Below, one piece after another: positions 1 to 64,000 of a stretch of DNA of 64,000 nucleotides. Position 1 is the stretch's first letter. Every line of letters begins with the position of its first letter. Position numbers and translations under genes: made by a program. Below the pieces are notes generated by a model, which searched no databases, was not told the origin of the DNA, and saw only the letters and a list, made by a program, of their open reading frames with translations. Location of the stretch: contig JANQQP010000019.1 in assembly GCA_028285005.1 (NCBI GenBank), positions 62,001 through 126,000 on the forward strand, read 5' to 3'. Source of the DNA: Dehalococcoidia bacterium (GTDB lineage Bacteria > Chloroflexota > Dehalococcoidia > Lucifugimonadales > Lucifugimonadaceae).

Positions 1-2
1 TG

Positions 3-137
3 TGGCTTTGCGTCGCAACCGAGTTCTCGACGGGAGCGTTACGTCGGGACGATGCGATCAGTCGAGAGTGGATAGTGTGGGACCCGGCGGACCTGGCTGA
101 AGCGGTATCAAACCGCATCTTCAGTCGAGACTGTTAA
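3..137 (+). CDS. 3' end of an unidentified protein (partial)
   Basis: An open frame enters from the left edge and runs 44 codons to TAA at 135-137. The tail includes WIVWDPADLAEAVSNRIF and ends RDC. Codon usage, with G or C at most third positions, resembles the neighbouring genes, and the reading direction matches gnd. I do not recognise the family from this fragment. A perfect 8-bp stem (123-130 with 138-145) with loop CTGTTAA overlaps the stop codon. It is not followed by a T-run, so it is weak as a terminator. The 100 bases between this stop and gnd hold no other gene. Confidence 0.4.
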   Translation, partial: WLCVATEFSTGALRRDDAISREWIVWDPADLAEAVSNRIFSRDC

Positions 138-237
138 TCTCGACTCCACGGGCGTCAGAGATGCGCACCGAACATGGCGCTGTGCATCTAACCTGTGGCG
201 GCTGACCGCGCGAAAACTAATCATCGGGAGAAGGCAG

Positions 238-1149
238 ATGCAGATTGGAATGGTCGGGCTGGGCCGCATGGGCGGCAACATGGCTAAGCGACTTCTCCAG
301 GACGGCCATGACGTAGTCGTTTTCGACCCGAATCCTGACGCAGTCGCCGAACTTACTGGCGAAGGAGCATCCGGTGCCGACTCTCTCGAAGTCCTGGTCA
401 ACCAACTTGATGTGCCAAGAAGTGTGTGGGTCATGGTGCCAGCAGGAGAGATCACTGAGAACACGATCGGTGCGCTGTCGGCGTTGCTCCAGAAGGGCGA
501 CACGGTGATCGATGGAGGGAACTCCAACTACAAGGAGACGATCAGACGAGGCGAGATACTGGCCGAGAGTGGCATCGACTTTCTCGATTCGGGCACAAGC
601 GGTGGCGTTTGGGGCCTGGAGAACGGCTACTGCCTGACGATCGGTGGAAACAAGGCAGCCTACGAACGTAACCGCCCCATCTTCAGGACTCTCGCTCCGC
701 CTGAGAACGACGGCGGCCTGCACGTCGGCCCGTCCGGGTCCGGACACTACGTGAAGATGATCCACAACGGCATCGAGTACGGAATGATGCAGGCATACGC
801 AGAAGGTTTCGAACTGCTGGCGGCGAAGGAGGAGTTCGGACTTGATCTGGGGCCGATCACTGAGAACTGGCGCTACGGTTCAGTGATCCGGTCGTGGCTT
901 CTGGACCTCACGGCCGACGAGTTCGCGGAGGATCCGAAGCTAGAGAAGTTGAGCTCATACGTAGATGACTCCGGTGAGGGACGATGGACTGTCGACGCAT
1001 CAGTTGAGCTCGCTGTGCCGGCGCCGGTTATTGCGCTCGCTTTACAGATGAGGTTCAGGTCGCGTCAGGAGAATCCGCTCGGCGGGCGTGCACTGGCTGC
1101 CATGAGAAACGCTTTTGGCGGACATGCCGTCAGGAAAAGCGATGACTGA
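238..1149 (+). CDS. gnd: 6-phosphogluconate dehydrogenase, decarboxylating (short form)
   Basis: Oxidatively decarboxylates 6-phosphogluconate to ribulose 5-phosphate in the oxidative pentose phosphate pathway. The 303-residue protein opens with a Rossmann nucleotide-binding motif, GLGRMGGNMAKRLL (residues 7-20). It also has the substrate-site stretch GGNSNYK and the catalytic-helix motif GPSGSGHYVKMIHNGIEYG in the middle. It is much shorter than the ~470-residue E. coli enzyme and matches the short GndA/YqeC-like class, which often prefers NAD; the cofactor here is not proven. The ATG has AAGG about 5 nt upstream. The 3' end overlaps the zwf start by 8 bases, so the two are probably translationally coupled. 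Confidence 0.93.
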   Translation: MQIGMVGLGRMGGNMAKRLLQDGHDVVVFDPNPDAVAELTGEGASGADSLEVLVNQLDVPRSVWVMVPAGEITENTIGALSALLQKGDTVIDGGNSNYKETIRRGEILAESGIDFLDSGTSGGVWGLENGYCLTIGGNKAAYERNRPIFRTLAPPENDGGLHVGPSGSGHYVKMIHNGIEYGMMQAYAEGFELLAAKEEFGLDLGPITENWRYGSVIRSWLLDLTADEFAEDPKLEKLSSYVDDSGEGRWTVDASVELAVPAPVIALALQMRFRSRQENPLGGRALAAMRNAFGGHAVRKSDD

Positions 1150-2599
1150 TTCCACCGAGAGAGATCGTCTGACGGTCGTCATCTTCGGCGCCTCCGGTGA
1201 CCTGACGCGTCGAAAGCTCGCACCAGCGCTGTACCACCTGTATCGGACGGGCGCGCTGCCGCAGATGTGCCACTTTGTCGGGGTGGCTCGATCGGAAATG
1301 AGTGACGATGCGTTCCGAGACGCGCTGATGTCTGGCGTGAAAGAGGTATCTGACGATGGACTCGACGGCTGGGACGAGTTCGCATCGAGGGTCACCTACG
1401 TCTCGGGTAGTTCCATAGACGACGACTCGTTAGCTGAGATCGACCGCGTCGTTTCCGAGTACTGCGCTGACGGCAGCAAGGATAACCGCCTGTACTACCT
1501 GGCCCTCGCGCCATCCCTGTACGCAGGCACGCTTGAAGCGCTCGGCCGTGGCGGCATGCTCGACGAAAGCTCAGGCTTCCGCAGGGTGGTGATAGAGAAG
1601 CCGTTCGGCACGGATCTCAAGTCGGCTCGCGAACTCAATGACGTCGTCCACTCCGTGCTGGGCGAGTCACAGGTGTTCCGCATCGACCACTACCTCGGTA
1701 AGGAGACTGTTCAGAACCTGATGGTGTTCAGGTTCGCGAACACGATCTTCGAACCTTTGTGGAATCGCAACTACGTAGACCACGTGCAGATCTCTGTGAT
1801 GGAGAGCCTGGACACCGAGGGCAGGGCTGGTTACTACGATAAGGCGGGCGTGCTGCGAGACATGATGCAGAGTCATCTGCTGCAGTTGCTTGCATTGGTG
1901 GCGATGGAGCCACCTGCGACATCAGGTGCTGACGCGCTGCGGAACGAGAAGGCGAAGGTCCTGCAGGCGGTTCGGAAGTATGAATCGGACGAGGCCGCTG
2001 AGAATTCGGTGCGCGGGCAGTACGCTGGCTATCGGGAAGAGGACGGTGTCGCATCGTCTTCCAGCACAGCGACGTACGGTGCAATCCGCCTTTACGTGAA
2101 CAACTGGCGCTGGCAGGGAGTGCCGTTCTTCTTGCGCTCAGGAAAGGCGATGGCTGAGAAGGAGTCGGAGATCGCCGTCCAGTTCAGGCCTCCGCCGCAC
2201 ACGATCTTCGAGACGCGGAACGCCGAGGTCACTCCGAACCTGCTTCAGATATCGATACAGCCCCATGAAGGTGTTCACCTGACATTCGAGAACAAGAAGC
2301 CGGGAACTCGGATGGGCACAGCGCCGGAGAAGCTTGAGTACCACTTCCCTCCGCAGGTGATCAGGGACTCCTACGAGCGTCTGCTGTTGGATGCGATAGA
2401 AGGCGACCAGTCACTCTTCACTCGTAGCGATGAGATCGAGATGTCCTGGCAGATTATCGACCCGTTCGTGGAGTCCTGGCAGACATCGCTTAAGTCACAA
2501 CTGTACCCGTACGAGAAGGGCACGCACGGACCTGCTGCAGCTGGTGAGTTCCTGGGTACAGCCCGGAACTGGCACCACCACGGGTCAGATCAAAAATGA
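1142..2599 (+). CDS. zwf: glucose-6-phosphate 1-dehydrogenase
   Basis: Oxidises glucose 6-phosphate to 6-phosphogluconolactone, producing the precursor of the gnd substrate. The N-terminus has the nucleotide-binding motif FGASGDLTRRKLAPAL. The substrate and catalytic signature RIDHYLGKETVQNLMVFRFA lies about a third of the way in. I place the start at ATG 1142 (MTDSTERD), giving 485 residues. An in-frame ATG at 1115 would add nine residues lying inside gnd and is less likely. The gnd-zwf overlap and the ATGA overlap with the next small gene indicate one transcript. No lactonase (pgl) gene is visible here. Confidence 0.95.
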   Translation: MTDSTERDRLTVVIFGASGDLTRRKLAPALYHLYRTGALPQMCHFVGVARSEMSDDAFRDALMSGVKEVSDDGLDGWDEFASRVTYVSGSSIDDDSLAEIDRVVSEYCADGSKDNRLYYLALAPSLYAGTLEALGRGGMLDESSGFRRVVIEKPFGTDLKSARELNDVVHSVLGESQVFRIDHYLGKETVQNLMVFRFANTIFEPLWNRNYVDHVQISVMESLDTEGRAGYYDKAGVLRDMMQSHLLQLLALVAMEPPATSGADALRNEKAKVLQAVRKYESDEAAENSVRGQYAGYREEDGVASSSSTATYGAIRLYVNNWRWQGVPFFLRSGKAMAEKESEIAVQFRPPPHTIFETRNAEVTPNLLQISIQPHEGVHLTFENKKPGTRMGTAPEKLEYHFPPQVIRDSYERLLLDAIEGDQSLFTRSDEIEMSWQIIDPFVESWQTSLKSQLYPYEKGTHGPAAAGEFLGTARNWHHHGSDQK

Positions 2600-2847
2600 G
2601 CGAGACGGGTGTGCCAGACCCACCGGACGTCGAATCGATCGACCCGCAGTTGATGACCGCATCTGAGTTGCAATCGCAACTCGAGCAGCTGTTCAACTGG
2701 TTGCAGCTTGTGGAGGCGCAGTCAGAGGACGACGCAACTACAGGATTCGATGACTCCGCGGTCCAGACTGTGCGAGACGCAGCAAATGCGCTGCTTCGGG
2801 AGCGTCGAGAGCGGCACGCTGACGAGCAGGCTCCACGCGGAGGCTAG
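2596..2847 (+). CDS. small acidic hypothetical protein coupled to zwf
   Basis: An 83-residue protein whose ATG overlaps the zwf stop (ATGA at 2596-2599). It is acidic and predicted mostly helical: a Pro/Asp-rich start, then a central stretch LQSQLEQLFNWLQLVEAQ that could form an amphipathic helix, then an Arg-rich helix and a Gly/Arg end. No signal peptide or membrane segment is visible. It is far too short to be OpcA, the zwf-associated activator of actinobacteria and cyanobacteria. No family is recognised. Tight coupling to zwf suggests, but does not show, a role with G6PDH. Its end overlaps the convergent CBS gene by 4 bases. Confidence 0.6.
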   Translation: MSETGVPDPPDVESIDPQLMTASELQSQLEQLFNWLQLVEAQSEDDATTGFDDSAVQTVRDAANALLRERRERHADEQAPRGG

Positions 2848-3230
2848 ACCCGGTTGAGTTCTCCGAAGGCTGACAGGATGCAGCTTCGCGTGACTGTGCC
2901 GACGAGCTTACGGTCCTTCACTACCGGGACCCAGTCGACCCGGCGGGAGATCATGCGCCTTGCGACGGAAAAGGCGGACTCGTGAGGTGCCACCGTCATT
3001 CGTGGGTGGGACGCCAGTTGGCCAGCCGTCGATGGGCCATCGAAGATCAGGCTGTCGGCGTTAATCACACCGCGCAGCGTGTGGTCTGATTCGATCACAG
3101 GAACTGGATCACCATCGTTGTCACGGGCGATCTTCTTGACGGCTGAGATCGGCTGATCAGCGTAAGCGGCTGGCACCGCGGTCCGCATGATCTGCTCGAC
3201 ATCACTCAGGAACTGAACCGCTTCTGTCAT
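2844..3230 (-). CDS. CBS-domain pair protein
   Basis: A stand-alone protein of 128 residues consisting of two CBS motifs. The first, around residues 12-65, includes VIESDHTLRGVINADSL. The second, around 72-125, includes VDWVPVVKDRKLVGTVTR. Such pairs fold into a Bateman module that usually binds adenine nucleotides or other ligands and regulates partner proteins. There is no attached enzyme or transporter domain, so the partner is unknown. It points toward gnd-zwf and shares its strand with the gluconokinase-like gene upstream, 207 bases away. The intervening 3231-3437 shows no gene. Confidence 0.8.
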   Translation of the reverse strand: MTEAVQFLSDVEQIMRTAVPAAYADQPISAVKKIARDNDGDPVPVIESDHTLRGVINADSLIFDGPSTAGQLASHPRMTVAPHESAFSVARRMISRRVDWVPVVKDRKLVGTVTRSCILSAFGELNRV

Positions 3231-3437
3231 TGGCTACCCCGTAAGCATGAGCCGCCTCGACTGCGAAAACAACGCAACACTGAATCGCTGCATCCGCGTC
3301 CCGAGGCTCGAAGAGAGGCGTCAGCCTATGCAGTTCACTGAGTGGAAGCGCTGCCATTTGGCTGATCCGCACGAGCCCAAAGGAGATCGGAACCCTTGTC
3401 CCATTGGCTCACTGGCTCTGTGGCGCAGTCAATGAGT

Positions 3438-4922
3438 TCAGCCCAGGGAGCGTGTGTAGAGGCCCTGCTGCCGGGCCGCCGCTTTCCTGAGGATGGCACC
3501 GTTCTCCGGCCGGGGTCGGTATGTCGCAGCAACTTCCGGGCGCAGGTCGAAGATCGATTCGATCGCGCCGAGTGCCTCCAGGGCCAGTATGGCGGCACCG
3601 CGACTTGTGCCCTGCTCTTCGGCGTTAACCACAACTGGAGCGTCCAGAGCATCCGCCATGGTCTGGAGCCACCACTTCGAGTTTCTGATGCCGCCCCCGG
3701 ACGCGACGAAGACCATGTCCTCGGACCGCTCAGGCAACAGGAGTTCGGCAACAAGGGCGAACCGGAGGCTGACCGCCTCCATCATCGCCTGCACGATGTC
3801 CAGTGCCGATGTAGATGTTCGCAGGCCTTCGAAGACCCCGGTCGCCTGCGTCGACCAGCCAGTCGCCCGCTCTCCAGCCAGGAACGGCAGCACCGTCAAT
3901 CCGTGGGAATCTGCTGACCGTTCCATCAGCGCCGAATCGAGTTGTTCCAGTGGTGGCAACCTCAACGTGTCCTGCGCCCACTCGACTAGCAGGCCGCCCT
4001 CGCTGAAGGCGCCGCCCATCAGAGTTGCGTCGGTACCGAGCCTGTACGCCCATAGACCCGTTGGAACCTCAGGACTTGACCCTTGAATGAGCACGCGCAT
4101 AGCGCTGGTGGTCCCAACTGTGAGCGCCACTCTCGAAGGACTGGTGCAGCCCGTACCGACGTTGACCGCGGCTCCATCTCCCACGACTGGAAAGAATGGG
4201 ACACTGACCAGCTCAGGCCAGCGCTTCCCGAACTCTGGACAGAGGCCGGTTCTTGGGTCGCTATACGAGGTCAACCGCGGCAATTGCGCTGGGTCGAGCC
4301 TGAGGTGAGCGAGCAGCTCCTGGTCCCACTCCAGCGAGTGACGGTTTAGTAGTCCACTCCAGGATGAGATCGAGTAGCTGGCGGCAACGTCAGGGTCGTT
4401 GAACCATCTCCAGTGAAGATAGGTTGAAACGTCGAGCCACTTTGCGACTTGATCGAACGTCTTCTCATCGGTTCTCTTCAACCAGCGAATTCGGCCGGGC
4501 ACGTACGAAGTGTGCTGCATGGCGCCCGTTCGCTGATGAACTTCATGCTCATCCAGCTCCGACCTGAGCAGGTCCACGTCTTGCGCCGGCCTCGTGTCGG
4601 CGTAGGTGTAGACAGGTGTGATCGGTGTTCCATCCGCGTTGACGCCTAGGATTGTTGATGCCATCGAATCCATTGCAACGGCATCGATGGTCAGGCTGCG
4701 TTCCCGGGCAGCAACTAACACTTGATCTATGGCCGACTCGACGGCAGAAGCGATACGTTCTGCCGGTTCCTCGACCGTTCCGTCACTCTCCACGATCTGC
4801 TCGTGTGAGACCGAAACATGCGTGCTTTTGACCGAACTTGCAGCCCCGTCGTAGAGACCGGCCTTAACGGACGAGGTGCCGATATCGATCGCAAGAACGA
4901 TGGGTCGAACAGGGTCTGTCAT
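3438..4922 (-). CDS. FGGY-family carbohydrate kinase, probably gluconokinase
   Basis: A 494-residue two-domain sugar kinase. The N-terminal phosphate-binding motif is AIDIGTSSVKAGLYD. The catalytic Asp lies in PVVGDGAAVNVGTGC near the middle, followed by LTVGTTSAMRV, and the C-terminal adenine-binding region includes FVASGGGIRNSKWW. The GDGAAVNVG and GTTSAMRV segments resemble FGGY gluconokinases more than glycerol kinases, which have DQGTTSSR at the start. Its product would be 6-phosphogluconate, the substrate of the nearby gnd. A xylulokinase or another pentulose kinase cannot be excluded, and the neighbour glpD makes glycerol a further but less likely substrate. Confidence 0.75.
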   Translation of the reverse strand: MTDPVRPIVLAIDIGTSSVKAGLYDGAASSVKSTHVSVSHEQIVESDGTVEEPAERIASAVESAIDQVLVAARERSLTIDAVAMDSMASTILGVNADGTPITPVYTYADTRPAQDVDLLRSELDEHEVHQRTGAMQHTSYVPGRIRWLKRTDEKTFDQVAKWLDVSTYLHWRWFNDPDVAASYSISSWSGLLNRHSLEWDQELLAHLRLDPAQLPRLTSYSDPRTGLCPEFGKRWPELVSVPFFPVVGDGAAVNVGTGCTSPSRVALTVGTTSAMRVLIQGSSPEVPTGLWAYRLGTDATLMGGAFSEGGLLVEWAQDTLRLPPLEQLDSALMERSADSHGLTVLPFLAGERATGWSTQATGVFEGLRTSTSALDIVQAMMEAVSLRFALVAELLLPERSEDMVFVASGGGIRNSKWWLQTMADALDAPVVVNAEEQGTSRGAAILALEALGAIESIFDLRPEVAATYRPRPENGAILRKAAARQQGLYTRSLG

Positions 4923-5078
4923 AGCAAGCTGGCGATAGCTGATCAGGAGATAGTAGGCAGGTATATCGTCGGGTAGCGCAGTATGTCATGGTGCCGCTGG
5001 AGTGCGAGCATTAGGTCTCAAGATGCGCTTCACAGCGTGAGGTTGCAGAGGAATCTCGAGTCAGTCGACCCGACAGGC

Positions 5079-6692
5079 ATGTCCAACATACAGCCACTCC
5101 CATTCAAGCGCGGTCCGATGCTCAACTACGTTGACTCGGTCGACGAGCCATTCGATGTTGCGATCATCGGTGGCGGCGCAACCGGTGTTTACGTTGCTCT
5201 GGACGCGGCATCCAGGGGCTTGCGGACCGTGCTTTTAGAGCGTGGCGATTTCGCATCCGGCACTTCTAGCAAGAGCACGAAGCTGATCCATGGCGGCATT
5301 AGATACATGCAGCAGGGCCGTCTGAGGCTGGTACGCGAGTCGCTTAGAGAGCGTCGATTCCTTTTCGACAACGCTCCACATCTTGTTAAGCCGCTACCCA
5401 TCGTCGTGCCTGCCTACTCTCGTTGGCAACAGCTCAAATACACGGCGGGCGTGAAAGGTTACGCCGCCATGTCGAAGGGCTTCGGACTGGGATCGACTGG
5501 CCGCCTCAATGATGAAGATACGATCGCCGCTGTGCCGGGAATTCAGCAGGCGAAGTTGCGAGGCGGGATCAAGTATCTGGATGGCCAGACAGACGATGCA
5601 CGTTTGGCCCTGGCGATAGCTCGGACAGCAGCGTCACACGGTGCGGCTCTACTGAATTACGTCAGAGTGCAGTCGCTAGTGACAAGCGGCGGAAAGATCT
5701 CCGGCGTCGAAGCCGAAGACGTGCTCACGGGCGATTCGGTGACGATCGCAGCTCGAGTGGTCATCAACGCTACTGGCGTCCACACCGACGAGACCTTGAG
5801 CACTGATCCTGATGGCAGTTCGGGTCTGATGCGTTGGAGTCGCGGCACTCACATCGTGCTGGACAGATCTGTGCTCGGGGGAAGCTGCGGCTTTGTCATC
5901 CCAAAGACGAGCGACGGCCGGGTAGTTTATGCGCTGCCGTGGCTCGGCAAAACACTGGTGGGAACGACTGATGTTTCAGTCGCCGGACCCGACGCAGATC
6001 CAATAGCGCCTGCTGAAGATGTGGAGTTCCTAACCGACGAGATAAGCCACTACCTGCCAGCGGCGAGAGATACGGAGGTCCTTTCCGCGTTCACCGGGAT
6101 CCGCCCCCTGGTTTCAGAGAACGCTTCGTCATCCACTTCCAGCCTGGCGCGCTCGCATCGGATCCTGGTCTCCCGGTCAGGCCTCGTTTCAATAACCGGA
6201 GGCAAGTGGACCACGGCGCGGTTAATGGCGGAACAGACCGTCTCGCGTGCTGTCGAAGTCGCCGGATTAGGAGAGTCTCGTTCGGCCACCGCGTTCATCA
6301 AGATAGACGGCTTTGACTCGGACGCGGCCGCTGACAAGACTGTCGAATCTGCAGTCGATGACCCTGATTCTCTCTACGGCATTCACTCCACAGCGATCAC
6401 TGAATTAGAGAAGCGGTCGCCCGACCTGGCACAGCCGATCAGCGACCGGCTTCCGTATCGGCTCTCACACGCGGTCTATGCAGTTCGAGAAGAGATGGCG
6501 GAGACGCTGGAGGATGTGCTCGCTCGACGTACCAGAAGCCTGTTCCTGGACGCAGATGCAGCGGGAGCTGCGGCGAGTAGAGTCGTCGAAGCGATCCGTG
6601 AGCATTGCCAGGTGGATGCAGACTGGGGTCAAGCCGAACTCGATGACATCGACCGGTTCACCGCGCAGTTCAGCTATCGCAGCGGCGCCTAA
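5079..6692 (+). CDS. glpD: glycerol-3-phosphate dehydrogenase (FAD, aerobic type)
   Basis: Oxidises sn-glycerol 3-phosphate to dihydroxyacetone phosphate and passes electrons to the quinone pool from the membrane surface. The FAD-binding motif VAIIGGGATGVYVALDAASR is followed by family signatures in the stretches GDFASGTSSKSTKLIHGG and IRYMQQGRLRLVRESLRERR. A later GTTDV and the TGGKWTT motif complete the DAO-type fold. The C-terminal domain is present. ATG 5079 gives 537 residues; a later ATG at 5118 (MLNYVDSV) is also possible, and an earlier one at 4983 would add 32 atypical residues. It is divergent from the FGGY kinase. No glpK or glpF is seen here. Confidence 0.92.
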   Translation: MSNIQPLPFKRGPMLNYVDSVDEPFDVAIIGGGATGVYVALDAASRGLRTVLLERGDFASGTSSKSTKLIHGGIRYMQQGRLRLVRESLRERRFLFDNAPHLVKPLPIVVPAYSRWQQLKYTAGVKGYAAMSKGFGLGSTGRLNDEDTIAAVPGIQQAKLRGGIKYLDGQTDDARLALAIARTAASHGAALLNYVRVQSLVTSGGKISGVEAEDVLTGDSVTIAARVVINATGVHTDETLSTDPDGSSGLMRWSRGTHIVLDRSVLGGSCGFVIPKTSDGRVVYALPWLGKTLVGTTDVSVAGPDADPIAPAEDVEFLTDEISHYLPAARDTEVLSAFTGIRPLVSENASSSTSSLARSHRILVSRSGLVSITGGKWTTARLMAEQTVSRAVEVAGLGESRSATAFIKIDGFDSDAAADKTVESAVDDPDSLYGIHSTAITELEKRSPDLAQPISDRLPYRLSHAVYAVREEMAETLEDVLARRTRSLFLDADAAGAAASRVVEAIREHCQVDADWGQAELDDIDRFTAQFSYRSGA

Positions 6693-6702
6693 CGCGTAGT
6701 TG

Positions 6703-7512
6703 TCAGGTTTGGCAGCGAGGACAGAAGTACGAGGTTCTGCCTCCGATCTTCCTGGTCTGCAGCGGTGTCTTGCAGTCGGGGCAAGTTGAGCCTTTCTTGC
6801 GCTGCAGTCTCATTCGGTCGTCGTAAGCATCGATTATGAACGGTCTGCCGCGCTCATCGGGATGGTCGACTATGTATCGCAGCGACTGGAGGAGGCTGGT
6901 CTTCACTGCAGCATGCAGATCTTTGAGCCGTTCGACCGATATTTGATCAGCACGCCGAGCCGGACGAATGCCGGCACGGTGTAAGGCCTCATCTGCGTAG
7001 ATGTTACCAACGCCTGCTAGAACGGACTGGTCCATCAGCACCGCCTTGATGGGAGAGCGTCTCTTCTTAACTCTGCAGACAAACTCATCCGCTGTGAGAG
7101 CGGCATCAAGTGCGTCTGGACCCAGCCCACTCAGCAGGCCAGTTTCGGATTCTTCATACCTGACACCGGCCCACCGACGGGGGTCGTCAAGCTCGATGCG
7201 TCTCTCATCGTCAAGATAGAGCGTGACGCGGGCGTACTTGAGCGGCCCATCTGCTGGATACATCACGGCAAGCCGGCCGGTCATTCCCATGTGCATCCAA
7301 AGAACACCTCGATCAAGACGAGCGATCAGGTTCTTGCCAGTGCGCCTGAAGCCCTCAAGTCTTCGACCGCGGACCTGTGACAGCCCACCCATACCGTCTT
7401 CGGAATTATCGATGCCCGGCCAGTCAGCACTGACATCAACGACGGTTCGGCCGATGATGTCTTGATCAACAAGGTACAGCCGCAGGGATTCAACTTCCGG
7501 AAGTTCGGGCAT
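6703..7512 (-). CDS. mutM: formamidopyrimidine-DNA glycosylase (Fpg/MutM)
   Basis: Removes 8-oxoguanine and other oxidised purines and then cleaves the abasic site. The mature N-terminus PELPEVE supplies the catalytic Pro and Glu after Met removal. The stretch LWMHMGMTGRL holds the conserved region after the beta-clamp lysine, and GVGNIYADEALHRAGI is the helix-two-turn-helix. The C-terminal zinc finger is CPDC and CPRC with 16 residues between. The 269-residue length is typical. The gene starts 8 bases after the polA stop and is probably co-transcribed with it, joining two repair functions. It converges on glpD with only 10 bases between. Confidence 0.95.
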   Translation of the reverse strand: MPELPEVESLRLYLVDQDIIGRTVVDVSADWPGIDNSEDGMGGLSQVRGRRLEGFRRTGKNLIARLDRGVLWMHMGMTGRLAVMYPADGPLKYARVTLYLDDERRIELDDPRRWAGVRYEESETGLLSGLGPDALDAALTADEFVCRVKKRRSPIKAVLMDQSVLAGVGNIYADEALHRAGIRPARRADQISVERLKDLHAAVKTSLLQSLRYIVDHPDERGRPFIIDAYDDRMRLQRKKGSTCPDCKTPLQTRKIGGRTSYFCPRCQT

Positions 7513-7520
7513 CTACACCC

Positions 7521-10364
7521 TCACTCCATGTCGCCCCATCGCACGCCGGTCTTAGTCTCCACGTTGAGCGGCACATCCAGTTCCATGGCGGCCGGCATCA
7601 ACTCGACGACCATCGCCTGAAGCTCCATCAGCTCGCCAGGTGCCGCCTCGAATATCAGCTCGTCATGAACCTGTATGAGCATGCGCGATTTCATGCTCTC
7701 GGCCGCGATCGCACGGTCCAGGTCGATCATGGCGATCTTCACGATGTCAGCAGCAGTGCCCTGGATCGGCATGTTGACAGCTACGCGTTCGGCGGCCGAG
7801 CGGTGCATGCCGTTCCTGGACGTGATCTCAGGCAGATACCTCCGTCGACCGTTAATCGTCTCCGAGTATCCGCGCTCCCTTGCCAACTCTTTCGTGCCGT
7901 CTATGTACTCTCGAAGCCCGGGATACTTGCCGAAGTAGAGGTCTATGAACTCCTGACCCTGTTGACGCGTTAGATCGGTCTGCCTTGCGACTCCGTGTGG
8001 GCCAAGCCCGTAGATGACGCCGAAGTTGAGAATCTTGGCGATTCGGCGCTGGTCCGGGGTGACGTCTTCGTCGCCGTACATCGCCTTCGCGGTTGCGTTG
8101 TGGATGTCTTCGCCCTGGCGGAACGCTTCGAGCAGTCCTGGCTCTTTTGAAAGATGGGCGAGAATCCTGAGTTCGATCTGGGAGTAGTCAGCTGCGAGTA
8201 GCATCCATCCGTTGTCGGTGTCTGTGGTGAATGCAGACCTGACTCGCCGTCCAAGTTCGGTGCGTACCGGGATGTTCTGCACATTCGGGTCCGTGCTGGA
8301 AAGCCGCCCGGTGGCAGAGCCGACCTGGTTGAAGCTTGTGTGCACCCTGTGAGTACGCGGGTTCACCAGTAGCGGAAGAGCGTCAACGTAGGTGGACTTC
8401 AGCTTGGTGAGTTCGCGGTACTTAACGACCGCCGAGGCAAGCTCATAGACGCGGTCATCGAGATTAGGAGTCTCCATGATCCCTTCGAGCGCGTTGGCGT
8501 CCATTGACCAACCGGTTTTCGTGCGGCGTGTCTTGGGAGCGCCAAACTCGTCGATCAGTATCGCCGCCACCTGCTGGTTGGCGTTGAGATTGAGCTCCCT
8601 GCCGCCGAGAACGGCTGAGGCCGCCTGCTTGATGTTCTCAAGCTCAGACCCGAGCTCTTCGGACATCTCGGCCAGCATGCCGGTGTCCACTTCGAAGCCA
8701 TTGCGCTGCATCGATACGATCACCGGCAGCAGCGGTATTTCGATGTCGTTGTTGACGGAGTTAGCGCCGTGCTTCTCGAGTTGAGGCTCGAAGAACTCCC
8801 TGAGCCGCCATGCAATGTCGGCATCAGCGCTGGCGTACGGAGCAGCGCGTTCAATCGGCACCTCTGCCATGGTTATCTGTTTGCGACCAGTCCCGATCAG
8901 ATCGGTGATCGGCATCATCTCGATGTGAAAGCAATCAACAGAGAGTTGCTTTAGGCCGATACCACGGCGGCCGCACAGCGCAGCCGCGATCATCGAGTCA
9001 AAGTCGACACCCTGTGGTGTGATTCCGACTTCGTGCAACACCATCATGTCGTAATTGGCGTTGTGGGCCGTTTTGGGGATCTTCGGGTCTTCGAATAGAG
9101 GTCGGAGCGTTGAGAGCGCTTTTTCGAATGGGATCTGTTCACCTTCGTCGTGGCCCACCGGCACGTACCAGGCGAGAGCAGCTTCGTTCGAGAAGGAGAG
9201 ACCAACCAGGGACGCTCGCATTGGATCGGTCCCGGTGGTTTCGGTGTCGAATGCGAATCCTCGGTCAGTCGAGAGGGTCTTCACCATCTCTTTCAACTCA
9301 TCGAGGTCAATCACAGTCCTGTAGTCGACCTCTTCGCCCGCTGGAGATGGGGTTGCTGAAGCATCTCCCGAAGAGGCGCCATTCGTGCTTACCGTCGCAC
9401 CCAATCCAAGCTGAGCGCCGTCTGCAGGAGGACCCCAGGGATCATCGGTAGATGGGTCGGGAATCTGGCGGAGGACAGTGCGGAACTCAAGACTGCCGAG
9501 TACTTCAATCACTTCAGACCGGTCGTAGGTAGCGAACTCAGCATCGTTGAGATCGAATTCGATCGGCACGTCTCTGACGATGGTCGTAAGTTTCAGACCG
9601 TCGAATGCCACCTGCCGGTTCTCTTCAAGCCGCGTCTGGACGCTCTTGGCTCCACGCAGCTCGTCCTTGGGTATCTCTGCAACGCCTTCGATATTCGCGT
9701 AGACATCTTCCAGATGGCCGAACTTCCTCAGCACAGTCCGCGCGGCCTTCGGCCCGACCTTTGGCACGCCGGGAATATTGTCGGAAGGGTCTCCTTCAAG
9801 TGCCTTGATCTCAGCGACGTACTCGGGACCCAGTCCGTCGTAGCGTTCTGCGACTGCCTCCCTGTCGTAGACTCTGACGTCTCCGAAGCCCGAGTACATA
9901 AGTAGGCGGGTGTTGTCGGATACGAGCTGGAGTTGGTCCGCGTCTCCGGTCAAGATGAGGCAATCGGCTCCTTCTTCCTCGGCGACTCGCGTAATAGTCC
10001 CGACGAGGTCATCCGCTTCGAAGCCGTCCTTCTTGTAGACGGGAATGCCGAAAGCGGCGCAGATGTTCTCGACCATCGGAATCTGTTCGTGCAGTTCGGG
10101 GTCCGTTGGCGGCCGCTGCGCCTTGTACTGCTCGAACATCTCGTCCCTGAACGTAGGGGCGCTGGTGTCGAAGGTAAGCACCACATGGGTGGGCTTCTGC
10201 TCGCGCAGGGTCCGCAGGAACGTCGTCAGCCAACCGTACGCCCCGCGCGTGTCCTGACCAGAGGACGTGCTCAGGCGCTCCGGGATCGCGAACCAGGCCC
10301 GGAAGACCATTGAGTGGCCATCCATCACAAGCAGCAGGGGCTTCTGTTTTGACTTCGAAGGCAT
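7521..10364 (-). CDS. polA: DNA polymerase I with 5'-nuclease and 3'-5' exonuclease domains
   Basis: Fills gaps and removes Okazaki primers. The order is an N-terminal FEN-type 5' nuclease (DGHSMVFRAW at the start, GDADQLQLV, GDPSDNIPGVPKVGPKAA), then a 3'-5' exonuclease with the metal-binding FDTETTGTD, then the polymerase with motif A LAADYSQIELRILAHL, motif B RRIAKILNFGVIYG and motif C IQVHDELIFE. The intact D-x-E suggests active proofreading, unlike many thermophile and actinobacterial enzymes. I choose ATG 10364 (947 residues) because GGTGAG lies 5 nt upstream; a GTG at 10373 would add three residues. It is divergent from the padR-arsM unit. Confidence 0.96.
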   Translation of the reverse strand: MPSKSKQKPLLLVMDGHSMVFRAWFAIPERLSTSSGQDTRGAYGWLTTFLRTLREQKPTHVVLTFDTSAPTFRDEMFEQYKAQRPPTDPELHEQIPMVENICAAFGIPVYKKDGFEADDLVGTITRVAEEEGADCLILTGDADQLQLVSDNTRLLMYSGFGDVRVYDREAVAERYDGLGPEYVAEIKALEGDPSDNIPGVPKVGPKAARTVLRKFGHLEDVYANIEGVAEIPKDELRGAKSVQTRLEENRQVAFDGLKLTTIVRDVPIEFDLNDAEFATYDRSEVIEVLGSLEFRTVLRQIPDPSTDDPWGPPADGAQLGLGATVSTNGASSGDASATPSPAGEEVDYRTVIDLDELKEMVKTLSTDRGFAFDTETTGTDPMRASLVGLSFSNEAALAWYVPVGHDEGEQIPFEKALSTLRPLFEDPKIPKTAHNANYDMMVLHEVGITPQGVDFDSMIAAALCGRRGIGLKQLSVDCFHIEMMPITDLIGTGRKQITMAEVPIERAAPYASADADIAWRLREFFEPQLEKHGANSVNNDIEIPLLPVIVSMQRNGFEVDTGMLAEMSEELGSELENIKQAASAVLGGRELNLNANQQVAAILIDEFGAPKTRRTKTGWSMDANALEGIMETPNLDDRVYELASAVVKYRELTKLKSTYVDALPLLVNPRTHRVHTSFNQVGSATGRLSSTDPNVQNIPVRTELGRRVRSAFTTDTDNGWMLLAADYSQIELRILAHLSKEPGLLEAFRQGEDIHNATAKAMYGDEDVTPDQRRIAKILNFGVIYGLGPHGVARQTDLTRQQGQEFIDLYFGKYPGLREYIDGTKELARERGYSETINGRRRYLPEITSRNGMHRSAAERVAVNMPIQGTAADIVKIAMIDLDRAIAAESMKSRMLIQVHDELIFEAAPGELMELQAMVVELMPAAMELDVPLNVETKTGVRWGDME

Positions 10365-10442
10365 GGTTCTCACCGCCTACTTTCGCAATCGGTAACTGAG
10401 TTCGCCGGATTATAGCTGGCAATTGAACGGTTAACTGCGAGG

Positions 10443-10472
10443 TTGACAATATACCTATCCGACCTATATATT
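10443..10472 (+). promoter_or_regulatory. Promoter of padR-arsM
   Basis: TTGACA at 10443-10448 matches the sigma70 -35 consensus. A -10 candidate is either TATATA (10465-10470, 16-nt spacer) or TATATT (10467-10472, 18-nt spacer). The regulator's ATG is 17-19 nt downstream of the -10, so the leader would be very short. The -10 lies in the centre of the dyad at 10453-10484. Confidence 0.6.
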
Positions 10473-10484
10473 GGTTGGCGAGGT
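10453..10484. promoter_or_regulatory. Imperfect dyad, candidate PadR operator
   Basis: Left arm ACCTATCCGACC (10453-10464) and right arm GGTTGGCGAGGT (10473-10484) are complementary at 9 of 12 positions around an 8-base AT spacer. The dyad covers the -10 element and the ribosome binding site of the padR gene, which is where an autorepressor would act. Binding is an inference. Confidence 0.45.
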
Positions 10485-10488
10485 ATTC

Positions 10489-10911
10489 ATGGTAGTTCAA
10501 TCCGGCCAGATGACTGAAACCAGCTACTGGCAATCGCTGAACAGGAAGAGTCTTCTCAGGTTCTTCCTGTTTTCCGCTCTCGCCGAACGGCCAATGCACG
10601 GCTACGAACTGGCCGATGCGGTGTCTGTTTGCTGCGACGGTGTGAGGCCAACGGACGCCATGATCTACCCGACGCTGAAAGAGCTGGAGAAAAACGGCTA
10701 CATAGTCTGTGAAACCGAACTGATCGGAGAGCGGCGACGGCGAGTATGCTCGCTAACGGAGAAGGGACGCACAGCGTTCCGTTCCGCTGCGCGTGCATGG
10801 ACGCAGGCGTTGCCTCAGATCCAGTCGGCGATTCACTCAGCCGGTGTGCCGGAATGTTGTGACGATTGCGGGAATACACAAGAGCTTGAATTGGAAGGGT
10901 TGGCGAAATGA
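10489..10911 (+). CDS. PadR-family transcriptional regulator, cysteine-rich
   Basis: A 140-residue winged-helix regulator. The PadR signature is MHGYELADAV followed by MIYPTLKELEKNGYIVCE and a LTEKGRTAF wing/helix segment. ATG 10489 is preferred, with GCGAGG upstream; a TTG at 10471 lies inside the -10. It has seven cysteines: C48 and C49 at the start of the recognition region, C74, C87, and a C-terminal CCDDC motif (C123, C124, C127). Its stop overlaps arsM by ATGA. The cysteines and the coupling suggest a thiol sensor for arsenite or another soft metal, which is inference. ArsR-family proteins, not PadR, are the usual regulators of ars genes. Confidence 0.85.
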   Translation: MVVQSGQMTETSYWQSLNRKSLLRFFLFSALAERPMHGYELADAVSVCCDGVRPTDAMIYPTLKELEKNGYIVCETELIGERRRRVCSLTEKGRTAFRSAARAWTQALPQIQSAIHSAGVPECCDDCGNTQELELEGLAK

Positions 10912-11747
10912 AGCAGCTAGACGAGGTTCAGATCAGTCAACTAGACGCAGGCGGATGTGGCGGCGGTAGCTGTGGATGCGGTAGCGACGGTGTTGAGCTG
11001 AAATCGACCAACCTGAACGACGCGATCCAGGAGCGCTACAGCCAGGTTGCCCAACGTGGCGCGAGCACTGATGTTATCGACACTTCGTGCTGCAGCAACG
11101 CGTCATCTCTCTACTCCGAATCCAGCCTCGAGACGGTCACACCACAGGCAGCTGGAGCTTCTGCCGGTTGCGGTAATCCAGTTGGAATCGCAGACGTCAA
11201 TGAAGGCGAGACCGTGCTGGACCTCGGCAGCGGTGGCGGCATCGACTGCTTCCTGGCGGCGAATGCGACCGGTCCCGAAGGACACGTCTACGGCGTGGAC
11301 ATGACGCCTGAGATGCTGAAGCTTGCCCGGTCCAATGCGGAGAAGCTCGATGCCCAGAACGTGACCTTCCTTCTCGGCAAAATCGAGGCTGTGCCGCTGC
11401 CAGATGCGACGGCTGATCTGATCATTTCGAACTGCGTGATCGCCCTGGCGCCTGATAAGCGCATGGTGTTCGATGAGATCTATCGATTGCTGAAGCCCGG
11501 TGGCCGACTCGTGGTTTCGGACATCGTGTCCACGGTCGAATTGCCAGAGGAGGCACGCCAGGACACGGCCGAATGGGTGTCATGCATAGGTGGCGCAGAT
11601 CTATTGTCTCGCTACCTGGACCGCATCAATGACACCGGCTTCGAAAACACAGAGCTCCTCACCGACACACCGCTCAACTCAGAGGCCGACGATCCGTGGA
11701 GAGCGTCACTGCGAAGCGTGACGGTGAGAGCATTCAAGCCCGAATAG
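10908..11747 (+). CDS. arsM: arsenite S-adenosylmethionine methyltransferase (ArsM)
   Basis: Methylates As(III) using SAM, a detoxification step that yields methylated arsenicals. The 279 residues have the class I SAM motif LDLGSGGGIDCF (105-115) and the ArsM hallmarks GCGNP (C88), SNCVIALAPDK (C176) and VSCIGGA (C226). These three cysteines match the As-binding set of characterised ArsM enzymes. The N-terminus carries an unusual Cys/Gly-rich segment, GGCGGGSCGCG (residues 15-25), and a CC pair at 61-62. The gene overlaps padR by 4 bases. No arsenite pump or arsenate reductase is nearby. It converges on the next methyltransferase gene. Confidence 0.92.
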   Translation: MKQLDEVQISQLDAGGCGGGSCGCGSDGVELKSTNLNDAIQERYSQVAQRGASTDVIDTSCCSNASSLYSESSLETVTPQAAGASAGCGNPVGIADVNEGETVLDLGSGGGIDCFLAANATGPEGHVYGVDMTPEMLKLARSNAEKLDAQNVTFLLGKIEAVPLPDATADLIISNCVIALAPDKRMVFDEIYRLLKPGGRLVVSDIVSTVELPEEARQDTAEWVSCIGGADLLSRYLDRINDTGFENTELLTDTPLNSEADDPWRASLRSVTVRAFKPE

Positions 11748-11761
11748 TCGACGGGTTGCAG

Positions 11762-12430
11762 CTATTCAACTGGCGGCTTCCACGCGGTTACGTAGGACAT
11801 TGGTCCGCCGCGCAGGAGCCGCCAGGACGTGTCCGGGTGCAACGGAGTGCTGAGAGAGACGGCTTTCATGCCGGACTTCAGCACTGCGCGTCGGGCGTGG
11901 TACATCCGGATGTGAAGTGCAGAATCGTTTCTGGTTTCTGGTATCGGGCGGTGCGCCCAGCCTCTCAGCCAGTCTCGGCCTGGGAGCAAAAATGGGAACC
12001 TGCTTATCCTGCCGAACCACAGCATTGCCACTCCACCGGGTCTGAGCACTCGTTCTATCTCAATAACGAGCTTCCTAAACGAGTCCAAGTCCGGGAATCT
12101 AAGCACGCCGTGTAGTGAGTAGATGAAATCGACTGAAGCTTCCTCGAACGGGAGCGAATGGTCCGCTTCGGTCGAGGCAAGCTCTATACGTGAAGCATCG
12201 CAGGGCTGTGATCGATTCAGCACGCTGGCGTCACTGGCGTCATCGGTGCTGTCTGTGGCCACGCCGGTAACTCGGCCGAAGTAGCTCGCTGCGGGACAAA
12301 GCAATCGACCGTCGCCATAACCAAGTTCGACCGCGTGGCAGTTCGAGGGATCGGGGATCAGCCTCTCAATAGTCGGCGTAATGATCCGGGCCGAAAACTC
12401 CCAGAACGCGGCGTAACTTTCAGGTTGCAT
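11762..12430 (-). CDS. class I SAM-dependent methyltransferase
   Basis: A 222-residue protein with the SAM-binding motif I AVELGYGDGRLL (about residues 32-43), an acidic motif II region, the stretch SVDFIYSLHGVLRF typical of UbiE/type-11 methyltransferases, and the post-motif RVLRPGGVAMLWFG. The substrate is unknown. It converges on arsM with 14 bases between them and lies 55 bases downstream of the SDR gene on the same strand. No membrane segment is evident. A small-molecule methyltransferase is the most that can be said. Confidence 0.75.
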   Translation of the reverse strand: MQPESYAAFWEFSARIITPTIERLIPDPSNCHAVELGYGDGRLLCPAASYFGRVTGVATDSTDDASDASVLNRSQPCDASRIELASTEADHSLPFEEASVDFIYSLHGVLRFPDLDSFRKLVIEIERVLRPGGVAMLWFGRISRFPFLLPGRDWLRGWAHRPIPETRNDSALHIRMYHARRAVLKSGMKAVSLSTPLHPDTSWRLLRGGPMSYVTAWKPPVE

Positions 12431-12485
12431 CTTCGTGCATCTTCGTATTGTGGGCTAGCCCGGGTTATCACGGCCGCAGCATTCG

Positions 12486-13265
12486 CTACCAGACGCTGTA
12501 TCCGCCATCGACGGGGACAGCCGTGCCGGTGACGAAGTCCGATGCGCTACTCGCGAAGAAGACAGCGGTGCCACCAAGGTCTGCCGGCTCTCCCCATCGA
12601 CCTGCTGGCGTGCGGCCCACGATCATGGCGTAGCGGTCCGGAAACGCTTCCTTGAACTGATTGGTCATCTCGGTGACGATCCATCCGGGGAGGATAGCGT
12701 TCACCTGGACGTTGTCCTTCGCCCACGCCACCGCGCAGCTCTTGGTGTACTGAACGACTCCGCCTTTACTGGCTGCGTAGGCCGGTGCGTAGGCGGTGCC
12801 AAAGATCGACATCATCGAACCGATGTTGATGATCTTTCCTCGGCCTCGTTGCTTCATATAGGGAAAGGCCATCGAGGTCGCGGTGTGAATGCTGGTCAGG
12901 TTAGCGTCGATCACGTACTGCCAGTCTTCAGCGGAGAGCAGGTGCGGCTCGTCGGCCCTGCGGTTCACACCGGCGTTGTTGACAAGGATGTCGAGGCCAT
13001 CGAGCTGCGATGCAATCTGCTTGAACGTGTCTTCAACCGCCTGGCGATCCGTGACGTCACATTGGAGCGCCATCACTTTGTCGGGTGAAGTGAGCGACTC
13101 CAGTTCATTCACGGCAGAGTGGAGTTTCGATTCGTTTCTCCCGATGACCGCCACGGAGGCACCATGATTGACGAAGGCCTTCGCCATACCGAGGCCGATT
13201 CCTCCATTGCCGCCGGTCACACAGGCTACTCTCCCGGTGAGATCGAACATACTGTCTTCGGTCAT
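12486..13265 (-). CDS. short-chain dehydrogenase/reductase (SDR)
   Basis: A classical SDR of 259 residues, probably a soluble NAD(P)-dependent oxidoreductase. It has the cofactor motif TGGNGGIGLGMAKAF near the N-terminus, the NNAG motif mid-protein, and the catalytic Ser (IGSMMS) with YAASKGG. The C-terminal PVDGGYSVW closing is common in gluconate 5-dehydrogenase- and 2-dehydro-3-deoxygluconate dehydrogenase-like SDRs. The substrate is not determined. ATG 13265 (MTEDSMFD) has GGAG 6 nt upstream, which decides it over a GTG at 13286. It is divergent from the CoA transferase gene. Confidence 0.88.
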   Translation of the reverse strand: MTEDSMFDLTGRVACVTGGNGGIGLGMAKAFVNHGASVAVIGRNESKLHSAVNELESLTSPDKVMALQCDVTDRQAVEDTFKQIASQLDGLDILVNNAGVNRRADEPHLLSAEDWQYVIDANLTSIHTATSMAFPYMKQRGRGKIINIGSMMSIFGTAYAPAYAASKGGVVQYTKSCAVAWAKDNVQVNAILPGWIVTEMTNQFKEAFPDRYAMIVGRTPAGRWGEPADLGGTAVFFASSASDFVTGTAVPVDGGYSVW

Positions 13266-13424
13266 CGCTAGCTCCGTTGCAAACACCTGCTTAATTGAAC
13301 TCTTAGCGCCCAGACTCGCCGGATTATCTCAGACTCTCCTCTGGTTCCTCGGTTGTCGCTTAGAATGCTTCGGTTTCGACGCCATCAATCCGGTTTGACT
13401 CCCGACCAACCAACAGGACGCAAT

Positions 13425-14645
13425 ATGCAACTCCCGATCGCATCCGGCATGCCCGAAGCTCTGAGCGGCATGAAAGTGCTGGACTGCAGCCAGATTCTCG
13501 CCGGCCCGTTCTGCAGCATGCTGCTGGCTGACATGGGCGCTGACGTTGTCAAAATCGAGAAGCCGACGGGTGGTGATGACACAAGGAGGATGGGGCCTCC
13601 GTTCGTAGGTGGAGAGTCAGCCGCATTTCTCGCAATGAACCGCAACAAGCGGAGCGCTGTGCTCAACTTCAAGGAGCCTGCGGGTGTCGAGGCGATGAAG
13701 CGGCTCGTCAAAGATGCGGACGTGGTGATCGAGAACTACAGATCAGGAGTGATGGAGCGGCTGGGACTCGGCTATGACACGCTTTCGGAGATCAATCCGC
13801 AGCTGATCTACTGCTCGATTTCCGGCTTCGGCCGCACTGGTCCGTACGCCAAACGTGCTGGCTTCGACCTCGTCGCTCAGGGCATGAGCGGTCTGATGAG
13901 CTTCACTGGCGTACCCGGTTCGCCGCCGGTGAAGGTCGGCGTGCCGATGGCCGACATGAACGCGGGGATGTTCGCGACTTACGGGATCCTGACTGCGTAT
14001 ATCAACCGACTCAAGTCAGGCAAAGGACAGTACCTGGAGGTCTCACTGGTCGAGGCTGCACTCGCCTACACCGTGTGGGAGTCGAGCAGCTTCTTCGCGA
14101 CCGGGACCGTGCCGGGGCCCCTGGGCTCAGCGCACCGGCTCTCTGCCCCTTATCAGGCGCTCAAGACCAGCGATGGCTTCATTAACATCGGTGCTCCCAA
14201 TCAGTCGAACTTTGAACGCCTCTGCCGGGCCATCGGACGCGATGAACTTATCGAGCGTGAGGAGTACAAGGACAACGCCAGCCGACTCGAACATCGTGAG
14301 CAGCTTGAAGCCGACCTTGAGGAGACGATGACACAGCACACCCGTGCGCACTGGCTCGAGGTGTTCGAAAAGGACGGAGTGCCGGCGGGGCCAATACTCG
14401 ATATGGGTGAGGTGTGGTCCGACCCTCAGATACACGATCGAGACATGGACGCAACCGTCGAGCACCCGACCGCTGGAACTGTCCACAACATCGGCCTGGC
14501 GGCCAAGCTGTATGGAACACCCGGCAAGATCTATGGTCCCGCGCCGCTGCTTGGCGAGCACACGACCGAAGTCCTGCAAGAGGCCGGTTTCAGCAGCGAA
14601 GAGATTGAGCAGATGGCTGCTTCCGGGGCGGCGGGCGCCCCGTAG
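13425..14645 (+). CDS. CaiB/BaiF (family III) CoA transferase
   Basis: Transfers CoA between carboxylic acids by a ping-pong mechanism at a catalytic Asp. The 406-residue protein has the family opening LSGMKVLDCSQILAGPFCSM and LADMGADVVKIEKP. The catalytic Asp lies in PMADMNAGMFATYGIL, and ISGFGRTGPYAKRAGFD is also conserved. ATG 13425 has AGGA 7 nt upstream; longer forms begin in atypical sequence. The substrate cannot be read from the sequence; formyl-, carnitine-, succinyl- and mesaconyl-CoA transferases share this fold. It stands alone, convergent with a small membrane protein gene. Confidence 0.9.
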   Translation: MQLPIASGMPEALSGMKVLDCSQILAGPFCSMLLADMGADVVKIEKPTGGDDTRRMGPPFVGGESAAFLAMNRNKRSAVLNFKEPAGVEAMKRLVKDADVVIENYRSGVMERLGLGYDTLSEINPQLIYCSISGFGRTGPYAKRAGFDLVAQGMSGLMSFTGVPGSPPVKVGVPMADMNAGMFATYGILTAYINRLKSGKGQYLEVSLVEAALAYTVWESSSFFATGTVPGPLGSAHRLSAPYQALKTSDGFINIGAPNQSNFERLCRAIGRDELIEREEYKDNASRLEHREQLEADLEETMTQHTRAHWLEVFEKDGVPAGPILDMGEVWSDPQIHDRDMDATVEHPTAGTVHNIGLAAKLYGTPGKIYGPAPLLGEHTTEVLQEAGFSSEEIEQMAASGAAGAP

Positions 14646-14655
14646 CTTCGAAGCT

Positions 14656-14916
14656 TCACCGTCGGCGTCTGCGGCCTCCCTGCAGCGCTTTGCGTTTTCT
14701 GCCAGCGCGCCACGACATGAAGATGAGCGCGCCGATGATGAGACCAATGCCACCGAAGATGGCGATCTCATCGAATCCGGATATGCCGGCACCGTGAAGC
14801 AGCACGGCGGGAAGCACGCCGAGCGAAACGATGCCGTAGCTGTCGTCGCGATCTCGGCGGATAGCCGACACCCTACCCAGTCCGAGCAGATCTCGCATTT
14901 TGCTTGACGCCTTCAA
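14656..14916 (-). CDS. small membrane protein of unknown function
   Basis: 86 residues starting from a TTG that lies 1 base after the upstream stop and has GGAAGG within that gene's end, so it is translationally coupled. A soluble, charged N-terminus is followed by hydrophobic stretches VSLGVLPAVLLHGAGI and AIFGGIGLIIGALIFMSW, the second a likely transmembrane helix, and then a very basic tail ending in five arginines. An ATG at 14898 is an alternative start. No family is recognised. Operon position ties it to the exported proteins upstream. Confidence 0.55.
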   Translation of the reverse strand: MKASSKMRDLLGLGRVSAIRRDRDDSYGIVSLGVLPAVLLHGAGISGFDEIAIFGGIGLIIGALIFMSWRAGRKRKALQGGRRRRR

Positions 14917-14917
14917 T

Positions 14918-15904
14918 TCATGCCTTCCGTCTTACGGCTATCAAACCGAACGCGCCAACCCCGGATCCGACCAGACCGACCACGAGACCAATGATTCCGA
15001 TGATCAGAGCAGTTGAAGCTGCCGCGTCGGCATCATCCGCCTGCTGTCCCGCAGAGGCGAGGTCAGCCTGAACACCTTCCAACGCGCTCTGCAACTCCCT
15101 GGTCTCTCTCAATTCGATCGGGAACTGGACGCTTCTCGACGGTATCACCTCGTCAAATGTGTTGGGCCCCGATGTGAAGGACTCATCGAATGGCGCGCCG
15201 TCGATCTCGCCAAAGTACCTGAATGTGTATGCGCCGGGCGCTGTTGGCACAAAGTCAGCAAGGTATGCGCCCGGATCCTCGACCAAGGGCCTGAGGTCCA
15301 TCACCCGCTGTTCACCAGTCGCGACGTGAGTCACCTCCACCTGGAGTGTGGCGGAAGCGCCCAGCACCGGCTCGCTCGCGGCATGACCCGCGCCACCTTC
15401 ATGTGAGTGTCCCTCTCCTTCATCATGCGCCCCGCTAACCACAGTCATGATCGTGTCTGATGAGGCATTCATGAACATCACGGTGGAACCGGGCTGCACC
15501 GATAGCTCGGAGGGCGAGAAGGTCTTATCGAACTCGACCATCACGGTGCCGGTGTCCGCTGCGTCGTGCAGAACGCTGACAGTACCGCTCTCACCCGTGA
15601 GGTGGTCATGGAACTGTATCTCCAGGTCCGCCAGCTCATCGCCGAACTCGTACATGAAACTTCCGCCAGGCTCGACAGTGCCTGACGAGAAGAGAGCTCC
15701 ATGGTCGAGGATATCTATGCCGGGCTTTGTGATCTTGACGAAGGCCCCGTTCGGCTGCGCTTCGAATGCCGGCTCGTTGAAGAACCCGACCTCTATTTCG
15801 ATCTGGCCGACTTCACGGTCTTCATGCGCGCTTGCAACGATGGGTTGAGCCACTATCGCAATAGCGATGGCCAACAGCGGAATCAATAGTCGTAGTCTGA
15901 ACAT
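14918..15904 (-). CDS. exported, membrane-anchored protein with His-rich loop
   Basis: A 328-residue protein. The start is ATG 15904 with GGAG 6 nt upstream, which places a signal peptide (MFRLRLLIPLLAIAI to VASAHE) at the N-terminus. An Ig-like/YtkA-like domain follows, including VGFFNEPAFEAQPNGAFV. A cupredoxin-like region has FSPSELSVQPGSTVMFMNAS and a loop HDEGEGHSHEGGAGH that could bind metal. There is then a coiled-coil stretch and a C-terminal transmembrane helix with a short basic tail. A role outside the membrane in metal (perhaps copper) handling is inference from the histidines. It may share a transcript with the His-rich gene upstream and the small membrane gene downstream. Confidence 0.7.
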   Translation of the reverse strand: MFRLRLLIPLLAIAIAIVAQPIVASAHEDREVGQIEIEVGFFNEPAFEAQPNGAFVKITKPGIDILDHGALFSSGTVEPGGSFMYEFGDELADLEIQFHDHLTGESGTVSVLHDAADTGTVMVEFDKTFSPSELSVQPGSTVMFMNASSDTIMTVVSGAHDEGEGHSHEGGAGHAASEPVLGASATLQVEVTHVATGEQRVMDLRPLVEDPGAYLADFVPTAPGAYTFRYFGEIDGAPFDESFTSGPNTFDEVIPSRSVQFPIELRETRELQSALEGVQADLASAGQQADDADAAASTALIIGIIGLVVGLVGSGVGAFGLIAVRRKA

Positions 15905-15970
15905 GCGAAACTCCAAAGCACCTTGAGAACCTCGCCTGGTAGGCAAGCCAATCAATAGAAAAATAAGGGC

Positions 15971-16360
15971 TCAGGAAACTCGTGGCGGCTGCCCCGGTAC
16001 TGCGGTAACAGGGGCTGAGTAGAGCGGCTCTTCTGCGGCTGCATATTCATTGGTGACGAGGCGCACCAAGTCGGTCGATAGCGCACCGGCGTGAACGTGC
16101 ACTGTGTGGGAAGCTGAGTCCGCTGTGTGTCCGCCCAGGTTCACGACACCGGACTCGACCCCGTGATCGTGTTCGTTGCTGTGGCTATGATGAGCGGCCG
16201 CTTCATGGGTGAGAAAGATGTGCGAATGCGTCGGCGACGCGCCTGCCGAGTCCAGTGAAATCGAGGGGGCGACGACCATCGCAAACAGAGATATCACCGC
16301 CAGAACGCTGGCGATCATGTACAAGCGAGACGGTTGGATCCGGAAATCAGGTGTGTCCAA
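15971..16360 (-). CDS. His-rich exported or membrane-anchored small protein
   Basis: 129 residues from a TTG start, or 115 from ATG 16318; no strong ribosome binding site decides. A hydrophobic segment MIASVLAVISLFAMVVAPSI acts as signal or anchor. The outside part holds 12 histidines in clusters such as THSHIFLTH, HHSHSNEHDH and HTVHVH, then a Pro-containing C-terminus. The composition suggests binding of Cu, Zn or Ni, which is inference. It is probably the first gene of a three-gene operon with the 15904 and 14916 genes. A perfect palindrome at 16385-16402 lies just upstream. Confidence 0.6.
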   Translation of the reverse strand: MDTPDFRIQPSRLYMIASVLAVISLFAMVVAPSISLDSAGASPTHSHIFLTHEAAAHHSHSNEHDHGVESGVVNLGGHTADSASHTVHVHAGALSTDLVRLVTNEYAAAEEPLYSAPVTAVPGQPPRVS

Positions 16361-16384
16361 GCGGCATTAGTCCCAGGTAACCGA

Positions 16385-16402
16385 CGTATCAATAATGATA
16401 CG
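16385..16402. promoter_or_regulatory. Perfect palindrome upstream of the His-rich gene
   Basis: CGTATCA-ATAA-TGATACG: 7-bp arms around 4 bases, 24 nt before the TTG start at 16360. The AT-rich centre and position fit an operator for a dimeric regulator such as a Fur/Zur- or MntR-type protein. No such regulator gene is in the window. Confidence 0.45.
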
Positions 16403-16459
16403 CCGACCTGCATAGCCTGGACTCGGTATTAACCGACTCTCCGATCGAGTAATGCCGCT

Positions 16460-17326
16460 CTAGTACTGGCCTTCTTGCGCCGGCCTGTAAGCGGTCTGCA
16501 ATGTGCGCAGGTCGAACTCCTGGGGCCGTTCGCCCATCGCGTACTCGTACAGCGCGGCCTTGAATATCCCCTCGAGCGCCTGAACCACCGCAAGAGCGAT
16601 CGATCCGGTGATCAATCCAACCACTACTCCAGCAATCGGAATCACGAGGCCGATCAGGAAAGCCGGAATGATCGCTATGACAACGGCGATCAGATAGACG
16701 ATGAAGAACCCGAAGTTGGCTGTAATCTGCCGGCCCCAGGTCTTTCTTACCAGACCGCTCGATCTCCTGATGGCACCGAATGGTCCAACGTTCTCGGACA
16801 CCAGGATTGGCACCACGAAGAAAGTAAGGAACTCCCAGACGCCTCCGACGATCTCTAACGCTATGCGCCCGAACGCGTTTCTCTGGTTCGCTTTTGCGAT
16901 CTGCAGGATGAGACTCACACTCGCGGAGATAATCGCCCATCCGAGAATGGTGTGGATATGCGCCATAGCGTGGTTTAGTCCTGACCGTACGTTCGGATCT
17001 CCTCCACGCAATCGTTCCAATGCAGCCGAAACGAGCGCGGCGTTGAAGAAGATGACGACGAAGTAGACCAGGATGAAAGCTGCGACGATGAGCACGACAT
17101 CGCCGCCCTGGATGGCTTCAGTCGCCGCCTCACCGGCCTCACTCGTGGTTCCTTCGGACAGTCGGTCTACCGCGCCTGTAGCGTTCCCAATGGCGAAAAA
17201 CAGCCCGATTACGATTGCGACGCCGATGGCGGAGAAGATTGGGAACCAGAGCAGCTCCCGGTCTTTCTGGAGCACTCCCCAGCTCGTCTTCATCAGTTCG
17301 AACGTGTGTCCGATCGTCTGGAACAT
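16460..17326 (-). CDS. DUF6159-like integral membrane protein
   Basis: A 288-residue polytopic protein with about six hydrophobic segments, beginning LLWFPIFSAIGVAIVIGLFF and including VVLIVAAFILVYFVVIFF and IAVVIAIIPAFLIGLVIPIA. A soluble loop between the first two contains Thr/Glu-rich sequence. The repeated pattern and the N-terminal KTSWGVLQKDRELL motif resemble the DUF6159 family. Function is unknown; these proteins are sometimes near ABC or stress genes, but nothing here indicates a role. It is divergent from the Gfo/Idh/MocA gene. Confidence 0.65.
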   Translation of the reverse strand: MFQTIGHTFELMKTSWGVLQKDRELLWFPIFSAIGVAIVIGLFFAIGNATGAVDRLSEGTTSEAGEAATEAIQGGDVVLIVAAFILVYFVVIFFNAALVSAALERLRGGDPNVRSGLNHAMAHIHTILGWAIISASVSLILQIAKANQRNAFGRIALEIVGGVWEFLTFFVVPILVSENVGPFGAIRRSSGLVRKTWGRQITANFGFFIVYLIAVVIAIIPAFLIGLVIPIAGVVVGLITGSIALAVVQALEGIFKAALYEYAMGERPQEFDLRTLQTAYRPAQEGQY

Positions 17327-17429
17327 TTCGCTCTCTTTCGTACCTGGCTGTGTCAGCAGATAATCGCACGCACGTTATTGGCTACTTGAGACTCGACAAT
17401 ACTACAGGCGCGTGATCGAGGTCACATAC

Positions 17430-18494
17430 ATGGACAGGATCAACGTTGGATTCATTGGTGCCGGACGGATATCAACGCTCCACGCATTGGCATACGAGGA
17501 AAATCCCACCGGGGCGCTCATTGCAGTCGCTGACCGCGACAAAGACCTGGCAGCTCGACAGGCAACAACCTGGGGCGCCGAAGCTGTATACGACGATTAC
17601 AGGGAGTTATTGGCGTCCAGCGATGTTGATGCGGTAGAGATTCTGCTGCCGCACCACATGCATCTACCGGTGACTCTGGCGACGCTGGAAGCGGGAAAGC
17701 ATGTGTCGTTGCAGAAGCCAATGTGCCTGGACATGGATGAGGCGCGTCAGATCATCGATGCGGCCGAACGGAGCGACGTTACGTTCCGGATGGTCGAGAA
17801 CTACAGGACCTACGAGCCCTACGAGCGGGCGAAGGCGATGTTGGACGCCGGCGAGATTGGCGATCCGATGGGGATGCGGGTCAAGACTGTCCATGGCCGA
17901 GGCGTTGGAGGGTGGGAGATTCCTGATTCAGCAGCGGCCTGGCGTGCTGACAGTTCGCAGTCAGGTGGTTTTAACGCACTCCACGACTACGGCGCGCATA
18001 TCACCTCGATCATCCCCTTCTTCCTGGGCGAAGTCGAGAAAGTGCATGCAATGGCGGACCTCTCAGACGGCAGTGACTGCTTCACCGGCTCCCGCTCAGT
18101 CATCACCTGGAAGCACTCGAATCATGAGGTCTTCGGCACCTGGGATATGAACGAGTCGGACGAGTTTGTCATTCCAACCGATTATTACCCTGTCGATGAG
18201 TGGGTGGAGATCACCGGCACCCGAGGCGTACTCTGGATGACGCGTTGCACCGCTCGAATGACAGACCTGCCGCCCTTGATGATGTTCAGGGATGGTCGTA
18301 CTCAATCGTTCGAGGACATGGAGACAGACTGGGGTGACAGCTTCCGCAGGGCCGGACACGAGTTCACGCAAGGAATCGTTAACGGCTCGCAGCCGCAACT
18401 CGACGCCCGGGAGGCCGCTCACACGCTCGCGATCAGCCTGGCAGCAGCGAAGAGTGCGGTCGAACATCGAGAGGTCGCCATCGACGAACTGTGA
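17430..18494 (+). CDS. Gfo/Idh/MocA-family oxidoreductase
   Basis: A soluble NAD(P)-dependent sugar or cyclitol dehydrogenase of 354 residues. The Rossmann motif is VGFIGAGRISTLHALAY. The usual EKP cofactor/catalytic motif appears as LQKPMCLDMDEA, keeping the lysine. The active-site Asp/His pair is in FNALHDYGAHITSII. The C-terminal alpha/beta domain is complete. ATG 17430 has GAGG about 9 nt upstream; a GTG at 17412 is the alternative. The substrate is unknown. It stands alone between the DUF6159 gene and the PII gene. Confidence 0.85.
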   Translation: MDRINVGFIGAGRISTLHALAYEENPTGALIAVADRDKDLAARQATTWGAEAVYDDYRELLASSDVDAVEILLPHHMHLPVTLATLEAGKHVSLQKPMCLDMDEARQIIDAAERSDVTFRMVENYRTYEPYERAKAMLDAGEIGDPMGMRVKTVHGRGVGGWEIPDSAAAWRADSSQSGGFNALHDYGAHITSIIPFFLGEVEKVHAMADLSDGSDCFTGSRSVITWKHSNHEVFGTWDMNESDEFVIPTDYYPVDEWVEITGTRGVLWMTRCTARMTDLPPLMMFRDGRTQSFEDMETDWGDSFRRAGHEFTQGIVNGSQPQLDAREAAHTLAISLAAAKSAVEHREVAIDEL

Positions 18495-18521
18495 TTAGCA
18501 CAGGCGTCGATGCAGGGCTGA

Positions 18522-18863
18522 CTAGCTCAGCGCGATCTCATCTCGTTCGCTCGTCCTGATCCGGTAAACCTCTGCCACTTCTCGCACGAAAATCTTGCCG
18601 TCTCCCACACTGCCGGTTCGCGCTGCCCCAATGATCGCTTCGATGGCGGTTTCGGCGAGATCATCAGGAACGACCACGTCGATTCTTGTCTTCGGCACAT
18701 ACTCAACCCGGTACTCGATTCCGCGATAGGTGTCCTTCGAGCCACCCTGCGAACCGAAGCCACGGGCGTCGGTGACGGTCATGCCGTGCACTCCCGCTGA
18801 CGAGAGTGCGTCGCGCACAGGGCCGAGCCGGATCGGTTGGATAACTGCGGTGATCTCTTTCAT
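18522..18863 (-). CDS. glnB: PII nitrogen regulatory protein
   Basis: A 113-residue trimeric signal protein that binds ATP, ADP and 2-oxoglutarate and adjusts nitrogen assimilation targets. The T-loop reads GSKDTYRGIEYRVEYVPK with Tyr at residue 51, the uridylylation position in proteobacteria. The C-terminal signature VGDGKIFV is intact. No amtB is adjacent, so its partner is not shown by context. With glnA/gltBD about 31 kb away it fits the window's nitrogen metabolism. GlnB and GlnK cannot be separated from sequence alone. An AGGAG lies about 10 nt before the ATG. Between this gene and panC (18864-19009) I see no gene. Confidence 0.9.
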   Translation of the reverse strand: MKEITAVIQPIRLGPVRDALSSAGVHGMTVTDARGFGSQGGSKDTYRGIEYRVEYVPKTRIDVVVPDDLAETAIEAIIGAARTGSVGDGKIFVREVAEVYRIRTSERDEIALS

Positions 18864-19009
18864 AGGTCTAGCTCCTGCTCCGCACTCATTTTGACCTGCT
18901 GAATGGCTGGACGGCGATGCTTTCTCCAGATTAGGCCATTACAACTGAGTCGCGTCGACGCAGTGTGACGTTCGTATGAGGCAGTGATCTCAAGGGCCTG
19001 CCCACAGCG

Positions 19010-19846
19010 TCAGTCTAGCGAGACGTTATCGATCAGTCGTGCTTTACCTAGCCGTGCAGCGAGTGACAACAATGCACCTTTTTCAGCATCGCCGGTCACC
19101 TCTTCCATGGATTGTGGATCAGCGACACTTACGTAGTCTGTGCGCAGAATCGGCTCCTGGCCGAGCAGGTCCGAGATGAGCGCTCGAATTGCATCGGCAC
19201 TTCGGTCGCCAGATCGCCATAGACTTCGCCCCGACTGCAGAGCCTCGAAAAGCCGAGGAGCAACCGATCGCTCGTGCTCTGTGAGATATCGGTTGCGACT
19301 ACTAATAGCTAAACCGTCGGGTTCCCGAACGGTTTCGATGCGTTCGATCTTGATCCCGAACATCAGGTCGCGGTTCAGATTCTCGATTATCCGCAACTGC
19401 TGAGCATCTTTCTCTCCGAACGTTGCGATGTCCGGCCGAATGATGCTGAACAACTTAGCGACCACGGTCGCGACTCCGATGAAATGTCCCGGCCGATGCG
19501 CACCCTCCAGGACGGTAGCTATTCGGCCAGGGTTGACTTCAGTGCGGTCGCTGGCGGGATACATCTCCGAATCAGGCGGAGCGAAGACAACTTCAGTGCC
19601 GTACTCCTCAAACATCGCCAGGTCGCTTGCTCTGTCGTGAGGATAGGACGCCAGGTCTTCGCCTTCTGAAAACTGGGTCGGGTTCAGGAACAGCGAGCCG
19701 ACCATGATGTCCGAAATCTCACGAGCGCGTTTCAGATGCGCCTCGTGCCCCGCGTGCATGCCGCCAAGCGTCGCGACCAGTGCGACGTTGCCTGTCAGGT
19801 CGCGCCTGTACTCCCGCATCTCGCGAACTGTCTCGACTACGCGCAT
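19010..19846 (-). CDS. panC: pantoate--beta-alanine ligase
   Basis: Joins pantoate and beta-alanine with ATP to form pantothenate, the final step of the pathway, in the cytosol. The 278 residues include the HIGH-like motif TLGGMHAGHEAHL, FLNPTQFSEGEDL, FGEKDAQQL (the KDxQQ motif) and the KMSKS-like AISSRN region. It has Gly-Met where many enzymes have Ala-Leu in TMGALHEGH, an acceptable variation. It starts 11 bases after the panB stop, in a run of four same-strand genes. No panD for beta-alanine is present in the window. Confidence 0.95.
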   Translation of the reverse strand: MRVVETVREMREYRRDLTGNVALVATLGGMHAGHEAHLKRAREISDIMVGSLFLNPTQFSEGEDLASYPHDRASDLAMFEEYGTEVVFAPPDSEMYPASDRTEVNPGRIATVLEGAHRPGHFIGVATVVAKLFSIIRPDIATFGEKDAQQLRIIENLNRDLMFGIKIERIETVREPDGLAISSRNRYLTEHERSVAPRLFEALQSGRSLWRSGDRSADAIRALISDLLGQEPILRTDYVSVADPQSMEEVTGDAEKGALLSLAARLGKARLIDNVSLD

Positions 19847-19857
19847 TTGTTGTCAGC

Positions 19858-20733
19858 CTAGTCGCCGGTGCCGTAGGGACCAGACAGCGATGTGGCCTCG
19901 TCCGAATCCTGGGCAGGCTGCCGGTCAACGTGGAATGACTGAGCGGCGGTCGGGAATGCTCCGGTCTTCACGTCTGCGGCGTAGTGTTCGAGCGCGTCAC
20001 GAGCGGTTTCGCCCAGTTTGGCGTAGTTACCCGCGTGCTTGGGTTTGAAGCCGAGACTCATACCGAGCATGTCGTACAGGACCTGGACCTGACCGTCGGT
20101 GTGGAGGCCTGCGCCGATGCCGATGGTCGGGATGTCGAGTTTCTCGGTGATCTCTGCGGCCAGTTCGGCCGGGATCAACTCGAGCACGATGGCAAACGCC
20201 CCGGCTTCCTGAATCGCGAGCGCGTCTTCTACCAGTTCATCGGCCGAGCGGTCTGTCTTGCCCTGAACTCGGTATCCGCCAAGCTTGTGCACCGATTGCG
20301 GAGTCAAACCGATGTGTCCCATGACGGCAACTCCGGCGTCCGTCAGTCGCCTGATGATCGGCGCTACGGGCTTGCCGCCCTCAAGCTTGACCGCTTGTGC
20401 TCCGCCCTCTTGCAGCAGTCGTCCAGCATTGCGCAATGCTGTTTCGGCGTCGACCTGGTAGCTCATGAACGGCATGTCCACGACTACCAGTGGAACCTCC
20501 GTGCCGCGCACCACGGCCGCCGAGTGACGGACCATGTCTTCTACGGTCACGGGAATTGTCGAATCGAATCCGAGTACAACGTTGCCCAGGCTGTCGCCAA
20601 CGAGAATCATTGGGATGCCGGCTGCTTCGACGATCTGGGCCTGCATGTAGTCGTAGGCGGTCACCATAGGGATCCGCTCGCCTCGGGCCTTCATCGCCTG
20701 GATCTTGTGTGTCGTGATCCTGCGTGGTCGCAT
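19858..20733 (-). CDS. panB: 3-methyl-2-oxobutanoate hydroxymethyltransferase
   Basis: Makes ketopantoate from 2-oxoisovalerate using methylenetetrahydrofolate. The 291-residue TIM-barrel enzyme has MVTAYDYMQAQIVEAAGIPM, the metal-site LVGDSLGNVVLG, and HIGLTPQSVHKLGGYRVQGK. The ATG at 20733 (MRPRRITT) is set by a perfect AGGAGG 5 nt upstream; a longer form starting 54 bases earlier would lie at the end of the previous gene. The C-terminus has about 25 extra residues rich in Ser, Asp and Gln beyond the usual end. It is downstream of the DUF2520 dehydrogenase gene. Confidence 0.95.
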   Translation of the reverse strand: MRPRRITTHKIQAMKARGERIPMVTAYDYMQAQIVEAAGIPMILVGDSLGNVVLGFDSTIPVTVEDMVRHSAAVVRGTEVPLVVVDMPFMSYQVDAETALRNAGRLLQEGGAQAVKLEGGKPVAPIIRRLTDAGVAVMGHIGLTPQSVHKLGGYRVQGKTDRSADELVEDALAIQEAGAFAIVLELIPAELAAEITEKLDIPTIGIGAGLHTDGQVQVLYDMLGMSLGFKPKHAGNYAKLGETARDALEHYAADVKTGAFPTAAQSFHVDRQPAQDSDEATSLSGPYGTGD

Positions 20734-20783
20734 GAAATCCTCCTGCCGATCGGCTGCCGGTGGCTCACCGTCGGGCTTACTGT

Positions 20784-21722
20784 TCACGCCTGTTCTATCT
20801 TCTCACAACTGATCTGCAGGGTGGTCCTCAGTAGTTCTTTGATGCGGTTCTCGTCAGTTGCGGTTAAGTTGCCTTGCTCCTTCGCCATGGGCAGAGTCGC
20901 AAGAGCGAGCGATGCATATGCGGCCACAAACTCACTAGAGACCGCTGATGACGCTTCTAGATGCGCAATAACAGTTGCTACATCACCTCTAACATACGGG
21001 CCGGTCAAGGCTTTCGGAAGGCCGTTTTCACCCAGCGAGTTTGCAGTCGTTTTCACAAGCGGAGTGAGAGCTGCAAGCGCTTTGTCTCTCGGGATTGAGC
21101 CTGCTGACGCCCATATCTCAGCGGCAAGACCGGCCAATCCGGCTAGCAATCCGCAGGCCATCACAGCTGCGGCGTGGTAGGCGGGCCGTTGATCAGCCGT
21201 GAGTTCATAGACATTGCCACCCAGGCGCGCAGCGAGAGTCACGAGCCAATCCCGTAGCTGCGGATCAGGCGCCTCGATCCCGAACGTGATCCCTCGAAAC
21301 GAGTCCCACCCGTCGCGGCCAGGAAATGTCTGCATCGGATGGATGCCTGCGGTATTGGCACCCGCGTTGCTCGCCGCGACTAGATGTTCGAGCGGTGCAG
21401 CGCCGGAACAGTGCACAACGTTCTGTTCGCGTCTCCAGGTGATCGAATCAGCGATCTCCTTGATTGCGCCGTCGGATGTAGTGATGAAAACGATCTGGGA
21501 ACTGGCAGCAACGTCCCGTGCCTCGGGGTTGACGGCAACGCTATCCAGTTGAGACTTAAGCCAGTCCCGGTGCTCAGAGCGCCTGGTTGAGACCGAAATG
21601 ACGTTGTATCCGGCACGGTCCATAGCGATCGCCAGGCTGGATCCTAGCCGGCCTGCGCCGATGAAGCCTATCGGGAGATCGTCTGGGTAAGCCGAGGCCG
21701 CACCTTCTCTGCTCTCAGCCAC
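20784..21722 (-). CDS. Rossmann/DUF2520 dehydrogenase, candidate ketopantoate reductase
   Basis: A 312-residue protein: an N-terminal NAD(P) Rossmann domain (IGFIGAGRLGSSLAIAMDRA) followed by a helical DUF2520-type domain with CSGAAPLEHL, GIHPMQTFPG and a helix bundle including PAYHAAAVMACGLLAGLAGL. The GTG start at 21722 overlaps the upstream stop by 8 bases and has GGAG 7 nt before it. DUF2520 proteins often lie in panBC clusters, and the PanG type of ketopantoate reductase has this architecture (from memory). Here it stands exactly where panE would be expected and no panE is seen. The function is an inference. Confidence 0.8.
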   Translation of the reverse strand: MAESREGAASAYPDDLPIGFIGAGRLGSSLAIAMDRAGYNVISVSTRRSEHRDWLKSQLDSVAVNPEARDVAASSQIVFITTSDGAIKEIADSITWRREQNVVHCSGAAPLEHLVAASNAGANTAGIHPMQTFPGRDGWDSFRGITFGIEAPDPQLRDWLVTLAARLGGNVYELTADQRPAYHAAAVMACGLLAGLAGLAAEIWASAGSIPRDKALAALTPLVKTTANSLGENGLPKALTGPYVRGDVATVIAHLEASSAVSSEFVAAYASLALATLPMAKEQGNLTATDENRIKELLRTTLQISCEKIEQA

Positions 21723-22722
21723 TCCAGCGCTCCATCAGCTTTTCACCCATCGGCAGGTCCCGGACAGCTGATATTCCTCCCAGGGAAGTGGCGCTCAGTA
21801 CTCCGTCGATGATCGCGGCAGAAGTGGCCTGCAGTGCGGCAGCGTGAAGGGCGTCGATGTTGCCATCCTGTCCACTGTTACCGGTCGCCAGCGCGAACAC
21901 TGTGTCCCCATCATTCTGTGTATGCGCCGGACGGACCGTCATTGCGATTGCGTCCTGGGCGGCGATCGCCAGGCGCGATGCCTCAAGCTTATTCAGTCGA
22001 GCATCTGTCGCTATGACTCCTATGACGGTGTTTCGAAAGAAGCCTCGCTGCTTGGGCGGCGAGTTGATCAGGATGTCGAGAGTGCTTTCGAACGAATCGT
22101 CGGATTTGCTCAGTGGAGCGGCGATTGGCTCGCCATCTTCAGGGTCGATCACATCGGCAACCGGATTGACCGCGAATAGCGCACCGACTGTCGTGCCGTT
22201 CTCCAATTTGACCGACGCAGTGCCGACCCCGGTCTTTATGGCGCTGCTTGCTCCGAGGATGTTGGCTGCGGTGCAGCCGGTGCCGACGCCTACGCAGCCG
22301 CGTTCAAACTCTTTGGCCGCGTCAGCGGCGGCGGCGTAGCCATTGCTCGCAGTCGGGCGAACGTCGGAGCCAATGAAGGCCAGGTCGAACACTGCCGCGG
22401 CCGGAACGATCGGAAGATGCATCCGTCCAAACTGGAGTCCGACTCGATGCTCTTCGAGGTACTGAACCACGCCGCCGGGCGCGTCCAGGCCGAACACACT
22501 GCCGCCTGTCAGCATCACTCCGTTCACCCACTGAGCAGCGGAAAGCGGGTCAAGGAGCTCTGTTTCCCTGCTTGCGGGTGCAGCCCCGCGGACCTCGATC
22601 GCCGCGGTAGCTGGCTCTTCGCTTAACACCGCTGTGCAGCCTGTGCCGTTCTCAGTGTCGGTGTAGTGGCCGACGCTGATTCCCGTCACATCGGTGATCG
22701 ATCCACGTATGTCAGTAGGCAT
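21715..22722 (-). CDS. P1/S58-family peptidase (DmpA/beta-aminopeptidase type)
   Basis: A 335-residue Ntn-hydrolase-like precursor that should self-cleave between N231 and T232 in FFRNTVIGVIATDARLNK, freeing a nucleophilic Thr. Other family stretches are GISVGHYTDTENGTGCTAV, LTGGSVFGLDAPGGVVQYL and GVGTGCTAANILG. Relatives include DmpA, BapA beta-aminopeptidases and the nylon oligomer hydrolase NylC. It is first in the pantothenate cluster and overlaps the DUF2520 gene by 8 bases. Since some members cleave N-terminal beta-alanine peptides, a beta-alanine-supplying role is conceivable but unproved. A general aminopeptidase is the alternative. Confidence 0.85.
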   Translation of the reverse strand: MPTDIRGSITDVTGISVGHYTDTENGTGCTAVLSEEPATAAIEVRGAAPASRETELLDPLSAAQWVNGVMLTGGSVFGLDAPGGVVQYLEEHRVGLQFGRMHLPIVPAAAVFDLAFIGSDVRPTASNGYAAAADAAKEFERGCVGVGTGCTAANILGASSAIKTGVGTASVKLENGTTVGALFAVNPVADVIDPEDGEPIAAPLSKSDDSFESTLDILINSPPKQRGFFRNTVIGVIATDARLNKLEASRLAIAAQDAIAMTVRPAHTQNDGDTVFALATGNSGQDGNIDALHAAALQATSAAIIDGVLSATSLGGISAVRDLPMGEKLMERWSG

Positions 22723-23045
22723 CTACGTACTCAAGTCACTGGACCTGTGCGGTCGCGTTCAGAGCCGTAAGAATTGGTCCACGGCATCCATACTCGATTA
22801 TGCCGGATCACGTTGGGTACGGACGGATTCGCCCGGGAGTCGGCATGTTAAGTGCCGAGCACCAAATCGCTTGACGACGGGCGTATACTTTTCTGAATTT
22901 TTCAGGTGCGGATTTCGTAGGCTGAGCAGTACTTCCCCCGAAGTGGTGGCCGGGGTGATGACTGACAGGTAAAACGTACACTGCACGGATCGGAACAAAC
23001 TGCCCTGAGGCACGGCCCATCGTGGCCCGAAAGAGGTGTACCAAG
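22723..23045. other. Divergent intergenic region, no gene seen
   Basis: The 323 bases between the P1 peptidase and guaB3 starts must hold promoters for both units. TTGACG (22872-22877) and TATACT lie only 7 bases apart, which does not make a standard promoter. A small palindrome CTGAA-TTT-TTCAG is downstream of that. I found no convincing open frame, RNA gene or complete promoter. Confidence 0.4.
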
Positions 23046-24188
23046 TTGGCCCGTGAACTCAAAGATCTACAGCAGGCCTACGGATTCGACGACGTAGCGA
23101 TCGTCCCCGGGGATATCACGCTGAACCCCGAACTGGTGGACATCTCGACGAGTTTCGACGGGATAAAGATGGATATTCCGTTCATGGCTTCGGCAATGGA
23201 CTCGGTCGTCGATACGAATTTCGCAATCGAAATGAGCAAGGCTGGCGGCGTCGCCGTGATGAACATGGACGGGATTCACAGCCGCTATGACGATCCCGAG
23301 CCAATCTACCAGGAGATAGCAGAGACGCCTCGGGAAGCCGCAACTGCCCTGATGCAGAAGATCTACTCCCAGCCGGTGAAGCCTGAGTTGGTTGGAAAGC
23401 GAGTGGAGGACATAAAGAAAGGCGGAGGAACGGCGGCGGTATCGTTTGTTCCTGCCAGCACCAAGAGGCTTGCGCCGCTTGCTGAAGAGGCCGGCGCGGA
23501 TGTGATCGTGGTCCAGGGGACCGTCGTGACTGTTCGACACAACTCACGGTCCCTTGAGGGCTTGATTCTGTCCAAGCTCGTCGATCAGCTGAACGTTCCA
23601 GTGCTTGTCGGCAACACCGTGACCTATGACGTCGTGAAAGAGATGATGTCTCAGGGAATTCACGGCGTTCTGGTAGGTGTCGGCCCCGGAGCGGCATGTA
23701 CCAGCCGCGAGGTACTCGGAATCGGTGTGCCACAGGTGTCGGCGACCATTGAGTGTGCGGCGGCGCGCGACGACTATTTCGAAGAGACCGGCAGATATGT
23801 ACCGATCATCACCGATGGCGGGATTCGAACCGGGGGTGATGTCTGCAAGAGCTTTGCATCAGGTGCGGACGCAGTGATGATCGGATCTCCGTTTGCGAAG
23901 ACCGCTGAGGCTCCGGCGCATGGCAACCATTGGGGCATGGCCACGCCGCACCCGTCTCTGCCTAGAGGCACAAGGCTATCGGTCGGCACTCATTACTCGC
24001 TCAACCAGCTGCTGTTCGGTCCGTCCTCCAAGACGGACGGTACAGAGAACCTGGTTGGCGCGTTGAGAGTTTCCATGGGCTATGTCGGCGCCGAGACTCT
24101 AAGAGAGATGCACAACGCCCGCATGATGCATGCGCCGGCTATCAAGACTGAGGGCAAGATCTACCAGATGGCGGGACTCGGCAGCTAA
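23046..24188 (+). CDS. guaB3: GuaB3-family IMP dehydrogenase
   Basis: A TIM-barrel IMP dehydrogenase-like enzyme for GMP synthesis. The 380 residues lack the CBS pair of standard GuaB, as in the GuaB3 group. The catalytic Cys loop is GPGAACTSREVLGIGVPQ; the substrate phosphate sites include IITDGGIRTGGDVCKSFASG and ADAVMIGSPFAK. I prefer the TTG at 23046 (ARELKDLQQAYGFDD) because GAGGTG lies about 8 nt upstream and the length then matches GuaB3 proteins; a GTG at 23022 would add eight residues. Only the GuaB3 form is seen in this window. Confidence 0.85.
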   Translation: MARELKDLQQAYGFDDVAIVPGDITLNPELVDISTSFDGIKMDIPFMASAMDSVVDTNFAIEMSKAGGVAVMNMDGIHSRYDDPEPIYQEIAETPREAATALMQKIYSQPVKPELVGKRVEDIKKGGGTAAVSFVPASTKRLAPLAEEAGADVIVVQGTVVTVRHNSRSLEGLILSKLVDQLNVPVLVGNTVTYDVVKEMMSQGIHGVLVGVGPGAACTSREVLGIGVPQVSATIECAAARDDYFEETGRYVPIITDGGIRTGGDVCKSFASGADAVMIGSPFAKTAEAPAHGNHWGMATPHPSLPRGTRLSVGTHYSLNQLLFGPSSKTDGTENLVGALRVSMGYVGAETLREMHNARMMHAPAIKTEGKIYQMAGLGS

Positions 24189-24333
24189 GTCGCTGCTAAG
24201 TTGACTGATTGACCCTGTACTCTCTTGAGTAGTCCGATTCCGGGTACTCCAGAAGCAAGCGGTCGCACTCGCTTCGGAGATATGCGCTTAATGGTGGGAA
24301 CCTACTCCATCGACGACAGGGCACGGTTACCAG

Positions 24334-25617
24334 GTGTTTAGGAAGCCTCGCGGCACACAGGACATACTTCCGGACGATCAGACGTACTGGAACTACGTCC
24401 GCAACACCGCTGAAACGGTGGCAGCCCGGTTTGGCTACGCCCGAATAGATACTCCTCTGTTCGAATCGACAGATCTTTTCCAGCGTGGAGTTGGGGACGA
24501 AACCGACATTGTGCAGAAGGAGATGTACTCCTTCGAAGATAACGGGGGCGACTCTCTCACTCTGCGGCCGGAGGGCACCGCTTCGGTCTGCAGGGCCTAT
24601 GTCGAGAACGGCATGCAGAACCTGCCTCAGCCGGTGCGCCAGTTCTACCTGGCTCCGATGTTCCGGTACGAACGGCCGCAGGCGGGCAGGCTGCGACAAC
24701 ACAACCAGTTTGGTGTGGAAGCTATCGGTGACGCCTCAGCCACAGTTGACGCCGAGATCATCGAGCTGGGATTCAGCTACCTGAAGCGGCTGGACATCAG
24801 TGACTTTACGCTCCGCTTGAACTCTCTCGCCGATCCCAACGAGAGAGAGCCATACCTGGCGAAGCTGTCCGACTACTTCTCACAGTACGCAGGCGAGTTG
24901 CCGAAGGTCGATCTCGCACGCCTGGAGCGTGCTCCGCTGAGGCTCCTGGATTCGAAGGAACAGGTCACACGGAAGATCGGCGCCGATGCGCCGAAATCAC
25001 TTGACTACCTCGGCGCGGCCTCGCAAGAGCACTGGGACCAGTTGGTCGATCTCCTTGATGGCCTGAAGACAACGTTCTCTGAATTCGACTATCACGTGGA
25101 TCACCGGCTGGTCCGTGGACTCGATTACTACAACCGGACCGTTTTCGAGTTTGAGCCCAGGGATGCCGGCGGACAGGGAACTATGATCGCGGGTGGCAGA
25201 TACGACCCGTTAATCGAGATACTCGGTGGACCGGCAACGCCGGGAATTGGATTCGGGTCGGGTATCGAGCGCATCATCCTGGAGTTGAAGGCTCAGGAAA
25301 TAAGCGTGCCCTCGGCCGATCAGCTTGACGCTGTGATCGTGAGTGTGGGCGCGGCGCGTTCAGCCGCAGCCAGACTGGCGACCAGTCTGAGGTCGAATGC
25401 AGTCGCCGTTGTCCTTGCACCTGAAAGGTCATTCAAAGCACAGATGCGCTACGCCAATCAGCTGGGCGCAGTTCACACAGTGATCCTCGGCGAGCGTGAG
25501 ATGGCGGCGAACTCGGCCACAATCAAGCCAATGCAGGGCGACTCGCCCCAGTTCGAAGTTCCGCTCGACGAGGTGGCCAGATCCCTTAGTGCCTCACGGG
25601 ACGGCCAGCTGCCGTAA
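24334..25617 (+). CDS. hisS: histidine--tRNA ligase
   Basis: Charges tRNA-His in the cytosol. The 427 residues begin at GTG 24334 (MFRKPRGTQDILPDD). Class II motif 2 is in FYLAPMFRYERPQAGRLRQH, the histidine-specific HisA motif is LVRGLDYYNRTVFEFEP, and motif 3 is GFGSGIERIILEL. A C-terminal anticodon-binding domain follows. No strong ribosome binding site is visible before the GTG, so the start is mainly fixed by homology. The 145-base gap after guaB3 holds an imperfect hairpin (GAGTA with TACTC) but no convincing T-box or terminator. prfA begins 43 bases downstream. Confidence 0.95.
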   Translation: MFRKPRGTQDILPDDQTYWNYVRNTAETVAARFGYARIDTPLFESTDLFQRGVGDETDIVQKEMYSFEDNGGDSLTLRPEGTASVCRAYVENGMQNLPQPVRQFYLAPMFRYERPQAGRLRQHNQFGVEAIGDASATVDAEIIELGFSYLKRLDISDFTLRLNSLADPNEREPYLAKLSDYFSQYAGELPKVDLARLERAPLRLLDSKEQVTRKIGADAPKSLDYLGAASQEHWDQLVDLLDGLKTTFSEFDYHVDHRLVRGLDYYNRTVFEFEPRDAGGQGTMIAGGRYDPLIEILGGPATPGIGFGSGIERIILELKAQEISVPSADQLDAVIVSVGAARSAAARLATSLRSNAVAVVLAPERSFKAQMRYANQLGAVHTVILGEREMAANSATIKPMQGDSPQFEVPLDEVARSLSASRDGQLP

Positions 25618-25660
25618 CGACTGCCCTCGAACTGCGGCCGAAGGTGCGTGCTATTCTCGA

Positions 25661-26752
25661 ATGATGCAAGATTCCATGCTGAGTCGGCTTAGCGAAATCT
25701 CCGATCGACACGCCGAGGTTGAGCGACTCCTTTCACTGCCTGAGACCGCACAAGACGCCAACGCTATGCGGCGCCTCGGCCGAGAGTACAGCGACCTGCA
25801 GAGCGTCGTGGACCTGTGGCGCGAGTATGAATCCTTAAACGACGATCTCGAGCAAGCGCGGTCGTTGCTAGAAGATGAGTCAGACGGTGAAATCCTGGAT
25901 ATGGCGCGCGGTGAGATCGCGGAACTCGAGGAGAAGATTTCACCGCTGGTCGAACAGATCCAGAACGCTCTGATACCACGAGATGCCACTGAGCATGCTG
26001 ATGCTGTGATTGAGATTCGAGCCGGTGCAGGGGGCGACGAAGCCGGTCTGTTTGCAGGCGACCTGCTGCGGATGTACCAGCGATATGCAGAGACGAACAG
26101 CTGGAAGTTCGATGTGCTGGATAGTAACGAGACCGGTGTCGGTGGAGTCAAAGAAGTTGTGTTCGAGGTCTCAGGTGACGGTGCGTTTCGTCGGCTGAAG
26201 TTGGAAAGCGGAGTGCACCGAGTCCAGCGTGTGCCGGCAACGGAATCACAGGGCCGCATTCACACCTCTACGGCGACTGTAGCCGTGCTGCCTAAAGCGG
26301 AGGAGGTCGATGTCGAGATTCAGGACAGCGACATTCGGACCGATGTGTATCACTCTGGTGGCGCGGGTGGTCAGAACGTGAACAAGGTTGCAACCGCCAT
26401 CCGATTGACGCACATACCAACCGGCATCGTCGTCACGTGTCAGAACGAACGGTCACAGCTGCAGAACCGTCTGAAGGCGATGGAGATCCTCAGGTCCCGG
26501 TTGTGGGATGAGCAGATTCGCCAGCAGCAAAGTGAGATCGCCGCAGATCGCAAGGCTCAGGTCGGCACCGGAGATCGCTCCGAGAAGATTCGGACCTACA
26601 ACTTTCCCCAGAGCCGCGTGACCGACCACCGGATAGGGTTCACGAGCCATCAACTGGACCGAGTTCTGGCCGGCGAGATAGATGAGTTCGTTGACGCTTT
26701 GCTGGCCGAAGAGCAGGCCCGGAAGCTGGCAACGGTTGCTTCGACCGGTTGA
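25661..26752 (+). CDS. prfA: peptide chain release factor 1
   Basis: Recognises UAA and UAG and triggers peptide release. From ATG 25661 (MMQDSMLSR) the protein has 363 residues, typical for RF1. The tripeptide PAT in VQRVPATESQGRIHTS decides RF1 rather than RF2, and the catalytic GGQ is in YHSGGAGGQNVNKVAT. The N-terminus is the usual coiled-coil domain 1. No clear ribosome binding site precedes the ATG. A longer frame reaching back into hisS is read-through of the same frame and is not used. It is followed by prmC, which modifies this very GGQ Gln. Confidence 0.95.
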   Translation: MMQDSMLSRLSEISDRHAEVERLLSLPETAQDANAMRRLGREYSDLQSVVDLWREYESLNDDLEQARSLLEDESDGEILDMARGEIAELEEKISPLVEQIQNALIPRDATEHADAVIEIRAGAGGDEAGLFAGDLLRMYQRYAETNSWKFDVLDSNETGVGGVKEVVFEVSGDGAFRRLKLESGVHRVQRVPATESQGRIHTSTATVAVLPKAEEVDVEIQDSDIRTDVYHSGGAGGQNVNKVATAIRLTHIPTGIVVTCQNERSQLQNRLKAMEILRSRLWDEQIRQQQSEIAADRKAQVGTGDRSEKIRTYNFPQSRVTDHRIGFTSHQLDRVLAGEIDEFVDALLAEEQARKLATVASTG

Positions 26753-26770
26753 TGCTCCGGGACTCCGTTG

Positions 26771-27646
26771 ATGTCGCCTGAAACGCTCGCAATCTCGGGT
26801 GCTCTCGTCGAAACGCGGCATGCTCTTGAGTTAGCCGGAGTCCCGAACGCGGCGGTCGATGCAAGGAGTCTTGTATGTGCTGCCCTGGGCTTGACCCGAA
26901 CTCAGCTGCTCACGCGGCTCGGAGACTCGATCAGTGCCGCTGATAGCGGTCGGCTGGATGGATTCACCAGGCGCAGAGTCCTACGGGAACCGCTCCAGTA
27001 CGTCACCGGGTCAGTCGAGTTCTACGGTCGCGAGTTCGCCGTCGACAATCACGTTCTGATTCCGCGACCTGAGACGGAGCTCCTGATTGAACAGGCGCTG
27101 CTCCGAGTCGCAGAGAGCGGCAACGACTCACCGAGGATTCTCGATGTTGGTACTGGCAGCGGGATTCTTGCAGTAACCATGGCCGCTGAGATCCCACTGG
27201 CCGATGTAGTTGCCGTCGATGTATCAAACGACGCTCTTGAAGTTGCAAGGGCCAACGCCGAACGGCACGGCGTATCAGACAGAATCGAATTCGTCTCAGG
27301 ATCACTGCTAGAAAGCGTAACGGGTCGTTTCGACGTCGTGCTCTGCAACCCGCCGTACGTATTGACCCGGTTCCTGGATGGTCCGGACGTTGAGCCTGAG
27401 CTTGCATTCGAACCCAGGCTGGCACTGGACGGTGGCAAAGACGGTATGGATGTCTACAAACAGCTCATGCCTGAGCTTGGAGATGTTCTTGCGCCTGGCG
27501 GAGCTGCGTATATCGAGATCGATCCACCTGTGGCTGAGCCCTGTTTGAATCTGGCCAAAGAGCTGATGCCAGAAGCCTCCATCTCAGTGCTTACGGATCT
27601 TTCAGGACTCGAACGCTGCATGGCGATCGAACTTGAGAGTCGCTAA
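26771..27646 (+). CDS. prmC: release factor glutamine N5-methyltransferase
   Basis: Methylates the Gln of the GGQ motif in release factors. The protein has 291 residues from ATG 26771 (a TTG directly before it is in frame). An N-terminal helical domain includes REPLQYVTGSVEFYGREF, then the SAM motif ILDVGTGSGILAVTMAAE and the catalytic NPPYV. Its place immediately after prfA (18 bases) is a conserved pairing. Transcription should stop at the hairpin at 27654-27682, although that hairpin has its T-run on the other strand. Confidence 0.93.
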   Translation: MSPETLAISGALVETRHALELAGVPNAAVDARSLVCAALGLTRTQLLTRLGDSISAADSGRLDGFTRRRVLREPLQYVTGSVEFYGREFAVDNHVLIPRPETELLIEQALLRVAESGNDSPRILDVGTGSGILAVTMAAEIPLADVVAVDVSNDALEVARANAERHGVSDRIEFVSGSLLESVTGRFDVVLCNPPYVLTRFLDGPDVEPELAFEPRLALDGGKDGMDVYKQLMPELGDVLAPGGAAYIEIDPPVAEPCLNLAKELMPEASISVLTDLSGLERCMAIELESR

Positions 27647-27653
27647 TAAGCAA

Positions 27654-27682
27654 AGAGCACATCCGCTGATCGAATGTGCTCT
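27654..27682 (-). terminator. Intrinsic terminator after rpsI (possibly bidirectional)
   Basis: A perfect 9-bp stem, AGAGCACAT with ATGTGCTCT, and an 11-base loop. On the minus strand it is followed by TTTGCTTATT, so it suits the end of the ribosomal operon. It lies between the convergent prmC and rpsI stops and may serve both. Confidence 0.75.
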
Positions 27683-27706
27683 GGTTTACGAAACTGAACG
27701 CAGGGC

Positions 27707-28102
27707 CTAGCGCTTCGTGTACTGCGGCGCTTTCCGGGCTCGCTTCAAGCCGTACTTCTTGCTCTCCTTCATTCGGGAGTCACGTGTCAGCAATCCGGCC
27801 TCTCGAAGGGGCTTCTTCAGATCTTCGTTCATGAGTGTCAGAGCGCGTGCGATTCCGTGTGAGACTGCGCCCGCCTGGGAGCCCACACCACCGCCGTGCG
27901 CCTTCACCGTGACCGTAACGCTGTTGGCCAGCTGGGTCACAGCCAACGGTGCCACAGCCATCTGCGCCCACGCCTGCTGCGGAATGGCCTCTTCCAGCGG
28001 TTTCCCATTAATGGTCACGCCGCCTGGTGAGTTGTAGACCCGGACTCGAGCGACCGAGGTCTTACGCCGGCCTGTTCCGTAGTAGTACTGCTGTTGCGTC
28101 AA
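27707..28102 (-). CDS. rpsI: 30S ribosomal protein uS9
   Basis: A 131-residue small-subunit protein whose basic C-terminal tail reaches the P-site tRNA. The family features are YYGTGRRKTSVARVRVY at the start and the ending GLKRARKAPQYTKR, which is complete. Length is typical. It follows rplM with 15 bases between, the classic rplM-rpsI pair. It is the last gene of the minus-strand ribosomal array before the terminator. Confidence 0.96.
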   Translation of the reverse strand: MTQQQYYYGTGRRKTSVARVRVYNSPGGVTINGKPLEEAIPQQAWAQMAVAPLAVTQLANSVTVTVKAHGGGVGSQAGAVSHGIARALTLMNEDLKKPLREAGLLTRDSRMKESKKYGLKRARKAPQYTKR

Positions 28103-28117
28103 ATCGATTGCTCCGGA

Positions 28118-29038
28118 CTATTCGTCTTTCTTCGCAGCCGCTGGCTTACGTCTGGTTGTCGTCTTCTTTGCAGCCGTCTTGGGCTTCGCTGCGGCTTTGC
28201 TGGCGGCAGGCTTTTTTTCGTCTGAATCGGCCTTCTTGCGAGAAGTGGACGCTCGCTTTCGAGTCGTCGTGGCTTTCGTCGCCTTCGAAGCCGAAGTCTT
28301 GGCACTGGCAGTAGATGCCTTGGTGGTTGCCTTCTTAGCAGGAGCCTTTGCTGTCGAGGCCTTTGTCGTCGTCTTGCGCCTGGTAGCAGGCTTCTTGGCG
28401 GCTGGAGCCTTCTCCTCTGCCGCGGTCTCCTCGACGGCCTCAGCGACCTCTTCCACTGCTTCTGCCTTGGCTTCTGCGGCAGCGGTCTTGGATGCAGCTT
28501 CCTCGGCTATCTTCTTCTTAGCCGCAGCTCGCTCTCTCGCCGCTGCCCGTTTCTTGGCAGCCTCTTCGGCCTCAGCAGCTGCGGCCGCCTCGCGCTCGGG
28601 TCGGGCTTCCGTCCAGGCTATCTGCGATGCGTGGGGGTGTTCTTCGCCCACGTAAACCTTGAGCCTGCGGATCATCCGCTCGCCGAGCTTGTTCTTGGGG
28701 AGCATACCTCTGACCGCATGCTCGATTATCCGAGTCGGCGCCTTAGCCTGTACCTGCCTGTAGGGAATCTCCTTGAGCTTTCCCGGACGCTGGCTGTGGC
28801 GCTTGTAGACGATCTGGTCAGCCTTGTTGCCAGTGACCTTTACTTTGGCGGCGTTGGTAATGATGACGAAGTCGCCCGAAAGAAGATGCGGAACGTAGCC
28901 GGGCCGGTGTTTGCCCATCAGGAGCGTGGCGGCATCGCTGGCCAGCCGGCCGAGCACCTTGCCATCGGCGTCCAGCACGTGCCAGTCCGCCTCCAACTCA
29001 GTAGCGCTGGGATTGTAGGGCTTGATCTTTGTAACCAT
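28118..29038 (-). CDS. rplM: 50S ribosomal protein uL13 with long Lys/Ala-rich C-terminal tail
   Basis: The first ~143 residues are an ordinary uL13: WHVLDADGKVLGRLAS, the VKVTGNKADQIVYKRHS region, and MLPKNKLGERMIRRLKVY. A further ~160 residues follow, beginning with a charged Ala/Glu/Lys helix-like stretch and becoming a Lys/Ala/Thr/Ser region with repeated AKKxxT- and KA-type words, ending AAKKDE. The total of 306 is about twice the family norm. There is no stop or frameshift at the junction. The tail resembles histone H1-like or HupB-like nucleic-acid-binding tails in composition only. It is paired with rpsI. Confidence 0.93.
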   Translation of the reverse strand: MVTKIKPYNPSATELEADWHVLDADGKVLGRLASDAATLLMGKHRPGYVPHLLSGDFVIITNAAKVKVTGNKADQIVYKRHSQRPGKLKEIPYRQVQAKAPTRIIEHAVRGMLPKNKLGERMIRRLKVYVGEEHPHASQIAWTEARPEREAAAAAEAEEAAKKRAAARERAAAKKKIAEEAASKTAAAEAKAEAVEEVAEAVEETAAEEKAPAAKKPATRRKTTTKASTAKAPAKKATTKASTASAKTSASKATKATTTRKRASTSRKKADSDEKKPAASKAAAKPKTAAKKTTTRRKPAAAKKDE

Positions 29039-29058
29039 CAGTCTCGCAACCGCCTCGG

Positions 29059-29073
29059 GCCCGCTTTGCGGGC
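29059..29073 (-). promoter_or_regulatory. Short GC hairpin in the rplM leader
   Basis: A perfect 6-bp stem, GCCCGC with GCGGGC, and a 3-base loop, 21 bases before the rplM ATG in a 53-base gap after truA. It could be part of an L13 leader or just a stall hairpin. It is not followed by a T-run. Confidence 0.3.
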
Positions 29074-29091
29074 GGATATTTGGACAACCTG

Positions 29092-29868
29092 CTAATTGTA
29101 CTCAGTTTCTGTTCGAAATGGCCCGTCTTTCCCGTATTCGATTCTGGTGAGACAGAGACCCTCCGGCCCTAGAAGCCAGTTTGCCGCTCCTCGACGGGGT
29201 TTTTCGATCAGATCGTTAAGTTCATCCGGCGTCATTCGGCCAGTGCCTACTCTTACCAGTGCACCCGTCATTCGTCTCACCTGCTGGTGAACGAATGCGT
29301 TTCCGACGATCCTCACCTGGCTCGTCGTCTCACCGGTGCGTTCCATTTCTATGGAGGTCAACAAGCGGACCGTTGAAGCGTCTCGGGGCGTGGCTGGTCC
29401 AGCGAATGAAGCGAAGTCGTGGCTCCCAACGAGTGAAGTTGCTGCCGACCTCATGTCTTCGAAGTTCACCAGTTCTTTGGTCTTCACCTCACGCAGACGG
29501 CTCAGTGGTGACCGCACTGGTCCGTCATTGAGAGTGAATACATACTCACGCTCCAGAGCTTCGCGACGTGGATCAAACTGTGGCTTCGCCGGTTTCGATT
29601 CCTTTACGGCGACATCTTTCTCAAGATGGAAGTTGAGAGCGTCACGTATCGTTTCAGCATCGTGGCTCTCGTCGGCGTCAAACGCAGCCACCTGCCCTAG
29701 CGCGTGCACTCCGGCGTCTGTTCGGCTCGCCATGAATACACGAGGCGCTTCTGCATATACCTGAGCCAGAGCGGTTTCGAGGTCACCCTGAACGGTGCGT
29801 ACGCCCTTCTGCAACTGAGAACCGTGAAAGTCGGTCCCATCGTATTCAATCCGCAGAGCGTAACGCAC
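29092..29868 (-). CDS. truA: tRNA pseudouridine(38-40) synthase
   Basis: Forms pseudouridine at positions 38-40 of the tRNA anticodon arm. The 258-residue protein has the N-terminal IEYDGTDFHGSQLQ, the catalytic Asp in MASRTDAGVHALGQVAAF, and the late motif FVHQQVRRMTGALVRVG. Length is normal. It lies between rplQ and rplM, an order common in many bacterial alpha operons. It starts 28 bases after the rplQ stop. Confidence 0.95.
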   Translation of the reverse strand: MRYALRIEYDGTDFHGSQLQKGVRTVQGDLETALAQVYAEAPRVFMASRTDAGVHALGQVAAFDADESHDAETIRDALNFHLEKDVAVKESKPAKPQFDPRREALEREYVFTLNDGPVRSPLSRLREVKTKELVNFEDMRSAATSLVGSHDFASFAGPATPRDASTVRLLTSIEMERTGETTSQVRIVGNAFVHQQVRRMTGALVRVGTGRMTPDELNDLIEKPRRGAANWLLGPEGLCLTRIEYGKDGPFRTETEYN

Positions 29869-29896
29869 GGTGCGTCACCCGATCCAGGTCGTCCGG

Positions 29897-30247
29897 CTAG
29901 ACCAGTTCAACCAGGGCCATCTCAGACGCGTCGCCTTTGCGAGGACCAAGCTTGATCATCCGCGTGTAGCCGCCCGGACGGTCCTTGTAGCGGTCAGCGA
30001 GGTCATCGAACACCGAACGAACCACGGCATCTTCCGTAATGAATGCGGAGGCTTGACGGCGGTCGTGCAGCGAGCCCTTCTTGCCGAGTGTGACCATCTT
30101 CTCAGCGATCGGCCGTATGGTCCGCGCCTTGGCCGCGGTCGTCTTGACGTACCCGTGTTTCAGCAGGTCGGTGACGAGTGTCCGAACCATCATCTTCCGA
30201 TGACCATTGGACCTGTTGAAGCGCCTGCCTGAGACGTGATGTCTCAT
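29897..30247 (-). CDS. rplQ: 50S ribosomal protein bL17
   Basis: A 116-residue large-subunit protein near the polypeptide exit tunnel. Characteristic are the opening MRHHVSGRRFNRSNGHRKMM, LLKHGYVKTTAAKARTIRP and the ending GDASEMALVELV. Its ATG overlaps the rpoA stop in a TAATG arrangement, so translation is coupled to rpoA as in the classical alpha operon. Confidence 0.96.
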   Translation of the reverse strand: MRHHVSGRRFNRSNGHRKMMVRTLVTDLLKHGYVKTTAAKARTIRPIAEKMVTLGKKGSLHDRRQASAFITEDAVVRSVFDDLADRYKDRPGGYTRMIKLGPRKGDASEMALVELV

Positions 30248-31299
30248 TACTCCTCGTCTCCTGCGGCTTCCGTGGCCTCCGTCTCATCGGCGGCTCCCTC
30301 GACCTCTTCTACCTCGCTGGAAACACCCTCAGGCAAAAGGTCTTTTTCGGACAGCTTCTCGTAGAGCTCGTCCAGCGACTTCTGGCCGAAGTTGCGAATC
30401 TTTAGGAGTTCAGACTTGGGCATCGAGAGGACTTCGCCAACGCGGTTGATTCCGGCTCGCTTCAAGCAGTTGAGCGTTCGCGCTGAAAGGTCAAGTGTCT
30501 CGACCAGCGTGTTGTAGATCTCGGGCGAGATACCAAGTCCTGCAGCAGGTCCTGCCTCTTCAACCGGCTCTTTGTCCAGAGTTGAGAAGAGGTAGAAGCG
30601 CTCCATCAGGCGGTTTGACGCTGTCTGGATCGCCTCGAGAGGCGTGATCGTCCGGTCGGTCCAGACCTCCATGATCAACCGCTCAAAGTCATCTCGCTGA
30701 CCAACACGTGTCGCCTCAACCCGGAAGTTCGCCTTCCGTACGGGAGTGAACACAGCGTCGACGGGGAGAATGCCAATCGGCAATCCCTCATCGTGAGCAG
30801 CCGGCCTGTAGCCAGTGTCCTGTTCGACGTTAAATTCGACTGAGAGCCTGGCGCTCTGCGAATCCAGCGTGGCCAGGTGGTGCTCCGGGTTGACGATCTC
30901 GAAGTCGGCGGTCGCCATGATGTCGCCAGCTCGCACTTCGCCTTCGCCATCTATCTCCAGCCGGAGACGTCCGGGCCTATCGGCGAGAGAACGGAGTCTG
31001 ACACCTTTGACGTTCAGCAGAAACTCACCGACCTCTTCACGCATATTCTCGACGGTTGAGTACTCGTGAAGCACTCCGTCGATCTTCACCCACGTGATGG
31101 CGGTTCCGGGCAGCGAACTGAGCAGCGATCGACGCAACGGATTCCCGAGCGTTACGCCCCATCCGCGCTCTAGCGGCTCAGCTACAAAACGGCCAAACTC
31201 TTCGTCGGCTTCAAGAATCTTGACCCCGAGAGTCGGCACCTCTACCTGCGGAGGTGGCAGCTCTTCACGGGGAGTGATGCCATACATGCGCTCTAGCAC
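30247..31299 (-). CDS. rpoA: DNA-directed RNA polymerase alpha subunit
   Basis: The scaffold subunit of RNA polymerase, 350 residues. The N-terminal dimer domain includes FVAEPLERGWGVTLGNPLRR and the beta/beta' contact region. The C-terminal domain has RTLNCLKRAGINRVGEVLSM and LKIRNFGQKSLDELYEKL, which bind UP-element DNA and activators. An acidic tail of about 25 residues rich in Glu and Ala follows, longer than usual. Translation starts at GTG 31299, fixed by AGGAGG 7 nt upstream. The gene starts 4 bases after the rpsD stop. Confidence 0.96.
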   Translation of the reverse strand: MLERMYGITPREELPPPQVEVPTLGVKILEADEEFGRFVAEPLERGWGVTLGNPLRRSLLSSLPGTAITWVKIDGVLHEYSTVENMREEVGEFLLNVKGVRLRSLADRPGRLRLEIDGEGEVRAGDIMATADFEIVNPEHHLATLDSQSARLSVEFNVEQDTGYRPAAHDEGLPIGILPVDAVFTPVRKANFRVEATRVGQRDDFERLIMEVWTDRTITPLEAIQTASNRLMERFYLFSTLDKEPVEEAGPAAGLGISPEIYNTLVETLDLSARTLNCLKRAGINRVGEVLSMPKSELLKIRNFGQKSLDELYEKLSEKDLLPEGVSSEVEEVEGAADETEATEAAGDEE

Positions 31300-31303
31300 A
31301 GTG

Positions 31304-31900
31304 TTACCTCCTTGAGTAGTACTCGACGATCTGTCGTGTATCGATGCTCACTTCTCCCTCCATGGGATTAGGAGCAGCAGCGACCTCACCGGTCGCATCG
31401 TCCGGGTTGACACGAAGCCAACTCGGTACCTGTGTAGTCTTGCCCATTCCGGTGTTAGCGGAAATCACTTCGAAAATCCCACTGCTGCGAGACTTTTCCT
31501 TCCAGGCGATCTTCTGGCCGGGCTTCACCTGGAACGAAGGTATGTCGACCTTCTTCCCGTCAACTGTGATGTGGCCGTGGTTGACCAGTTGCCGGGACTG
31601 ACGCCTGGTTGAGGCGAATCCGAGCCGGTAGACCACGTTGTCCAGTCGCGACTCGAGAAGCTGAATCAGATTGTCACCAGTCACTCCGGAGCGTCTTGCA
31701 GCCTCGCGGTAGTAGTTGCTGAACTGGCGTTCGAGCACTCCGTACAGCAGGCGAGCCTTCTGCTTCTCCTGAAGCTGAATCCCGTACTGTGACTGCCTGC
31801 GCCTGGGCGCTCGCTGAGGCCCGCGGCCACGCGTTCGCTCCTGGGCGATCATGCCGAGTGCCTTCATTCTCTTGTTTAGCGGGCCGGTATACCGTGCCAT
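31304..31900 (-). CDS. rpsD: 30S ribosomal protein uS4
   Basis: A primary 16S rRNA-binding assembly protein of 198 residues. The N-terminus (MARYTGPLNKRMKALG) lacks the four zinc-binding cysteines found in many homologues, so it is the zinc-free form. The S4 domain is in LESRLDNVVYRLGFASTRRQ and SRQLVNHGHITVDGKKVD. GGGAG lies 5 nt before the ATG. The 110-base leader (31901-32010) is structured and may be an autoregulatory site. Confidence 0.95.
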   Translation of the reverse strand: MARYTGPLNKRMKALGMIAQERTRGRGPQRAPRRRQSQYGIQLQEKQKARLLYGVLERQFSNYYREAARRSGVTGDNLIQLLESRLDNVVYRLGFASTRRQSRQLVNHGHITVDGKKVDIPSFQVKPGQKIAWKEKSRSSGIFEVISANTGMGKTTQVPSWLRVNPDDATGEVAAAPNPMEGEVSIDTRQIVEYYSRR

Positions 31901-31950
31901 CGATCTCCCTGTTTGGTAACCGCTTGATCGAATACGACTGAGCGGTAACT

Positions 31951-31968
31951 TCTACTTCGACAAGTAGA
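31951..31968 (-). promoter_or_regulatory. Hairpin in rpsD leader, candidate S4 autoregulatory RNA
   Basis: A perfect 7-bp stem, TCTACTT with AAGTAGA, and a tetraloop, in the 110-base gap between rpsK and rpsD. On the minus strand it is flanked by two other possible stems: ACCGCT with AGCGGT nearer rpsD, and CCCG with CGGG nearer rpsK. S4 represses its own operon through leader RNA in other bacteria; no such activity is shown here. Confidence 0.35.
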
Positions 31969-32010
31969 CGCCCCGATTCCAAAGACCGGGACGTTCCCTC
32001 AATTAAGCGC

Positions 32011-32397
32011 CTAGACCCTCCGCTTCTTCGGCGGCCGGCAACCGTTGTGAGGGATTGGAGTCACATCTTTGATGCTCACAACCCGTATGCCTGCTGCCTG
32101 CAACGCCCTGATGGCGCTCTCTCGACCGGAGCCCGGGCCCTTAACGAACACGTCCACGGTCCGAAGCCCATGCTCCATGGCGGCCCGAGCGGCGGTGTCT
32201 CCAGCCCGCTGAGCGGCGAACGCTGTTGACTTCCGTGACCCTCGGAAACCCATGCCACCGGCGCTGTTGTGGGCGATCACGTTGCCCTGGGGATCCGTGA
32301 GGGTGATCAGCGTGTTGTTGAACGTTGCGTTCACAAACGCTTTGCCCTGGGGGACGAACTTCTTTTCTCGACGACGGGTGCGTGGCTTACGTGGCAT
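32011..32397 (-). CDS. rpsK: 30S ribosomal protein uS11
   Basis: A 128-residue platform protein contacting the mRNA exit region. The signature includes [39 protein letters not shown] and the C-terminal [18 protein letters not shown]. Length and ends are standard. It follows rpsM by 58 bases and precedes the long rpsD leader. Confidence 0.97.
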
Positions 32398-32455
32398 TTA
32401 GTGGACTCAAAACTCGATTTCAGATGTGGGCGGATTTAGCGGGCTAACGGAGTTC

Positions 32456-32839
32456 CTAGTGACCAGGCGTCTTCTTCTTGCCTGCCACTGTCTGACGTCG
32501 CCCTCGCTGAGTTCGAGCGTTCGTCTTGGTTCGCTGGCCGTGTGCGGGAAGGCGCTTTCGGTGCCTGATACCTCGGTAGGACTGGATGTCGGTGAGGCGA
32601 CGGATGTTCATCTGCGTCTCGCGCCGGAGGTCACCCTCAATCAGCATCCCACCGCGATCGATTGCGCTACGGATCCGTGCGAGGTCTTCTTCGGTGAGGT
32701 CCCGAACCCTAGGGTTGTCATTGAGACCAACCTCTTCGACCACTCGCTTAGAAGTTGCGGTGCCGATGCCGTGAATCCTTGTCAGCGCGACTTCGAGCCG
32801 GCTGTTGTCAGGTATGTTCACACCAGAAATGATCGCCAT
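32456..32839 (-). CDS. rpsM: 30S ribosomal protein uS13
   Basis: A 127-residue head protein contacting the P-site tRNA and the inter-subunit bridge. It begins AIISGVNIPDNSRLEVALT, has the helix-hairpin-helix-like RIHGIGTATSKRVVEEVG, and ends in the basic GRRQTVAGKKKTPGH. I start at ATG 32839; a longer frame would read through the bL36 gene in another frame and is not real. It starts 17 bases after the rpmJ stop. Confidence 0.96.
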   Translation of the reverse strand: MAIISGVNIPDNSRLEVALTRIHGIGTATSKRVVEEVGLNDNPRVRDLTEEDLARIRSAIDRGGMLIEGDLRRETQMNIRRLTDIQSYRGIRHRKRLPAHGQRTKTNARTQRGRRQTVAGKKKTPGH

Positions 32840-32856
32840 TGCTACTGTTACCTGCC

Positions 32857-32970
32857 TTAGCCCTGTGCCTGCTTGTGCTTGACATTGGTGCATAGGACGC
32901 GAACCGTGCCTCGACGGCGAACGACCTTGCATTTCGGGCACATCGGCTTCACCGAGGCTCGAACCTTCAT
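32857..32970 (-). CDS. rpmJ: 50S ribosomal protein bL36
   Basis: A very short gene (37 residues) between infA and rpsM. The protein begins [20 protein letters not shown] and keeps the zinc ligands C11, C14, C27 and H32 of the classic zinc form. It binds 23S rRNA and is a standard infA-rpmJ-rpsM neighbour. Its small size makes it easy to miss. Confidence 0.96.
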
Positions 32971-33023
32971 CTCACCAAACTCCAATCGAATGACGTTGCG
33001 AGCGGCGTGGCGGAGCGCTTCGC

Positions 33024-33242
33024 CTACTTGAACCGGTAGGTGATGCGTCCACGAGTGAGGTCATAAGGCGACAGTTCGACCAGCACGCGATCGCCTGGAA
33101 GTATCCGAATGAAGTTCTTTCGAATCTTCCCGGATGCGTGAGCCAGGACTTCGTGCTTGTTCGGCAACTCCACGCGGAAAACCGCGTTGGGGAGCGCCTC
33201 GTCTACAAGGCCTTCGACCTCAATTGCTTCTTTTTTAGCCAT
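33024..33242 (-). CDS. infA: translation initiation factor IF-1
   Basis: A 72-residue OB-fold protein that occupies the A site during initiation. It has [40 protein letters not shown] and [21 protein letters not shown], all typical. A GGAG lies just before the ATG. It is the first gene after the adk-infA gap, which contains a candidate promoter. A methionine aminopeptidase gene (map), often found next to adk, is absent. Confidence 0.96.
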
Positions 33243-33439
33243 CTATCTCCAGATCTCTTGAGCAACTATCTTGCTCGTCGATGGCAGGTCGTGTAGCCGA
33301 GAGAATCTCGGCAAACGCGACAATCCGCCCTGATCCGAGTTCAATTTCCTGTTGGCGAGCTGCTGTTTACAACTCACACGCCGGAAATTCTGAACTTCGA
33401 AACCGGGCGGTGTGTTCTCTGCAACATCGAACGTACTCA

Positions 33440-33468
33440 ATTGTAACTCAAATCCGCACGTATATGAA
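33440..33468 (-). promoter_or_regulatory. Candidate internal promoter before infA
   Basis: Read on the minus strand: TTCATA (-35, at 33463-33468), 17 bases, TACAAT (-10, at 33440-33445). It lies in the 270-base gap between adk and infA, which I read as non-coding. It would give the alpha-operon half its own start site. Confidence 0.45.
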
Positions 33469-33512
33469 GCACGCCTGAAGTCGATACCGGACAGTTCGGT
33501 CAAGTTCAGCGG

Positions 33513-34073
33513 CTAGGAGCTTTCTTGAACGGCCTGGAGAAGCCTTTGAAACACTTCGTCCATTGTGCCGGTGCCGTCGATCTCAGTGACCTTGCCAGCT
33601 GACCTGTAGTAGTCGAGCACGGGAGCCGTTTGCTCCTCATACACGTCCATACGATGGTTAATCGTCTCGGCAGTGTCATCGGAGCGATCCAGTTCGGAAG
33701 CCCGTTTGAGTAGGCGGACAACGAGCTCATCCCGGTCTACGTTGAAGTAGACGGCGCTGTCCAACGGAAGACTCGCGCCGTCCAGAGCCTCATCCAGCGC
33801 CTGGGCCTGAGCGATGGTTCTAGGAAACCCGTCCAGGATCATCCCATCGCCACCTGTCAGTTGAGAACGAATCATGCCGATGATTACATCGTCCGGCACA
33901 AGGTCGCCGCGGTCCATGTACTGCTTCGCCAGGTTGCCAAGCTCTGAGCCGGCGGCGACTTCGGCGCGAAGCATGTCTCCGGTCGCGAGATGCTTGATAT
34001 CGAGGGCTTCGGCGAGCCGCACGCCCTGAGTTCCCTTCCCCGCTCCGGGAGGGCCAAAGATCACGATTCTCAT
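33513..34073 (-). CDS. adk: adenylate kinase (short form)
   Basis: Interconverts ATP, AMP and ADP in the cytosol. The P-loop is FGPPGAGKGTQ and the AMP site includes HLATGDMLRAEVAAGSELG and ILDGFPRTIAQAQALD. At 186 residues it lacks the zinc-binding LID insertion of long bacterial forms, being instead the short-lid type. It starts 11 bases after the secY stop, a conserved arrangement. Confidence 0.94.
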   Translation of the reverse strand: MRIVIFGPPGAGKGTQGVRLAEALDIKHLATGDMLRAEVAAGSELGNLAKQYMDRGDLVPDDVIIGMIRSQLTGGDGMILDGFPRTIAQAQALDEALDGASLPLDSAVYFNVDRDELVVRLLKRASELDRSDDTAETINHRMDVYEEQTAPVLDYYRSAGKVTEIDGTGTMDEVFQRLLQAVQESS

Positions 34074-34084
34074 TGGTTCCGTGC

Positions 34085-35446
34085 TTACCTGATGAAGCCT
34101 TCGTAGTTACGCATGAGCAACTGAGCTTCTAGCTGCCGCATGGTGTCGAGAGCAACACCGACCATGATCAAGAGGCTTGTGCTCTGAACAATGCTGGTCG
34201 CCGCGTCGAGGTTGGTGATCAGCCCCGCGATCCAGGGCATGATGGCGATGAAGCCAAGGAAGATCGCTCCACCCCATGTGATTCGAAGTACGACACGCAT
34301 TAAGTAGTCGCGGGTTGGTTGTCCTGGCCTGATGCCCGGAATGAAACCACCATTCTTCTGCAGGTTCTCAGCCAGGTTTTGCTGAGAGTGCGTCACCAGC
34401 GTGTAGAAGAACGTGAAACCGACAACCATGATGAAGATGGCAATCCAATACGGAGTGCTTGTGACGCCAAGGTTGTTGTTGAACCACTGCGCCGTAAGCG
34501 CCAAAAATCCGTCGGATCGCGGGTCCAGAAAGAAGCTGGTTAGGACTGTCGGCAGCGTTATGAGCGAGAAAGCGAAGATCAGCGGGATCATTCCAGCCGC
34601 GTTCACTCGCAGTGGCAGGTGTGAGGCGCCAGATTGGCGATACATCCTCCCGCCTCTAAACACTGATCTTCCGTATTGCACAGGAACACGGCGTTGCGCT
34701 TCGTTGAAGTACACAATCAGGTAGACGATGATCAATCCCATCGCCAGCAGCATGCCTACCTGGAACTCTTGATCGCGTAATAACCAGATCTGGCCTACAA
34801 CCTGAGGCAAGGTGGACACAATTCCAGCAAAGATAATCAGCGAAATACCGTTGCCGATGCCTTTCTCGGTGACAAGTTCACCGAGCCAGACAAGGAGCAT
34901 CGTGCCGGCAGTCATCGCGGCAAGAATCGACACTGTGTTCAGTATGTTGTCGCTGCCAAAACCGATGCCGGTGATGGCTCCATCGCCGAACGAGCCAGCG
35001 AACAGGTTGATCTGCCCGTAACCCTGCAAAAGCGCCAACGGCACGGTCATGTAGTGCGTGTACCGGTTGATGGTCTTCCTGCCAGCCTCCCCTTCCTGAG
35101 AGATCGCCTTGAGGCTGGGAATGATCGGCGTCAGTATCTGAAGAATGATTGACGCGGTGATATACGGATAGACGCCGAGCGCGGCGATGCTGAGGTTGCG
35201 CAGCGCACCACCGCTGAACAGGTCGAGGATTCCCAGGAAAGGGTTAGCTTCGAAAGCTGCGTCAAGAGCGGCACGGTCAACACCCGGGACAGGAACGTGG
35301 GCGATGAACCGGAAGAGAACCAGGACTCCAAGCGTGAAGAGGATGCGATAGCGGAGGTCTGGGATCCGCATCGCGTCGATCATTGCCTGCAGCAGAGCCG
35401 GCCGTCCCGAACCCTCACTCCGTGGGGCCTGTGCCTGCCTCATCAT
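34085..35446 (-). CDS. secY: preprotein translocase subunit SecY
   Basis: The channel subunit of the Sec translocon in the cytoplasmic membrane. The 453-residue protein shows the ten-helix pattern, with the plug region HVPVPGVDRAALDAAFEANP, the TM2 segment SIAALGVYPYITASIILQ, and the cytosolic loop GGFIPGIRPGQPTRDYLMRV. The N-terminus has two adjacent Met codons. Between rplO and adk is its usual place. Confidence 0.96.
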   Translation of the reverse strand: MMRQAQAPRSEGSGRPALLQAMIDAMRIPDLRYRILFTLGVLVLFRFIAHVPVPGVDRAALDAAFEANPFLGILDLFSGGALRNLSIAALGVYPYITASIILQILTPIIPSLKAISQEGEAGRKTINRYTHYMTVPLALLQGYGQINLFAGSFGDGAITGIGFGSDNILNTVSILAAMTAGTMLLVWLGELVTEKGIGNGISLIIFAGIVSTLPQVVGQIWLLRDQEFQVGMLLAMGLIIVYLIVYFNEAQRRVPVQYGRSVFRGGRMYRQSGASHLPLRVNAAGMIPLIFAFSLITLPTVLTSFFLDPRSDGFLALTAQWFNNNLGVTSTPYWIAIFIMVVGFTFFYTLVTHSQQNLAENLQKNGGFIPGIRPGQPTRDYLMRVVLRITWGGAIFLGFIAIMPWIAGLITNLDAATSIVQSTSLLIMVGVALDTMRQLEAQLLMRNYEGFIR

Positions 35447-35454
35447 GGTTCGGA

Positions 35455-35916
35455 TTAACCGCCTTTCGCAGTCTCAATCACTGTCACGGTGCCGCCTGCC
35501 TTCTCGATCTTTTCCCGTGCAGTCTGACTGAAGGCGTGAGCGGAGACGTTCAGCTTTTTGGTGAACTCTCCGTCTCCGAGAATCTTAATCAGATCCTTCT
35601 TGCGCCGAGCGATTCTGCGATCTAGCAGAACCTCGGGCGTCACATCTGTTCCGGCCTCGAACTGAGACTCTAGCTGGGCCAGGTTAACCGGCAGATACTC
35701 AACCCTGTTACGCGGAGTGAATCCGCGCATGTGAGGAAGTCGCTTGATCAGAGGCAGCTGTCCACCCTCAAACAGGTATGGAGCGCCACCACGAGCGTTC
35801 TGGCCTTTGTTGCCCTTGCCGGAGTAGGTGCCCATGCCGCTGCCGTCACCGCGGCCAACGCGCCGTCGTGCTCGTTTGGAGCCGCGGGTAGGTTTTAGTT
35901 CGTGTAGTCCTGTCAT
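35455..35916 (-). CDS. rplO: 50S ribosomal protein uL15
   Basis: A 153-residue protein with the Gly/Arg-rich N-terminal part (RARRRVGRGDGSGMGTYSGK, NKGQNARGG) that threads into 23S rRNA and a globular C-terminus ending VTVIETAKGG. Length is normal. It is the last ribosomal gene of the spc part before secY. Start ATG 35916 is followed by HELKPTRGSKRARR, standard for the family. Confidence 0.95.
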   Translation of the reverse strand: MTGLHELKPTRGSKRARRRVGRGDGSGMGTYSGKGNKGQNARGGAPYLFEGGQLPLIKRLPHMRGFTPRNRVEYLPVNLAQLESQFEAGTDVTPEVLLDRRIARRKKDLIKILGDGEFTKKLNVSAHAFSQTAREKIEKAGGTVTVIETAKGG

Positions 35917-35954
35917 CTCTCTGCTTTGATTCCGAATCGCCTTCAGCGGCGCGT

Positions 35955-36137
35955 CTATTTCTCGGGCTCGACCTGGACCAGGTGTCCCACTTTTTTCAAC
36001 ATGCCTTCGATGGCTGGAGAGCTTTCCTGAACGACCTGGTGACGGACACGCTTTAGACCAAGCGCCTTAAGTGTCGCTCGCTGCCTTGGCTTCGTGCCAA
36101 TGGAACTTCTGATCTGCGTGATACGAATCTTTGCCAT
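35955..36137 (-). CDS. rpmD: 50S ribosomal protein uL30
   Basis: A 60-residue protein with the family motif RSSIGTKPRQRATLKALGLK followed by VRHQVV. Size is typical. It lies between rpsE and rplO in the usual spc order, with 18 bases after rpsE. Confidence 0.94.
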   Translation of the reverse strand: MAKIRITQIRSSIGTKPRQRATLKALGLKRVRHQVVQESSPAIEGMLKKVGHLVQVEPEK

Positions 36138-36155
36138 GTGTAGTTCGCCAAATAC

Positions 36156-36686
36156 CTAGGACTGAACTGTGACTGCCTTGCGCTTTGCGAGTTCAGACTC
36201 TGGGCTGCGCAGTGTCTTCAGGGCTTCCAATGTCGCCTTAACGACATTGATAGAGTTGCTCGATCCGAAGGACTTCGTCAGCACATCCTTGACGCCTGCC
36301 GCCTCGAGCACAGCGCGCACTCCACCACCAGCGATCACACCTGTTCCTGGCGCTGCGGGTTTGAGCAAGACGGAGGAGCCGCTGAAGCGATAGGTCACTT
36401 CGTGCGGAATCGTCGTGTCCTTGAGCGTCACCGGGATCATCGCCTTGCGGGCGTTGGCTGTGCCCTTGCGAACTGCGTCGGGAACAGCTCCCGCTTTGCC
36501 GAGGGCGATGCCCACATTGCCCGCGCCATCGCCGACAACGACCATGGCGTTGAATGTGAGGTTACGTCCGCCCTTAACCACTTTGGAAACGCGGCGGATC
36601 TTCACAACCTGCTCGACGAACTGCGAGTCTTCCTGGTCGTCTCGACGACCTCGGCCACCTCGCCTGTCCTGTCTCTGGTTAACCAT
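36156..36686 (-). CDS. rpsE: 30S ribosomal protein uS5
   Basis: A 176-residue fidelity-related protein at the mRNA entry channel. The double-stranded RNA-binding domain has RRVSKVVKGGRNLTFNAMVV and GNVGIALGKAGAVPDAVRK; the C-terminal domain has GTGVIAGGGVRAVLEAAGV. A charged N-terminus rich in Arg, Asp and Gly (RRGGRGRRDD region) is slightly longer than in E. coli. Its ATG is immediately after the rplR stop. Confidence 0.95.
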   Translation of the reverse strand: MVNQRQDRRGGRGRRDDQEDSQFVEQVVKIRRVSKVVKGGRNLTFNAMVVVGDGAGNVGIALGKAGAVPDAVRKGTANARKAMIPVTLKDTTIPHEVTYRFSGSSVLLKPAAPGTGVIAGGGVRAVLEAAGVKDVLTKSFGSSNSINVVKATLEALKTLRSPESELAKRKAVTVQS

Positions 36687-37040
36687 TTAGAAGCTCAGTC
36701 CTCCGGACCGTGCGCCGTCTGCAAGCGCCTTCACCCTGCCGTGATATTTGTAGCCCGCCCGATCGAAAACCACCTGCTTGATGCCTGAATCAGCGGCCTT
36801 CTTTGCGATCGCTTCGCCGACGAGGTTTGCGGCAGCCCTCTTGTCCTCGGCGGACCCGGACTCAAGACTCGAAGCAGCTACCAGTGTTTGCCCGGAGATA
36901 TCGTCGATCACCTGAGCGTAGATCTGCTTGTTGGACCTGAAGATCGAGAGGCGCGGCCGGTCAGGCGTGCCTGCAACCTTCTTGCGCACGCGCCTGTGGC
37001 GTATCGACCGCCTTCCTGGCTCGAATCGTCGGCTCGCCAT
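36687..37040 (-). CDS. rplR: 50S ribosomal protein uL18
   Basis: A 117-residue 5S rRNA-binding protein. It shows [20 protein letters not shown]-like basic N-terminus, [20 protein letters not shown] and the ending [20 protein letters not shown] before SGGLSF. Length normal. It abuts rpsE without a gap and begins 4 bases after rplF. Confidence 0.95.
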
Positions 37041-37044
37041 CTAA

Positions 37045-37593
37045 CTAGACTCCCTTGCCGCCAGCGGCCTTACCAGCCTTGCGCCGGACGACTTCATTCT
37101 CGTAAATGATGCCCTTGCCTGAGTAGGCGTTCGGCTTTCTGATCTTCCTGATTCGGGCTGCCTGTTCACCGACAAGCTCTTTGTCAGGGCCACTGACTAC
37201 AACAAACGCCTGCCCATCAGCCTTGAGGGAGTTAGAGCCAAGCGGCTCTACAGGCACAGAGTGAGAGAAGCCGAGACTCATCTCGATGCCCTTGCCTCTC
37301 TGCTGAACCCTGTAGCCAGTGCCGATGAGTTGGAGTCGCTTTTCGAACCCGTCGCTCACGCCGACAACCATGTTGTTGACGAGGCTTCGGGTCAAGCCGT
37401 GCAGTGCGCGGCTTTCCGGCTCGTCGTCCTGCCGCGTGACGTTGATCACTCCATCATCCAGCTTGAGAGTGACTCGCGATGAAACGGTTCGGCTAAGCTC
37501 GCCGAGCTTGCCTTTGACCGAAACAGCACCGTCGTCGATTTTCACTTCGACGCCGGACGGAACGTTTATCGGTGTATATCCAATACGTGACAT
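37045..37593 (-). CDS. rplF: 50S ribosomal protein uL6
   Basis: A 182-residue protein of two repeated domains near the sarcin-ricin loop. Signatures are INVPSGVEVKIDDGAVSVKG and, in the C-terminal repeat, the GPDKELVGEQAARIRKIRKP and NAYSGKGIIY stretches. Complete and of typical length. It starts 9 bases after the rpsH stop. Confidence 0.96.
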   Translation of the reverse strand: MSRIGYTPINVPSGVEVKIDDGAVSVKGKLGELSRTVSSRVTLKLDDGVINVTRQDDEPESRALHGLTRSLVNNMVVGVSDGFEKRLQLIGTGYRVQQRGKGIEMSLGFSHSVPVEPLGSNSLKADGQAFVVVSGPDKELVGEQAARIRKIRKPNAYSGKGIIYENEVVRRKAGKAAGGKGV

Positions 37594-37602
37594 TGTTCTT
37601 CT

Positions 37603-38007
37603 CTACCAGACGTAGAACAGCAACTCGCCGCCAACACCTGTCCTGCGGGCCTCACGTCCCGTCATCACGCCGTTTGGCGTGGACATGAATGAAACTCCGA
37701 GTCCGCCGAAGTAGCGCGGAATCTCGTTCTTGCCGACATATACACGAAGCCCCGGAGTGCTAACTCTCTTCAGGCCCTGGATAACAGGCTCGCTGTCTTC
37801 GTAGTAATTCAGATCCACGCGAAATGATTCCGGCTTCTTAGGAGTCTTCTCGACCTTCTCGAAGCCCTTGATGAATCCTTCACCCTGCATCAGTTTCAAC
37901 AGCTCGCCGCGCATCCGAGACGCGGGCACGTCGACAGATTCGTGACGCACCTGAACGGCGTTGCGAATTCGAGTCAACATATCCGAGATTGGGTCAGTAA
38001 CTGGCAA
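37603..38007 (-). CDS. rpsH: 30S ribosomal protein uS8
   Basis: A 134-residue primary binder of 16S rRNA helix 21. It has DPISDMLTRIRNAVQVRHES near the start and STPNGVMTGREARRTGVGGE in the C-terminal RNA-binding motif. In E. coli S8 represses the spc operon through an mRNA site near rplE; no clear copy of that site was found here. It starts 22 bases after rpsN. Confidence 0.96.
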   Translation of the reverse strand: MPVTDPISDMLTRIRNAVQVRHESVDVPASRMRGELLKLMQGEGFIKGFEKVEKTPKKPESFRVDLNYYEDSEPVIQGLKRVSTPGLRVYVGKNEIPRYFGGLGVSFMSTPNGVMTGREARRTGVGGELLFYVW

Positions 38008-38029
38008 AACGTTCTCCGAAAATGGCGAC

Positions 38030-38335
38030 CTAGTGGTTGCCTTTTCTAACTCCTGGCAACTGGCCTTTCAGAGCCAGGTCTCTGACGGCGATTCTCGAAA
38101 GCCCGAAAAACCGCAGGTAGCCGCGCGGGCGACCGGTGATTTCACAGCGGTTACGGACCCGTATCGGACTTGAATTCAGGGGCAGCAGCGCCAACTGCTG
38201 TCGCGCCTGCATCCGCTCTTCAACAGGCCGACCCAGATCTTCGGCAATGGCCTTCAGTTCCGTGCGTTGCGCAGCGTACTTCGCGACCATTCGCTTGCGT
38301 CGCTCGTTTTTCTCAACTGCCGATTTCTTAGCCAT
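38030..38335 (-). CDS. rpsN: 30S ribosomal protein uS14 (zinc-free long form)
   Basis: A 101-residue protein of the long type lacking the CxxC zinc pairs: only one Cys occurs, in NRCEITGRPRGYLRFFGLSR. It starts MAKKSAVEKNERRKRMVAKY. This contrasts with the zinc-bearing bL36 in the same operon. It lies in the usual place between rplE and rpsH. Confidence 0.94.
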   Translation of the reverse strand: MAKKSAVEKNERRKRMVAKYAAQRTELKAIAEDLGRPVEERMQARQQLALLPLNSSPIRVRNRCEITGRPRGYLRFFGLSRIAVRDLALKGQLPGVRKGNH

Positions 38336-38342
38336 CTATAAC

Positions 38343-39143
38343 CTAAACTCCAACCAACCGAGGGTCATCGACTCTCACAAATGGAACGCCGAGCAACTCA
38401 AGAAGCCGACGACCCTCTTCGTCGGTGCGAGCCGACGTCACAAGTATTATCTGCAGGCCACGAAGCCTGTCGATCTGATTGTAGTCAATCTCAGGAAACA
38501 CAGCCTGGTCTGTCAGACCCATCGTGTAGTTCCCGCGGCCATCAAACGACTGCCGTGGCACACCCCTGAAGTCTCGAACTCGTGGCAGCGCGATGTTGAC
38601 CAGCCGGTCGAAAAAGTCCCACATGCGGGTTCCGCGCAGCGTGACGGACGCTCCAATGGTCTGGCCTTCTCGCAGCTTGAACGCAGCGATCGACTTCCGG
38701 GCCTTGTTTTCACGAGCTTTCTGGCCGGTGATGATCGAGAGGTCTCCGAGGGCGGCGCCGAGCGCATTGGATGAGGTCAATGCCTCACCAAGTCCGATGT
38801 TCACGACGACCTTTGTGAGCCTGGGCGCCCGCATCGTGTTGTCGTAGCCAAATTCGCGCATGAGGACCGGATGTACCTCTGTCCTGTAGCTATCCAACAG
38901 CCGAGGCGTTGCACCGTTGCCGTTGGACGACTCAGGTTTGGCGTCCGAAGCAGCCTTCGCTGGGGCCTTGGACGCGGATTTCGCCGGAGCTTTCTTGGCG
39001 CGCGTGCTCTTCGCCCGGGGCTTGCGAGCCGGCTTTTTGGCCTCGGGCTTCGCTTCCTCGGTCGAGTCCGTCTGTTCAGCCGCCTCAGCTTCGGGGCTGT
39101 CAGATTCTTCGTTTTTCACTTCTTCTTCAGGAGCGTTTGCCAC
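38343..39143 (-). CDS. rplE: 50S ribosomal protein uL5 with N-terminal charged extension
   Basis: A 5S rRNA- and tRNA-contacting protein. The core starts about residue 79 ([20 protein letters not shown]) and has [16 protein letters not shown] and [20 protein letters not shown]. About 80 extra residues precede it: first acidic (Glu/Asp/Ala), then Lys/Ala/Pro-rich with repeated APAK/KA words. No internal ATG lies in the extension, so the longer form is required unless a rarer start is used. Total 266 versus about 180 normally. It overlaps the rplX end by 17 bases. Confidence 0.93.
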
Positions 39144-39438
39144 GCTTGACCACCCGGACTTTGCGTCCGTCCTCCAGGAACTTGAACTGAGCTCGACCGG
39201 CCAGTTGAGTGTCGCTATCGACGAGCATCAACTTGGAGAGGGCTATCGCCGATTCACCATGAATGATGCCTGTCTGAGTAACACCCTGCTGCTGCTTAAC
39301 ATGGCGAGTTGCCACGTTCACGCCTTCGACGACGGCAATGCCCTTCTTAGGCTCGACTCTAATCACCTCGCCACGCACTCCGCGGTCTTTGCCAGATATA
39401 ACGAGAACCGTGTCGCCCTTCTTGATGCGCTGCGCCAT
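39127..39438 (-). CDS. rplX: 50S ribosomal protein uL24
   Basis: A 103-residue early-assembly protein with the KOW motif [20 protein letters not shown] and [20 protein letters not shown]. Length standard. Its last 17 bases overlap the start of rplE in another frame, which is confirmed by both proteins being recognisable. Confidence 0.95.
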
Positions 39439-39440
39439 GG

Positions 39441-39809
39441 CTAGAGCACCTCCGGGGCCAGCGAGATGATCCGCATGAACTCTCGGTCACGCAACTCACG
39501 CGCAACGGGTCCGAAGATCCGAGTCCCGCGCGGGTTGTTGTCATCGCCCAGCACGACGCAGGCGTTGTCATCAAACCTGATGTACGACCCGTCACGCCGC
39601 CTGATCTCTTTGGCGGTGCGAACGATTACTGCCTTGACCACCTGGTGCATCCGTACCGTGCCGCCCGGCAGCGCGTCTTTAACGGAGCAGGTGATCACAT
39701 CGCCCAGCGACGCCGACTTGCGCGAGCCTCCGCCCACGATGTTGATGCAGAGCACCTCTCGTGCGCCGGAGTTGTCCGCCACTTTTAGTCTCGACTCTCG
39801 TTGAATCAT
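39441..39809 (-). CDS. rplN: 50S ribosomal protein uL14
   Basis: A 122-residue protein, highly conserved: [29 protein letters not shown]-like [20 protein letters not shown] and [20 protein letters not shown]. It contacts the inter-subunit bridge and bL19. It abuts rplX with 2 bases between. Confidence 0.97.
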
Positions 39810-39823
39810 CTCGGAGTACGGCT

Positions 39824-40159
39824 CTACGCCTGGTCCTCGTCACTCTCGGTGTTCTCGCCAAGCGTCTCGCCGGGCATTCGATCGATCTCTTCAGGCTGAA
39901 TCTCGGCGACGTCGACCTTCTCGACGATCTCGACGAGTCTCCACCTCTTGGTCTTTGAGACAGGCCTTGACTCCTCTAACAACACGCGGTCGCCGATCGA
40001 AGCCGAGTTAGACGGATCGTGCGCGACCAGCCGAGTCAGTCGGCGTCGGTTCTTCTTGTACAGCCTGTGCCGCTGCAACCAGGAGACTCCGACGACGATC
40101 GTCTGGTCATTCTTGTCACTCAGCACTGTGCCGAGCTGTCTTCTTCGAGTGCCTGCCAA
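39824..40159 (-). CDS. rpsQ: 30S ribosomal protein uS17 with acidic C-terminal extension
   Basis: The OB-fold core includes [20 protein letters not shown], the [18 protein letters not shown] region and [20 protein letters not shown]. The C-terminus extends about 25 residues past the usual end with acidic sequence ([18 protein letters not shown], then Glu/Asp). Total 111 against about 85 normally. It starts 22 bases after the rpmC stop. Confidence 0.94.
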
Positions 40160-40181
40160 CTAGCTCACCTGTCTCTTTGAT

Positions 40182-40394
40182 CTATTCATCGCTGTTCATC
40201 TCGGCCACGATCTCACGTTCTCGTAGAACCGTGTGTATGCGAGCGATGGCTTTCCGCGTTTTGCGGATCTCAGTGAAATCTGAAAGCTGCATGGTGGCGC
40301 TTCTGAAACGCAGGTTCATAAGCGCGCGCTCCTGGTTCAGCAGCTCCTTCTGCAGTTCATCGTTCTTAAGTTCTCGTACTTCGCTAATCTGCAT
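40182..40394 (-). CDS. rpmC: 50S ribosomal protein uL29
   Basis: A 70-residue two-helix protein at the exit tunnel. MQISEVRELKNDELQKELLN and RSATMQLSDFTEIRKTRKAI, then ARIHTVLRERE, are typical. It is next to rplP, the usual order. Confidence 0.94.
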   Translation of the reverse strand: MQISEVRELKNDELQKELLNQERALMNLRFRSATMQLSDFTEIRKTRKAIARIHTVLREREIVAEMNSDE

Positions 40395-40400
40395 TTTGGA

Positions 40401-40817
40401 TCACAGTGAGTCCTGGCGGCTCACGATGGTTGTGGGAACGGAGAGCTTACGAGCCGCCCGCCTCAGGGCTTCGCGCGCCACATCTTCAGGCACGTCGGCC
40501 ATCTCATACATCATGCGACCGCGTCTTACGACCGCTACCCAGTGGTCGACGGCGCCCTTCCCTCCGCCCATGCGCGTTTCAGCAGGCCGTGCGGATACAG
40601 GCTTGTCCGGGAAGACTCTGATCCAGATCTTGCCGCCTCGCTTCACATAACCTGTGGCGGCTCGACGTGCAGCCTCAATCTGCCGTGCAGTCACCCAGCC
40701 CGGTCCAACAGCCTTGAGCCCGTAGTCACCAAACGCGAGGGTTGATCCCACGGTGCGAGCTCCGCCCATGCGGCCTCGGTGTTGCTTCCTGAATTTCGTT
40801 CTGCGCGGCTGAAGCAT
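40401..40817 (-). CDS. rplP: 50S ribosomal protein uL16
   Basis: A 138-residue protein near the peptidyl-transferase centre and A-site tRNA. It has [40 protein letters not shown], and the [20 protein letters not shown] and [15 protein letters not shown] region. The ATG overlaps the rpsC stop in TAATG. Confidence 0.96.
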
Positions 40818-41674
40818 TACTTACTCTCCGTCGGCGCGCTGTCAGACGAGCCAGCTGCACCGGACCGACCTGCACCACTTCCGGAACCGCCTCGGGCTCG
40901 TCCGCCTCTCGAACCGCCGCGACCACCTCGACCGCGTCGCGAGCCGCTGTCGCCACCATCGCCGTCGCCGCTGCGCTGTCCTTCAGGAGCAGTGCCGAGC
41001 GAAAGCCTGGCCATGGAGCGGGCTCGAAGGTTCTCGGCCGATGGAACTACGTCTCCTCGGTATATCCAGACCTTCACGCCTACGGTGCCATAGGTTGTCC
41101 GGGCTTCGGAGACTGCGTAGTCGATCTCGGCCCGCAGTGTGTGGAGCGGCACCTGGCCGTCCATCTGTTTGTCGGTCCTCGCGATATCGGCGCCACCGAG
41201 GCGTCCCGAGACGACGACCTTGATGCCCTTCGCTCCTGACTGCATGGTGCGCTGCATTGCGAGACGCACGGCTCGGCGATAAGCGACCCGGCGCTCGATC
41301 TGCTCTGCAATACTCCGGCCGACAAGAGCGGCATCCATTTCGGGCTGCCGTACTTCCTGAATATTCAGGCGAGCCCGCTTCTCAGTCATCTTCTCGAGTT
41401 CTGCTCGAAGCTCGTCCACACGCTGACCGCCACGTCCGATAATGATTCCAGGGCGGGCGGTGTTGATCGTGACGACGAGGTCCTGCGGGCCGCGCTCGAT
41501 CTCGATCTTGGAGATCGCGCCGCTTTCGCCAAACTGGTCAATGATCAGTTTTCGAATGGAATGGTCTTCGGCTGTGAGCCTTCGGTACTCACCTCCGCGA
41601 TGAGCAAACCAGTGCGCCTGCCAATCCATGACGCCGCCGAGACGGAATCCTATTGGGTGTGTCTTCTGTCCCAT
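40817..41674 (-). CDS. rpsC: 30S ribosomal protein uS3 with Gly/Arg/Ser-rich tail
   Basis: A 285-residue mRNA-entry protein. The start is ATG 41674 ([14 protein letters not shown]), overlapping the rplV stop in TAATG. The KH domain has [20 protein letters not shown] and the C-terminal domain [18 protein letters not shown]. After residue 230 a tail of about 55 residues consists almost only of Gly, Arg, Ser, Asp and Ala, with several RGG/RGGR motifs (for example [20 protein letters not shown]). RGG tails bind RNA in other proteins; its role here is unknown. Confidence 0.94.
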
Positions 41675-42012
41675 TAGTTGTCCCTCGCCTCTTGGACTTC
41701 TACCGTCAGATGGCACATCGGGTGGTTCCTGGAACCCGCTCGTCCACGTGCCCTGGGAATATAGCGCTTCAGGACCGGGCCCTGATCGGCCGTGATCCGG
41801 ACGATCTTGAGATCAGCCCTGTTCAGATAGTCGTTGTTTTCAGCATTCGCCGCGGCAGACCGCACCGTCTTGAGGACGACGTTCGCCGCCGGACTCGTCA
41901 TGTACGCGAGACGGTTCTCCGCCTCAGCAACCGATGCTCCACGCACCTGGTCGATGACTAGCCTCATCTTCTGTGGGGAGATCCCTATGTTCTTTGATCG
42001 TGCGACTGTCAT
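41674..42012 (-). CDS. rplV: 50S ribosomal protein uL22
   Basis: A 112-residue protein whose beta hairpin lines the exit tunnel. It has ISPQKMRLVIDQVRGASVAE, LKTVRSAAANAENNDYLNRA and the hairpin region KRYIPRARGRAGSRNHPMCH. Normal length. It lies between rpsS and rpsC. Confidence 0.95.
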   Translation of the reverse strand: MTVARSKNIGISPQKMRLVIDQVRGASVAEAENRLAYMTSPAANVVLKTVRSAAANAENNDYLNRADLKIVRITADQGPVLKRYIPRARGRAGSRNHPMCHLTVEVQEARDN

Positions 42013-42019
42013 CTGTGTA

Positions 42020-42298
42020 TTACCGAACTGCGCTAGACCTGTCTGAGCGATGGCCTCGGAACATTCGTGTGGCTGCGAACTCGCCTAGCCTGTGGCCAAC
42101 CATGTTCTCGGTTATCAGAACCGGAACGTGCTGCTTACCGTTGTGAACGCCGATCGTCAGGTTCACCATCTCGGGCATGATCATGGATGACCTTGACCAT
42201 GTCTGGATCACTTGCCTACCACCAGAATTCTGAGCGGCAAGCACCTTCTTCATCAGTTTCGGGTGGACCCAGGGGCCCTTTTTGATCGACCTGCTCAT
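42020..42298 (-). CDS. rpsS: 30S ribosomal protein uS19
   Basis: A 92-residue head protein. [40 protein letters not shown] and [20 protein letters not shown] are standard. It lies 15 bases after rplB. Confidence 0.96.
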
Positions 42299-42313
42299 AT
42301 CTTTCTCGTTTAC

Positions 42314-43141
42314 CTAGCGCTGGTACCTGCGGCGAAGGATGAACTTGTTAGTCCGCTTGTTCTTGCGCGTTCTGTAGCCGAGCGCCGGCTTACCCCACGG
42401 CGTCTTCGGTCCGGCCATTCCGATTGGCGCACGCCCTTCACCACCGCCGTGCGGGTGCGCTGCCGGGTACATGGCAGAACCGCGTACTGTCGGCCTGCGT
42501 CCACGATGCCGGTTTCGTCCCGCCTTGCCGAGCTTGATGTTCTTGTGGTCTGAGTTCGAGACCTGCCCGACCGTCGCCATACATTCGCTTAGCAACTGGC
42601 GCATCTCGCCTGAAGGCAATCGCACCAGCGTGTAGTCGCCTTCGTGAGCCATTACCTGCGCCGATACACCAGCGCTTTTCACAAGCTGGCCTCCGCGTCC
42701 AGGATGCGTTTCCAGGTTGTGGACAGTCGTACCGGTGGGCAGACTGCCGAGCTTCATGGCGTTACCGGTCGAGATAGCGCCCGATTCCTGGCTGCGAATC
42801 ACCGACCCGACCTTAAGGCCTTCTGGTGCGACGATGTAACGCTTGGTGCCGTCTTCATATCGAACCAGTGCGATTCGAGCGGTGCGGTTCGGGTCGTACT
42901 CGATCGACTGAACTGTAGCGTCACCAGCCTTGTCGCGTTTGAAGTCGACAACGCGGTAGCGCCGCTTGTGTCCCCCGCCGCGATGCCGCGTCGTAACTCG
43001 GCCATGGTGGTTGCGACCACCTGACTTCTTCATCGGCGCCAGTAGCGACTTCTCAGGCTTCGACTTCGTGATGTCGCTGAAGTCGTCCGCGACTGTATCG
43101 CGACGTCCAGGTGTTGTTGGTTTGTATTCCTTCAGTCCCAT
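42314..43141 (-). CDS. rplB: 50S ribosomal protein uL2
   Basis: A 275-residue core protein near the peptidyl-transferase centre. Signatures include [40 protein letters not shown] and the C-terminal [20 protein letters not shown] containing the conserved His. Complete. It starts 3 bases after the rplW stop. Confidence 0.97.
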
Positions 43142-43144
43142 CTT

Positions 43145-43429
43145 CTATGCGCCTTCGAACAGCTGAATTGAGTCGCCGCTCGCCAGAGTAACAATCGCTT
43201 TTTTCGTGTCCGGCAGCTTGGTCCGGTTGCGGCCGTACGTCTTAACCTTGCCATGAATCTTGAGAGTGTTGACCGACTTGACCTCGACATCGAACGTCGA
43301 CTCTATGGCCCGCTTGATGTCGCGTTTCGAGGCCTTGAGAGCAACTTTGAAAACGTACTTGCCCTGCTCCTGCAGCGTGGTCGATTTTTCCGTGACCACC
43401 GGGCTCTTCAATACGTCTGAGATATTCAC
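43145..43429 (-). CDS. rplW: 50S ribosomal protein uL23
   Basis: A 94-residue exit-tunnel protein that docks trigger factor and SRP. It has LKSPVVTEKSTTLQEQGKYV, TFDVEVKSVNTLKIHGKVKT and the ending RTKLPDTKKAIVTLASGDSI. It starts with GTG, overlapping the rplD stop by 4 bases (GTGA). Confidence 0.95.
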   Translation of the reverse strand: MNISDVLKSPVVTEKSTTLQEQGKYVFKVALKASKRDIKRAIESTFDVEVKSVNTLKIHGKVKTYGRNRTKLPDTKKAIVTLASGDSIQLFEGA

Positions 43430-44061
43430 GACGCCGCTCCCTTGCCCCAGAGGCCATCGACAGCCTTGACCGCGTCCTGAGTGATGATCAGATTAGGAAC
43501 AGATGTTGCTTGAAGAGCGCTCAGGTTACGAGCCTCCACGGCGTTTACCTCGGGCGTATTTGCGCAAGAGATCAGCACAGACTCGTTTGCTTCTCCGGTA
43601 ACAATTAGCGTTCGGCCGTTCAGCTCAAGCGCGGAAACCATGTCGACTATCGAGCGTGTCTTTGGCTCATCGATGTCCAATGCGTCGAGCACGACCAGGG
43701 ATTCGCCTCGCACATGGTTCGAGAGCGCTACCCGCAACGCCTGCCGCCGCATCTTCTTCGGAAGCCTCTGGCGATAGCTGCGAGGGTGCGGTCCATGCGC
43801 TACACCACCGTGACGCAGGTTCGGCGACTTGCGGCTGCCAAGGCGTGCTCGGCCGCTGCCCTTCTGGGATCGTAACTTACGAGTCGAGTAGTTGACCTCG
43901 GCCCTGGTCAGCGTGTCCTGTGTCCCCTGGCGTCGATTGGCCTGCTGCGCGACCACTGCCTGATGGAGGAGCGCGTTGTTAGGCTTGGCACTCCAAACAG
44001 TGTCGTCAGCCTCGACGTTACCGACTACTTTGCCGGTTATGTCTTTGACCTGAAGGTCCAT
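43426..44061 (-). CDS. rplD: 50S ribosomal protein uL4
   Basis: A 211-residue protein whose long loop lines the exit tunnel: STRKLRSQKGSGRARLGSRK and LRHGGVAHGPHPRSYRQRLP. In E. coli L4 represses the S10 operon; no leader of that kind is apparent here. It starts 4 bases after the rplC stop. Confidence 0.95.
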   Translation of the reverse strand: MDLQVKDITGKVVGNVEADDTVWSAKPNNALLHQAVVAQQANRRQGTQDTLTRAEVNYSTRKLRSQKGSGRARLGSRKSPNLRHGGVAHGPHPRSYRQRLPKKMRRQALRVALSNHVRGESLVVLDALDIDEPKTRSIVDMVSALELNGRTLIVTGEANESVLISCANTPEVNAVEARNLSALQATSVPNLIITQDAVKAVDGLWGKGAAS

Positions 44062-44065
44062 CGCT

Positions 44066-45088
44066 CTAAGCCTGCTTCTCGATTCTCAAGATACTGTTCT
44101 TGTGTCCGGGTACTGATCCACCTACCAGCAGCAGGTTGCGGCTGGGGTCGGACAGAACGACTCGCAGGCCACGCTGAGTGATGCTGGCGGCTCCGTAGTG
44201 GCCGGCCATTTTCGTGCCGGGCCAAACTCTGCCCGGTGAACTGCCCGCGCCGATCGAGCCTGGAGCACGATGACGGTCAGACTGACCGTGTGTCTTCGGC
44301 CCGCCTGCGAATCCGTACCTTCTCACACCACCTGCGAAACCTTTGCCTTTAGAAATTCCTGAGACCTTGATTCGGTCTCCAGTATCGAAAAGATTAGCGA
44401 GAATCTTCTGGCCCACTTCGAACTCGCCAAGATCCTCGACTCCGAACTCCTGAAGGTGCCTGAACCTGCCGCCTGACCTTTCCAGGTGGCCCGCCATCGG
44501 CTTGTTCAGGTTCTTGGCAGGCAGGAACCCGACCTGTACCGCCTCATATCCGTGTCTTGCTGCAGTCTTGACCTGGGTCACGGTGCAGGGACCAACCTCT
44601 ACCGCGGTCACAGGCACTGCCCTGCCATCGTCTGTGTAATAAGTTGTCATGCCGATCTTCCGGCCGATCAGACCGGAGATCGCAGGAGCGTCGGCCAGCT
44701 CTTCTTCGGCTTCTGGCTCTTCAGCTTCGTCTTCAGATGGTTCGTCGGCCTCTACCGGAGCTGCCGAGGCTTCTTCAGCCGTTGGCTCATCCGCGGATTC
44801 TGCTGCGGGAGCTTCGGCTTCTACTGCCTCTGGCTCGTCTTTCGACTCAGCGGTCGGTTCTGATTCGTCGGCGGAGTCCGCGTCGGATTCACCATCGTCC
44901 GAGTCGCCGGCTTCTTCAGCGGGCTCTTCCTTCACCTCGGCGGCAGGAGCTTCCGCTTCGTCTGTTGCAGACTCATCTGTTTTGTCCGCGACAGACTCGG
45001 CCTCGGCGGTTGGTTCTGCTGTTGCCTCTTCATTCTTTTCTCCGGCATCGTCCTGCTCGGAGTTTTCCTGTCGTTCCTGTTCGTCCAT
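44066..45088 (-). CDS. rplC: 50S ribosomal protein uL3 with ~135-residue acidic N-terminal extension
   Basis: The core begins near residue 136 (ISGLIGRKIGMTTYYTDDGR) and has MAGHLERSGGRFRHLQEFGV, GISKGKGFAGGVRRYGFAGG and HRAPGSIGAGSSPGRVWPGT, about 205 residues as usual. Before it lie 135 residues of Glu, Asp, Ala, Ser and Pro with 57 acidic and only 5 basic residues by my count. ATG 45088 (MDEQERQ) is the start I prefer; the frame could begin nine residues earlier, overlapping rpsJ. No internal Met occurs in the extension, so a short form would need a rare start codon. Confidence 0.93.
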   Translation of the reverse strand: MDEQERQENSEQDDAGEKNEEATAEPTAEAESVADKTDESATDEAEAPAAEVKEEPAEEAGDSDDGESDADSADESEPTAESKDEPEAVEAEAPAAESADEPTAEEASAAPVEADEPSEDEAEEPEAEEELADAPAISGLIGRKIGMTTYYTDDGRAVPVTAVEVGPCTVTQVKTAARHGYEAVQVGFLPAKNLNKPMAGHLERSGGRFRHLQEFGVEDLGEFEVGQKILANLFDTGDRIKVSGISKGKGFAGGVRRYGFAGGPKTHGQSDRHRAPGSIGAGSSPGRVWPGTKMAGHYGAASITQRGLRVVLSDPSRNLLLVGGSVPGHKNSILRIEKQA

Positions 45089-45092
45089 CTCT

Positions 45093-45401
45093 CTACAACT
45101 TGATTGCGATATCAACGCCTGCTGGAACGTTGAGGCGTGTCAGTGAATCGATCGTTTTCGAACTTGGCTCAAGGATGTCGATAAGGCGCTTGTGAACACG
45201 AAGCTCGAAGTGCTCCCGCGAGTCCTTGTAAACGTGAGGCGATCGGATGACCGTGAACATTCTCTTTGCGGTAGGCAGAGGTACCGGACCCGCGACGTTG
45301 GCGCCCGTGCGCTCAGCAGTCTCCAGGATCTGCTGGGACGAGATGTCCAACAGCCGGTGGTCGAACCCCTTTAGAACAATTCTTATCTTCTGACCGGGCA
45401 T
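45093..45401 (-). CDS. rpsJ: 30S ribosomal protein uS10
   Basis: A 102-residue protein, also the NusE antitermination factor. It has [40 protein letters not shown] and [20 protein letters not shown]. Standard. It follows fusA directly (4 bases), without the tuf gene that often sits between. Confidence 0.97.
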
Positions 45402-45405
45402 CTGA

Positions 45406-47490
45406 TTACTTCTTCCCGATGATGTCCTGTGCGACGTGCTGCGGCACAGGGTCGTAATGGTCGAGCTCCATGGCGAAGCTCGCCCGGCCCGTTGTCAAAG
45501 ATCGGAGGTGTGTTGCGTACTGGAAGGTCTCGGCGAGCGGAATGAATGCCTTCACTTCCTGCACTTCACCTCGCTGGTCCATCGACTGGATCTGAGCACG
45601 CCTCGAGTTGAGGTCGCCGATCACATCGCCGAGGAATTCGGAAGGAGTGATGACCTCGATGCGCATTACCGGCTCCATCAGAACCGGACCGCCTCGCTCC
45701 ATGGCGGACTTAAATGCCATGGATGCTGCGATCTTGAATGCCATCTCCGAGGAGTCAACCTCGTGGTAGGAGCCGTCTGTAAGAACGGCTTTCACATCAA
45801 CTACTGGATAACCGGCAAGAATTCCGGTCTGCGCCGCCTCACGGAAGCCGGACTCGATTGGACCGTAGTATTCCCGGGGCAGCGTAGCTCCCGTGATCTC
45901 GGACTCGAACTGGATTCCGCTTCCGGCCTCCAGCGGCTCGAGTCTAAGCGTGCAGTCTCCGTACTGGCCGTGGCCGCCGGTCTGGCGAATGAACTTGCCC
46001 TGTTGTTCGGAGACTTTGGTCAGCGCTTCGCGGTATGCGACTCTTGGCGGACCCTGCGTGGCCTCGACATTAAATTCCCGCCGCATGCGCTCGATGATGA
46101 CATCGAGGTGAAGTTCACCCATGCCGGCGAGCACGGTCTGCCCGCTCTCTTCATCGGTGTACGTCTGAAGAGTGGGGTCTTCATCGACCAGCCTGACCAA
46201 CGCGTCAGTCATCTTTTCCTGGTCTGCACGCGTCTTCGGCTCGACGGCGACTGAAATGACGGGGTCTGGGAAGCTGATCGCCTCGAGGACTATTGGAGAG
46301 GCCTGGTCACAGAGGGTGTTTCCGGTTGCGGCGTTCTTGAGACCGATGACCGCGACGATCTCGCCTGGACCGGCGGATTTCACCTCTTCGCGGGAATCGG
46401 CGTGCATCTTCAAGAGACGACCGACTCGCTCACGACTTCGGGTAGACGGGTTGTAGACCGGCGTGCCGGCTTCGAGGGTTCCGGAATACACACGCACATA
46501 GATCAATCGGCCAACGTGCTGGTCAGTGACCACTTTGAAGGCCAGGGCGCTTAGCGGCTCATCGACGCTCGGCTTGCGCTCCATTTTGTTGTCTTCGTCG
46601 GCTGGGTCGAATCCTGCGACCGGAGGAACATCAAGAGGAGAAGGCAGATAGTCGATCACTGCGTCGAGAAGCGGATGAACGCCTCGGTGCCTGAGGGCCG
46701 AGCCGACGAGGACCGGGAAGATCTGCATGGAGATGGTGGCTTGCCTGATCGCGGCCCGAAGCTCGTCCTCTCCGATCTCTTCCTCTTCCAGGTACTTTTC
46801 CATGAGACCGTCATCGGTCTCTGCGACCTTTTCGATCATATGCTGACGGGCTTCTTCAGCCTTGTCCGCCATATCGGCAGGGATCTCGACAGTGGTATGA
46901 GCGATAGCGTCTTCGGCTTCGTAGATATAGGCGCACTGCTTGACCAGATCGATCATGCCGGTGAACTCAGATTCGGCGCCGATCGGAATCTGTATCGGTA
47001 CGGCGTTTGCGCCGAGCCGGGAGTGCAACGTGCTCACCGCGTAGTCGAAATCTGCGCCGAGCCGGTCCATCTTGTTGACGAAGACCATTCGCGGCACGCC
47101 GTAGCGGTCCGCCTGGCGCCAAACAGTTTCCGACTGGGGCTGCACACCGGAGACCGATTCGAGGACGACGACTCCACCGTCGAGCACTCGAAGGCTGCGC
47201 TCTACTTCTGCGGTGAAGTCGACGTGACCGGGGGTGTCGATGATGTTGATCTGGTGGTCTTGCCACTTGGCGTTCGTCGCGGCGGAACCAATGGTGATGC
47301 CCCGCTCGCGCTCGAGCGACATGAAGTCCATGACCGTGGTGCCTTCATCGATGTCGCCGATCTTGTAGGTCTCACCAGTGAAAAACAGCACTCGCTCAGT
47401 GACGGTGGTCTTGCCAGCGTCAATGTGCGCGATAAATCCGATGTTTCGGACTTCCGAGAGGTCTGTTTTCTGTCCTGCTGCCATTGCCAT
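45406..47490 (-). CDS. fusA: elongation factor G
   Basis: The GTPase that drives translocation, 694 residues with five domains. G1 is [20 protein letters not shown]2 [12 protein letters not shown]3 [17 protein letters not shown] and G4 [10 protein letters not shown]. Domain IV has the conserved [14 protein letters not shown] and [18 protein letters not shown]. It lies between rpsG and rpsJ. The 62-base gap to rpsG shows no other gene. Confidence 0.97.
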
Positions 47491-47552
47491 ATTGGTCGTT
47501 GCATGTCGGGCGAGTTTTACGCTCGCCGGTTAACGGTGAATCCCCTGAATCT

Positions 47553-48023
47553 CTACCAGCGGTAGTGAACGAAAGCCCTGTTGGCCTCAGCCATCCTGTG
47601 GGCGTCTTCCCTCTTTCTCACGGCAGCGCCACCACCGCGAGAGGCTTCAAGGAGCTCGAGATAGAGGCGCTCAGCGACCGGGCGCCCACTCCTGGACCGC
47701 GCCGCCTCGATAAGCCAGCGCTGAGCCAGAGCACTGCGCCTCTCGGGCCTGACTTCGACAGGCACCTGGTAGGTAGCGCCACCCACTCGACGAGGCTTGA
47801 CTTCGAGCGCAGGCATCGCGTTTCGCAGGGCCTGCTCAAACACCTCGATGCCAGGGCGGTTCGCTTCCTTTTCCAGCAAGTCAAGCGCTGTGTACATCGC
47901 CCGACGCGCAGTGGACTTCTTGCCGCCGATCATCAATCGATTGATGAACTTCGCAAGATCCACACTGCCGTGCACAGGGTCAGGTGCAACCGGTCTTGGT
48001 TCTGCTGGTCGTCTTCGTGCCAT
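47553..48023 (-). CDS. rpsG: 30S ribosomal protein uS7
   Basis: A 156-residue head assembly protein near the E site. It has [40 protein letters not shown] and [20 protein letters not shown]. The 114-base gap between rpsL and rpsG holds a strong hairpin that could be the S7 autoregulatory site known from the E. coli str operon. Confidence 0.96.
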
Positions 48024-48072
48024 TTCTCTTCTGTCGTACTAGCTGTCAGTTCCGGGCGTGCCGGGCAAACGT

Positions 48073-48110
48073 AGCCGCCTGCCCAGTGCCAGATGCCTGA
48101 ACAGGCGGCT
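48073..48110 (-). promoter_or_regulatory. Hairpin between rpsL and rpsG, candidate S7 autoregulatory site
   Basis: A perfect 9-bp stem, AGCCGCCTG with CAGGCGGCT, closing a 20-base loop, inside the 114-base rpsL-rpsG spacer. In E. coli the same spacer binds S7 and controls rpsG and fusA translation. Sequence similarity to that site was not tested. Confidence 0.45.
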
Positions 48111-48137
48111 CAGATTTTCGATATTGGTTTCCGGTGG

Positions 48138-48551
48138 TTAGCCTCTTGGCTGTCCGTACTTGCTTCGGCCCTGCTTGCGGTCGCTGACTCCCGAAGTATC
48201 GAGCGATCCGCGAACAATGTGGTACCGAACTCCCGGAAGATCGGGCACTCGTCCACCTCGTATCAGGACTACCGAGTGCTCCTGCAAGTTATGGCCCTCT
48301 CCAGGAATATAGGCTGTGACCTCAATGCCGTTCGTTAGGCGAACTCTCGCAACTTTTCTAAGAGCAGAGTTCGGCTTTTTCGGCGTGACCGTCCTGACCT
48401 GAAGACACACTCCACGCTTCTGTGGGTTGCCCTTGCGTAGCTGCGTCATCTTCTTCTCGTACGAGTTGTACGAAAACAGAAGAGCTGGCGTCTTAGGCTT
48501 TTTGCGCGTCTGCTTGCGCGGACGACGGACAAGCTGATTGATGGTCGGCAT
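48138..48551 (-). CDS. rpsL: 30S ribosomal protein uS12
   Basis: A 137-residue decoding-centre protein. ATG 48551 ([18 protein letters not shown]) has AGGTGA upstream. The first streptomycin-contact lysine is present in [11 protein letters not shown]. The second, in the usual VKDLPG, is Pro here (GGRVPDLPG, Pro103 in this protein), read directly from codon CCC. A ~15-residue insertion before PQKRGVC is the long form common in Gram-positive bacteria. It heads the ribosomal array behind a strong promoter. Confidence 0.97.
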
Positions 48552-48618
48552 TAAGTCACCTGGAAATAGAAGGCCGAAGCACATATCCGGAGCGGGTATG
48601 TCTGAGCCACGAACAGAC

Positions 48619-48648
48619 AGTATACGAACGTGGCAACCTGTGCGTCAA
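48619..48648 (-). promoter_or_regulatory. Promoter of the rpsL ribosomal operon
   Basis: On the minus strand TTGACG (48643-48648) and TATACT (48619-48624) with an 18-base spacer. The predicted start is about 60 nt before the rpsL ATG. Its location argues that the divergent regulator gene starts downstream of it, at 48835. Confidence 0.7.
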
Positions 48649-48834
48649 CGCAAATCTACGACATTCGTCGACTATACGGCCGAACTCACTTTCGGTCTCG
48701 GCCCGGAAGGCCGTAAGCTATTCTCGTCGGTCTCGGAAACGCACCCGTTTTTTTGGAAGCACGCGGTCGCCCGCACGCGCGAGAGTGCGGGAGCACATGA
48801 GACGACCAGGCGCTTAACGACGGATAGGACCTCT

Positions 48835-49521
48835 TTGGCGAAAGTCTTGCTTATAGGATTCGGTCACCCGGACTCGGCGCGCCTGTTTCAGGAGTTGAGC
48901 TCCAATGCGCCCCAGCATCAGTTCCAGATGCTGGAAGGGACTGCGCCCGACGAGGTCGAAGGCGACGGAACAGTAGCTTTGATCTGGTGTCCGCGATCAT
49001 CAGACGAGACGGCGAACATGATCGCTGAGTCCGTGTCCGTCGGATTGCCAACCGTAGCGCTTCTCCATGATTCGGCCGTTCCAACAACCGACTTGTCAGC
49101 CGGGCATATCGAATTTTCCTTCGCACCGACTGACTGTAGTGAGGCGTTGAGGCGAATCGACCTGGTCATTGCGAGAGCTCGCGGGCCGGTAGATCGAAAC
49201 GTGATCAGGCACGGCGAGCTGCTTATTGACCAGGACAGGTATGAGGTGAGTCTGAGCGGCCAGAAGATCGACCTCACCTATAAGGAGTACGAACTCCTGA
49301 AGTACATCGCAGCACGGCCAGGGCGAGTGTTCAGTCGAGAGGACCTGCTTCGGGCGGTGTGGGACTACGACTACTTTGGCGGAACCAGAACGGTGGATGT
49401 GCACGTCCGGCGGCTTAGATCAAAGATCAACGATCTTCGCTACCAGTTCATCGAAACGGTATGGAATGTCGGATACAGATTCAGGTCCCCGGGCGACGAG
49501 TACACGAAGCAGGAATCCTGA
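48835..49521 (+). CDS. orphan OmpR/PhoB-family regulator with degenerate receiver (GlnR-like)
   Basis: A 228-residue regulator when started at TTG 48835, with AGGA 5 nt upstream. The N-terminal ~115 residues fit a receiver fold (AKVLLIGFGHPDSARLFQEL), but the phospho-acceptor Asp is absent: the strand end reads ALIWCPRSS. The C-terminal winged helix (about 125-217) is intact: LTYKEYELLKYIAARPGRVF, TVDVHVRRLRSKIND and ETVWNVGYRF. No sensor kinase is nearby. It lies 142 bases before glnA, so it is a candidate nitrogen regulator like actinobacterial GlnR; this is inference. The frame stays open further upstream, but that stretch holds the rpsL promoter and is probably not coding. Confidence 0.8.
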   Translation: MAKVLLIGFGHPDSARLFQELSSNAPQHQFQMLEGTAPDEVEGDGTVALIWCPRSSDETANMIAESVSVGLPTVALLHDSAVPTTDLSAGHIEFSFAPTDCSEALRRIDLVIARARGPVDRNVIRHGELLIDQDRYEVSLSGQKIDLTYKEYELLKYIAARPGRVFSREDLLRAVWDYDYFGGTRTVDVHVRRLRSKINDLRYQFIETVWNVGYRFRSPGDEYTKQES

Positions 49522-49556
49522 GGGGACGGAGCGGCGGTCGGGCCTACTGATACCTC

Positions 49557-49585
49557 GCCTGACACAAGTTTGACAAAAGTTTCAC
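49557..49585. promoter_or_regulatory. Heptamer direct repeats every 11 bp in the glnA promoter
   Basis: GCCTGAC (49557), GTTTGAC (49568) and GTTTCAC (49579) begin exactly 11 bases apart. The last two differ at one position; the first shares five of seven bases with GTTTGAC. Spacing of one helical turn is typical of tandem OmpR/PhoB-family binding sites. The middle unit overlaps the -35 box. Confidence 0.55.
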
Positions 49586-49598
49586 AATCTCGAATACT
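49570..49598 (+). promoter_or_regulatory. glnA promoter
   Basis: TTGACA (49570-49575), 17 bases, AATACT (49593-49598). The -35 is a perfect consensus match; the -10 is weaker, as expected for an activated promoter. The glnA ATG is at 49664, leaving a leader of about 60 nt. Confidence 0.6.
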
Positions 49599-49663
49599 TC
49601 ATCTCTTACTTACTTGCAATCGTACTCAGAATCCAACGTCTCTAGAGCGACCCACCTCAGATC

Positions 49664-51025
49664 ATGACGCAGGTTCAAGACACAAAGCAGCGTGATGCCA
49701 ACGAAGAGGCGATTCGGTTCGCCCTCTTCTCCGCTCACGAGCATGATGTCCGGTTCATTCGCCTGTGGTTCACCGACATCCTCGGCACTCTGAAGGGCTT
49801 CGCGATCACCATCGACGAGCTTGAGGGAGTCCTGCGAAGAGGCGCAAGCTTCGATGGCGCATCTATAGAAGGATTCGCGCGCGAGGGCGAATCGGACATG
49901 GTCGCGATGCCGGATCCTTCGACCTGGCAGATCCTTCCATGGCGTCCAAGGGAAAACTCTGTAGCTCGCCTCTTCTGCGATATCCGGACGGCCTCGGGTG
50001 AAGCAGCAGACACTGACAACCGGGAGGTCCTGCGAAGAGGTCTGCGCCGAGCGGCTGACATGGGTCTTACCTACTACGTGGCTCCGGAACTCGAGTACTT
50101 TCACTTGAAGTCACCTGAGGATCCTCGACCGTACGACTCTGGTGGTTACTTCGATCAATCATCTGATAGTGCCGGCGCAGACCTGAGGCGGCAGACAGTG
50201 CTGTCACTCGAAGAGATGGGGATTCCGGTTAAGCATTCTCATCACGAGGTTTCGGACGGCCAACACGAGATCGATCTTCGTCACACGAACGCTCTGACGA
50301 TGGCTGACTCTATAGTCACGTTCAAAGTGGTGGTCAAGGAGATCGCTTCCCAGTCCGGCGGCTACGTGACGTTCATGCCGCGGCCCTTCGCTCAATCGAA
50401 TGGCAGCGGAATGCACACGCATATGTCGCTTTTCGAAGGCGATAGGAACGCCTTTTTTGATCCTGACTCTCCCGACAATCTATCGCCGCTCGCTCGACAG
50501 TTCATGGCTGGTCTGATCCGCCACGCGCCGGAGATCACAGCGGTCACCAATCAGTGGGTGAACTCATACAAGAGGCTGGTCCCGGGGTTTGAGGCTCCTG
50601 TTTACGCCAACTACACCCTGGGGAACCTCGCCGGTCTTGTTCGAGTCCCCGCATACCGCGTTGACAAGGAAGACAGTCTTCGCATTGAGTACCGCGCGCC
50701 GGACTCTGCTTGCAATCCGTACCTGGCATTTGCAGCGATCCTGGGAGCCGGTCTCGAAGGAATCGAGAAGGGCTACGACCTTGCGGAGCCGTTGACACGC
50801 GATCCTTCACAGATGTCGAGCGAGGAACGGCAATCTCATGGGGTCGTCCAGCTGCCCAGCTCTCTAGATGCGGCGCTGAAGATGGCCACCGAGAGCGAAC
50901 TGCTTGAAAAGACTCTCGGGCCAGCGGTGTTGCAGAGTTTCCTACGAAATAAAACGTTGGAATGGGCTGAATATTCGGGAACCGTCACAGATTACGAGAT
51001 TTCCCGTTACCTCAAGCTCCTGTAG
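49664..51025 (+). CDS. glnA: glutamine synthetase type I (alpha subgroup)
   Basis: Makes glutamine from glutamate, ammonia and ATP; expected dodecamer in the cytosol. The 453 residues have the N-terminal FTDILGTLKGFAI, the active-site PELEYFH, NGSGMHTHMSLF and NSYKRLVPGFEAPVYANYT, and RIEYRAPDSACNPYLAFAA. The C-terminal adenylylation Tyr loop of the E. coli (beta) type is not present, so control by adenylylation is unlikely. The stretch YANYTLGNLAGLVRVP departs from the usual SWARRNRSALIRIP-like sequence, worth noting for activity. It is followed by gltB and gltD. Confidence 0.93.
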   Translation: MTQVQDTKQRDANEEAIRFALFSAHEHDVRFIRLWFTDILGTLKGFAITIDELEGVLRRGASFDGASIEGFAREGESDMVAMPDPSTWQILPWRPRENSVARLFCDIRTASGEAADTDNREVLRRGLRRAADMGLTYYVAPELEYFHLKSPEDPRPYDSGGYFDQSSDSAGADLRRQTVLSLEEMGIPVKHSHHEVSDGQHEIDLRHTNALTMADSIVTFKVVVKEIASQSGGYVTFMPRPFAQSNGSGMHTHMSLFEGDRNAFFDPDSPDNLSPLARQFMAGLIRHAPEITAVTNQWVNSYKRLVPGFEAPVYANYTLGNLAGLVRVPAYRVDKEDSLRIEYRAPDSACNPYLAFAAILGAGLEGIEKGYDLAEPLTRDPSQMSSEERQSHGVVQLPSSLDAALKMATESELLEKTLGPAVLQSFLRNKTLEWAEYSGTVTDYEISRYLKLL

Positions 51026-51091
51026 CAAAACGCGTCGGCAGCCGCCGTACAAGCGTCCTGCAACAGGAATTGATGAGGGATTAGAAACACA

Positions 51092-51108
51092 ACTGAAACA
51101 TTTTCAGT
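51092..51108. promoter_or_regulatory. Perfect palindrome in the glnA-gltB spacer
   Basis: ACTGAAA-CAT-TTTCAGT, 7-bp arms around 3 bases, ending 14 bases before the gltB ATG in a 97-base gap. It could be an operator or an mRNA hairpin near the ribosome binding site. No trailing T-run makes it a terminator. Confidence 0.4.
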
Positions 51109-51122
51109 CGACATTGGAACTT

Positions 51123-54100
51123 ATGGCAGACAGCAAACACTTCAAAGAGTCAGCACGTGTCCAGGTCCCGGATCTGGATCACATCGCGACGCACGGGCTA
51201 TACAACCCGGAGAACGAACACGACTCTTGCGGTGTTGGTGTGGTTGCGAATATCGACGGCTCCAAGAACCACAAGATCATCGATCAGGCACTCGAGGTGC
51301 TTATCAATCTCGGGCACCGAGGCGCATGTGGTTGCGACCCTCGGACCGGCGACGGAGCCGGAATCCTGCTCCAAATGCCGGACGCGTTTATGCGTAAGGT
51401 CTCGGCGGACGTCGACATTCAACTTCCTCCCGCGGGGCACTACGGTGTCGGGATGACTTTCCTGCCAATCGAGGATGGGCTGCGGGGTCGATGTGAATCG
51501 ATTCTTGAAGAGGCTGTAAAGCAGCGCGGGCTGAAGTTTCTTGGATGGCGAGACGTTCCGGTCGACACAGCTGCTATTGGCGATATGGCACGCGCTGCGA
51601 TGCCTCGCATTAGACAGTTTTTCATTGAAGCCCCGGCCGATCTCATTGAAGACGACCTTGAACGCAGGCTGTATGTCGTACGAAAGTCCGCTGAGCGTGA
51701 AGCAAGAGCGCAGGCCTCGGATGACGAGATTCAAGACATTGTCGACTACTTCTACGTGTGTTCTCTGTCTTCACGGACGGTGGTCTACAAGGGTCTGATC
51801 TTCGCTGACCAGATGAAGGAGTTCTACACGGACCTGAACGACGAGGAGATGGTCACGGCGTTCGGGATGGTCCATTCTCGTTTCAGCACGAACACGCTAG
51901 GCGCCTGGAGACTCGCGCACCCGTACCGGATGCTGGCTCACAACGGTGAGATCAATACGGTTCGTGGAAACCGCAACTGGATGACGGCTCGCGAAAAGGT
52001 GCTGAGTTCGGACTATTTCGGGGATGACATCGGCGATATCACTCCGGTCTGTGAAGCCGACGAACCGAGCGATACTGCATCACTTGACAACGGTTTCGAG
52101 TTCCTTCGCATGGGAGGGCGGTCGCTCGAGCATGTGGCTGCGATGATGTTGCCGGCCGCGTGGTACGGCAACGAGTCGATGCCCGACAACGTCAAGTCGT
52201 TCTACGAATACCACGGCGGCATGATGGAGCCGTGGGACGGCCCGGCAATGATCACTTTCACGGACGGCAATTCACTCGGCGCCGTCCTGGACCGTAATGG
52301 CCTGAGGCCGTTCCGCTACTGGGTGACCAAGGACAACTTGCTTGTGATGGCGTCGGAGGCAGGAGTGTTGGACATTCCGCCGGAGGACATCGCCTACCGC
52401 GACAGGTTGGCGCCGGGGCGGCTGTTCCTGGTGGACTTTGACCAGAGGCGGATAGTGCCGCCTGAGGAGATCATCGACGGGCTTGCTTCGAGTCAGGCGT
52501 ATGGCGAATGGCTTGATGAGAATCGAGTGACGGTTGAAGACCTTTCTGAGCCGGACGTTGTGCCGGCTATAGACCTCGACACCCTGGTGACGAGGCAGAT
52601 GGTGTTCGGCTACTCGCAGGAGGATCTCAAGTGGCTTATAGGTCCGATGGCCATCCAGGGAGCCCAGCCGAACGGCTCGATGGGGAACGACGCGCCGCTC
52701 GCGGTTTTGTCTGACCGGCCACAGGCGCTATTCAGCTATTTCAAGCAGAAGTTCGCCCAGGTCTCCAATCCGCCGCTCGATCCGATCAGGGAGAAGCAGG
52801 TCACTCAGATGTCTGTGCCGGTCGGTCGGCGGCCGAACCTGTTCGATGAGTCGGAAGAGCACGCAAGGCTGCTGCGCATCGACCATCCGCTGCTTTTCAA
52901 CGAAGACCTGGCGCGCATCAAGGCAGCCAACAACGACGGAGTAAAAGCGAAGACCATCTCGACTCTCTTCCCGGTGTCAGAGGGCATCGACGGGCTTGGC
53001 AACGCGATCGAGAGAGTTCGCCGCGAAGCCTCAGAGGCGATCAGGGACGGTTTCACGATTCTTGTCCTCTCAGACCGAGGCGTCGATTCTGAGCATGCAT
53101 TCATTCCATCTCTGCTGGCGGTTGGAGCTGTTCAGCACCACCTGATCCGCGAGCAGACCCGGACGCAGGCCGACATCATCGTGGAGTCGGGTGAGCCGCG
53201 TGAGGTCCATCACTTCGCAACGCTATTCGGCTACGGTGCCTCGGCGATCAATCCGTACCTGGCACTCGAATCGATTGCCGGGATGCGAGCTCAACCCACA
53301 GCCGAACGCCCGCTGCCTCCGCAAGAGAAATCAGAGCAGAACTTCAGATACGCAGTCGAATCAGGTGTGCTGAAGACGATGTCGAAGATGGGAATTTCAA
53401 CGCTCCAGGGTTACATCGGCGCGCAGGTGTTCGAAGCGCTTGGACTTTCTGAGAAGCTCACCGACGAGTACTTCAGGTGGACGGAGTCACGGATCGGCGG
53501 TGTCGACCTGGAAGACATCGCGGCTGATGTCCTGGCGAACCATGCTCGGGCGTACCCGGAAGAGGACATTCCGGCCAACCTCCGTCTCGACCTGGGTGGC
53601 CTTTACCTGTGGCGCGGTACCGGCGAACGGCACATGTGGAACCCGGACACCATTGCCCTGCTGCAAGACGCGGCCACCAGGAATGACAAGGCGGTGTTCA
53701 AGCAGTTCGAGCAGGCATCTGACAACGAGGGCAGCGAGCACATAACCATCCGCAACATGCTGGAGTTTGCCAAGACCGGCACTCCGGTGCCTCTCGAAGA
53801 GGTTGAGCCGGCGACGGAGATAGTTAAGCGGTTCGCAACAGGAGCCATATCGCTTGGCTCGATCTCGAGGGAAGCGCACGAGACTCTGGCCATCGCGATG
53901 AACCGCATCGGCGCTCGTTCGAACACCGGTGAGGGCGGCGAGGACCCGGCGCGGTATAACCCGGACGACAACGGTGACCGCCGGATCAGCGCGGTCAAGC
54001 AGGTAGCCTCGGGTCGTTTCGGCGTCAACACGAACTACCTCGTGAACTCCACCGATCTCCAGATCAAGATGGCGCAGGGAGCGAAGCCAGGAGAGGGCGG

Positions 54101-55784
54101 AGAGCTTCCGGGCTGGAAGGTGTCTGACTACATCGCCTTCATAAGGAAGACCACACGCGGGGTTGAGCTGATCTCACCTCCGCCACATCACGACATCTAC
54201 TCGATCGAAGACCTCGCCCAGCTCATTCACGACCTGAAGAACGTGAACCCTGAATCGCGTGTTCACGTGAAGCTCGTGGCAGTCGCCGGCGTTGGCGTTA
54301 TCGCTGCCGGCGTGGCGAAGGGTAAGGGCGACGTTGTCCTGATCTCAGGCGACTCAGGAGGGACCGGCGCGTCGCCGCTCTCTTCGATTCGCCATGGCGG
54401 AATCCCGTGGGAACTCGGACTGGCTGAGACTCAGCAGGTCCTCGTCGAAAACGGACTGCGAGACAGGATCGTCGTACAGACGGACGGCCAGATAAAGACC
54501 AGTCGCGACGTCGTGGTCGCCGCTCTGTTGGGCGCAGACGAGTGGGGTGTAGCAACTGCGGGCTTGATCACCATGGGTTGCATCATGCTCCGCAAGTGCC
54601 ACCTCAATACCTGCTCGGTCGGCGTCGCCACCCAGGACCCTGAACTCCGCGCCAGGTTTACGGGCACACCAGAAGCCGTCGTCAACTACTTCATGATGCT
54701 CGCCGAGGGTGTGCGCGAGATCATGGCCGAGCTCGGTTTCAGAACTGTGAACGAGATGATCGGCCGGATGGACATGCTCAAGCAGCGTGAGGACACGACG
54801 CATTGGAAGGCCAAGAAGATAGACCTTTCGCGCATGCTCGCGATGCCGAAGGGACTTCCCGGCGATCATATGTATCACTGCGCGCTGCAAGACCATGAGT
54901 TGGATGCGGCGCTGGACAACGAGTTGATCCGGCTATCTCAGCGGGCAATCGACGACGGCGAAGAGGTGAACGAAACCCTCAGCATCAAGAATGGCAATCG
55001 CACCGTGGGCGCGATGCTGTCTGGCAAGATCGCCGAGAAGTACGGCGAGGAGGGGCTGCCGGACGGCACGATCAACTTCACCATGCATGGCTCGGGCGGT
55101 CAAAGCTTTGGCGCCTTCGCTGTTAAGGGACTGACTTTCAGAGTTGAGGGTGATGCCAACGACTACCTCGGCAAGGGGCTTTCAGGCGGACGGATCATCG
55201 TCGTGCCGCCAAAGGACTCCAGCTATGTGCCTGAGGACAACATAATCATTGGCAATGTTGCGTTCTATGGGGCAACCGGAGGCGAGGCGTTCATTCGTGG
55301 CCGCGGCGGTGAGCGGTTCTGCGTCCGCAACTCCTCAGCCCATGCGGTGATTGAAGGGATCGGCGATCACGGCTGTGAATACATGACCGGTGGCCGCGTT
55401 GTTGTGCTGGGACCGACAGGCCGCAACTTTGGTGCCGGGATGAGCGGCGGAATCGCCTACATCTACGATCCTGACGAGACCTTCGAGCAACGCTTCAACC
55501 CGGAGCTGGCCGACCTGCTCGACGTTGAGCCAGATTCGGCTGATGAAGTTGAGCTAAAGGGCCTTATCACGAGGCACTTCGAATACACAGCAAGCACGGT
55601 CGCGGAGAACCTGCTTAACGACTGGTCAAACGCTCTCGGTAAGTTCAGAAAGGTCTTCCCGAAAGACTACGCACGCGTGCTGCGCGAGCAGGCTTCCACG
55701 AAGCTGAACGGAGCGGTTAGCGATGGGACAGGCCAACTCACAGGCATCGGCGCAGGTGACGAGGGGGTAGGCACCCGTGGGTAA
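51123..55784 (+). CDS. gltB: glutamate synthase large subunit
   Basis: Converts glutamine and 2-oxoglutarate to two glutamates with ammonia channelling. The 1553-residue protein starts at ATG 51123; a 35-residue propeptide would be removed to expose Cys36 (SCGVGVVANIDG), the amidotransferase nucleophile. Next come the central domain and the FMN-binding synthase domain (GEGGEDPARYN, SAVKQVASGRFGV, GDSGGTGASPLSS). The 3Fe-4S ligands are in CIMLRKCHLNTCSVGVATQD. The C-terminal GxG beta-helix (GGRVVVLGPTGRNFGAGMSG) is intact. The upstream part of the frame overlaps glnA and is not coding. gltD overlaps its end by 8 bases. Confidence 0.96.
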   Translation: MADSKHFKESARVQVPDLDHIATHGLYNPENEHDSCGVGVVANIDGSKNHKIIDQALEVLINLGHRGACGCDPRTGDGAGILLQMPDAFMRKVSADVDIQLPPAGHYGVGMTFLPIEDGLRGRCESILEEAVKQRGLKFLGWRDVPVDTAAIGDMARAAMPRIRQFFIEAPADLIEDDLERRLYVVRKSAEREARAQASDDEIQDIVDYFYVCSLSSRTVVYKGLIFADQMKEFYTDLNDEEMVTAFGMVHSRFSTNTLGAWRLAHPYRMLAHNGEINTVRGNRNWMTAREKVLSSDYFGDDIGDITPVCEADEPSDTASLDNGFEFLRMGGRSLEHVAAMMLPAAWYGNESMPDNVKSFYEYHGGMMEPWDGPAMITFTDGNSLGAVLDRNGLRPFRYWVTKDNLLVMASEAGVLDIPPEDIAYRDRLAPGRLFLVDFDQRRIVPPEEIIDGLASSQAYGEWLDENRVTVEDLSEPDVVPAIDLDTLVTRQMVFGYSQEDLKWLIGPMAIQGAQPNGSMGNDAPLAVLSDRPQALFSYFKQKFAQVSNPPLDPIREKQVTQMSVPVGRRPNLFDESEEHARLLRIDHPLLFNEDLARIKAANNDGVKAKTISTLFPVSEGIDGLGNAIERVRREASEAIRDGFTILVLSDRGVDSEHAFIPSLLAVGAVQHHLIREQTRTQADIIVESGEPREVHHFATLFGYGASAINPYLALESIAGMRAQPTAERPLPPQEKSEQNFRYAVESGVLKTMSKMGISTLQGYIGAQVFEALGLSEKLTDEYFRWTESRIGGVDLEDIAADVLANHARAYPEEDIPANLRLDLGGLYLWRGTGERHMWNPDTIALLQDAATRNDKAVFKQFEQASDNEGSEHITIRNMLEFAKTGTPVPLEEVEPATEIVKRFATGAISLGSISREAHETLAIAMNRIGARSNTGEGGEDPARYNPDDNGDRRISAVKQVASGRFGVNTNYLVNSTDLQIKMAQGAKPGEGGELPGWKVSDYIAFIRKTTRGVELISPPPHHDIYSIEDLAQLIHDLKNVNPESRVHVKLVAVAGVGVIAAGVAKGKGDVVLISGDSGGTGASPLSSIRHGGIPWELGLAETQQVLVENGLRDRIVVQTDGQIKTSRDVVVAALLGADEWGVATAGLITMGCIMLRKCHLNTCSVGVATQDPELRARFTGTPEAVVNYFMMLAEGVREIMAELGFRTVNEMIGRMDMLKQREDTTHWKAKKIDLSRMLAMPKGLPGDHMYHCALQDHELDAALDNELIRLSQRAIDDGEEVNETLSIKNGNRTVGAMLSGKIAEKYGEEGLPDGTINFTMHGSGGQSFGAFAVKGLTFRVEGDANDYLGKGLSGGRIIVVPPKDSSYVPEDNIIIGNVAFYGATGGEAFIRGRGGERFCVRNSSAHAVIEGIGDHGCEYMTGGRVVVLGPTGRNFGAGMSGGIAYIYDPDETFEQRFNPELADLLDVEPDSADEVELKGLITRHFEYTASTVAENLLNDWSNALGKFRKVFPKDYARVLREQASTKLNGAVSDGTGQLTGIGAGDEGVGTRG

Positions 55785-57261
55785 GATCACCGGTTTCAAA
55801 GAGATCGGCAGGATCACGCCGGCGCGACGTGACGCGAATACCCGTGTCGATGACTGGCACGAGATCTACACAGACTGGCCGGACCAAAGTTCGCGTGCGC
55901 AGGCAAGCCGCTGCATGGACTGCGGCGTTCCGTTCTGCAATAGCGGATGTCCGCTCGGAAACCTGATTCCGGAGTGGAACGATCTTGTCTACCACGGCGA
56001 TTGGGAAGAGGCGATCAAGCGACTCCACGCTACGAACAACTTCCCGGAGTTCACAGGCCGGATATGTCCTGCTCCCTGCGAGGGAGCCTGCACGCTGGCG
56101 ATCAACAGCAGCGCCGTCACGATCGAGATGATCGAAAAGGCGATATCCGAGCGGGCCTGGCAAGAAGGTTGGATCAAGCCTGAGCCGCCTGAGACTCGCA
56201 CCGGCAAATCCGTGGCCGTCGTCGGCTCAGGTCCGGCGGGCCTTGCTGCCGCCCAGCAGCTCAATAGAGCCGGCCACACGGTCACCGTATTCGAGCGGAA
56301 CGAGCATATCGGCGGTCTACTCGCTCTTGGGATTCCCGAGTTCAAACTTGAGAAAAGCGTTGTTGACCGTCGACTCGACCAGATGAGAGCCGAAGGCGTG
56401 GATTTCCGCCCTTCGACCAACGTCGGCACCGATGTTACCCACGACCAGTTGCTGAACGATTTCGACGCCATATGCCTCGCAGGCGGATCGACCGTTCCGC
56501 GAGACCTGCCGATCCCGGGTCGCGAACTCAACGGCATCCACTATGCGATGGATTTCCTCACCCAGCAGAACCGCCGTTTGAAAGGCCAGGAGTTTTCGCC
56601 GGAAGAAACGATATCGGCATCCGGGAAGAACGTCGTGATCATCGGCGGTGGCGACACCGGAGCCGACTGCCTCGGCACTTCTCATCGACAGCACGCCTCG
56701 AACATCGTGCAGATCGAGATCATGCCGCGGCCGCCGGAGCACCGTGTCGCAACCAATCCGTGGCCCCAGTGGCCAATGGTCTTCCGCACCTCTTCCGCCC
56801 ACGAGGAAGGCGGCGAACGCGACTACAACGTTTTGACCAAGCAGTTCGTCGACGACGGCAACGGGAATGTTGTGAGGATCGACTGCGTAAGGATCGAATG
56901 GGTCCCTTCGACGAATGGCGGCCGTCCCGAGATGCGTGAAGTGCCTGGCAGCGAGTTTTCGATCGATGCCGATCTCGTCCTGCTGGCGATGGGCTTCCTG
57001 CATCCGCAACACGATGGCCTGCTGGACGATCTGCAGGTGGAATACGATTCACGCGGCAATGTGAAGACTGACGTGATGCTGCAGAGCAACGTCAAGAAGG
57101 TCTTTGCCTGTGGCGATATGCAGCGAGGTCAGTCACTCATCGTGCACGCGATCGCAAGTGGCCGCACGTGCGCCAGGGCGATCGATCTATTCTTGATGGG
57201 AGATTCGAGCCTGCCGACGGTACGAGGCTACGCACGGCCAGCTCTCGCACTTCAGCGTTAG
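55777..57261 (+). CDS. gltD: glutamate synthase small subunit
   Basis: Transfers electrons from NAD(P)H via FAD and two 4Fe-4S clusters to GltB. The 494 residues start at GTG 55777 with GAGGGGGT upstream. Cluster ligands are in RCMDCGVPFCNSGCPLGN and ICPAPCEGACTL. Then FAD motif VAVVGSGPAGLAAAQQLNRA and NAD(P) motif VVIIGGGDTGADCLG. Near the end ACGDMQRGQSLIVHAIASGR closes the fold. It overlaps gltB by 8 bases, so synthesis is coupled. Confidence 0.96.
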   Translation: MGKITGFKEIGRITPARRDANTRVDDWHEIYTDWPDQSSRAQASRCMDCGVPFCNSGCPLGNLIPEWNDLVYHGDWEEAIKRLHATNNFPEFTGRICPAPCEGACTLAINSSAVTIEMIEKAISERAWQEGWIKPEPPETRTGKSVAVVGSGPAGLAAAQQLNRAGHTVTVFERNEHIGGLLALGIPEFKLEKSVVDRRLDQMRAEGVDFRPSTNVGTDVTHDQLLNDFDAICLAGGSTVPRDLPIPGRELNGIHYAMDFLTQQNRRLKGQEFSPEETISASGKNVVIIGGGDTGADCLGTSHRQHASNIVQIEIMPRPPEHRVATNPWPQWPMVFRTSSAHEEGGERDYNVLTKQFVDDGNGNVVRIDCVRIEWVPSTNGGRPEMREVPGSEFSIDADLVLLAMGFLHPQHDGLLDDLQVEYDSRGNVKTDVMLQSNVKKVFACGDMQRGQSLIVHAIASGRTCARAIDLFLMGDSSLPTVRGYARPALALQR

Positions 57262-57330
57262 CCTGGTGACAGGTGCTGCTGCGGACACGTCGCCTCGGGC
57301 AGGACTGCGTTAAACCGGCACGAAGTTCAG

Positions 57331-59085
57331 ATGGCACATCTACGAGTAGCTCTCGCCCAGATAAATACGACGGTTGGCGACTTACAGGCGAACCGACGTG
57401 CCGCTGACCGTGCGATTGAGCAAGCCGTGGAAATGGGAGCGGACATCGTTGCTCTCCCGGAACTGACGATCACCGGCTATCCGCCCGAAGATCTGGTGTT
57501 GTGGCCGAGCTTCGTGGACCAGAACGTGCGAGAGCTTGAGCTTCTGGCTGCGTCCACGAATGGCATTACCGCCATCGTTGGTTTCGTTCATGCTGACGAA
57601 GAGGGCAAGCTCTACAACGCAGCCGCGACACTGTCTGGCGGCCGTGTACGGGACATCTACGGAAAGATCCACCTCCCGAACTACGGCGTGTTCGACGAGC
57701 GACGCTACTTCACTTCTGGCACAGGCTGTCCCGTGCTGGAAGTTTCGGGTACGAAGGTTGCCATCAATGTCTGTGAGGACATCTGGGAGGAGCCGGGCCC
57801 CAGCGAGCTGCAGTGCTCTGCAGGCGAGGCCGAGGTCATTCTCAACATAAATGGTTCGCCTTACTGGATCGGCAAGCAAGAGTGGCGCACCGAAATCGTC
57901 ACTACGCTGGCCAAACGGAATCGGGCGTTCGCCGTCTATGTGAACCAGGTTGGCGGCCAGGACGAGCTTGTGTTCGATGGTGCGAGCATGGTGGCCGGAC
58001 CCGACGGCAAAGTGCTCGCGGTGGCGCCGTCCTTCGAAGAGTCGATATTCACCATTGATATCGAAACCGAACTCGTTAAAGAAGCGCGGAGCGAGGTTCC
58101 TGAAACTGCGCCATCCGACAGCATCATCGAACAGTTTGGTCCGGTCAGGCACGTTGGGATTGAGTCGGTCGGTGCTAAAGCCGTCGATGTCGGCGCAGTC
58201 CCGATGGAATCGCCGGCGGAACTCGAATCCGTCTACAAAGCCCTTGTCCTCGGAACACGTGACTATGTGCGAAAGACCGGGTTCGAGAAGGTGGCGATCG
58301 CGCTCTCAGGTGGTATCGATTCAACGATAGTGGCGGCGATCGCGGTGGATGCTCTCAGCGCGGAAAACGTGACTGGCGTCGCGATGCCTTCCCGATACTC
58401 TTCAGAGGGCAGCATCGAGGACGCTCAGGAGCTAGCTCAGAGACTCGGGATAAAACTGTGGAGGTTGCCGATCGAACCTGCCCACGGAGGTTTCGAAGAG
58501 CTATTGGAGCCTGTGTTCAAAGACACGGAGCCGGGTGTCGCCGAAGAGAACACGCAGTCGAGGGTGCGCGGCACGGTGATGATGGCGATTGCGAACAAGT
58601 TCAACTGGCTCGTGCTGACCACGGGCAACAAGTCCGAAATGGCGACCGGATACGCCACGATCTACGGCGACATGGCCGGAGCTTTTGCGGTGGTCAAGGA
58701 TGTTCCGAAGACCCTGCTCTACGAACTGTGCCACTACAGGAACAGCGCCGGTCCGGACAGTCCAATTCCTCAATCGGTGATTGAGAAGCCACCCAGCGCA
58801 GAGCTTCGGCCTGGCCAGTTGGACGAAGACAGCCTTCCGCCATACGAAATCCTGGACCGGGTGCTCGAGCAATATGTTGTCAATCTGAAATCGTCAGATG
58901 AGATCGTCAAATCAGAGCGAGCTCTGGGAGATTCCGGCGCCGACGAAGAGACGGTTCGACGATTAACTCGTTTGATTGACATCAATGAGTACAAACGGCG
59001 TCAGGCCCCGCCCGGTCCCAAGATCACTCAACTCGCCTTTGGCCGAGACCGGCGTCTGCCGATCGCGAACAGATACCGCGGCTGA
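57331..59085 (+). CDS. nadE: glutamine-dependent NAD+ synthetase
   Basis: Makes NAD+ from deamido-NAD+ using glutamine. The 584 residues combine an N-terminal nitrilase-type glutaminase (catalytic Glu in ALPELTITGYPPED, Lys in YGKIHLPNYGVFDE, Cys in INVCEDIWEEPG) and a C-terminal synthetase with the P-loop ALSGGIDSTIVAAIAV, followed by TTGNKSEMATGYATIYGDMA. Substrate glutamine comes from the upstream GS. It lies 69 bases after gltD. The 120 bases to the next gene hold nothing evident. Confidence 0.95.
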   Translation: MAHLRVALAQINTTVGDLQANRRAADRAIEQAVEMGADIVALPELTITGYPPEDLVLWPSFVDQNVRELELLAASTNGITAIVGFVHADEEGKLYNAAATLSGGRVRDIYGKIHLPNYGVFDERRYFTSGTGCPVLEVSGTKVAINVCEDIWEEPGPSELQCSAGEAEVILNINGSPYWIGKQEWRTEIVTTLAKRNRAFAVYVNQVGGQDELVFDGASMVAGPDGKVLAVAPSFEESIFTIDIETELVKEARSEVPETAPSDSIIEQFGPVRHVGIESVGAKAVDVGAVPMESPAELESVYKALVLGTRDYVRKTGFEKVAIALSGGIDSTIVAAIAVDALSAENVTGVAMPSRYSSEGSIEDAQELAQRLGIKLWRLPIEPAHGGFEELLEPVFKDTEPGVAEENTQSRVRGTVMMAIANKFNWLVLTTGNKSEMATGYATIYGDMAGAFAVVKDVPKTLLYELCHYRNSAGPDSPIPQSVIEKPPSAELRPGQLDEDSLPPYEILDRVLEQYVVNLKSSDEIVKSERALGDSGADEETVRRLTRLIDINEYKRRQAPPGPKITQLAFGRDRRLPIANRYRG

Positions 59086-59205
59086 TTCCGACCTCTAACC
59101 CTCCAGTCACGACCCGGCAGAAACGCGTGCTAGGATTCCGGCTGGCTGCATGCGTGCAGATCGCAACGCTATCCGATTCTTTGCTAGTAGACGCGAGAAC
59201 CCAGG

Positions 59206-60408
59206 ATGAAAATCACCGAAATCGAAACGTTCGTCGTTGATGCTGGATGGCGCCCGTGGCAGTTCGTCGCGGTACGGACAGACGAAGGCATCACCGGCTA
59301 CGGCGAGATGTCTGACGGCCGCAATCCATACGGCGTCACCGGCGCGGTCACAGATTTCGAATCGACCCTGATCGGCCAGGACCCGCTGCCCGTTGAGCGC
59401 AGATTTTGGGACATGTACCGAGTGGCGCGCCAGAGTCCAGGCGGAATTGCGGCCAAAGCGATTGCCGGAGTGGAACTGGCTCTGTGGGACATCAAGGGCA
59501 AAGCCGCCGATATGCCGGTTCACGCGCTGTTCGGCGGGCCCACTCGCGAGTCACAGCAGGTCTACTGGTCGCACTGTGGAACTTCGCGGGCTTGCAACCA
59601 CGAGCTAATCGGCACACCGCCGATCAAATCGATGGGTGACGTCCGTCGCCTGGGCCAAGAGGTGCGTGACAAGGGTTTCAACGCGCTCAAGACCAACATC
59701 GTATTTCCGGGCGACCCGGCTCACACCTACTTCGCAGGTTTCGGCGGCGGCTCCGGCACAACGGATCAGAACATCACACCGGCGCTTCTGCGTCATATCG
59801 AGGAGTACATCGGCACCTTCAAGGAAGGCGCTGGACCAAACGTTGAGATTGCCCTGGACCTGAATTTCAACTTCAAGCCGCTCGCTGCCCGCCAGATCTG
59901 CGACGTAGTGGAGCCGTTCAACATGATGTGGGTCGAGGTTGACATGTACGAGCCCGAAGGGCTGGCTGAGGTTAAGAACTCGACGAACGTACCGATCACG
60001 TCTGGCGAGAACCTTTTCGGATTGCGCGACTACCGACCGTACTTCGAAGCGAGAGCCATGGATACGGTGAAGGTCGATGTCCCGTGGAACGGATTCGCTC
60101 GCTCAAGGGACGTTGCTCTTGCGGCTGAAAGTTACGAACTGAACATCGCGCCGCACAACTACTACTCTCACCTGTCGACCATGATCTCGCTCAACCTGTG
60201 CGCGACTTTGCCGAACGTGAGGATCATGGAGATCGACATTGATGACGTACCGTGGAAAGACGACCTCACAGGCGGTGCACTCGAGATCGAAGGTGGCGTG
60301 ATCAACATTCCAACGAAGCCCGGATGGGGTGTCGATCTCGATGAAGATGTGGCGAAAGCTCACGTCTGGCAGCGGGGACGAGGACCTGGATACATGACGG
60401 ACAGGTAG
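59206..60408 (+). CDS. enolase-superfamily sugar-acid dehydratase or racemase (MR/MLE type)
   Basis: A 400-residue mandelate racemase/muconate lactonizing-type enzyme. Metal ligands are likely D218 (ALDLNFN), E244 (MWVEVDMYEP) and E268 (TSGENLF); a catalytic His is in APHNYYSHL (H317). The barrel strand that carries the KxK pair reads ALKTNIVFPG, so the second Lys is Asn (K162-T-N164). This resembles dehydratase-type members such as galactonate dehydratase, but the substrate is unknown. AGG lies directly before the ATG. The VOC gene follows in 5 bases. Confidence 0.85.
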   Translation: MKITEIETFVVDAGWRPWQFVAVRTDEGITGYGEMSDGRNPYGVTGAVTDFESTLIGQDPLPVERRFWDMYRVARQSPGGIAAKAIAGVELALWDIKGKAADMPVHALFGGPTRESQQVYWSHCGTSRACNHELIGTPPIKSMGDVRRLGQEVRDKGFNALKTNIVFPGDPAHTYFAGFGGGSGTTDQNITPALLRHIEEYIGTFKEGAGPNVEIALDLNFNFKPLAARQICDVVEPFNMMWVEVDMYEPEGLAEVKNSTNVPITSGENLFGLRDYRPYFEARAMDTVKVDVPWNGFARSRDVALAAESYELNIAPHNYYSHLSTMISLNLCATLPNVRIMEIDIDDVPWKDDLTGGALEIEGGVINIPTKPGWGVDLDEDVAKAHVWQRGRGPGYMTDR

Positions 60409-60413
60409 CGCTA

Positions 60414-60791
60414 ATGCACCGGAGCAGGCTGAAGGTCGTATTGTTCGACACTCCGGCCGAGGACGCTCAGGCTGGGGTCGATTTCTGGTCTGCTGCCCTC
60501 GGCGGTGACACGGGCAAGACCGTCACTTCAGAAGACCCCTACGGCCGCGTCGGCTACGTGCGCAATGCCGTTGATGCAATGGTACAGCGGACCGATAGTG
60601 AACCCCGGATTCACGTCGATATCGAGACAGACGATCTGGAAGCCGAGGTCAGCAGGCTGGAGAAACTGGGAGCAGAGCGAGTCGAGTTCGTGGAGCAGTG
60701 GTGGGTTATGAAGGCCCCGTCTGGCCACATCTTCTGTGTGGTGCCAATCCAGTCCAACGACTTCCCGAACGGTGCCAATCAGTGGGACTAG
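60414..60791 (+). CDS. VOC (glyoxalase/dioxygenase-fold) protein
   Basis: A 125-residue beta-alpha-beta-beta-beta protein. It has VVLFDTPAEDAQAGVDFWSA, RIHVDIETDDLEAEVSRLEK and the ending SGHIFCVVPIQSNDFP. His and Glu in such proteins bind a metal, but the set here is not clear. It begins 5 bases after the enolase-superfamily gene and is probably co-transcribed; a functional link is inference. Confidence 0.8.
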   Translation: MHRSRLKVVLFDTPAEDAQAGVDFWSAALGGDTGKTVTSEDPYGRVGYVRNAVDAMVQRTDSEPRIHVDIETDDLEAEVSRLEKLGAERVEFVEQWWVMKAPSGHIFCVVPIQSNDFPNGANQWD

Positions 60792-60798
60792 CGCCCTG

Positions 60799-61773
60799 CT
60801 ACCACCAGGTCTTGCCCTCGATCTCTTTCTGGTCGAACTTGAAGTCCTGGTTGTATATGCCGGTTGAGAGATACTTCCAGCCGCCATCGGCGAACATCGC
60901 AACAATGTTGCCGCTCTCGCCGTTTTTGCTCATACGCGTCGCCAGTTTGTGCGCAGTGCCGAACGTCGCGCCAGACGAGACGCCGACGAACACGCCTGTG
61001 TCGGTAAGGAGCTTCCGCGTCCAGTAAAACGCTTCTTCTCCTTCGATCATGATTCGTCCATCGAGAGCGTCAAGGTCGAGGATCGGCGGAACGAAGCCGT
61101 GCTCTATCGATCGCAGCCCCTGGACCTTGTCATCCGGGTGAGGAGCCGCCGCGACTATCTTCACGTCTGGATTGTGCTCCCTCAGGGCCCGTCCAACGCC
61201 CATCAGCGTTCCACCGGTGCCAAGGCCAGCGACGAATATATCCACATCAGGCAGGTCGCGAGCGATCTCGGGGCCTGTGCTCTCGTAATGAGCGAGCGGA
61301 TTCGCCTCATTGCCGTACTGGTACGGCATGAAGTAATCGGGGTTCTCGTCAGCAAGCTGCTTAGCGAGAATGATCGACTCGTTGGTTCCCTTGTCCGCGT
61401 CTGAGAACTCGATGGTCGCACTGTATGCCTTGAGCAGGTCGACTCGTTCTCGCGGGACGCTTGCGGGCATGACGGCGATCATCTTGTAGCCGCGCACACT
61501 GGCGATCATGGCCAGTCCAAGACCGGTATTGCCGGATGTCGGCTCGAGGATGGTGCCGCCAGGCTTAAGCACGCCCCGATTCTCGGCGTCCTGGATCAGA
61601 TACCTGGCCGTACGGTCTTTGACGCTACCAGTCGGATTGCCAGACTCAAGCTTGGCAAAGATCCTGATCGCAGGATCGGGACTCAGCTTCGTGAGCTCGA
61701 CAAGTGGCGTGTTGCCGATCGCGTCGATCATGTCGGCCTTCACGGCGCTGAGTGATGCGGCCTGTAGGCTCAT
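60799..61773 (-). CDS. cysM: cysteine synthase, CysM-like
   Basis: A PLP enzyme of 324 residues. The PLP lysine is K52 in GNPTGSVKDRTARYLIQDAE, and LEPTSGNTGLGLAMIASVRG binds substrate. The segments PYQYGNEANPLAHY, ADGGWKYLSTGIY and the final residues ending in WW match mycobacterial CysM (O-phosphoserine sulfhydrylase using the CysO sulfur carrier) better than ordinary CysK. Its start could be ATG 61773 or TTG 61779, both after AGGAAAGA. MoeB-like enzyme is upstream, but a terminator hairpin separates them. No cysO gene is visible. Confidence 0.85.
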   Translation of the reverse strand: MSLQAASLSAVKADMIDAIGNTPLVELTKLSPDPAIRIFAKLESGNPTGSVKDRTARYLIQDAENRGVLKPGGTILEPTSGNTGLGLAMIASVRGYKMIAVMPASVPRERVDLLKAYSATIEFSDADKGTNESIILAKQLADENPDYFMPYQYGNEANPLAHYESTGPEIARDLPDVDIFVAGLGTGGTLMGVGRALREHNPDVKIVAAAPHPDDKVQGLRSIEHGFVPPILDLDALDGRIMIEGEEAFYWTRKLLTDTGVFVGVSSGATFGTAHKLATRMSKNGESGNIVAMFADGGWKYLSTGIYNQDFKFDQKEIEGKTWW

Positions 61774-61827
61774 CGTCAATCTTTCCTAACTGGACCAGCA
61801 AGCCGTACAAAGTGCCTGCTGACAGAA

Positions 61828-61862
61828 AACAGGCCCCGGTCGATTTAGCGCCGGGGCCTGTT
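61828..61862 (-). terminator. Strong hairpin between moeB and cysM
   Basis: A 12-bp GC-rich stem (AACAGGCCCCGG with CCGGGGCCTGTT) and 11-base loop. On the minus strand it is followed by TTTTCTGT. It is an intrinsic terminator for moeB, located before a same-strand gene. It may allow partial read-through or control. Confidence 0.8.
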
Positions 61863-61879
61863 CACCTTGTCATCGAACC

Positions 61880-62758
61880 TTAATCATTGGCCATGATCGG
61901 CTGCTGGTCGCGCTCTTCCACCGTCTGGGGAGCGACGAGTCCGCAGAAAACCTCATAGTCGATCAGTTCAGTCACTTCTGGATTCGGACCGCAGAGTTTG
62001 CAATTCGGGTCCTGCCGGACCTTCAGCTCTGTGAACTCCATGCTCAGCGCATCGATCATGAGCAGGCGGCTCGTGAGAACCTCACCGATACCAAGCAGCA
62101 GCTTGATCACTTCGAGCGCCTGGATCGAGCCAACAAGACCCGGTAGTGCGCCGATTACTCCTGCCTCCGAGCAGTTTGGCACTTCGCCTGGAGGCGGTGG
62201 GTCCGGGTACATGCAGCGGTAGCAGCCCTGCTCCGGGATGTAAGTGGTCGCTCGGCCATCGAAGACGAGAATAGCGCCGTCTACCAGCGGCTTCTTCGCC
62301 AGGTACGCAGCGTCGTTGACGAGATACCTCGTTGCGAAGTTGTCTGCGCCGTTCACCACGATGTCGTAGTCCGAGATGATCGCCATAGCGTTCTCGGAGT
62401 TAATCGGCTCTTCGTGGATCTGGACGTTAAGGTCAGGGTTGTGGGCGAGGAGCGTCTCTTTCGCTGACTCAACCTTGCGACGTCCCACGTCTCCATCGGT
62501 GTGAAGAATCTGCCGTTGGAGGTTGCTCACGTCGACCACGTCGAAATCAACGATTCCGATGGTCCCGACTCCTGCCAGGGCGAGATAGAGAGCTATTGGC
62601 GAGCCGAGCCCTCCGGCCCCGATCACAAGCACCCTGCCGTCCAGCAGCTTCCGCTGCCCAACACTGCCCACGTTAGGCATTATCAGGTGCCGGCTATATC
62701 GTTGGACCTGGTTAGGCGTTAGCGGAGTCAGCTTCTTTGTTTCTGTCGATCCGTTCAT
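61880..62758 (-). CDS. moeB: MoeB/ThiF-type adenylyltransferase
   Basis: Activates the C-terminal glycine of a ubiquitin-like sulfur carrier (MoaD, ThiS or CysO) by adenylation. From ATG 62758 the protein has 292 residues. The ATP site is VLVIGAGGLGSPIALYLALA, VSNLQRQILH follows, and ADNFATRYLVNDAAY is conserved. Zinc-binding Cys pairs are in CYRCMYP and CKLCGP. No rhodanese domain is attached, unlike MoeZ. It lies between the Rrf2 gene and cysM, suggesting a role in sulfur transfer to cysteine. TTG 62776 is a less likely start. Confidence 0.88.
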   Translation of the reverse strand: MNGSTETKKLTPLTPNQVQRYSRHLIMPNVGSVGQRKLLDGRVLVIGAGGLGSPIALYLALAGVGTIGIVDFDVVDVSNLQRQILHTDGDVGRRKVESAKETLLAHNPDLNVQIHEEPINSENAMAIISDYDIVVNGADNFATRYLVNDAAYLAKKPLVDGAILVFDGRATTYIPEQGCYRCMYPDPPPPGEVPNCSEAGVIGALPGLVGSIQALEVIKLLLGIGEVLTSRLLMIDALSMEFTELKVRQDPNCKLCGPNPEVTELIDYEVFCGLVAPQTVEERDQQPIMAND

Positions 62759-62798
62759 TCTGGTCCGAATCCTCAATTAGTCCTGAGTTCAATTATCG

Positions 62799-62828
62799 AT
62801 TCTAAACCTGCGTTAGTGGCGATGTCCC
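62799..62828 (-). promoter_or_regulatory. Candidate moeB promoter
   Basis: On the minus strand GGGACA (62823-62828) and TAGAAT (62799-62804) with an 18-base spacer. The -35 is imperfect and overlaps one arm of the 23-bp palindrome. Confidence 0.4.
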
Positions 62829-62844
62829 GTGTGACACAGGACAT
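62822..62844. promoter_or_regulatory. 23-bp near-perfect palindrome, candidate Rrf2 operator
   Basis: ATGTCC-C-GTGT-G-ACAC-A-GGACAT: all arm positions pair except the single C/A couple. It lies 64 bases before the moeB ATG and covers the putative -35. The nearby Rrf2 gene is the natural candidate to bind it. Confidence 0.5.
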
Positions 62845-62936
62845 TCGGGCACCGTGCGAGGCCCACCTGAGCAGTCTCGGTATCACTATCACTGAGATTA
62901 GATGAGAGGGAGATGCCAGAGGTTCTTAGAGTGGCT

Positions 62937-63389
62937 TCAACACATAGCTGAGATGTTAGCTATGACTGGCACGGGCTCGTTTGGCTTTTCCTTGCCGGCA
63001 AGGTCAGAAACCCTGACCGATTCGAGGTGCGAAAGAAGCAGCTGTTCTACTTCTCCCCACATGTCACGCTGGGCGCAACCGCTCGACAACTGGCACTCGC
63101 TAGCGTGGTCGACGCAGCTTAGTGGGGCCAGGGAGTAGTCCAGAGAGTTCACCACATCGCTGACCGAGATCTGGTCGGCTGCCTTCGCCAGCCTGTGCCC
63201 GCCTTGCGGACCACGCCGCGATTCGATCACTCCGGCCTTCTGCAGTTCAGAGCAGATGTGAAGGAGATATGGCTCAGGAATGTGCCGTGCAGTCGAGATC
63301 TCGGAAGTCGAGGAGTACGTGCCTTCCGGGCGGAGTGCCAGATAGACCAGCATCCGGACGCCATAATCGACTTTCATTGGGATCAACAT
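62937..63389 (-). CDS. Rrf2-family transcriptional regulator with Cys cluster
   Basis: A 150-residue winged-helix regulator. It opens MLIPMKVDYGVRMLVYLAL, has the recognition stretch IPEPYLLHICSELQKAGVIE and SRRGPQGGHRLAKAADQISV. Cysteines C92, C99 and C105 (SCVDHASECQLSSGCAQRDM) mimic IscR's cluster ligands at 92, 98 and 104, so it probably binds an Fe-S cluster. ATG 63389 has GAGAAG before it; ATG 63377 is the family-like alternative. The neighbours moeB and cysM suggest control of sulfur/cysteine supply, comparable with CymR of Bacillus; this is inference. Confidence 0.88.
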   Translation of the reverse strand: MLIPMKVDYGVRMLVYLALRPEGTYSSTSEISTARHIPEPYLLHICSELQKAGVIESRRGPQGGHRLAKAADQISVSDVVNSLDYSLAPLSCVDHASECQLSSGCAQRDMWGEVEQLLLSHLESVRVSDLAGKEKPNEPVPVIANISAMC

Positions 63390-63724
63390 GGCTTCTCAGA
63401 GTAATTCTGCAGGTTCGCTGTTAAGAGCCTGCTTTGTGCCTGACTGCGAAAGACGGCTTTTCTCGTTTGAAGTATACACCCGAACGGCAATTCCTAACTG
63501 TGGAACTCGCGAAATGCCGACTCAGACTTCTGACTGGCGCGACCCAGGAATACGCGGAGGATTCGTCCAGCATGCGTCGTCCAGCAGGCAGCGGCCTCGT
63601 GGTAGAATTCGAAGGTTGGCTCAGCTACTCGCACGCCTTTTCATCGATCTCAAGTCGAGATGGCGCTGTAGTGGAGCCACGATCCACCTAACGGCTATTC
63701 AGCACATACGTTCCCCTACACGAC
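63390..63724. other. Divergent intergenic region between rrf2 and rplY
   Basis: These 335 bases must contain the starts of both units. On the minus strand a TATACT (near 63473) could be a -10 for rrf2, but I find no -35. CGTCCAGCA occurs twice 12 bases apart. I see no convincing gene, tRNA or terminator. Confidence 0.35.
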
Positions 63725-64000
63725 ATGGCAGACACGATCTCTATCTCACTTAAGCCTCGCACGAGCTTCGGCAAAAAGAACAAGGCCTTGCGCCGATCAG
63801 GGTTCATTCCTGTTCATGTTTACGGTCAACAGCAGGAACCGATGTCCCTACAGGTCGAAGCCGCTGCATTGAGGTCGACCCTCAGAGCTGCCGGTTCCAC
63901 GACTCCGGTCACGGTCAAAGTGGACGGCGGCAAAGATGCGGTGACTCTCGTCCGTGACGTCGCAGTGCACCCCGTTTCAGGCGATCTGCTGCACGTCGAC
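63725..64000 (+). CDS. rplY: 50S ribosomal protein bL25 (CTC family), 5' part
   Basis: The frame from ATG 63725 runs off the right edge after 92 codons, so the gene is partial. The protein starts ADTISISLKPRTSFGKKNKA and continues LRRSGFIPVHVYGQQQEPMS, a typical bL25/Ctc 5S rRNA-binding domain. DVAVHPVSGDLLHVD is the end of the N-terminal domain, the position where HPVxGxxxHVDF occurs in homologues. Whether it has the long CTC C-terminal domain is not visible. Confidence 0.88.
   Translation, partial: MADTISISLKPRTSFGKKNKALRRSGFIPVHVYGQQQEPMSLQVEAAALRSTLRAAGSTTPVTVKVDGGKDAVTLVRDVAVHPVSGDLLHVD

Follow-up and report, generated by a model that had tools for sequence, protein, structure and literature searches.

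A cysteine-rich PadR regulator paired with arsM as a probable arsenical sensor in Chloroflexota

Introduction

In the papers cited here, the repressors that respond to arsenic are all members of the ArsR family. The locus analyzed in this study raises the question of whether a regulator of another family, PadR, can take the same role: in a Dehalococcoidia genome (3.29 Mb, 88% complete), a gene for a cysteine-rich PadR-family protein stands directly upstream of arsM, the gene for arsenite S-adenosylmethionine methyltransferase. An earlier note on this DNA, made from the letters alone, had proposed that the two genes are translationally coupled and that the regulator senses a metal through its cysteines, among which it singled out C48-C49 and a C-terminal CCDDC. 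Below, the window refers to the whole stretch of DNA that was analyzed, 64,000 nucleotides of contig C1; the features discussed are collected in Table 1.

Table 1. Positions of the padR-arsM features in the window
Feature	Position	Strand	Location or basis
Predicted sigma-70-type promoter of the padR-arsM operon, TTGACA-N18-TATATT	10443..10472	+	11/12 consensus matches
Predicted PadR operator, 34-bp palindrome TACCT-N9-ATATAT-N9-AGGTA	10452..10485	.	covers the -10 box
padR, cysteine-rich PadR-family (subfamily-2 type) regulator, 140 aa, ATG start	10489..10911	+	Pfam PF03551, AlphaFold, fold comparison
C48-C49 codons	10630..10635	+	loop directly ahead of the recognition helix
C74 codon	10708..10710	+	first wing strand (72-79 in the model)
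C87 codon	10747..10749	+	second wing strand (82-89 in the model), facing C74
CCDDC codons (C123, C124, C127)	10855..10869	+	variable C-terminal tail
ATGA overlap, padR stop / arsM start	10908..10911	+	ORF coordinates; identical overlap in several relatives
arsM, arsenite S-adenosylmethionine methyltransferase, 279 aa	10908..11747	+	NCBIfam PRK11873 and catalytic-type Cys

Results

padR overlaps a genuine arsM

The product of the downstream gene scored 285.6 bits against the NCBIfam arsenite methyltransferase model PRK11873, whose cut-off is 263, and a motif alignment recovered all three catalytic-type cysteines, C88 (GCGNP), C176 (SNCVI) and C226 (WVSC), which we take, by motif, to be the counterparts of C72, C174 and C224 of CmArsM. 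The ATGA overlap noticed earlier is confirmed, and the arsM that it joins to padR is genuine. Such an overlap is common, if not universal, within the subfamily described below, and suggests that padR and arsM are translationally coupled.

The 88%-complete genome yielded no Acr3, ArsB or ArsP_1, which may leave ArsM as a main means of arsenic detoxification in this bacterium; ten ArsR-type (HTH_5) genes lie elsewhere in the same genome. On the minus strand, a large ORF that, judged by reading alone, resembles DNA polymerase I (7521-10373) is divergent from padR-arsM and shares a short intergenic region with it, and a second SAM-dependent methyltransferase gene (Methyltransf_11; 11762-12430) is convergent with arsM.

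The regulator belongs to PadR subfamily 2

The regulator scored 53.5 bits on the Pfam PadR profile (PF03551; cut-off 27). Besides PadR only HTH_34 was matched; there was no HTH_5/ArsR profile match of the kind that membership of ArsR/SmtB would bring. The AlphaFold model (mean pLDDT 85, falling under 50 for residues 127-140) has helices at 11-33, 38-49 and 56-68, strands at 72-79 and 82-89, and a last helix at 91-117. Fold comparison was led by PadR structures (Z 14-15 over 98-104 residues, rmsd 1.5-2.8); Rv3488, a PadR protein with structures containing cadmium and manganese, was among the nearest folds, and the matches also included two winged helix-turn-helix (wHTH) regulators, the redox regulator HypR and HxlR, whose structure was solved with formaldehyde. 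PadR subfamily 2 is marked by the motifs YGYE(I/L), EGTLYPxLxRLE and RKYYxLTxxG (PMC3506622), which have recognizable counterparts in HGYEL, TDAMIYPTLKELE and RRRRVCSLTEKG, with C87 standing where the canonical RKYYxLT has its second Tyr. By fold and motifs, the window protein is thus a member of PadR subfamily 2 and not an ArsR.

The conserved cysteines are those of the loop and the wing

The window PadR has seven cysteines, at positions 48, 49, 74, 87, 123, 124 and 127. In the AlphaFold model, C48 and C49 end the helix that precedes the recognition helix (56-68), and C74 and C87 lie on facing wing strands, where their positions sum to 161 and the turn falls at 80/81, as for a cross-strand pair. 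Cysteines were counted in an alignment of 40 arsM-linked PadRs, near-relatives included, in which nearly all sequences come from MAGs and the counts are of sequences, not of independent events. At least three cysteines were present in all 40, and at least two lay in the loop ahead of the recognition helix in 38; the exact loop positions varied by clade (CCDG, CDGCC, CCPGA, ACCT and others). The C74 and C87 columns each held Cys in 33 of the 40 sequences. The two wing positions were associated (30 with both, 3 + 3 with one, 4 with neither; Fisher p 0.011, ancestry ignored), and the four sequences with neither, all from a single clade, carry C-terminal cysteines.

The CCDDC that the earlier note had included in the sensing set is present in the window but clade-specific: its CC is kept in the genus and in some clades only, and its third Cys is not retained even by the nearest relatives. 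With a variable tail and low confidence in the model, it was rejected as a general core site. In the aligned sequences the most conserved cysteines are the loop pair together with C74 and C87 of the wing, a partner that the earlier note had not singled out.

Vicinal and cross-strand cysteine pairs chemically suit disulfides, and HypR and HxlR are among the fold matches. The cysteines might thus form a redox or electrophile switch, in which thiol oxidation or alkylation frees the repressor, with ArsM induced among the defenses against thiol stress; the candidate Cys-to-Sec exchange described below would also suit redox chemistry. We nevertheless consider such a switch unlikely, because the neighbors of these regulators are an As(III) methyltransferase, ArsP_1 and ArsK-like MFS proteins rather than general thiol-repair genes, and because three or more cysteines, the usual number, are a better fit to As(III) than to a single disulfide. 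Binding of an arsenical by the loop thiols, the wing thiols or both is the reading that we prefer.

In one arsM-linked PadR (L147, G028:C46:1-7000), an in-frame TGA at about position 2585 falls exactly at the C87 column, in the context QKL-TGA-TLTPRG, and the conserved frame continues past it. The G028 genome has a tRNA-SeC. The hairpin downstream of the TGA gave a z of -1.4, no improvement on many shuffles or on the Cys-codon version in the window (z -1.95). The residue is a candidate selenocysteine at the sensor site, with a nonsense mutation or an assembly error as alternatives. Elsewhere in the order, many further arsM-like genes, more divergent ones, have one in-frame TGA (G303:C17:20574-21221, G793:C61:15926-16609, G803:C46:43077-43766 and others), as expected of the selenoprotein ArsM families named in NCBIfam.

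PadR-arsM pairs recur across Chloroflexota

The earlier note had suggested that PadR-arsM pairs be sought across genomes. With the window PadR as query, a class-wide search of 393 genomes returned about 37 matches below an E of 1e-19; after a gap, other PadRs followed from about 2e-12. Among the 30 best loci, arsM lay directly downstream on the same strand in 25 (25 of the 28 testable); the other five comprised two at a contig edge, one with an MFS gene and two without a recognized arsenic gene. A scan of named genomes, partly overlapping those of the first search, gave 33 loci, with arsM adjoining padR in 28 of the 30 testable; the nearest named relatives were Dehalococcoidia and other Chloroflexota MAGs. 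The gene order was kept across many Chloroflexota families and in one Candidatus Eisenbacteria MAG (L060), and both searches led us to reject a pairing confined to one genus. Many arsM genes of the order stand without this PadR. No relative was found in viral contigs, and plasmids with clear relatives were of only two kinds, Cupriavidus and Roseomonas.

The controls were two PadRs of the window's genome and the 30 canonical PadR loci of the class with the best profile scores, a choice that biases the set to canonical PadRs. None of these 32 carried a cysteine at the loop or wing positions or had an arsM neighbor; one weak methyltransferase match was recorded. In the tree, a branch with 100/98 support sets the Cys-PadRs apart from 31 of the 32 controls; the last control is a very long branch. 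In these sequence comparisons, the cysteine-rich PadRs form a well-separated subfamily.

Since the subfamily clusters in the tree, its association with arsM is partly shared by descent. The cysteines could then be structural, for example as a Zn site or in stabilizing the fold, with some other effector and with the link to arsM as inherited synteny. This we hold to be highly improbable: the partner has changed several times within arsenic-associated families (ArsP_1, MFS, arsM) and the loop cysteines have persisted, and the gene fusions and operator conservation reported below speak for function.

Two loci depart from the simple pair. In L024 (1081-1320; G169:C169), a partial second PadR copy lies between the Cys-PadR and arsM, with the loop cysteines gone and both wing cysteines kept. 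At G248:C3:46340-46579, an arsM-adjacent PadR is interrupted by several stop codons, and the arsM frame is intact.

Members away from arsM mostly adjoin arsenic-associated transporters

Homologues with the same cysteines away from arsM, which the earlier note had named as evidence against its proposal, were indeed found, but most adjoin ArsP_1 or MFS genes. An ArsP_1 permease lies downstream of the PadR in three cases (L068, L102 and L103: a Cupriavidus basilensis plasmid and the Chloroflexota G472 and G017). There are four MFS-linked members: on a Roseomonas mucosa plasmid the PadR precedes an ArsO-like flavoprotein (a weak match) and an MFS protein whose closest similarity is to ArsK, neither of which reaches its equivalog cut-off, and three Chloroflexota PadRs precede MFS transporters whose similarity to ArsK is weaker and ambiguous. 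Only the Thermoflexus-type pair (L063 and L142) has loop cysteines and no recognizable arsenic gene nearby. Because they stand mostly beside arsenic-associated transporters, the members away from arsM support arsenic sensing rather than refute it.

The ArsP-linked PadRs keep the loop pair, with a third loop Cys in one, and have no wing Cys. In ArsR repressors, As(III) takes three cysteines and MAs(III) two, and the two-Cys SpArsR is MAs(III)-selective (PMC11868830). The difference in cysteine set between ArsP-linked and arsM-linked PadRs appears to parallel this rule, in three cases that are too few for proof, and leads to a direct prediction on MAs(III) versus As(III) selectivity.

A sensor of another soft metal (Cd, Zn, Hg, Cu or Sb), or of several, with arsM as one thiophilic-metal defense among others, would be in keeping with the Rv3488 structures that hold Cd or Mn, and with the scores of the ArsP_1 partners against Cu/Zn efflux (SO_0444) and SaoE models, which lie far below the cut-offs. 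Such a sensor is quite improbable given that ArsM, an arsenic-specific enzyme, is by far the commonest neighbor. Against arsenical sensing, our preferred reading, count the shift of the loop cysteines between clades, the Thermoflexus-type pair, the many arsM genes of the order without this PadR, and the operator-like palindrome ahead of a non-Cys PadR that is described below.

A predicted operator covers the shared promoter

The pattern of the predicted promoter (Table 1) was found once, against 0.4 occurrences expected in shuffles. The palindrome over its -10 box ends 3 bases before the padR start and has no second copy in the 3.29-Mb genome; what is conserved upstream of padR in a genus alignment are the blocks of this palindrome. 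In 44 subfamily upstream regions, half-sites showed strong enrichment, 26-27 against 3.4-6 in shuffles. With one mismatch allowed, the palindrome was present in 18 of the 393 genomes, a reversed control pattern in 2; it stood directly upstream of a Cys-PadR in 8, upstream of a different PadR in one, and in the remaining nine no PadR was found. Lying over the -10 box of a promoter shared by both genes, the palindrome would most simply mediate repression together with autoregulation. The ATGT-N8-10-ACAT operator known for LmrR-like members was not present at the window promoter, where this other palindrome stands, which lowers the resemblance to LmrR but not the case for PadR membership.

At G021:C36:9373-9406 (L168), a TACCTA...TAGGTA palindrome of like architecture lies upstream of a PadR without the cysteines. 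It suggests a wider type of PadR operator in the class. An operator specific to arsM was rejected on this ground: the palindrome is a trait of PadR, not of arsenic.

PadR and ArsM share one reading frame in two lineages

At two independent loci, in G370 (L144) and G874 (L143), a single reading frame encodes PadR and ArsM, and both domains were recognized in it; in G874, a sense codon stands where the relatives have the padR stop. The assemblies of both genomes are fragmented, so that a sequencing error could be the cause of the single frame.

Discussion

Considering the operon layout, the cysteine set, the operator-like palindrome, the cross-genome association and the predicted PadR fold together, we consider it quite probable that padR-arsM is an autoregulated, arsenical-responsive operon under a thiolate-based PadR repressor. 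From these features we infer a course of events in which a PadR dimer bound to the palindrome over the -10 box would keep padR-arsM nearly off until trivalent arsenic, most likely As(III) and possibly methylarsenite, enters the cell. Cysteine thiolates in the DNA-binding domain would serve as the arsenic ligands, either C48/C49 or the cross-strand C74/C87 or both, with help from C-terminal cysteines in some clades; the loop and wing cysteines of one subunit may be too far apart to hold one arsenic atom. Coordination would distort or withdraw the recognition helix and the wing, the repressor would leave the DNA, and ArsM would then be made, probably coupled to translation of its regulator. Comparative evidence thus strongly backs a PadR that senses arsenicals through cysteines, as the earlier note had proposed for metal, with the assignment of the site corrected.

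In the open-access literature, from which subscription journals are mostly absent, no work that connects PadR with arsM came up, only incidental co-mentions; the closest case that it offered was chrA-padR in integrons. Judged from the genomes compared, this PadR, which dozens of bacteria carry, most of them uncultured, is most likely an arsenic sensor of a kind not described before, one that induces ArsM. Its fold is that of a known regulator family; its arsenic-type cysteine set is new and apparently convergent. More tentatively, it is possible that a whole arsenic-sensing PadR subfamily arose independently of ArsR, in which the arsM-linked members read As(III) with at least three thiolates, the ArsP-linked members read methylarsenite with the loop pair alone, one lineage has selenocysteine for a sensor Cys and two are fused to ArsM. 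A PadR sensor with this cysteine arrangement would be an independent solution to the arsenic chemistry that ArsR-family repressors have solved, would account for the control of arsM in many of the uncultured Chloroflexota that carry it, and would provide a new biosensor scaffold.

The window PadR shares with other subfamily 2 members (LmrR, bcPadR1/2, Rv3488) the winged helix-turn-helix, HGYEL, TDAMIYPTLKELE in place of EGTLYPxLxRLE, RxRxVCxLTxxG where the canonical sequence is RKYYxLTxxG, a single C-terminal helix with a central Trp (W104) and a length of about 110-140 aa. It differs from the canonical members compared, which lack them, in having cysteines in the loop and on both wing strands, and its predicted operator, TACCT-N9-ATATAT-N9-AGGTA, differs from ATGT-N8-10-ACAT (PMC3506622).

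ArsR/SmtB repressors (R773 ArsR, AfArsR, CgArsR, ArArsR) are likewise small wHTH proteins with three or more cysteines, and their genes precede arsM or another ars gene; ArsRs are derepressed by As(III), and ArArsR heads an arsRMC operon (PMC11868830). The PadR belongs to another protein family, and its loop and wing cysteines are unlike the described ArsR site types. SpArsR of Shewanella putrefaciens, which responds via only two cysteines and controls arsP (PMC11868830, PMC12124457), is paralleled by the PadRs with a bare loop pair beside ArsP_1 permeases; SpArsR has the ArsR fold, and its PadR counterpart is a prediction. Finally, the ArsRM fusion of Brevundimonas sp. M20 binds its own promoter and methylates arsenite (PMC10190100). 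Like ArsRM, the G370 and G874 fusions join a regulator to an arsenite methyltransferase, but the regulator domain that they carry is PadR.
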